Shown in pieces: positions 1 through 22,335 of a stretch of 22,335 nt of DNA. Every line of letters begins with the position of its first letter. Positions within the stretch are counted from its first letter, which is position 1. A program made the translations under genes and the position numbers. The stretch is from positions 1-22,335 of IMG/VR virus record IMGVR_UViG_3300037336_000069; one strand, 5' to 3'. Under the pieces are notes generated by a model, which worked only from the letters and a program-made list of their open reading frames with translations, was not told the origin of the DNA and ran no database searches. Source of the DNA: a virus.

Positions 1-20
1 TTTCTCAAGGCGATTTATTC

Positions 21-40
21 TCCGGGCCGCGCCTCCCGGA
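21..40 (+). other. GC-rich hairpin just upstream of the giant virion gene
   Basis: TCCGGG at 21-26 pairs perfectly with CCCGGA at 35-40 around an 8-nt loop, 20 bases before the start codon of the giant gene. No run of T follows, so it is not a typical intrinsic terminator. It could stabilise the 5' end of a processed mRNA or partly end the upstream transcript. Function is not established. Confidence 0.35.
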
Positions 41-59
41 CACAATTTGCGGATAGAAC

Positions 60-3000
60 ATGGCTCAATACATCCAGTTGCCGAACGGCGCGTACCTCGA
101 ACTTAAACAAGATCAAACGCCGTTAGATGGGATGACCGCCGCACGCCAGTTATATCCAGACGCGTTCAAAGAAGACGAACCAAAGCCCAAGCAAGACACC
201 ACCGGAACAAAGGCCGCTGTATCCGCAGGGTTTACGCGGTTGGGTGGTGAGTTTGAACTGCTCAAAGGTAAGCTCGGTTTGAAAGACACGGCCCAAGCTG
301 AAGCCGAATTCAGACAAGCCGAAGAAAAAGCCAAAGCACGGTTCACGCCCACCGAAGATAGTTGGTCCGAATCCCCTTTCCAGAAGTTCAAAGAAACCCT
401 TGGTGGCTCCATTCCGTCCATGGTGCTGCCTGCCGCAGTAGGTCTGGCGGCTTTGGCCGCGCCTGTGTCGATCCCCGTCGCTACGGGTCTAGGCTTATTG
501 GGCGCAGGTGTTGCTTCTACGGGCCAGTTCACAGCGGCCAACCTTCGCGCTCAGCTCGACGCGGACAAAACCAAATCCCTCGAAGAAGCTAGCCTCGGCA
601 AGGCGTTCGGCGCAGCGATCCCCCAAGCACTGATTGATACCGCTGCCATGGCGTTGCTGCCCGGTGTGGGCAAGTTGTTCGGCTCCGTGGGCTCCAAGCT
701 GACCACAGAACAAGCCAAGGCAATTGCATCGCAGACGCTGGCTAAGACCGCAGCAGACTACACCGCCAAGACCGGCACTGCCATGGGCCGGGAAGGTTTT
801 ACAGAAGTTGCACAGCAGACGCTTGAGCGGCTGCAAGCGGGTTTGAACATTGCGGACGAAGATGCCCGCAAAGACTACATCGAGAGTTTCATTGGTGGCG
901 CGGTTCTAGGCGGAGCGCTTGCCCCCGTTGGCCGGTTTACTGAACGCAGTGGTGCCAAAAGCCAAGCGGCTGCCGCTGACAGACAAGACAAGAAAGCAGC
1001 CGCCTCTACTGCACTGGCCGAACAAGAAGCCGAACGTACACGGCAAGAAGCCGAGAAGAACACACCCACTTACGCCTTGCGGATAGCTGACGAGTACGCT
1101 GCCGCTGAAAAAACCAAAGCCGACATCCTCGCCCAAAAGCGCACGATCGTAAAGGGCTCGCCTACTGAGACCGCAGACAAAGCGTTCAACAAGACACTGT
1201 TCGATCAAGTCGCAGAGCAAGCCCCTGAACTCAAAGCGCTCGCCGCCGAATATACCCGCCTTGGCCCGAAAGTTACTGAAGCCAAGGAACAGCAACGTGT
1301 AACCGGTCTGTCCCCGGAAGAGTATTCACTGGAGCAGATGCAAGCCGAAGCCGCTGCCGCTGCCGCGCCTGCCCGTCCTTCCCGCGAAGAGCGTCTGGCC
1401 GCAATGAACACGCCGATTGAGGCAGAAGAGACTGTTGCGCCTGAAGCCGAGTACGCTGCTGACCGGATTGCGTTGGCCAAGGATCAGATGGGTCTCACGA
1501 CGAACGTGAACGATTACGTCAGCTACTTGATGACCGATCCACGCATGGCACAGTCCATTGTGGAGAACCAGACGCCTCTGCCCGGACTCAAGCGGGCTGA
1601 ACAAAATGCGATTCGCGGTGCCCTGAAGTTGCAGTTGCAGTCAACGCAGAAACAAGAAGCTGCTCAGACCGCTGCTCGTGCAGAAGACGCCGCAGCGCAA
1701 GCTGAACGTATTAGAGGCAGGCTTGAAAGCCGCACGCCGGGAGCAGAACTAATAGACACCATGCGCGATATGCCCGGAGTACAAGCTGCGGAGGAAACGC
1801 GAGTCAAAGAAGATACGCGCTTGGCAAAGGTAACGCCTGAAGTTGCAGGTATCCGGCGCTTGGGTAAGGTGCCTGAAGGCGAGTTTAGTTCGGCCAACGC
1901 GGATGCTGCGTTCCAGCGTTTGTACACAAAGCAGGCGGATGAGAGTCAAGTCGACCAGCTCTTGGCTACGCTGCCAATCAGCACAATCAGTACTCCCGGC
2001 AAGATTTATGCGGGCATGGGGTTTGAGACGGCCAGCCGCCGTGACTTGCTGACCCGCATTGCAATTGCTAAAGCCCACACCGGCACGGAAAACGTGGCGC
2101 AGCTGCGTGAATCACTGGCCAAACTCGACGCCGAAGCCGCCAGCAAGGCCGAGGGTAGAGCGCGTTTGCCCGGCGAAGGCGCGTTGCCTGAAGCAGAAAA
2201 ACAGACGATGGCTGCCGAAAAATTGGCCGACCAGCAGAGCCGCACGTTGCAAGAGTACATCCAGTTTCTGGCAGACCGAAAGAACGGCAAAGTACGCGGC
2301 ACGTTGCGTACGGGCCGCAAAGAACGTCTTAACGCAGCAGGCGACGAGTTCAAAAGCGCTTACGCCAAACAGCATGTCGATGAAGTAAATGCCCGTTTGG
2401 AGGCGTTTGGTTTACCTACGCTGACCGAAACTGAAGCCAAAGTCGCCACGGGCCGCGTCATGCGCAACCTTAACGAGCTGGGCGAGCGTTGGAGTGCGCC
2501 TGCTGGCAAGGCAGCCCCCGGACGGGGCGCGTTTGGCGCTCCTATTAAAGCGGTGGAAGTGCTGCAAGAACAGATTCGCAGTGGTATGTTCAAGACCATC
2601 AATGATGCAGCGGATCGGTTTAACCTGTCCCAGTCACGTGGCAAAGACGAACGCACTAAAACCGCAGAAGGCGGCGCACGCATCGGGGTGCCAGACGAAC
2701 TTACGCTCCGCGCTGAGTCTACGGTCCCCAAAGACGACAAACGTATCGCCACTGAAACCGCACGCCGCCTGCGCACGACTCTTGACCAACGCACTCAAGC
2801 CACCGGTGAAGATAAGGCCGCATCACTTGATGAAGATACCAAAGACTTTGTGCGTCTTGCCGACGACACGCTTGACCAGATCACGGATACGTCGCTCATT
2901 ACGCGCATCAAAGAAGGCCTGCAAGACGTGGCCGAGGGCCGCAAGGTCAGTGCGCTGACCCAGCAAGAGATTAAAGATTTTGTAGCCACTCGTGCCAAAG

Positions 3001-6000
3001 ACGTACAAAGCGACACCCGTCCCGGTGCCACACCAGAAGAGTTGCAGCGCACCAGCGCACAGCCGCAAATGGGCCTGCCCGGTATCGACGAGCTTGACCG
3101 GACTCAGCGCTTCACGCCCACGAACTTCCAGAAGATGTTGGACTCCAAGGATGTGCAGGGTTTGCGTGCCGCCATCGAGAAGGCGCGTGTAGCAGCGGTC
3201 GAGGCCATCCAAGAAGCAGCGCGAAATACTCCTACGGCATTGCGTGCAGCGCGTACCGCTAAGGCTCGTGCGGACTATAACCTTGCACTGACCCGTGCGC
3301 AAAGTGCAGCACCGGTTGCAAACGCGTTAAGCGCCACCCTTCGTGCAGAACGTGCAGAAGTAGCGGCCAGCGTCAAGACGATCACGGAGCAAGTTGCTGC
3401 ACTGGAACGTGCGTTAGAAGATGTGACGGACATGCGCAAAGCGCTGTCCAAAGAAACTACGGACATGGCCCTGATGATCCGGGCTCCGGCTGTTTTGAGC
3501 CAAGAAGCACCGCTGAAAAAACGGATTGCTGTTGCAAAAGACGCACTGGAAAAAGCCCAAGCGCTGCTGGTGAGCGTAGATAAAGCGCAGGTTAAAGGCA
3601 AAGCGGATCTTGCCGTTGCTACAGAAGAGGCGAAGCAGGCGGATCAGGCCGTTACCGACGCACAAAAAGAAATGGCTGCGGCAAACAAGGCCGAGCGCGA
3701 GGCCGAAGTTGAAGTCAAACAAATAAAGTCAGAGCGGTCCGAGTTCCGGGAAGCTGCGCAGCGTGGTCGTGAGGGGCTGGACTTGCCGGGTCTTCGTAGT
3801 ACGGTTGACACGACCAAGATGAAGTCGCAGATCAACAACATCCGCAGCGCCATGGGTTCGCTCAACGCGCAGCTTGAAACAGAAACTGATCCCGCCAAAC
3901 AAGCCGACATTCAGGCGCGGCTTACCGCAACAGAAGCCAAACTCGAAACGGTATACGCCGATGCCCCGCGCATCGTCACGGCGATCAAAGAAAAAGACCA
4001 GCTTGCTTTTGAGCAAGTGTTTGATAACGTGCAGATTGCTGCTTATGAAAAACAGGCTGCTAAGCGGCGCATCCGGGGTGGTGAGTATGGCCCTGCATTG
4101 GCCAGCCGCAAGCAAGGAGCTGTCGCACGAAGTGGCCCTCTGACAGTGCAGACAGGCGAGAAGCGGGCAACACCTGCAACTGATATGGCCGGTAGCGCTC
4201 TCGAACGCGTGGCACAAGAACGCGCTGCACTCAAAGAGCTGGAAGACCGCGTAGCTTTCCTGCGCAAGAACGGCAAGGACAAGGCCGGTGGTCGGTTGAC
4301 GGACGCATTTAAGGCAATGCAAGCCAAAGTTGACAAGCAAAAAGCCGCTGTCCGCGAAGTTGAAGATGCCCAGAAAGCCACCGTTGCTGCGGTACGTGAT
4401 GTAAACAAGCAAGAGCGTATGGCGAAAGCTAAGCCCGGTTATGGTGGCGGTGTTGTGTTCCGTACGACGACACGGGGCGGCCCGACGCTCGAAACGCAGG
4501 CTGTGTCTGACATTGCCGATCGCATCACAGCCGATTGGAAAAACGCGCCTGAGATTGTTGTGGTGGCCTCGGCGGACAAACTCCCGCTTCGTATCTTTGG
4601 CCAGCTCGTAAAGCGCGAAGCCACTGACAACACTCCCGGTCTGTTCGATATTCCGAGCGGCAAGGTATACCTCATCGCCAACAACCTGCGAAGCGTGAAG
4701 GACGTTGTGCTCACGGTTGCTCACGAGGCCACAGGCCACTACGGTTTACGCGACTTGCTTGGCGGTGACTACACCCGCACGATGGACAGCTTGTACGCAG
4801 GCAACCCTGATGTGCGTAAGAAAGCCGACGCCAAGATGGCCAAGGACTCCGTATTGACGCAGCAAATTGCTGTTGAAGAGGTGTTGGCGGAAATGGCCGA
4901 AACTGGGGGCACTACGCCTGCCGAGAAGAGCGCACTGCGCCGTATTTACGATGCGCTGCGCAACTGGTTCCGCACTACGTTCAAACTGCCAAACGTCACG
5001 GACGCGGAAGTGCAGCAGCTTGTTGCTAACGCCCGCAGGCAGGTTATTGAAGGCGGAGAAAAAGCTCAAGGCACCGCGCCTGATGGCGGTGTGCTGCGTC
5101 GTACTGGTAAGCAAACGGAACCCGCCGATGCACTGGAAGCGTTTGCATTAAAGACCATTGCGCAGCCCAAGACGATCAAAGAAAAGATGGGCAGTAACTT
5201 TGCGCTCCGCGCTGAGATGAATACAGCCGATATGCGTGCTGGTTTGCGCGAGGCACTGAAGTTTGGTGACGACACCTTGTTCACGCAAGCGATGTACGCC
5301 GTGCGTAAAGCTGAGCAGAAGATGGCACAGATGTTCACCGTAATGAACAGCGGGCCGCTGATTACGTACAAAGACAGCAAAGGTCTTACCGGCTACCGCA
5401 GCTCAAACGAGAACAGCGCGGTTGATGTGTTTGATGCAATTGCGGACATCCCTAAAGACGATCCGCAAATGAAGACGGGTGTGGCGCAGGCGTATTTGAT
5501 TGCACGGCGAGCCGAGAACAAAGGACTGTCCAAGCTGGACATGGGTGAGCTGGGCGTTACGCAAGCCGACCTCGACGCAGCGCTGGCCGCAGCCGAAGCA
5601 AACCCCGCGCTTAAAGCCGCGCTGGAAAACGTACGCCGCAAGTACAACGCGTACAACAAGGGCATGATCGAGTTCTTGGCTAGCACCGGACGTATCACCA
5701 AGAAGGTGGCTGCGGACTTGCTCAAGGATGGCGACTATGTGCCGTACTACCGCGTCAACGATAGCGGTGAGGCATTTCTTAACTTTGGCAACAACGTCAC
5801 GTTCAACGTGGGCGACATCCGCCGTCAGCCATACCTTGCTGAACTTAAAGGGGGTCAGACCAAACTGCTGCCCCTGAACGAAGCGATCCAGCAGAACACA
5901 CTGCTCCTGACGGACATGGCGCTGACCAATAACGCCACCAAGAACGTAGGCTACGGATTGCAGGCGTTGGGTAAAGGCAAAGGTCCGGGCGGCAAAGACT

Positions 6001-7739
6001 TGATGACCGTACAGCCGGGGTTTGGTCCTAATAGTCCGAACGTCATCCGCTTCTACCAAGAGCCAGACCCAACAAAACCTAACGACGATGGCAAGCGCCA
6101 CGTTGTAGTCGAGACCAAAGGTACTGCTGCCGAAGGCATCCCTGCTGAGCTGGTGGTTCAGAGTCTGGAAGGCGCGAGCCTTGCGCTACCGGGGTTCTTT
6201 AAACTGGCAGGCGCTGCGGCTGATTTGCTCCGCGCTGGTGTGACCCGGACTCCGCTGTACATTGCACGCAAACTGGTTCGTGAGCCTATGGCCGCGGCCT
6301 TTACCGGCGGCTTAAACAGCAACGCGTTCTCCTCGGTTTTCAAAGCCGGTGCTGAGTTTGTTCGTATGAGCCGGGGTACTAGCGACACGCAAGCTAAGCT
6401 CATCGAGAAGGGCTTAATCCAGTCCAACATCTTCGCAGGCGACATGTCTGACATGAAGAAGATAGCGCTTCAGCTGGCCAGCGGCAAGGACCAAGGCGCA
6501 TTTGATAAAGTGCTGGCCGCTGCCGATCGCTACGCAATGCGTGCCGATGCTGCCACCCTAGCGTTGGTGCTGGAAAACGCGGAGGCTAACGGTCTGTCCG
6601 AAGTCGAAGCTGACATCATGACTATGGAGTCCATGAACTTCTACAAGCGCGGGTTATCCCCTACGCTGCAGTACGCCAGCCGCTTGATCCCGTTCTTTAA
6701 TGCGCAGATCCAAGGCTTGAGCGTCTTGATTAAAGCCGCTCGCGGCAACATGCCCTTTGAAGAGCAGCAGCAGATCCAACGCAAGTTCATCAACAACGCG
6801 GTGCTCCTGACTTTTACCGGCCTTGTGTATGCGATGGCCATGGAAGACGACGAGACGTTCCGCAACGCCCGCCCTCGGGATAAGTACTCCAACTTCTTCA
6901 TGCCCCTGCCGGGTGTGGACGAGCCGTTGAAGCTGCCAATTCCGTTTGAAGCGGGTTACTTCTTCTCGTTGGCTGTGGCTGCCGTTGATAGTATGCGTGC
7001 TGAGACTGACGGCCAAGCGCAGTGGAACGCAATTAAGGACTTGTTCTTGGGCTCCATCCCCGGCTACTCGTCCATGGGCATCCCGCAACTTGCCAAGCCT
7101 GTGTTTGAGCTTTGGGCCAACAAGAACTTCATGACGGGCGCTCCCGTGGAGTCGATGCGCTTACAAGGTCTTGACACAGAGGAACGGTATCTGGCCACCA
7201 CGACGGAGCTTGCCAAGCAGTTCAGCAAGGCAGTCCCTATCTTGTCACCTGTTCAGGTTGAGCACCTTGTGCGCGGGTACCTTGGCGTCTTGCCATTAGT
7301 GGCAGCGGCTGGGGCCAACAGCTTGTTTGAAAGCAAAGACAAAGGCGAGCGTGCCGAGGGCCGGGCATCTACTCTGCCGTTGTTGGGCAGTGCGTTCCAG
7401 AAGAAGTATGGCGGGGGAGATTCCGACGTGGTTTTCCGGGAAGCAAAAGAAGCAATGGATGCGCGGACAACGCTCAACAAGATGACGAACGAAGGCCGCA
7501 CAGAAGACGCCGCCGAGTATCGTGCAGATAACCGCGCACGTTTAATAATGGCAACCGCTGCGGGGCAGTATCGGCAAGTGGTTGGGCGCATCAACGCAGA
7601 CATCCGCCGCACACAAGACCGCACGGATCTTACAGGCGAAGAAAAACGCATCCGTCTGGATGCGCTGGACAAGGCCAAACAAGACCGTGCCGATGCCTTT
7701 ATCCAGAGGATGCGTAGGGCTCAAGAAGCTGGCAGTTAA
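60..7739 (+). CDS. Giant polyvalent virion protein with a zincin-like HExxxH motif and LPD38-type C-terminal domain
   Basis: This 2,559-residue protein is probably packaged in the capsid and ejected into the host with the DNA. Residues 2-36 (IQLPNGAYLEL and following) resemble the short N-terminal motif of phage ejection proteins. Ala/Gly-rich hydrophobic stretches lie at about 115-165 and 185-215. A very long Ala/Glu/Lys/Arg-rich, probably helical or coiled-coil region fills about 290-1470. A zincin-like motif HEATGHYGL starts at His1555 (HExxxH rather than HExxH), with a possible third ligand in EEVLAEMAE near 1605. About 1700-2000 holds a conserved-looking globular region. Residues about 2190-2370 (SRLIPFFNAQIQG onward) match the large polyvalent protein-associated domain LPD38, including a hydrophobic segment near 2243. 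The C terminus is again charged and helical. The ATG at 60 follows GCGGATAGAAC, a modest ribosome binding site. Size and architecture parallel the giant internal virion proteins of podoviruses; packaging is inferred, not seen. Confidence 0.85.
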   Translation: MAQYIQLPNGAYLELKQDQTPLDGMTAARQLYPDAFKEDEPKPKQDTTGTKAAVSAGFTRLGGEFELLKGKLGLKDTAQAEAEFRQAEEKAKARFTPTEDSWSESPFQKFKETLGGSIPSMVLPAAVGLAALAAPVSIPVATGLGLLGAGVASTGQFTAANLRAQLDADKTKSLEEASLGKAFGAAIPQALIDTAAMALLPGVGKLFGSVGSKLTTEQAKAIASQTLAKTAADYTAKTGTAMGREGFTEVAQQTLERLQAGLNIADEDARKDYIESFIGGAVLGGALAPVGRFTERSGAKSQAAAADRQDKKAAASTALAEQEAERTRQEAEKNTPTYALRIADEYAAAEKTKADILAQKRTIVKGSPTETADKAFNKTLFDQVAEQAPELKALAAEYTRLGPKVTEAKEQQRVTGLSPEEYSLEQMQAEAAAAAAPARPSREERLAAMNTPIEAEETVAPEAEYAADRIALAKDQMGLTTNVNDYVSYLMTDPRMAQSIVENQTPLPGLKRAEQNAIRGALKLQLQSTQKQEAAQTAARAEDAAAQAERIRGRLESRTPGAELIDTMRDMPGVQAAEETRVKEDTRLAKVTPEVAGIRRLGKVPEGEFSSANADAAFQRLYTKQADESQVDQLLATLPISTISTPGKIYAGMGFETASRRDLLTRIAIAKAHTGTENVAQLRESLAKLDAEAASKAEGRARLPGEGALPEAEKQTMAAEKLADQQSRTLQEYIQFLADRKNGKVRGTLRTGRKERLNAAGDEFKSAYAKQHVDEVNARLEAFGLPTLTETEAKVATGRVMRNLNELGERWSAPAGKAAPGRGAFGAPIKAVEVLQEQIRSGMFKTINDAADRFNLSQSRGKDERTKTAEGGARIGVPDELTLRAESTVPKDDKRIATETARRLRTTLDQRTQATGEDKAASLDEDTKDFVRLADDTLDQITDTSLITRIKEGLQDVAEGRKVSALTQQEIKDFVATRAKDVQSDTRPGATPEELQRTSAQPQMGLPGIDELDRTQRFTPTNFQKMLDSKDVQGLRAAIEKARVAAVEAIQEAARNTPTALRAARTAKARADYNLALTRAQSAAPVANALSATLRAERAEVAASVKTITEQVAALERALEDVTDMRKALSKETTDMALMIRAPAVLSQEAPLKKRIAVAKDALEKAQALLVSVDKAQVKGKADLAVATEEAKQADQAVTDAQKEMAAANKAEREAEVEVKQIKSERSEFREAAQRGREGLDLPGLRSTVDTTKMKSQINNIRSAMGSLNAQLETETDPAKQADIQARLTATEAKLETVYADAPRIVTAIKEKDQLAFEQVFDNVQIAAYEKQAAKRRIRGGEYGPALASRKQGAVARSGPLTVQTGEKRATPATDMAGSALERVAQERAALKELEDRVAFLRKNGKDKAGGRLTDAFKAMQAKVDKQKAAVREVEDAQKATVAAVRDVNKQERMAKAKPGYGGGVVFRTTTRGGPTLETQAVSDIADRITADWKNAPEIVVVASADKLPLRIFGQLVKREATDNTPGLFDIPSGKVYLIANNLRSVKDVVLTVAHEATGHYGLRDLLGGDYTRTMDSLYAGNPDVRKKADAKMAKDSVLTQQIAVEEVLAEMAETGGTTPAEKSALRRIYDALRNWFRTTFKLPNVTDAEVQQLVANARRQVIEGGEKAQGTAPDGGVLRRTGKQTEPADALEAFALKTIAQPKTIKEKMGSNFALRAEMNTADMRAGLREALKFGDDTLFTQAMYAVRKAEQKMAQMFTVMNSGPLITYKDSKGLTGYRSSNENSAVDVFDAIADIPKDDPQMKTGVAQAYLIARRAENKGLSKLDMGELGVTQADLDAALAAAEANPALKAALENVRRKYNAYNKGMIEFLASTGRITKKVAADLLKDGDYVPYYRVNDSGEAFLNFGNNVTFNVGDIRRQPYLAELKGGQTKLLPLNEAIQQNTLLLTDMALTNNATKNVGYGLQALGKGKGPGGKDLMTVQPGFGPNSPNVIRFYQEPDPTKPNDDGKRHVVVETKGTAAEGIPAELVVQSLEGASLALPGFFKLAGAAADLLRAGVTRTPLYIARKLVREPMAAAFTGGLNSNAFSSVFKAGAEFVRMSRGTSDTQAKLIEKGLIQSNIFAGDMSDMKKIALQLASGKDQGAFDKVLAAADRYAMRADAATLALVLENAEANGLSEVEADIMTMESMNFYKRGLSPTLQYASRLIPFFNAQIQGLSVLIKAARGNMPFEEQQQIQRKFINNAVLLTFTGLVYAMAMEDDETFRNARPRDKYSNFFMPLPGVDEPLKLPIPFEAGYFFSLAVAAVDSMRAETDGQAQWNAIKDLFLGSIPGYSSMGIPQLAKPVFELWANKNFMTGAPVESMRLQGLDTEERYLATTTELAKQFSKAVPILSPVQVEHLVRGYLGVLPLVAAAGANSLFESKDKGERAEGRASTLPLLGSAFQKKYGGGDSDVVFREAKEAMDARTTLNKMTNEGRTEDAAEYRADNRARLIMATAAGQYRQVVGRINADIRRTQDRTDLTGEEKRIRLDALDKAKQDRADAFIQRMRRAQEAGS

Positions 7740-7933
7740 CTAGGGCGGTCTGCCAGCCGGTAGAACCAGACCCCGATAGCGCCGTCCCGGATGCCCGCAA
7801 TAGCGCGGGCATCCCGGTATCTTAGGGCTGCATTCAATCCCTTGATCCGCACTGCTTCAGTGTCGAGGCAAGGAACGAAGAAGCCCTGTCCGCGCTCAGT
7901 TTTGTCCCACGGGAACCGGATTGAGTAGTGCAT
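7736..7933 (-). CDS. Small conserved phage protein, 65 aa, unknown function
   Basis: This short protein begins MHYSIRFPWDKTERGQGFFV, contains RDARAIAGIRDGAIGVW and ends in a basic, aromatic tail. The order FPWDK...GQGFFVP...basic...GVWFYR resembles a family of very small phage proteins often found near replication genes, but I cannot assign a function. The ATG at 7933 has a strong ribosome binding site, GAGAAGG, 3 bases upstream. The start lies inside the end of the primase-helicase gene (38-nt overlap), so the two are probably translationally coupled. It is the last leftward gene, and its stop overlaps the stop of the convergent giant gene by 4 bp. Confidence 0.65.
   Translation of the reverse strand: MHYSIRFPWDKTERGQGFFVPCLDTEAVRIKGLNAALRYRDARAIAGIRDGAIGVWFYRLADRPS
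7789..7814. terminator. Strong inverted repeat just past the end of the giant gene
   Basis: GGATGCCCGC (7789-7798) and GCGGGCATCC (7805-7814) form a perfect 10-bp stem with a 6-nt loop, 50 bp beyond the stop of the rightward gene. Both strands can fold it. There is no T run on either side, so it is not a canonical Rho-independent terminator. Its position at the meeting point of two convergent transcripts suggests it pauses or ends readthrough, or protects the 3' end. It lies inside the coding region of the 65-residue leftward protein. Confidence 0.35.
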
Positions 7934-10829
7934 GGTCCTTCTCGGTTACTAGGCGGGATATCTTCAGCACAGCCACGCGCATCTGGGGGCCACGGGTCTT
8001 GGCGGTCATATCCTTCTTGGCGATTTCCGTGACCTTGAACATGTCCCCGAGCTGGCGCTTGAAGTCAGCGTAACCGAAACTCATATTGGCGCAGCACGCT
8101 TTCAGCATACTCTGCTCAATGAAGTAGTCGATGTAGCCGGGTGTGGCCCCATGCTCGATGCGCCCCATGATGCGTGAACGTGTTGTCGAGTCGTCGACCT
8201 CCCTGCCGCTGCCCAGCTCTGCCAGTACGCGGTTGCCGTCCACGTGGCGGATGACGATGAAGCTGCCGTAATGATCGCGGGTATAGGTGTTCAGTACATC
8301 CTCGGCGCTGCGTGCGTTGCCCCGGATACTGTTGCGCATGCTGGTCACGATGCCGTGCAGTAGCTCGATGATCTTGCCCATGGGGATGTCCACAATACCT
8401 GCGTGCTCCTTGGAAAACAGAATCCCAGCGCTGACCAGCGTGGCCATGCCAGCCATCCAGAAACGCTCGTCGTTGGTTGCATTGAACTCCTTGTACATGT
8501 TCTCCACGACCTCGGGCACCATTGTCTTGAGCGTGTCGACGTTCTTGGCCATGTACTCAACCATCAAGTGACCGGCAACTGCGTAGTTGTGCTGCAAGGA
8601 CTTAACGATCTCGATCTCATGCGCTTCCCACTTCAGGGGCTGGTCCATGATGAACTCCAGCAAGCGGCGCAGTTCGCCCTCCGAAGCGTGGCTGCGGCCA
8701 CCGGTCAGCATATCCACGGCGTGCGTGTTGGACGACATGATCGCCACGGTCATCCACGTAGACAGGTTCAGGCGCTCTTTGTTCGAGCCGGACTCCATGC
8801 GCTCTTTGCCACGGCCCTCGGTCATGTCGAGCAGGAACTCAGGGAACCACTCGAAGTTGTTGCGGTTCTTGCTGGTGATCTCGTCGGTGATGAGCGGGTT
8901 GCTGCTGAGCAAACCCAAGCGCTGCTGCATGGCGACAGGTGAAGTGCCCTTGCCTGTGCGGTAGTGCGTCGGGTGGCCCCAGACGGAAGCGGCTGCCTCC
9001 AGCGCCATGGTCTTGCCTGTACCGGACTCGGTTGAGCCGCAGTGATACGTCATGCCATAGATACCAGTGAAGCGCATCAGCGGCGCTCCAGCACCGGCAA
9101 GCATAACGGCCAAGTGCGCATACATCTTCTTGTGGATGAGTAGGTTCACAAACGCACGCCACGCTTCGATGGTGCCTGTTGGTTTGGTGCTGGCAATAAT
9201 GTTCTCCAGACCCGGCATGGGCACGGAGACTGGCGGCGCACTCTTGCTGTAAATCTTGCCTGCGAAGACGTAGGTATCGTCCTCTTGCCAGCCATAGTTC
9301 GATGGCACTTTAACGGCTGCCTTGCCGGTACTAGCTTGTTCCACACATGCCCTAACATATTCAAAAAGGTTTTTATCGTTACCAGCGCCAAACGAGGCGA
9401 TGATGTTTTGTTGAGCCAGTGCTTTAACTGTCTCGTCTCTGCTCACCACAGCCCGCTGTGGAATGGTGATTGTTACTGGGCCTTCAGGCCGCAGTGCCAG
9501 CATGTGCACAATGTGCTCGCCGTTGTTGTTCAAGATATCCACCACGAACAAGTCGTAAGGCACGAGTAGCACCTGCTTCTTGGACGTGTTACCATCAGCG
9601 TCTTCCACTGACCTCTCCGAGAACACGCCGCCCTTGGAGCCGTAACCGAACCCACGCGGAGGCGTAGGGCGCAGCAGCTTCTTGACCTCGGGGGCAACGC
9701 TCGGGCTTGACGAGGGTATAACGATCTCGATTTCTTTCTCTTCGGTGTCCACCACGATCTCGCGGCCTAGCGCCAATGGGTTCGTGATCTTGCCAAAGTG
9801 CTGGCAGCCAGCGCAGCCGCCGGGGTTCTCGCTCTCGAACTTCACACACGGGTACGGCCCCTTGATCTGCGCTTGCTTGTCCCGCATACGAGATTCATCG
9901 TACGGATGCAATCCACTGAGCCATAACGCCGCACGCTCGCCGTCCGAACACTTCTGGGCAATGCTCAGCCAGCCACGCCACAGTGGCTCCATGCCGTCGT
10001 CTTCCGCGTTTTCAATGAAGTGCTGGAGCTGGGCGCAGCCTTCACCCTTCTTGGTCTTGCGGAAAATAGCGCTGAACTTGGTGTCGCTGTTCTCGAACAG
10101 TTTGGCCCCGGCCATCGTAGCTGGCACGGTTGGCGCTGCAGTTGGGCGCTTGCCCGGTAAACCCAACGCGCTCACTGCCGGTACTGGGCCCGTCGAACTG
10201 AGCTTGCTGGCAATAGCCGTGCTGAGCGTATCGAAATCAAACACACTGCCCTCGGCCAGCAGCTTGACCATCTTCGGCTCACCATACTTCCACGAGCCGT
10301 CTTCGTTGCGTTTGAAGTTACGCGTCTCGGGGATGCGCAGTACGCGGGCAGCGTCTGCCGTCACGGTCATGTCGATGCTGAGTTTTTGCTGCTTGCACAG
10401 GCGCTTTAAGTTCTCCGCCGTAGGCTTCCACACAGCCACGTCGATGTCCTCGGTCAAAGGCCAGTAGCAGTGCAGCCCGCCGCCAGAGGACACGAGCCAT
10501 GGCGTGCCCAGCTCGTTCAAGCCAGTCTCGGCAAGGAAGGCGCTAAGCGCCAACGCTGCTTGCTTCTTGGATGCGTAGCCGTCCATGTCAATGAACAAGG
10601 CCTTCATGAACCGGGCGTTGTCTGCTGTGCGTTTGCCTGCTGTCTCAAACGTGGCCAGCGCAAAGTAAACGTCCTTTTGCTCCTCCACCCACGCATCAAC
10701 GGTGGGGTATATGTCCGCCAAGTCTTCGACGAATATGTGCTTCTTTTTGTTTGCGCTGAAGCCTGCCGCACAATACACCCCGGAAGCCGGGGACGGCAAG
10801 ACAACCGCAAGGAATTCAAGCGGGGTCAT
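7896..10829 (-). CDS. Primase-helicase: AEP-type primase domain fused to a DUF927-like helicase/ATPase
   Basis: This 977-residue protein probably primes and unwinds DNA at the phage fork. The N-terminal primase domain (about 1-200) shows archaeo-eukaryotic primase/prim-pol motifs: acidic pair D81-x-D83 in FIDMDG, SSGGGLHCYW with His120, and ARVLRIPETRN at 161-171. A cysteine cluster (CVKFES...GGCAGCQHF) near 370 may bind zinc. The C-terminal half resembles DUF927 ATPases: Walker A GSTESGTGKT with Lys606, Walker B-like LITDEIT, and a conserved MSSN region. The reading frame opens at 10904, but I place the start at 10829 because MTPLEFLAVVL follows a good AAGGA site and the extra upstream residues look non-native and would overlap the preceding gene. 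It follows that gene by 16 nt and overlaps the 65-residue gene downstream. Confidence 0.88.
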   Translation of the reverse strand: MTPLEFLAVVLPSPASGVYCAAGFSANKKKHIFVEDLADIYPTVDAWVEEQKDVYFALATFETAGKRTADNARFMKALFIDMDGYASKKQAALALSAFLAETGLNELGTPWLVSSGGGLHCYWPLTEDIDVAVWKPTAENLKRLCKQQKLSIDMTVTADAARVLRIPETRNFKRNEDGSWKYGEPKMVKLLAEGSVFDFDTLSTAIASKLSSTGPVPAVSALGLPGKRPTAAPTVPATMAGAKLFENSDTKFSAIFRKTKKGEGCAQLQHFIENAEDDGMEPLWRGWLSIAQKCSDGERAALWLSGLHPYDESRMRDKQAQIKGPYPCVKFESENPGGCAGCQHFGKITNPLALGREIVVDTEEKEIEIVIPSSSPSVAPEVKKLLRPTPPRGFGYGSKGGVFSERSVEDADGNTSKKQVLLVPYDLFVVDILNNNGEHIVHMLALRPEGPVTITIPQRAVVSRDETVKALAQQNIIASFGAGNDKNLFEYVRACVEQASTGKAAVKVPSNYGWQEDDTYVFAGKIYSKSAPPVSVPMPGLENIIASTKPTGTIEAWRAFVNLLIHKKMYAHLAVMLAGAGAPLMRFTGIYGMTYHCGSTESGTGKTMALEAAASVWGHPTHYRTGKGTSPVAMQQRLGLLSSNPLITDEITSKNRNNFEWFPEFLLDMTEGRGKERMESGSNKERLNLSTWMTVAIMSSNTHAVDMLTGGRSHASEGELRRLLEFIMDQPLKWEAHEIEIVKSLQHNYAVAGHLMVEYMAKNVDTLKTMVPEVVENMYKEFNATNDERFWMAGMATLVSAGILFSKEHAGIVDIPMGKIIELLHGIVTSMRNSIRGNARSAEDVLNTYTRDHYGSFIVIRHVDGNRVLAELGSGREVDDSTTRSRIMGRIEHGATPGYIDYFIEQSMLKACCANMSFGYADFKRQLGDMFKVTEIAKKDMTAKTRGPQMRVAVLKISRLVTEKDHALLNPVPVGQN

Positions 10830-10845
10830 TAGAATCCTTGGGGTT

Positions 10846-11004
10846 TTACACGAACAGATCGAGCTGGGCTTCGTCGTGGATAGGGTGTTCGTTGATTGGG
10901 GCAAGGGCGCAGAAGCGCTTGTAGAGTTCGTACTGCAGCGGCTCAGGCAGACCCGCCATCGTCCACGCGTTGTCGCAGGCCAGAATTAACTCCCGGTTGC
11001 TCAT
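10846..11004 (-). CDS. Small protein of unknown function, 52 aa
   Basis: A short, acidic, soluble protein beginning MSNRELILACDNAW and ending QLDLFV. The ATG at 11004 overlaps the stop of the HTH regulator as ATGA, the coupling arrangement used repeatedly in this operon, so I prefer it to the ATG at 11040, which would add 12 residues and has no good ribosome binding site. It is followed after 16 nt by the primase-helicase. I do not recognise the family. The C-terminal LDLF resembles short sliding-clamp-binding peptides (QLxLF), which would suit a replication operon, but this is speculation from the final six residues only. Confidence 0.6.
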   Translation of the reverse strand: MSNRELILACDNAWTMAGLPEPLQYELYKRFCALAPINEHPIHDEAQLDLFV

Positions 11005-11279
11005 GCTTGAATGTTGTAGTGGTTGCATATTTTTTTCCATGCCTCGTCGGCTGAGCGTGAGTTTTGAAGGTATGTGCGCAGCGTATCAACGCGGTGCTGG
11101 TACGCAGGGAATATCTCTCCACCCGCGAACCAGTTGTAGGCCGTCTGGCGCGTAACGCCCAGTGCCTTGGATATGCGCACAACAGAAAAATCATGGTGCA
11201 CTGCCCAACGCCCAAGCTGATTGCCCGGAGTCTTCGGTGCACGCATAACCATGTCGATTGTTTTTTGTGAGTAAGCCAT
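11001..11279 (-). CDS. Small helix-turn-helix DNA-binding regulator, 92 aa
   Basis: Residues about 30-56 (FSVVRISKALGVTRQTAYNW) form a clear helix-turn-helix: a first helix, the turn around LGVT and a recognition helix RQTAYNWF. The rest is helical. It is probably a phage transcriptional regulator of the Cro/XRE-like type, acting on this or another phage operon. The ATG at 11279 is preceded by a short palindrome GTCTT-A-AAGAC (11284-11294), which could be its own operator, and by a GC hairpin after the upstream gene. The Shine-Dalgarno is weak, so expression may be low. The stop overlaps the next gene as ATGA. Confidence 0.75.
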   Translation of the reverse strand: MAYSQKTIDMVMRAPKTPGNQLGRWAVHHDFSVVRISKALGVTRQTAYNWFAGGEIFPAYQHRVDTLRTYLQNSRSADEAWKKICNHYNIQA

Positions 11280-11283
11280 AGTG

Positions 11284-11294
11284 GTCTTAAAGAC
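11284..11294. promoter_or_regulatory. Short palindrome upstream of the HTH gene, possible operator
   Basis: GTCTT and AAGAC flank a single A, 5 bp before the start codon of the HTH protein. A perfect 5+5 inverted repeat next to a regulator gene is a reasonable autoregulatory site, but a motif this short can occur by chance and no -10/-35 pair is obvious beside it. Confidence 0.2.
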
Positions 11295-11310
11295 GGGGGC
11301 CTGAGCCCCC
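11295..11310 (-). terminator. GC-rich hairpin between the 80-aa gene and the HTH gene
   Basis: GGGGGC (11295-11300) pairs with GCCCCC (11305-11310) around a 4-nt loop. On the transcribed leftward strand it begins 5 bases after the stop codon at 11316 and is followed by GTCTTT, a weak U tract. This is the position of an intrinsic terminator or attenuator that would lower expression of the regulator and primase genes downstream. The poor U tract suggests only partial termination. Confidence 0.5.
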
Positions 11311-11315
11311 GAAAC

Positions 11316-11558
11316 TTAGTCGCGTCTAATGCCTTCGGCCAACGACTGAATAAAACCTGCATTCGCCACGCCAAGCTGACGCGGCTCGTTGAAGAACCTG
11401 CGCTCTCCTAGCGTTTTGTCTGTGTGGTACTTGGTCGGCGCGGCGGTCATAGTTTCCCTGATGGTTCTGTCCAGTACGTCCAGTCGCTGGCTTTCTGCCG
11501 CGCTCATCAAGTTACGCTGTAAATGTACTGGTAAAAGTGTGTGTGTTGGGTGTTGCAT
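11316..11558 (-). CDS. Hypothetical protein, 80 aa
   Basis: A basic, soluble protein beginning MQHPTHTLLPVHLQ and containing SAAESQRLDVLDRTIRETM and a KYHTDKTLGERRFF segment. I see no known domain. The ATG at 11558 has a good ribosome binding site (GGAG, six bases upstream). It lies between the ssDNA-binding protein gene and the HTH gene, with a structured RNA upstream and a terminator-like hairpin downstream, so it may be regulated differently from its neighbours. Confidence 0.6.
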   Translation of the reverse strand: MQHPTHTLLPVHLQRNLMSAAESQRLDVLDRTIRETMTAAPTKYHTDKTLGERRFFNEPRQLGVANAGFIQSLAEGIRRD

Positions 11559-11582
11559 GTTTTCTCCGAGTATGTAAAAGGT

Positions 11583-11677
11583 GGGGGTACTCGCTGCGTC
11601 TGTGGTGGAGTCGAACCACCGGATTCACATCCATTACGCCGGAATCAAACCGGCCCTCCAGCATCCGCTTTCCCCCC
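11583..11677 (-). ncRNA. tRNA-like structured intergenic RNA element
   Basis: The leftward transcript between the ssDNA-binding protein stop and the 80-residue gene folds into three adjacent perfect hairpins. First: GCCGG-TTTGATT-CCGGC (11654-11638). Second: GGAT-GTGA-ATCC (11632-11621), with a GNRA tetraloop. Third: GGTGG-TTCGACT-CCACC (11620-11604), a canonical T-arm with a perfect B-box-like loop. An outer pair GGGGG (11677-11673) with CCCCC (11587-11583) and an inner GCTG/CAGC pair can enclose them. As a class II tRNA these would be the anticodon arm (UGA, serine), variable arm and T-arm. However, no convincing D-arm or 7-bp acceptor stem is present and U37 is unusual. It is best called tRNA-like: a tRNA relic, an mRNA processing or stability element, or a decoy. 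Confidence 0.4.
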
Positions 11678-11685
11678 GAAACTAA

Positions 11686-12672
11686 TTAGTCTTCATCGTC
11701 CCAGTCAGCGACGACATCAGCCAGCGCCTTCTTGCCGGGGACAACTGTAGGCTTAGGTGCTGCAGCTTTCTTAACCATAGGTACTTCTTCCTCTTCGGCA
11801 TCCTCTTCAACTACCGGGGCAGGCTTGGCCTTGGCCACTTTAGCTTTCGGTACTGGGACGACGGCTTCTTCCTCGTCTTCTTCGACAACCGGAGCAGGTG
11901 CAGCCTTGGTAGGTGCCTTGCCCTTGAGTGCGTCTGCTGGTTTGCCCATGTCGATGCCCGCTGCGTCCATGATGACCGCTTTCTTGGCTTCTGGGGTCTC
12001 GCCTTGCTTGGTGGCTTCAGCGAACTCGTCATCGGTCAACCAGCGCATGGCTTTGAAGAATAGCTTAGGGGACTCAGACGCCGTATCAAACTTCATGCGG
12101 GTCACAACGGTGCTAGGGTCAACGCCTTGGGCCACGAGCCAGCGAGCGTACGCTTGCAGTGGGCGGTTGTCGCCTTCTTCTTTACCGAAGATCGAGGTCG
12201 CTGGCAGGGACAGCTGCATCACGTCGCCTTCAATATCATTGGCCAGCGTTACGGCCAGACGCTGCTGGTAGCGGCAAGCGCGGCTATTACCGTTCCCGGA
12301 ACCGGCAATGTTTTGTGGGCAGCTCACGCACGACTCGGACTGTGGTGCTTTGCTCTTTGGGTCTGGCTTGTCGCCGTCGTTGGACTGGCAGTCAGGTGCG
12401 GTAGCCGATGCGTCTTTGTCGTACTTGGCAGCGTAGAACACACGGGCCACTTTCGGTGCGGCCTTGACGATAACGACATCAAGAAAACGCTCGTCGACTG
12501 CTGCGACTTCTTTGCCGTCGGCCACCAGACGGAACACACATCCTTTGATGGATATGCGCTTACCGCTGGAGCCAGCACTGCCGCCTGCAAGGGCTTTGGC
12601 AATTTCGGACATCTCTGCCTTGCGTGCAAACGCAGGAACTTGGGAGGGATTGAAAAGGGCTACGTTACTCAT
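11686..12672 (-). CDS. Probable phage single-stranded-DNA-binding protein with acidic C-terminal tail
   Basis: This 328-residue protein has an N-terminal globular part (about 1-235) with four conserved-looking cysteines, C95, C115, C118 and C133, in the context APDCQSNDG...CVSCPQN...CRYQQRLAV, a likely zinc site. It is followed by a low-complexity linker with two copies of a PAPVVEED-acidic repeat alternating with Lys/Ala/Pro. The protein ends in ADWDDED. A folded domain, flexible acidic linker and acidic-aromatic tip is the usual plan of single-stranded-DNA-binding proteins, where the tip recruits partners. Position beside replication genes agrees. I recognise the cysteine pattern from phage proteins annotated this way but am not certain of the fold. 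The ATG at 12672 is preceded by a weak AAGAAAGAAGA site. Confidence 0.65.
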   Translation of the reverse strand: MSNVALFNPSQVPAFARKAEMSEIAKALAGGSAGSSGKRISIKGCVFRLVADGKEVAAVDERFLDVVIVKAAPKVARVFYAAKYDKDASATAPDCQSNDGDKPDPKSKAPQSESCVSCPQNIAGSGNGNSRACRYQQRLAVTLANDIEGDVMQLSLPATSIFGKEEGDNRPLQAYARWLVAQGVDPSTVVTRMKFDTASESPKLFFKAMRWLTDDEFAEATKQGETPEAKKAVIMDAAGIDMGKPADALKGKAPTKAAPAPVVEEDEEEAVVPVPKAKVAKAKPAPVVEEDAEEEEVPMVKKAAAPKPTVVPGKKALADVVADWDDED

Positions 12673-12683
12673 GATCTTCTTTC

Positions 12684-12971
12684 TTACTTGGTTTGGTTAA
12701 ACAGGAAACGTTCTTGCGCAAGCAGGTAGCCTTCAAGTGGCCACGCTTTGTTGATTGCGTCTTCGTAGGCAAACTTCTCGCCGACAGCACGGTTGTACTT
12801 GGTCGCGTCAACGCAGGCGCTGGTGCCCAGAATGACGTAGCCGTTTTCCATGAAGAGCTGGCAGACGGTGGTCGTCGTATCTGGGAGCACACTAAACACT
12901 GTGCGCGTAACTTTGGTCTGAATGTCTTCTAGTGCCACGGCGGTGCGCGGCTTGATCGGTTGAATGTCCAT
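12684..12971 (-). CDS. Gp49-like family protein (N4 gp49 / Sf6 gene 66 type)
   Basis: The 95-residue protein has the hallmark order of the phage Gp49/Sf6 gp66 family: CQLFMENGYVILGTSACVD at 37-55, then RAVGEKFAYEDAINKAWPLE, then GYLL. Its molecular role is unknown; family members are small accessory proteins in early regions of many tailed phages. I start at 12971 (MDIQPIKPRT), four bases after the stop of the previous gene. The frame opens at 13058, but the extra residues overlap the upstream gene and do not resemble the family. Coupled translation is likely since no strong ribosome binding site is visible. Confidence 0.85.
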   Translation of the reverse strand: MDIQPIKPRTAVALEDIQTKVTRTVFSVLPDTTTTVCQLFMENGYVILGTSACVDATKYNRAVGEKFAYEDAINKAWPLEGYLLAQERFLFNQTK

Positions 12972-12975
12972 GGGG

Positions 12976-13380
12976 TTACTTGGTTGGCTTGCGAACTGAA
13001 ATATCGTACTCAGCGTTCGAGTTGAGTCCGGGTGGCAGGGTGCCGGGGTTCTCTTCAAGGAACTGCTTCATGTTTGTCTGGGCAATTCGTTTCTCGAAGA
13101 GGTCGAGCGCGTCGTGCTGTGTCACAAAGGTCTTGAACGAATCCCAGTCCGATGTTGAATAGCGCGTCTTGATCGACATGACAACAGTGCCTTGCGGCGT
13201 GTTGACGGAGGTGACACCCAGCGCTTGCATTTGGTCTTTCATTGCGCTCTTGATGTCGTCTTGCGTGGCCTTGAGCATCTCCACTTTCGTGTCGTACTCC
13301 TTGGTCAGTATCTCGATTTCAGTGCGAATCTTTCGGTAGACCTTCGCTAACTTGTCGAGTGGAATGGTGGCGGTAGTCAT
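12976..13380 (-). CDS. Conserved phage protein, 134 aa, coiled-coil N terminus, unknown function
   Basis: Residues about 5-55 (LAKVYRKIRTEIEIL onward) are a heptad-rich helix. The C-terminal part contains SDWDSFKTFV, LFEKRIAQTNMKQFL and PPGLNSNAEYDISVRK, a combination I recognise from uncharacterised phage proteins sited beside ssDNA-binding or nuclease genes. No catalytic motif is evident; a role in recombination or host-nuclease control is a guess. The ATG at 13380 has a strong AGGAG site 7 bases upstream, better than the TTG one codon earlier. A candidate promoter lies just upstream, so this gene may head a transcription unit. Confidence 0.7.
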   Translation of the reverse strand: MTTATIPLDKLAKVYRKIRTEIEILTKEYDTKVEMLKATQDDIKSAMKDQMQALGVTSVNTPQGTVVMSIKTRYSTSDWDSFKTFVTQHDALDLFEKRIAQTNMKQFLEENPGTLPPGLNSNAEYDISVRKPTK

Positions 13381-13414
13381 CAACTTCTCCTATTTGTTTT
13401 GTCTAAGGTTGGAC

Positions 13415-13442
13415 AGTGTACACAGGTTTTTGGTCTTGGCAA
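13415..13442 (-). promoter_or_regulatory. Candidate sigma-70-type promoter with overlapping palindrome
   Basis: On the leftward strand TTGCCA (13442-13437) and TACACT (13420-13415) are separated by 16 bp, a plausible -35/-10 pair, in the 68-bp gap between the SNF2 gene and the 134-residue gene. A perfect 8-bp palindrome GTGTACAC (13416-13423) covers most of the -10 element and could be an operator. This is one of the longer gaps in a tightly packed operon. Confidence 0.4.
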
Positions 13443-13448
13443 CTCCTT

Positions 13449-15011
13449 TTATTTTTTAATTTCCATGTTGAACATCTCGGTCAAAAGTGAGTGACTACTC
13501 ACATTCAGTTTGAGGGCTTGAAACATCTTCTTCTCAATCGGGCTACCCTCGATGTGGATAACCGTCACTTTGTCGGAGTCCTGCCCCTTGCGGTCAGCGC
13601 GGGCTATGCACTGCACGTATTGCTCAACGGACATCAACGGGCCATAGAACACAACGGTGTCTGCGGCGGTCAGGGTAATCCCGTGTGCCGATGCTTGTGG
13701 CTGCATGACCAACACGCGGGGGTCTTTCTCCGTTTGAAAGCGCCGGATGATGTCGCCCCGTTTATGTGCAGCAACGCCGCCATGGATGCACTCAGCAGCA
13801 ACACCCTTCTTGAGCAAGTGCGTGTGCAGTGCGTCGATGCTGGAGCGAAACAACGCGAAGATCAAAACCTTGCGGTCTGTCTCTTCCAAGATCTCGTCGA
13901 TGACGTTGAGCCGTGGGCTGGCATCAAACTCCACCACCTCGTGATCGTCCGTGTACGCTGCACCGCAACTGATCTGCAATAGCTTGGAGACGCTAGCCGC
14001 CGCATTGACCGCGCTGATCGTCTCGCCTGCTGCATGAATCATCATGCTGTCCTTGAGCAACTTATAGTACTTGGCTTGCTGTGGTGACAGCGCCACTTCT
14101 CGCGTGACCGTAACGACTGGCGGCAAGTCCAAGCACTGCGCTTTGGTAAACCGTATCGAGGGCTGCAGCGCCTCGTGCACCATCTTCTTTGCTTCGGGCT
14201 TGGGGGCCCACTTGAACGTGGTGATTTTGTTCATCACCTTGTCGCGCCACGCGGTAAAGAATTTCGGCACTGCCTCTGGGTTCACTAGCTTGGCTAGGCC
14301 ATACGCATCGACTGGCGATTGAGACGCCGGTGTGCCCGTCATCATCCACAAAAAAGTCTGCGGCTTGATGATTGACGACAGTGACTTCCAGCGCTTGGTG
14401 CTCATCGTCTTGTAAGCGTTCGCCTCGTCAACGATAACCAGATCAAACTTGCCGTTGGATACGACCTCGCTGGCAATTAAGTTCAGCCCCTCGTAGTTGG
14501 TGATGACGATCTCGTAGTTCTTCTGGATCATCTCGATGCGGCGCGATGCTTGCGGGTGGTGGGCAATGATCGCAGAGCGATGTATCACACTGTTGCTAAT
14601 GTCCCCCATCCACGCAGACTGCATGATCGACAGTGGGCACAAGACCAGAACACGCCGCACCTCACCGCGCTGCATCAAGTAGTCCGCTGCCCACAACGCA
14701 CTGAGCGTTTTGCCTGTACCCGGCTCACTGAACACAAAGGCTTTGCGGTTGAGCGTGAGGAACGAGGCTGTGTCGATCTGGTGCGCCATGGGCTTGTAGC
14801 GCCCCGGCCATGCGTAGTTGCGTGTGATGGGCGACGGGGCTTTCTTGACGCCTAGATTTCTTAGAACGCGCACCTCATCAAGACCCCAGAACACAGCGAC
14901 GGAACTCGATCCGTCTTCATGCTCCTCAACAACTTTGCTTCGTGGAATTACACTGTATTTATCAGGGCTGCGCGTGCGCAAGAGCAGCGCCTTATTGTCA
15001 ATAATCTGCAT
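13449..15011 (-). CDS. SNF2-like superfamily 2 DNA helicase/translocase
   Basis: A 520-residue ATP-dependent DNA translocase of the SNF2 group. Motif I is SEPGTGKTLSAL with Lys101, motif II is VIVDEANAYK (DEAN at 195-198, replacing the common DEAH), motif III is MTGTPASQSP, and motif VI is QCIARADRKGQ. Motif IV/V-like segments KVLIFALFRSS and AHGITLTAADTVVFYG lie between. In phage replication cassettes such proteins occur beside PolA, a RecB/Cas4-like nuclease and a VRR-NUC protein, and probably remodel forks or recombination intermediates. The true start is the ATG at 15011 (MQIIDNKALLL), with GGGGA just upstream; the frame is open to 15338, but that part overlaps the HNH gene and has no helicase similarity. 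Confidence 0.9.
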   Translation of the reverse strand: MQIIDNKALLLRTRSPDKYSVIPRSKVVEEHEDGSSSVAVFWGLDEVRVLRNLGVKKAPSPITRNYAWPGRYKPMAHQIDTASFLTLNRKAFVFSEPGTGKTLSALWAADYLMQRGEVRRVLVLCPLSIMQSAWMGDISNSVIHRSAIIAHHPQASRRIEMIQKNYEIVITNYEGLNLIASEVVSNGKFDLVIVDEANAYKTMSTKRWKSLSSIIKPQTFLWMMTGTPASQSPVDAYGLAKLVNPEAVPKFFTAWRDKVMNKITTFKWAPKPEAKKMVHEALQPSIRFTKAQCLDLPPVVTVTREVALSPQQAKYYKLLKDSMMIHAAGETISAVNAAASVSKLLQISCGAAYTDDHEVVEFDASPRLNVIDEILEETDRKVLIFALFRSSIDALHTHLLKKGVAAECIHGGVAAHKRGDIIRRFQTEKDPRVLVMQPQASAHGITLTAADTVVFYGPLMSVEQYVQCIARADRKGQDSDKVTVIHIEGSPIEKKMFQALKLNVSSHSLLTEMFNMEIKK

Positions 15012-15024
15012 TGCTTCCCCATTT

Positions 15025-15258
15025 TTATTTGTTGTCGCCTTGGTTGGCGCTCTTACTTCGCAGCCGTGTGTTGCCCGGCACTGTCTTGCCGCCCTTGCGC
15101 AGCGGCTTGATGTGGTCGATGTCCTTGCCTGCTCGGTCCACACCCTTCTTGTCATACTCCCGCCGCGCTTTCTGGCGTTCATGTTGGTCTGAACCGGGGC
15201 CGGACTTGCCGGTTTCCAAGTCGCGCTTGTATTCTTTCTTGTAATCTCTAGTGGCCAT
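15025..15258 (-). CDS. Small HNH-type nuclease-like protein, 77 aa
   Basis: A very basic protein whose C-terminal half has the HNH pattern: GKDIDHIKPLRKGG (Asp48, His49), PGN (Asn63) and SANQG (Asn72). The N-terminal half is a charged helix (KKEYKRDLETG...ERQKARREYDKKG). Short HNH proteins of this form are common in tailed phages; some are free-standing homing endonucleases and others nick DNA during packaging or replication. The ATG at 15258 has a GAGG site that overlaps the end of the preceding nuclease gene. Which biological role it has cannot be told from sequence. Confidence 0.75.
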   Translation of the reverse strand: MATRDYKKEYKRDLETGKSGPGSDQHERQKARREYDKKGVDRAGKDIDHIKPLRKGGKTVPGNTRLRSKSANQGDNK

Positions 15259-15261
15259 GAT

Positions 15262-15933
15262 TTACCTCTTCGTGTTGAATTCGCAGCCAGTGCAAGGGCA
15301 CCAGCCACATAGGGGCGTGCGGGTCGGGTTCCACACACCGTTTGCTGCTGACGCCTCGATCTTAGCGACCCGCTCCCGGTAACGCCACCACTCAGCTTCG
15401 GCTTCGTCCACCGTCATGCTGTGCTTGACCATCGAGTTCTTGACCACGAACAGCAGCGCTGAGTTCACCTTGCGGATGTGGGGGAAGTACTTGAACACCA
15501 TGATCGACATCAAGCGCAACTGGTCACGGTCCGGGTACTTGTCGTTGCCCGTCTTGTAGTCAATGACCCACGCTGTCAGGTTGTCGTCGTCGATGATGAG
15601 CAAGTCGGCAATGCCTCGTGCCCATGCGTCTTTGGATTTCCAATCGCAGACGTTCAAGTCTTGGGTCAGCGCCATCTGAAGCTCTGCGAGCTTGCGTCCC
15701 GGCTTGGCCATGAGCGCGTCCATGGTGTCCTGAATAAACGAGAACTCCGCCGGGATGGGCGTGCCGTCTGCTACGAAGTCTTCGGCTGCCTTGTGCAGTA
15801 CCGTTCCGTAACGCGTTGCTTCAGTCTCAACGAACGGGTAGTTCTTCAGGACCTTGACTTCGTGGTAGCGGCGAGCGCATCCCTCGTACTCTTTGAGGGA
15901 GCTGTGGCTCCATGCGATTTTCTTGGTTGTCAT
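15262..15933 (-). CDS. PD-(D/E)XK nuclease of the RecB/Cas4 type with a putative Fe-S cysteine cluster
   Basis: The 223-residue protein has the ordered motifs of a RecB/Cas4-like exonuclease: YGTVLHKAAEDF (His47), GIADLLI (Asp110), WVIDYKTG (Asp125, Lys127) and DQLRLMSIM (Gln138). Cys19 in YEGCARRY together with the C-terminal group C209, C212, C214, C217 recalls the four-cysteine Fe-S clusters of AddB and Cas4 enzymes. It probably resects DNA ends in phage recombination or replication. The ATG at 15933 overlaps the stop of the metallopeptidase gene as ATGA, with AAGG upstream, so the two are coupled. Confidence 0.88.
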   Translation of the reverse strand: MTTKKIAWSHSSLKEYEGCARRYHEVKVLKNYPFVETEATRYGTVLHKAAEDFVADGTPIPAEFSFIQDTMDALMAKPGRKLAELQMALTQDLNVCDWKSKDAWARGIADLLIIDDDNLTAWVIDYKTGNDKYPDRDQLRLMSIMVFKYFPHIRKVNSALLFVVKNSMVKHSMTVDEAEAEWWRYRERVAKIEASAANGVWNPTRTPLCGWCPCTGCEFNTKR

Positions 15934-16250
15934 TCAAACCTTGCTGAGTTGATTGCCTTGGTCAGGCGGTGTGCGAACTCTGTGACAAAGCGCTCGTTGG
16001 CGTTGAGTGTGTCGCGCCCCATGTCGTACAGGATGCCGTGGACAACTTCGTGCCAGAACGTCTCTTGCACCTGTGTGGGCGCGAAGGGCTTTTGTGTTGT
16101 GTTGCTACGCAGGCCCAGCTGGATCGTCTGTGTGCCGTAGTTGATGCCACCCATGTGGCGTTTTTGCAACATAGCCTCGACGACCTCGACTGAGTACTGC
16201 TTGTTGCCGATACGCAACTTGCGTGGGATCGGATGTCTTACTGTCTTCAT
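15930..16250 (-). CDS. SprT-like small zinc metallopeptidase
   Basis: A 106-residue protein with an HExxH zinc motif, HEVVHGIL (His67, Glu68, His71), and a downstream acidic residue in NERFVTEFAHRL (Glu86 or Glu91) suited to be the third ligand. The first 50 residues are basic beta-rich sequence. This size and order match short phage proteins related to SprT/ImmA-type gluzincins. In other systems SprT-like enzymes digest proteins crosslinked to DNA; here the target is unknown. A strong AGGAGA site precedes the ATG at 16250. It sits 12 nt after the polymerase C half. Confidence 0.75.
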   Translation of the reverse strand: MKTVRHPIPRKLRIGNKQYSVEVVEAMLQKRHMGGINYGTQTIQLGLRSNTTQKPFAPTQVQETFWHEVVHGILYDMGRDTLNANERFVTEFAHRLTKAINSARFE

Positions 16251-16262
16251 GCTTCTCTCCTG

Positions 16263-17342
16263 TTAATTCTTTGCTAACCCATAGCGCCTGTGTGCGCCAC
16301 CATCTGCTGCCAGCGGTATACCCGGCATGTACTTCGGCTCCATAGTCATCTGCGCCAAAACCCATGGTTTAGCGTCGGCAACCTCTGCGTCCGGCACAAC
16401 AGCTAGCTGCTCGTCATGCACGGTTCCAGCCACGAAGTACCTCTTCGCGGTTCTCAGCATCCCATCAGTCATCACGCATCTCGCTACGCCCTGCGTGACA
16501 TTGTTGGTTATTTTTCCTGCATATAGTTTAGTCTCATCTGCGCCGTATGTCCATTGAAGCCTGCCTTTCTCGTCTTTTCCCGGTTTGAGGTCAGGATACA
16601 GCAGGCTCATGCCAGAAGGCAGCACGATCTCACCCTTCTTGAACGTCACGCATTTGTGCGTGTACTCGTTGCCTTCGTACAGGCTGTACTGTATGAGGTG
16701 TCCGAACAAATTCCACAGCGCCACCACAGGCTCAGCGGTCAGGCGGTACTTGTCGATGATGGCCTTTGACGCGAGGCAGTGGATGACCAACTCTGTCATG
16801 GTGCATGTGTGCGGAATTTCTTCGAGATTCTTGATGTTCTCGTCCCACGCTAAGAACTTTTCTGCTGTAGCGGCAGTCACGCCCATCTTCTTTGCGAAGT
16901 CTTTGTCGTAGCGCACCGGTGGGGCGCCAAGGAATCCGACCAGCAACTGCGCTGCAAACGATGCCCAGCCTAGCCCGTAACCTGCACCAAGCAAAGCGGA
17001 CTTGGCTGACTGACGCAAGTCTGGGTGGCTCTCCTTGGTCATGTCGGGCAAGTTAAACATCTGCCTGCCGAACATGGCGTACGCGTCTTGGCCTGAGCGA
17101 AAAATATCCAGCAGCTCGTCGTAGTCCGCAAGCCAGCCCAACACACGCGGCTCGATCTGAGCCAAGTCACCGACCACCAGCTGGTGTCCTTCAGGGGCCA
17201 TGATTGCCTTGCGCAGGAACGAGCCACGCTTTAAGTTCTGCATGTTGATGGCTGACCCCTTGCTGTTGTGCACAACTTTTCCGTTAGCTACAAACCGCGA
17301 GCGCGGCCCACAATTCATGATGTCATATACAGGTACTAGCAC
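16263..17342 (-). CDS. polA: C-terminal half of split DNA polymerase (family A) with N-terminal intein half
   Basis: This 359-residue protein starts with a C-intein (residues 1-26, ending VANGKVVHN) and continues from Ser27 into the polymerase palm and fingers. Catalytic motifs are complete: motif A GDLAQIEPR (Asp59, Glu64, Arg66), motif B RQSAKSALLGAGYG (Arg110, Lys114, Tyr122) and motif C TVHDEQ (His309, Asp310). The C-extein is 333 residues. The start is GTG at 17342, preceded by AAGGA with 6-base spacing; an in-frame stop just upstream (near 17370) rules out a much longer start. It overlaps the HNH gene by 7 nt. It carries no exonuclease domain, so on its own it would be half an enzyme; joining SKGSAINMQNL to the N half's TGRWTA restores the usual family A sequence. 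The frame is the same as that of the N half. Confidence 0.9.
   Translation of the reverse strand: MLVPVYDIMNCGPRSRFVANGKVVHNSKGSAINMQNLKRGSFLRKAIMAPEGHQLVVGDLAQIEPRVLGWLADYDELLDIFRSGQDAYAMFGRQMFNLPDMTKESHPDLRQSAKSALLGAGYGLGWASFAAQLLVGFLGAPPVRYDKDFAKKMGVTAATAEKFLAWDENIKNLEEIPHTCTMTELVIHCLASKAIIDKYRLTAEPVVALWNLFGHLIQYSLYEGNEYTHKCVTFKKGEIVLPSGMSLLYPDLKPGKDEKGRLQWTYGADETKLYAGKITNNVTQGVARCVMTDGMLRTAKRYFVAGTVHDEQLAVVPDAEVADAKPWVLAQMTMEPKYMPGIPLAADGGAHRRYGLAKN
17265..17342 (-). other. C-terminal split-intein half (IntC), 26 aa
   Basis: Residues 1-26 contain block F (VYDIMNCGPRSRFVANG) and block G (VVHN), with penultimate His25, terminal Asn26 and a Ser as the first extein residue. These are the residues needed for Asn cyclisation and extein ligation. 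Together with the 108-residue IntN they make about 134 residues, the usual mini-intein size, so no splicing element seems to be missing. Confidence 0.88.
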
Positions 17343-18040
17343 TGCTTTTCCTTTTTTGGCCGTCCGCCTCTAGGCTTTGGCATGTTGATAATTTCTTCGT
17401 CCGTAAAACCTGCGAGAACGTACTTGCGCAGCCCCTCGTAGGTGTAGTCTTGCCGCAGCGCCAGCAGACGCTTTAAGCGCTTACCATATACGTGGCCGGT
17501 ATAGCTACGTTTATTACGCGCCTGTTCGCCCCGCGTAGCCCAGCGTAAGTTTCCGGGCTCATACCCCCTGCTGTTGTCTATCCGGTCTATGCTGTGGGTG
17601 TTCGTTGGACGTGGGCCAATGTTGTCGTTTACCCATTGCGCAGCTTCCCGAACGGATGCAAACACAAAACGAATGCCGCGACCGCCATAGTTTTTATATG
17701 CAGGTTCCATGGTGTTTTCGCAGCGGGCCTTAGCGCCTTGCATGATCCGTACTATGCGAAGCTCGGCATCACTGTAAGGCGCAGGCTGTGTGCGTACACG
17801 GGGCGGTTTACGCCGCTTTGTCTGCGGATACTTATTCGGAAACGCCGCGATTTCTCGCTTCATTCGGTCGCTTGTAACGCACGGCATACACCCTGCCGAA
17901 CCGTTTGCACGCAAGTCTTTATATCGCGGCTCCGCATACCTCCCGCACCGACACACACAGGCTATCCGCCACTTACCATCGGAGCCTTTTACGTCGCGCC
18001 CGAGCAACTTCCAGAGCCCTATCGTCGGGTTCTGCTGCAT
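17336..18040 (-). CDS. HNH homing endonuclease lying between the two polymerase/intein halves
   Basis: The 234-residue protein has a cysteine-rich N terminus (C28, C30, C32 and C51, C54: CVCRCG...GCMPC), probably a zinc-binding DNA-contact module. A basic linker follows, then an HNH nuclease core: NYGGRGIRF, HSIDRIDNSRGYEPGNLRW with His149 and Asn164, and EQARNKR with Asn176. This is the usual signature of phage homing HNH enzymes. The C terminus is basic (PKPRGGRPKKEK). I start at 18040 because the zinc region begins there; the frame is open upstream only as a shadow of the polymerase gene. The ribosome binding site is weak. It overlaps the N half by 68 nt and the C half by 7 nt, in a frame shared with neither. 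It probably cuts the intein-free polymerase gene and spreads the arrangement. Confidence 0.85.
   Translation of the reverse strand: MQQNPTIGLWKLLGRDVKGSDGKWRIACVCRCGRYAEPRYKDLRANGSAGCMPCVTSDRMKREIAAFPNKYPQTKRRKPPRVRTQPAPYSDAELRIVRIMQGAKARCENTMEPAYKNYGGRGIRFVFASVREAAQWVNDNIGPRPTNTHSIDRIDNSRGYEPGNLRWATRGEQARNKRSYTGHVYGKRLKRLLALRQDYTYEGLRKYVLAGFTDEEIINMPKPRGGRPKKEKQC
17349..17357 (-). promoter_or_regulatory. A AAA AAG slippery heptamer overlapping the ribosome binding site of the polymerase C half
   Basis: Near the end of the HNH gene the codons CCA AAA AAG contain A AAA AAG (17357-17351) in the correct zero-frame phase for -1 slippage. The C half of the polymerase is exactly in the -1 frame and open from there. 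The same bases give AAGGA (17353-17349), a Shine-Dalgarno six bases before the GTG. The site could therefore drive independent initiation, a low-level HNH-IntC-polymerase fusion, or both. No strong downstream stem-loop is obvious. Confidence 0.45.
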
Positions 18041-19271
18041 CCATGATGCTCTGGCCGCGCTGCTGCGCCTCGAAAAGACTGACGGTTGTTTCGTCGTCGA
18101 GGAAGACTTTGTGATCTGGTGTTCCGGTGATGCCGTCATAGGTAATGACTTCCTTGTATCCGCTGAACTGCACCCCCTCGTGTTGAACAAACTCAACGCC
18201 GTCCCACACGAGGTCATCCGGCAATACATCAACGATTTGTTTGACACACTGGCCGTTGTGCCGATCATACACCATAACCTCTGTATCTGCAACTAAACAA
18301 GCAGTCCAGCGCCCCGTGCTCGCCCCGTAATACGCCAGCGGTACCGGTAATGGGCCGCGCTTGCTAATGTCGAGGAATCGTTGCGCCCGTGTACGCTCTG
18401 TGGTGGACTTCACATTGATGCGAGCTTCACACAGCAGTGCCACTTCTTCGTTCTCGCCGTTGAGCAGGGCTTGGAACATCGCGTCGTTCTTGGCCAAGGC
18501 CAGCGCACTCTTGCCGGTCGTCTTGCTCTTCTTGCGCGGGGCAGGCACACCCAGTTCTTCAAGCACCGCAGCGAACTTCGCGTTCGATGCCAACACTGAC
18601 TCGTCAATATTCAAGCGAGCAAGCAAGGCTTCGCGCTTTTCCTTCTCGGCATGTAGCGCATCCACCAGCATGGGGGTGTCGAGCACCAGCTTGGCTTCGG
18701 TGTACATCTTGATCGTCATGTCGATCAGGCGCAGTTCTTTGGTGGGGTAGCCGTCGATGAGGCGGCTGAACACTTGCTCACACAGCCACACGTCGTGCTT
18801 GCAGTACTCGGCCAGCTTGTGCTCCACGCCCTCGGGCAGCTCGTCGAAGTAGCTCTCGGACAAATACAAGTCGCCGCCCTTGTCGGGAAGGTTGAACGCT
18901 TTGGCCAGCTTGGCCAGTGAGTTGCCGATCTCCGTGCCGCGCCTAGCGCGTGCCATGGACAACGTGTCGAAGATGAAGCACGGATGCACGTCATACACCC
19001 ACGCCAGTATCGAGGCATCGAACAGCGCGTTCTGCGCCACGACGGCGGTCTTGCGCCAGTCGTACGTTGAAAAGATGCGGGGCAGCTCGTCGTGTCGATA
19101 CCAGTGGGTCATGCGATCTGTGCCGTACTCATGGATGCACACACCCCACGCCTTGAAGCGCTCGTCCCGGATGTAGTCCTCGGTTGTCATGACGCTTAGC
19201 GAGTAGCCGGACTTGCGGCACCACGCCGTTTCAAAATCCAATACCAGCAGCGTCGTAAAAGGTTGGCTCAA
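17973..19271 (-). CDS. polA: N-terminal half of split DNA polymerase (family A): 3'-5' exonuclease and thumb, fused to IntN
   Basis: This 432-residue protein holds the proofreading exonuclease: Exo I LVLDFETAW (Asp12, Glu14), Exo II NALFDASIL (Asp85) and Exo III EYCKHDVWL (Tyr156, Asp160). A helical thumb region follows, ending at YYGASTGRWTA (about 314-324), a highly conserved family A motif. From Cys325 it becomes an N-intein. The start is TTG at 19271: AAGGAG lies 8 bases upstream, TTGA overlaps the stop of the preceding gene, and the first in-frame ATG (residue 28) would delete the Exo I aspartate and glutamate. All polymerase catalytic residues are on the separate C-half gene. The extein here is 324 residues; with 333 from the C half the spliced product would be about 657, normal for phage PolA. 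The last ~22 residues overlap the HNH gene. Confidence 0.9.
   Translation of the reverse strand: MSQPFTTLLVLDFETAWCRKSGYSLSVMTTEDYIRDERFKAWGVCIHEYGTDRMTHWYRHDELPRIFSTYDWRKTAVVAQNALFDASILAWVYDVHPCFIFDTLSMARARRGTEIGNSLAKLAKAFNLPDKGGDLYLSESYFDELPEGVEHKLAEYCKHDVWLCEQVFSRLIDGYPTKELRLIDMTIKMYTEAKLVLDTPMLVDALHAEKEKREALLARLNIDESVLASNAKFAAVLEELGVPAPRKKSKTTGKSALALAKNDAMFQALLNGENEEVALLCEARINVKSTTERTRAQRFLDISKRGPLPVPLAYYGASTGRWTACLVADTEVMVYDRHNGQCVKQIVDVLPDDLVWDGVEFVQHEGVQFSGYKEVITYDGITGTPDHKVFLDDETTVSLFEAQQRGQSIMDAAEPDDRALEVARARRKRLRW
17976..18299 (-). other. N-terminal split-intein half (IntN), about 108 aa
   Basis: Begins with the nucleophile Cys in block A (CLVADTEVMVYD) and has block B GTPDHKVF with the TxxH motif (Thr60, His63 of the intein). 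Hydrophobic beta-strand-like segments such as DDLVWDGVEFV and KEVITYDGI lie between. The final 20 or so residues are Arg-rich, overlap the start of the HNH gene and probably fall outside the intein fold. The preceding extein residues are TGRWTA. Confidence 0.88.
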
Positions 19272-19555
19272 TTGAATTGCTCCTTGGGTGGTGCGTCTTG
19301 TGTGTTCGCAAATATCATCACGTCGTTAGCGTGTGCCAGCATGTTGGCTGCAGCCATCTCTTCGCAGTTCACAGAGCACACCGACACGTGCTCTTCGCTC
19401 TTGTCACCGAACAAAATAACAGCGCGGTGATCTTCTTTGCTGAAGCAGTGTGCGATGCGCCCGATCAACATTCGTAAGTACGTACGCTCTTCCTCGCTTA
19501 TCTCTTCCAGCAGCGTGTCCATCTCTTCAGGTGTCATTAACTTCATCGCATCCAT
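19268..19555 (-). CDS. Hypothetical acidic protein, 95 aa
   Basis: Starts MDAMKLMTPEEMDTLLEEIS and is acidic and helical at the N terminus. The C-terminal half (RAVILFGDKSEEHVSVCSVNCEEMAAANML) looks like an alpha/beta fold with two cysteines. No family is recognised with confidence. AAGGAG lies 8 bases before the ATG at 19555; a second ATG three codons later forms ATGA with the upstream stop. Its stop overlaps the TTG start of the polymerase N half, so it may set the level of polymerase translation. Confidence 0.65.
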   Translation of the reverse strand: MDAMKLMTPEEMDTLLEEISEEERTYLRMLIGRIAHCFSKEDHRAVILFGDKSEEHVSVCSVNCEEMAAANMLAHANDVMIFANTQDAPPKEQFN

Positions 19556-19836
19556 TGCAGCTTCTCCTTGAGTTCTTGTAGATTGTTTTCGTTGACCACC
19601 ATGGCCATGCCTCCTGCCGTGCGGATGGCTGCCAGCTCGCGCTCTTGCAGCGCTGTGGTTGTGCCCTTGCCTGCCTTACACTCGATGGCAATGAAGCGCC
19701 CAGCGAAGCAGCAGATGATGTCCGGTATCCCAGCGCGACCGAAGCCGTTAGCCGCAGGCATGAAGTGGTAGATGCCCATCTCCGTCAGCAGCTTGCGCAC
19801 AGTGTCTTTAACTTTTTTCTCGGGGGTAGCGGCCAT
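19543..19836 (-). CDS. VRR-NUC domain nuclease, 97 aa
   Basis: A compact PD-(D/E)XK enzyme of the VRR-NUC family: GIPDIICCF (Asp39), AIECKAGKG (Glu52, Lys54) and Gln64 in TALQEREL, then a hydrophobic strand GGMAMVV. Stand-alone phage VRR-NUC proteins are thought to be structure-specific or Holliday-junction nucleases, and are usual neighbours of phage PolA and SNF2 genes as here. The ATG at 19836 shares one base with the stop of the DUF3310 gene (TAATG) and has GAGG upstream. Confidence 0.9.
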   Translation of the reverse strand: MAATPEKKVKDTVRKLLTEMGIYHFMPAANGFGRAGIPDIICCFAGRFIAIECKAGKGTTTALQERELAAIRTAGGMAMVVNENNLQELKEKLQWMR

Positions 19837-20051
19837 TACGATACCTCTTTAAGTTTCTGCATGTAGTGCTTGGCTTTGCCTGCGTCGTCGCTGCCTTCTT
19901 TACGGCCCGCACGCATCGAGTATTTTATGACGTTGCCTTTGAGAAAACCCTTGAACTCGTCGGGCGTGAGCACCGCCTCCATGAGCGCCCACGGCTGGAT
20001 GGGCATGTCCTTGTAGTGGCTGCCGCTGACTTGCACGTCGTCTGCTTTCAT
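19836..20051 (-). CDS. DUF3310 family protein, 71 aa
   Basis: The sequence SGSHYKDMPIQPWALME...FLKGNVIKYSMRAG..DDAGKAKHYMQKL follows the DUF3310 pattern (HY, QP, GN-IKY, R-G, D-KA-Y). The family is small, widespread in phage replication regions, and sometimes annotated as nucleotide kinase-like on slim evidence; its function is unknown. The start forms ATGA with the stop of the previous gene. Confidence 0.87.
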   Translation of the reverse strand: MKADDVQVSGSHYKDMPIQPWALMEAVLTPDEFKGFLKGNVIKYSMRAGRKEGSDDAGKAKHYMQKLKEVS

Positions 20052-20377
20052 ATAAACCCCCGTCCTTTGCTTTTGGTTTGTGCTTTGCTGTAAATGGTGA
20101 ATGTCTTGGGTTTGAGGGCAATCATCTCGGCGGTCTTCTTGCTCATGCCGATCGTGCCGTAGCCCGGTTGATCTACGCGTATGCGCTCAATGGCTTGCGT
20201 GGAGGCTATGCTGCGTTTGCGGGACGTTGTGCCTGCATCTAGCTGGCTTGGCTTGTCGCCCCGGCGCTCGGCCTCCTCTACAACAAAGCGCTTCCACTCG
20301 AACGCGTTGGCAGGGGCGCGTAAATCTCTCATAACAAACCTTTGTGAATTGTTGTCGAAGCGAATCAGGTCAAACAT
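20048..20377 (-). CDS. Hypothetical basic protein, 109 aa
   Basis: Begins MFDLIRFDNNSQRFVMRDLR and becomes strongly basic. It contains TSRKRSIASTQAIERIR and a Lys-rich C terminus (KAQTKSKGRGFI), suggesting nucleic acid binding. I do not recognise a family. The ATG at 20377 is preferred over the upstream frame opening (20431) because AAGGA lies 8 bases before it and the extra 18 residues overlap the previous gene. Confidence 0.6.
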   Translation of the reverse strand: MFDLIRFDNNSQRFVMRDLRAPANAFEWKRFVVEEAERRGDKPSQLDAGTTSRKRSIASTQAIERIRVDQPGYGTIGMSKKTAEMIALKPKTFTIYSKAQTKSKGRGFI

Positions 20378-20741
20378 TGTCAGTCCTTTTCTTGGGTAGC
20401 GGGCACCAGTGTGTGCAAAAAGAGACGTCACCCGTCAAGTTTCCGTACAGGGCAACGCCGCCCTTGGTCAGCAGTTGTAGCTTGACGTTGCGCGGCGTGT
20501 CAGCGTCAATCGGTAACCAGTAAGTGTCAGTGGAAACAGCAACGGTGTTGCTTGAGTTGATGGTGTGCGTCGGCTTGCGTGGCCGTCCGGCGGTTTGCTT
20601 TGTTGCGTCTGTGCGTGTCACTTCGTTGTCCTTGGTTGTGAAACGGTGCGTGTTGGCGCACTCGTATCGTCTAAAAATACTGCCTGCTCTTTTGCGTGTA
20701 TCAAGCTGTTCAGTCCATGCGTTGCAGATGGGGCAGTTCAC
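20370..20741 (-). CDS. Zinc-ribbon DNA-binding protein with basic linker, 123 aa
   Basis: The N terminus MNCPICNAWTEQLDTRKR then RRYECANTHRFTT gives four metal ligands (C3, C6, C28, H32) arranged like the zinc ribbon of NrdR-type regulators and some phage activators. The following TAGRPRKP is AT-hook-like (GRP core). The C-terminal half is unrecognised. A role in transcription is likely but unproven. The start is GTG at 20741 with AAGGA 7 bases upstream and a GTGA overlap with the previous stop. Confidence 0.7.
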   Translation of the reverse strand: MNCPICNAWTEQLDTRKRAGSIFRRYECANTHRFTTKDNEVTRTDATKQTAGRPRKPTHTINSSNTVAVSTDTYWLPIDADTPRNVKLQLLTKGGVALYGNLTGDVSFCTHWCPLPKKRTDNV

Positions 20742-20941
20742 TCTTGGTTCCTTGCTCTGATTGCTTTCGCGGCGCTGGCACAGCTAACGATTGAATTTGT
20801 GCCCGTAGCATCGTCTAGCAACTTCGCACACGCCTCGCGCTCGTGGTGTTGACCCGCTTCAAAGGCGGCGTGTAGTCGGGCCAAGTCCTGCGAGGTTAGC
20901 GTGTCGAGGGCAAACCGGTGTATCCAGTCTGTGAATATCAT
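20738..20941 (-). CDS. Small hypothetical phage protein, 67 aa
   Basis: Starts MIFTDWIHRFALDTLTSQDL and contains HEREACAKLLDDATG and a basic C-terminal AKAIRARNQE. This is a helical small protein of a kind common in phage early regions; the function is unknown. The ATG at 20941 has AAGGAG with 5-base spacing and forms ATGA with the DUF1289 gene's stop. The frame is open to 21064, but the upstream part overlaps DUF1289. Confidence 0.65.
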   Translation of the reverse strand: MIFTDWIHRFALDTLTSQDLARLHAAFEAGQHHEREACAKLLDDATGTNSIVSCASAAKAIRARNQE

Positions 20942-21162
20942 GTGTTCTCCTTGGGTTGGTTTGTGTCTGCTCTGTCTTTGTAGCGGTTGTACCGCCATGA
21001 GGTCGCCTCGGTGTCGATGCGATCCCACACTTCTTTCTTGTCCGCTTCGCTCATGGATGTCCACAGCGCAACTTCGTAGTACGTCCGGCCACAGCCTTTG
21101 CAGAAGTCATCGTAGAGCGTGGTGCAAACTGCAATGCAGGGGCTGTCTGGTTTGTCTGTCAT
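20938..21162 (-). CDS. DUF1289 family cysteine-rich protein, 74 aa
   Basis: Shows SPCIAVCTTLYDDFCKGCGRTYYEV with C9, C13, C21, C24, then ALWTSMSEADKKEVWDRI, the DUF1289 signature. The cysteines probably bind iron-sulphur or zinc. The family is mostly bacterial; phage copies are less common and may be acquired. The function is unknown. It has an AAGGAG site with 5-base spacing and an ATGA junction at both ends. Confidence 0.87.
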   Translation of the reverse strand: MTDKPDSPCIAVCTTLYDDFCKGCGRTYYEVALWTSMSEADKKEVWDRIDTEATSWRYNRYKDRADTNQPKENT

Positions 21163-21533
21163 GTGTTCTCCTTGAGTGGTAAGTGTGCAAGATATTTCTG
21201 CGTATTAAAATTGGTTGCGTCGGTGTAACCTCGATGGTAAGCGGCTGTGTCTGCGGCAGCATCTCTCAAATATTCCGATGCGCGATGCACGTACAACGCA
21301 CTATGCATTTCGTCACACAGCGCCTTCAGACGCTTTACTTCATCACGCTCTGCTTTTACTGCTTTGTCAATCTGATTGAGCCACAAATCGACGTGCTCGT
21401 TAAAGACATAGTTTCTGACAAGATTGGCGAAGCGTTCAAGGGATTCCTGAGTAACCCGCCAAGGATTCATTGGATGGCTTGCCTCGTCACAGCCCGCCGC
21501 ACGCGCCATTTTTATAACTTCTTCTTTGGTCAT
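21159..21533 (-). CDS. Hypothetical phage protein, 124 aa
   Basis: Begins MTKEEVIKMARAAGCDEA, a start seen in many small phage early proteins, with SLERFANLVRN following. A long charged helix occupies about 50-85 (LWLNQIDKAVKAERDEVKRL) and the C terminus has YHRGYTDATNFN. No catalytic motif is visible; a coiled-coil partner protein is possible. Both ends make ATGA-type overlaps. Confidence 0.65.
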   Translation of the reverse strand: MTKEEVIKMARAAGCDEASHPMNPWRVTQESLERFANLVRNYVFNEHVDLWLNQIDKAVKAERDEVKRLKALCDEMHSALYVHRASEYLRDAAADTAAYHRGYTDATNFNTQKYLAHLPLKENT

Positions 21534-21769
21534 GTCCTCATCTCCCGTTCAATGGCCAGCAAACGCTGCTCGGCCTGTTTAAGTAGCCACAACACATCCG
21601 GACCATTGGCGCGAGTAGACGCAAAATAAAACGATCCGTCCGCTTCGTAGCCCACGATCACCACTTCGCTCAGCTTGCCTACTGCGGAAGTCAGCACCTT
21701 GTCGGGGTCAATGTCTAGGCGCGTCTCGCCCTCGTTGATTCCGATGGGGAAGTCGATTAACTTAGCCAT
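21530..21769 (-). CDS. Hypothetical phage protein, 79 aa
   Basis: Starts MAKLIDFPIGINEGETRLDI and continues with VVIVGYEADGSFYFASTRANGPDVLWLLKQAEQRL. The pattern of a beta segment with DGSFYFAST followed by a helix WLL..AE..LL is one I have seen in small uncharacterised phage proteins, without a known role. The only possible ribosome binding site is an A-rich run (nine A) before the ATG; the start overlaps the preceding gene by 8 nt. Confidence 0.65.
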   Translation of the reverse strand: MAKLIDFPIGINEGETRLDIDPDKVLTSAVGKLSEVVIVGYEADGSFYFASTRANGPDVLWLLKQAEQRLLAIEREMRT

Positions 21770-21983
21770 GATTTTTTTTTCTTAGCCTAGTTTCGATGTT
21801 GATGGCAAACGTCTCAATCCGGGTCACACCATGCGGTGAACTTTTTTGCGCCCACTCCCATGCTTTGTCAATGTCGCCCTGCGTCAGCCCAACCCACTCG
21901 GGCTTGTATATTTCAGATTCAGGAATGTTTTGGGTCACGATTTTTTCTCCGTCAAACCATGTCTTTGTAATTTGCGTGGTCAT
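21762..21983 (-). CDS. Hypothetical phage protein, 73 aa
   Basis: Starts MTTQITKTWFDGEKIVTQNI and contains KPEWVGLTQGDIDKAWEWAQ and FAINIETRLRKKNHG. The WVGLT-D-(A/E) element is typical of small phage early proteins of unknown function. I choose the ATG at 21983, with GGAG nine bases upstream; the GTG at 21989, which overlaps the previous stop as GTGA, is an alternative and adds two residues. A run of nine A lies near the end of the gene. Confidence 0.62.
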   Translation of the reverse strand: MTTQITKTWFDGEKIVTQNIPESEIYKPEWVGLTQGDIDKAWEWAQKSSPHGVTRIETFAINIETRLRKKNHG

Positions 21984-21985
21984 GC

Positions 21986-22324
21986 TCACAGCTCCACGCG
22001 CTCGGCGAGGTCGTTTATCCTGTACGTCATGTCCTCGACCAGTACAGACATCACGTAGATCGAGCCTGCCAACTGGGATGTTCCCGCGCAGTCTTGCTGC
22101 ACGCGCGCGGTTGTTGGCAGAGGCTGCTCTCTAAGCACTGGGTGCAGACACTCCTCAAGGTGTTGTATGCGGTTAAGCAGCGAGTGCAGTCTGTCTTTGA
22201 GTCGGGCGATCTCTGTGGGCACGGGCATTTCTTTCTGTGCTGTGGGTGAATCCGTATACGGTCCACTTGGCACTGCTCCGCGTATGCCGTTACCTGGCTG
22301 CACGATTTGGGCGTTTTGTTTCAT
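21986..22324 (-). CDS. Hypothetical coiled-coil protein, 112 aa
   Basis: The first 35 residues are Gly/Pro-rich and probably flexible. Residues about 36-65 (VPTEIARLKDRLHSLLNRIQ) and 88-112 (MSVLVEDMTYRINDLAERVE) are heptad-like helices, so an oligomeric coiled coil is likely. No family is recognised. The ATG is 11 bases from the window edge, so its promoter and possible upstream partners are out of view; no strong ribosome binding site is visible in those 11 bases. Confidence 0.6.
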   Translation of the reverse strand: MKQNAQIVQPGNGIRGAVPSGPYTDSPTAQKEMPVPTEIARLKDRLHSLLNRIQHLEECLHPVLREQPLPTTARVQQDCAGTSQLAGSIYVMSVLVEDMTYRINDLAERVEL

Positions 22325-22335
22325 GCTTTCGTATT

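Follow-up and report, generated by a model that had tools for sequence, protein, structure and literature searches.

A family of structured phage RNAs with a covarying base and variable tips, apparently undescribed and often located behind ssDNA-binding protein genes

A structured element in a non-coding gap of an uncultured phage represents, as comparison of its relatives shows, a real family of phage RNAs that is apparently undescribed and is not a tRNA gene. The DNA analyzed here (the window) is the whole stretch of 22,335 nucleotides of IMG/VR record IMGVR_UViG_3300037336_000069, positions 1 to 22,335. The predicted base of the RNA comprises, in this order, P1, the GAA/AGUA module, GC pairs, the GGAUG/ACGCA internal loop, and P3; it carries a hypervariable tip and is followed 3' of P1 by the trinucleotide RCC. 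A strongly covarying base with tips exchanged between phages is an unusual combination. No description of this RNA was found in the open-access literature, and it could be contained, unnamed, in a large in-silico catalogue of viral RNAs.

The element in the window

The genes near 11.6 kb of the window are on the minus strand, and the element lies on the same strand as this operon (Table 1). Its non-coding gap runs from the upstream stop codon (11688-11686) to the next ATG (11558). The three perfect hairpins and the GGGGG/CCCCC stem noted in the preliminary description are all present on the minus strand, and the hairpin that it termed a textbook T-arm indeed fits the TTCRANY loop. The conserved RCC falls just outside 11583-11677, the ends first given for the element, which are the exact ends of P1. 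The predicted minimum-energy fold of the gap includes the three hairpins; however, the folding energy of the minus strand was ordinary for its composition (z = +0.22) and was dropped as support for the structure.

Table 1. Features of the element and its flanking genes in the window
Feature	Positions	Strand	Basis or remark
Whole element	11583..11677	-	11677 (first G of P1) to 11583 (last C of P1); R1 match
P1 5' strand GGGGG	11673..11677	-	Covariation of P1
P1 3' strand CCCCC	11583..11587	-	Covariation of P1
GAA strand, putative bulged-G (sarcin-ricin/loop E-like) module	11670..11672	-	GAA/AGUA kept while P1 varies; 3D fold predicted
AGUA strand, putative bulged-G module	11588..11591	-	Kept while P1 varies; search patterns demand part of AGUA
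P2 5' strand GC	11667..11668	-	Pairs with 11594-11593; adjoins the A11669/G11592 apposition
P2 3' strand GC	11593..11594	-	Seen in pattern-found and protein-only elements
Internal-loop strand GGAUG, conserved	11662..11666	-	GGATG in 114/125 long elements
Internal-loop strand ACGCA, conserved	11595..11599	-	UGCA in other members
P3 5' strand CUG	11659..11661	-	Pairs with CAG 11602-11600; compensatory pairs
P3 3' strand CAG	11600..11602	-	Compensatory pairs
Tip hairpin 1, GCCGG-TTTGATT-CCGGC, anticodon- or T-loop-like	11638..11654	-	Sequence
Tip hairpin 2, GGAT-GTGA-ATCC, GNRA loop	11621..11632	-	Sequence
Tip hairpin 3, perfect T-arm GGTGG-TTCGACT-CCACC	11604..11620	-	T-arm enrichment in tips
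RCC (here ACC), directly 3' of P1	11580..11582	-	Conserved in relatives
Upstream gene, 328 aa, acidic C-terminus	11686..12672	-	phrog_27714; stop codon 8 nt before P1
Downstream gene, 80 aa	11316..11558	-	No family

The element as a whole was rejected as a tRNA gene or relic, since its base is not that of a tRNA and both ARAGORN (0 tRNAs in the window) and Rfam (no match in the window up to E = 5) were negative. By inspection, the window element has neither a D-arm nor a 7-bp acceptor stem next to the T-arm, where P3 provides 3 bp (CUG/CAG). A scan of the window and 18 further loci with Rfam 15 left the base unmatched, and the only matches inside elements were to tRNA, in the tips. Compared with tRNA (RF00005), the family shares a T-arm, and sometimes a D-arm, in a few tips, but differs in its base. 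The suggestion of a tRNA relic suits just the tips of the window member and a few others, not most tips and not the conserved base, which is another kind of RNA. Given the ordinary folding energy and the negative ARAGORN and Rfam results, the window by itself proves nothing, and the evidence below comes from relatives.

An intrinsic terminator was also rejected: at least six T among the 8 nt that follow RCC were seen in only 12 of 125 elements, and no terminator was called at the window site. Elsewhere in the window, two separate open reading frames, 16263-17342 (-) and 17973-19271 (-), match adjacent parts of the phrog_17 DNA polymerase (977-1231 and 687-977, respectively), so that the polymerase gene looks split. 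A 2559-aa open reading frame at 60-7739 (+), on the strand opposite to the operon, had no PHROG match at E 0.001.

Occurrence of the element among phages

A protein-only search with the protein encoded upstream of the element in the window yielded 80 loci. In part of these loci the frame GGGGG-GAA-A-GC-GGATG-CTG ... CAG-ACGCA-GC-G-AGTA-CCCCC-ACC was repeated, while its inside varied from phage to phage. Three pattern scans each recovered at least 120 contigs of uncultured phages. In a scan of about 85,000 genomes of bacteria and archaea, the element was present in 3 contigs, two from MAGs labelled betaproteobacterial and one Armatimonadetes. INPHARED (about 50,700 records) yielded a single true member, the spring-metagenome record MW202879, which came from a second query; the DNA search of this collection with the compact core gave only weak partial matches. 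Relatives of the upstream gene of the window in the isolated phages Rollin, Xp15, RHph_TM3_14A, and Effie are not accompanied by the element. The carriers are many uncultured water-dwelling phages, and all members of the family are predictions from DNA.

Because the pattern scans impose part of the core, conservation of GGGGAAAGC and GCGAGTACCCC in the scanned sets is partly by construction, and the case for conservation rests on the protein-only sets and on features outside the patterns; GGATG was absent from the requirements of the first pattern. Model R1, trained on 36 contracted sequences, matched the window at 11580-11679 (49.0 bits, E 1.2e-7), the window element being part of its training set. 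R1 found one strong copy in 21 of the 27 contigs tested, and several contigs lacking a strong copy had been picked via the protein rather than the element. A weaker, variant copy adjoins the strong one in two of the 21 positive contigs. The element is usually single-copy per contig.

The conserved base

The GGGGG/CCCCC stem, P1, is the predicted base of the conserved RNA. Of 125 distinct long elements, 120 have a G-run exactly one base longer than the C-run (5/4 or 6/5), the difference to be expected if one G is part of the GAA/AGUA module. A scan that left P1 free retrieved P1 sequences including GGGCC/GGCCC, GAGGC/GCCTC, GGAC/GTCC, and GAACCT/AGGTTC, and pair 2 occurs as each of the four Watson-Crick types. 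In P3, CUG/CAG is exchanged for CCG/CGG, CCA/TGG, GUG/CAC, and others, with compensation at pair 2 (CG 17 vs TA 94). The mean helix length was 5.03 pairs for P1, compared with 2.14 for shuffled partners, and 4.59 for P3, compared with 2.83, strong figures from a shuffling that leaves phylogeny in and carries no tree correction. Compensatory changes in homologues, a check set beforehand, are thus abundant in both stems and leave the structure unrefuted, and the covarying P1 and P3 of widespread relatives lend good support to the earlier idea of a new phage RNA family.

RCC directly follows P1 in 117 of the 125 long elements and in 64 of 94 members whose P1 sequence differs, and it is retained after other stems as well (for example, in L054, L043, and L251). 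The GC pairs of P2 occur in elements recovered by the patterns and by the protein-only search. In compact members, a short loop, in some a GNRA tetraloop, sits on these GC pairs, and the compact tetraloop members often lack RCC. The GAA and AGUA strands resemble a bulged-G motif and carry the strand signatures of what we take to be a sarcin-ricin/loop E module, with a putative three-dimensional fold to match; their 5'-3' order is opposite to that in the 23S sarcin-ricin loop. Four loci (L297, L302, L299, and L350) combine this core with a short P1, behind which come TGACA and a second hairpin whose loop is GGAAAGAC; they possibly represent a larger RNA containing the module.

Variable tips

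The tips fall into about 93 to 97 clusters. The three hairpins described above are, by sequence comparison, the tip of the window phage only, hairpin 1 being limited to this phage and its 99% relative L002. Most tips bear no resemblance to tRNA. A perfect T-arm was present in 5 of 93 cluster representatives, compared with 0.025 in dinucleotide shuffles; one of the five is the window and another (L259) was fetched via a T-arm pattern, while L022, L177, and L184 were fetched otherwise. The T-arm always lies at the 3' side of the tip, close to the 3' strand of P3. Other tRNA-like tips are those of L113/L250/L272 and L256. With the Rfam tRNA model (threshold 29), the L184 tip scored 33.4 bits, and those of L113 and L250 fell below the threshold with 27.7 and 25.7 bits. 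A simple pattern detected a D-loop-like GG in six of seven tRNA-like tips checked, and the anticodon part varies among these tips.

These features raise the possibility, an unlikely one in our estimate, that the element mimics an RNase P substrate, P1 standing for the acceptor stem (G1:C72, RCC) and tRNA-like tips for the elbow, so that host RNase P would cleave the polycistronic mRNA just after the stop codon of the upstream gene. The window element has a G1:C72-type pair (GGGGG/CCCCC) followed by ACC, RCC persists in the family while the sequence and length of P1 vary, and the T-arms are on the 3' side of the tips. RCC pairs with GGU of RNase P RNA and was needed by a non-tRNA substrate (PMC12710915, PMC11143913), and the reference lists of the same two papers include earlier cases in which RNase P acts on mRNAs of operons and on an RNA of a phage. 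Operon-mRNA RNase P sites and the C4 RNA of phages P1 and P7 are thus among the closest known systems, the phage element having RCC next to a G:C-closed stem; it differs in its longer stem and bulged-G-like module, and its cleavage is a candidate event. Inspection of the proposed structure gives about 19-20 stacked layers from G1 to the T-arm, compared with about 12 in an RNase P substrate, a stem too long for a normal tRNA-type substrate. The frequent absence of RCC from compact tetraloop members and the scarcity of tRNA-like tips also argue against mimicry.

Tips differ between phages with near-identical flanks, as in L186/L279 (97% and 95%), L129/L161 (97% and 99%), and L004/L007 (95% and 95%), and 14 tip clusters stand behind differing upstream gene families, a few of these clusters being weak alignments. 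Recombination between the conserved arms probably accounts for the swapping of tips, those resembling tRNA included. Exchange of this kind, the sharing of tips by loci with unrelated upstream genes, the appearance of tRNA-like tips in several lineages, and the single copy per contig would all suit a trans-acting phage RNA co-transcribed with the operon, whose exchangeable tips confer specificity as a decoy, antisense, or anti-defence RNA. We regard this as improbable, given the compact members with just a short loop and the failure to identify a candidate target; the lack of a sigma-70-type promoter match in the region is weak evidence in the same direction. A related and distinctly improbable idea is that the tip serves as an exchangeable functional cassette, subject to diversifying selection, on an RNA platform carried at a fixed place behind the ssDNA-binding gene; the cassettes might be, for instance, RNA decoys or inhibitors (tRNA mimics included) directed against host defence nucleases. 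One tip class (L018, L135, and the first element of L004) has the common loop sequences AGTCGCCTC and GTGCCG on covarying stems, suggesting that it forms its own folded domain.

Neighbouring genes and possible role of the element

The element lies on the coding strand, mostly with the stop codon of the upstream gene 4-9 nt before P1. The upstream genes form 39 BLAST families. Representatives of the large families match the ssDNA-binding PHROGs 743, 18154/7364, 6015/378, 44, and 112 and the RecT-like annealing PHROG 148; their Pfam matches include DUF669, Enc34 ssDNA-binding, DUF932, DUF2303, and Pam3 gp34. By these assignments the upstream gene often encodes a predicted ssDNA-binding or annealing protein from one of several unrelated families, whereas some upstream families have no such link. 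The upstream protein of the window (phrog_27714, function unknown) had no Pfam match, and its AlphaFold model was not usable (mean pLDDT 53, best PDB match E 0.18); the ssDNA-binding label given earlier to this gene is accordingly putative. The 80-aa downstream protein matched no family. When a DUF669 protein was the sole query, the element was found in 14 of 16 loci and was missing from the two most distant. With the window protein as query, 12 of 42 distinct gaps contained the element, and most of the others a different hairpin, with none in 6.

Since the same element joins unrelated genes both upstream and downstream and its tips are exchanged, it could be a linker retained chiefly as a site at which exchangeable gene modules recombine, with the RNA fold secondary. 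We consider this very doubtful: in P1 and P3, compensatory changes alter the sequence and preserve pairing, a pattern that lowers homology and points to selection on RNA structure.

We tentatively propose instead, as a reading that is quite possibly correct though by no means assured, that the element acts in cis, as an intercistronic RNA within phage replication/recombination operons, and influences how the upstream mRNA is processed or decays. The base would form a stable roadblock and recognition site in the mRNA, fixing the 3' end and the lifetime of the upstream transcript segment relative to later genes, and the result would be an excess of a protein needed in large amounts. A host tRNA-maturation enzyme might cut first, reading the G1:C72 pair and RCC, and these two features make RNase P the candidate. 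Consistent with control of the upstream mRNA are the covarying P1 and P3, the position directly behind the stop codon on the coding strand, the usual single copy, the few U-tracts, the ssDNA-binding and RecT-like families upstream, and the occupation of the same gap by the element or another stem-loop in both protein-only samples.

Precedents exist for RNase P and RCC (PMC12710915, PMC11143913) and for intergenic 3' structures that protect upstream genes, of the malE type (PMC5927463). Like the malE-malF structures (PMC5927463), the phage element is a predicted stable hairpin that separates a gene of presumably high demand from those next to it, in most cases with no U-tract behind it. It differs in being a conserved and specific RNA that contains an internal module and carries RCC and an exchangeable tip. 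The malE-type position, directly 3' of the upstream gene, is observed; the type of the upstream gene suggests that this gene would be favoured.

Several facts fit mRNA control less well. A plain tetraloop hairpin would protect the 3' end equally, yet the module, GGAUG/ACGCA, and RCC are strongly conserved, which suggests a specific ligand left unnamed by this model. The hypervariability and swapping of tips fall outside its explanation, some upstream genes are not of the ssDNA-binding kind (PD-(D/E)XK, DUF932, DUF2303, and unknowns), and a few gaps contain no hairpin. The family opens three questions to experiment: how the dosage of SSB is set by phages, whether phage operons are cut by host RNase P, and what makes the tips hypervariable.

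In four loci (L005, L006, L019, and L076), the gap after the window-family gene holds a second, different structured RNA, GCTGGGCCGCAG..GTGTCCCAGC, in which CTGGG/CCCAG is swapped for CTAGG/CCTAG, followed by GCC; those of L005 and L076 had no Rfam match. At L061, a UUCG hairpin and a bulged-G-type hairpin stand in tandem within one gap.
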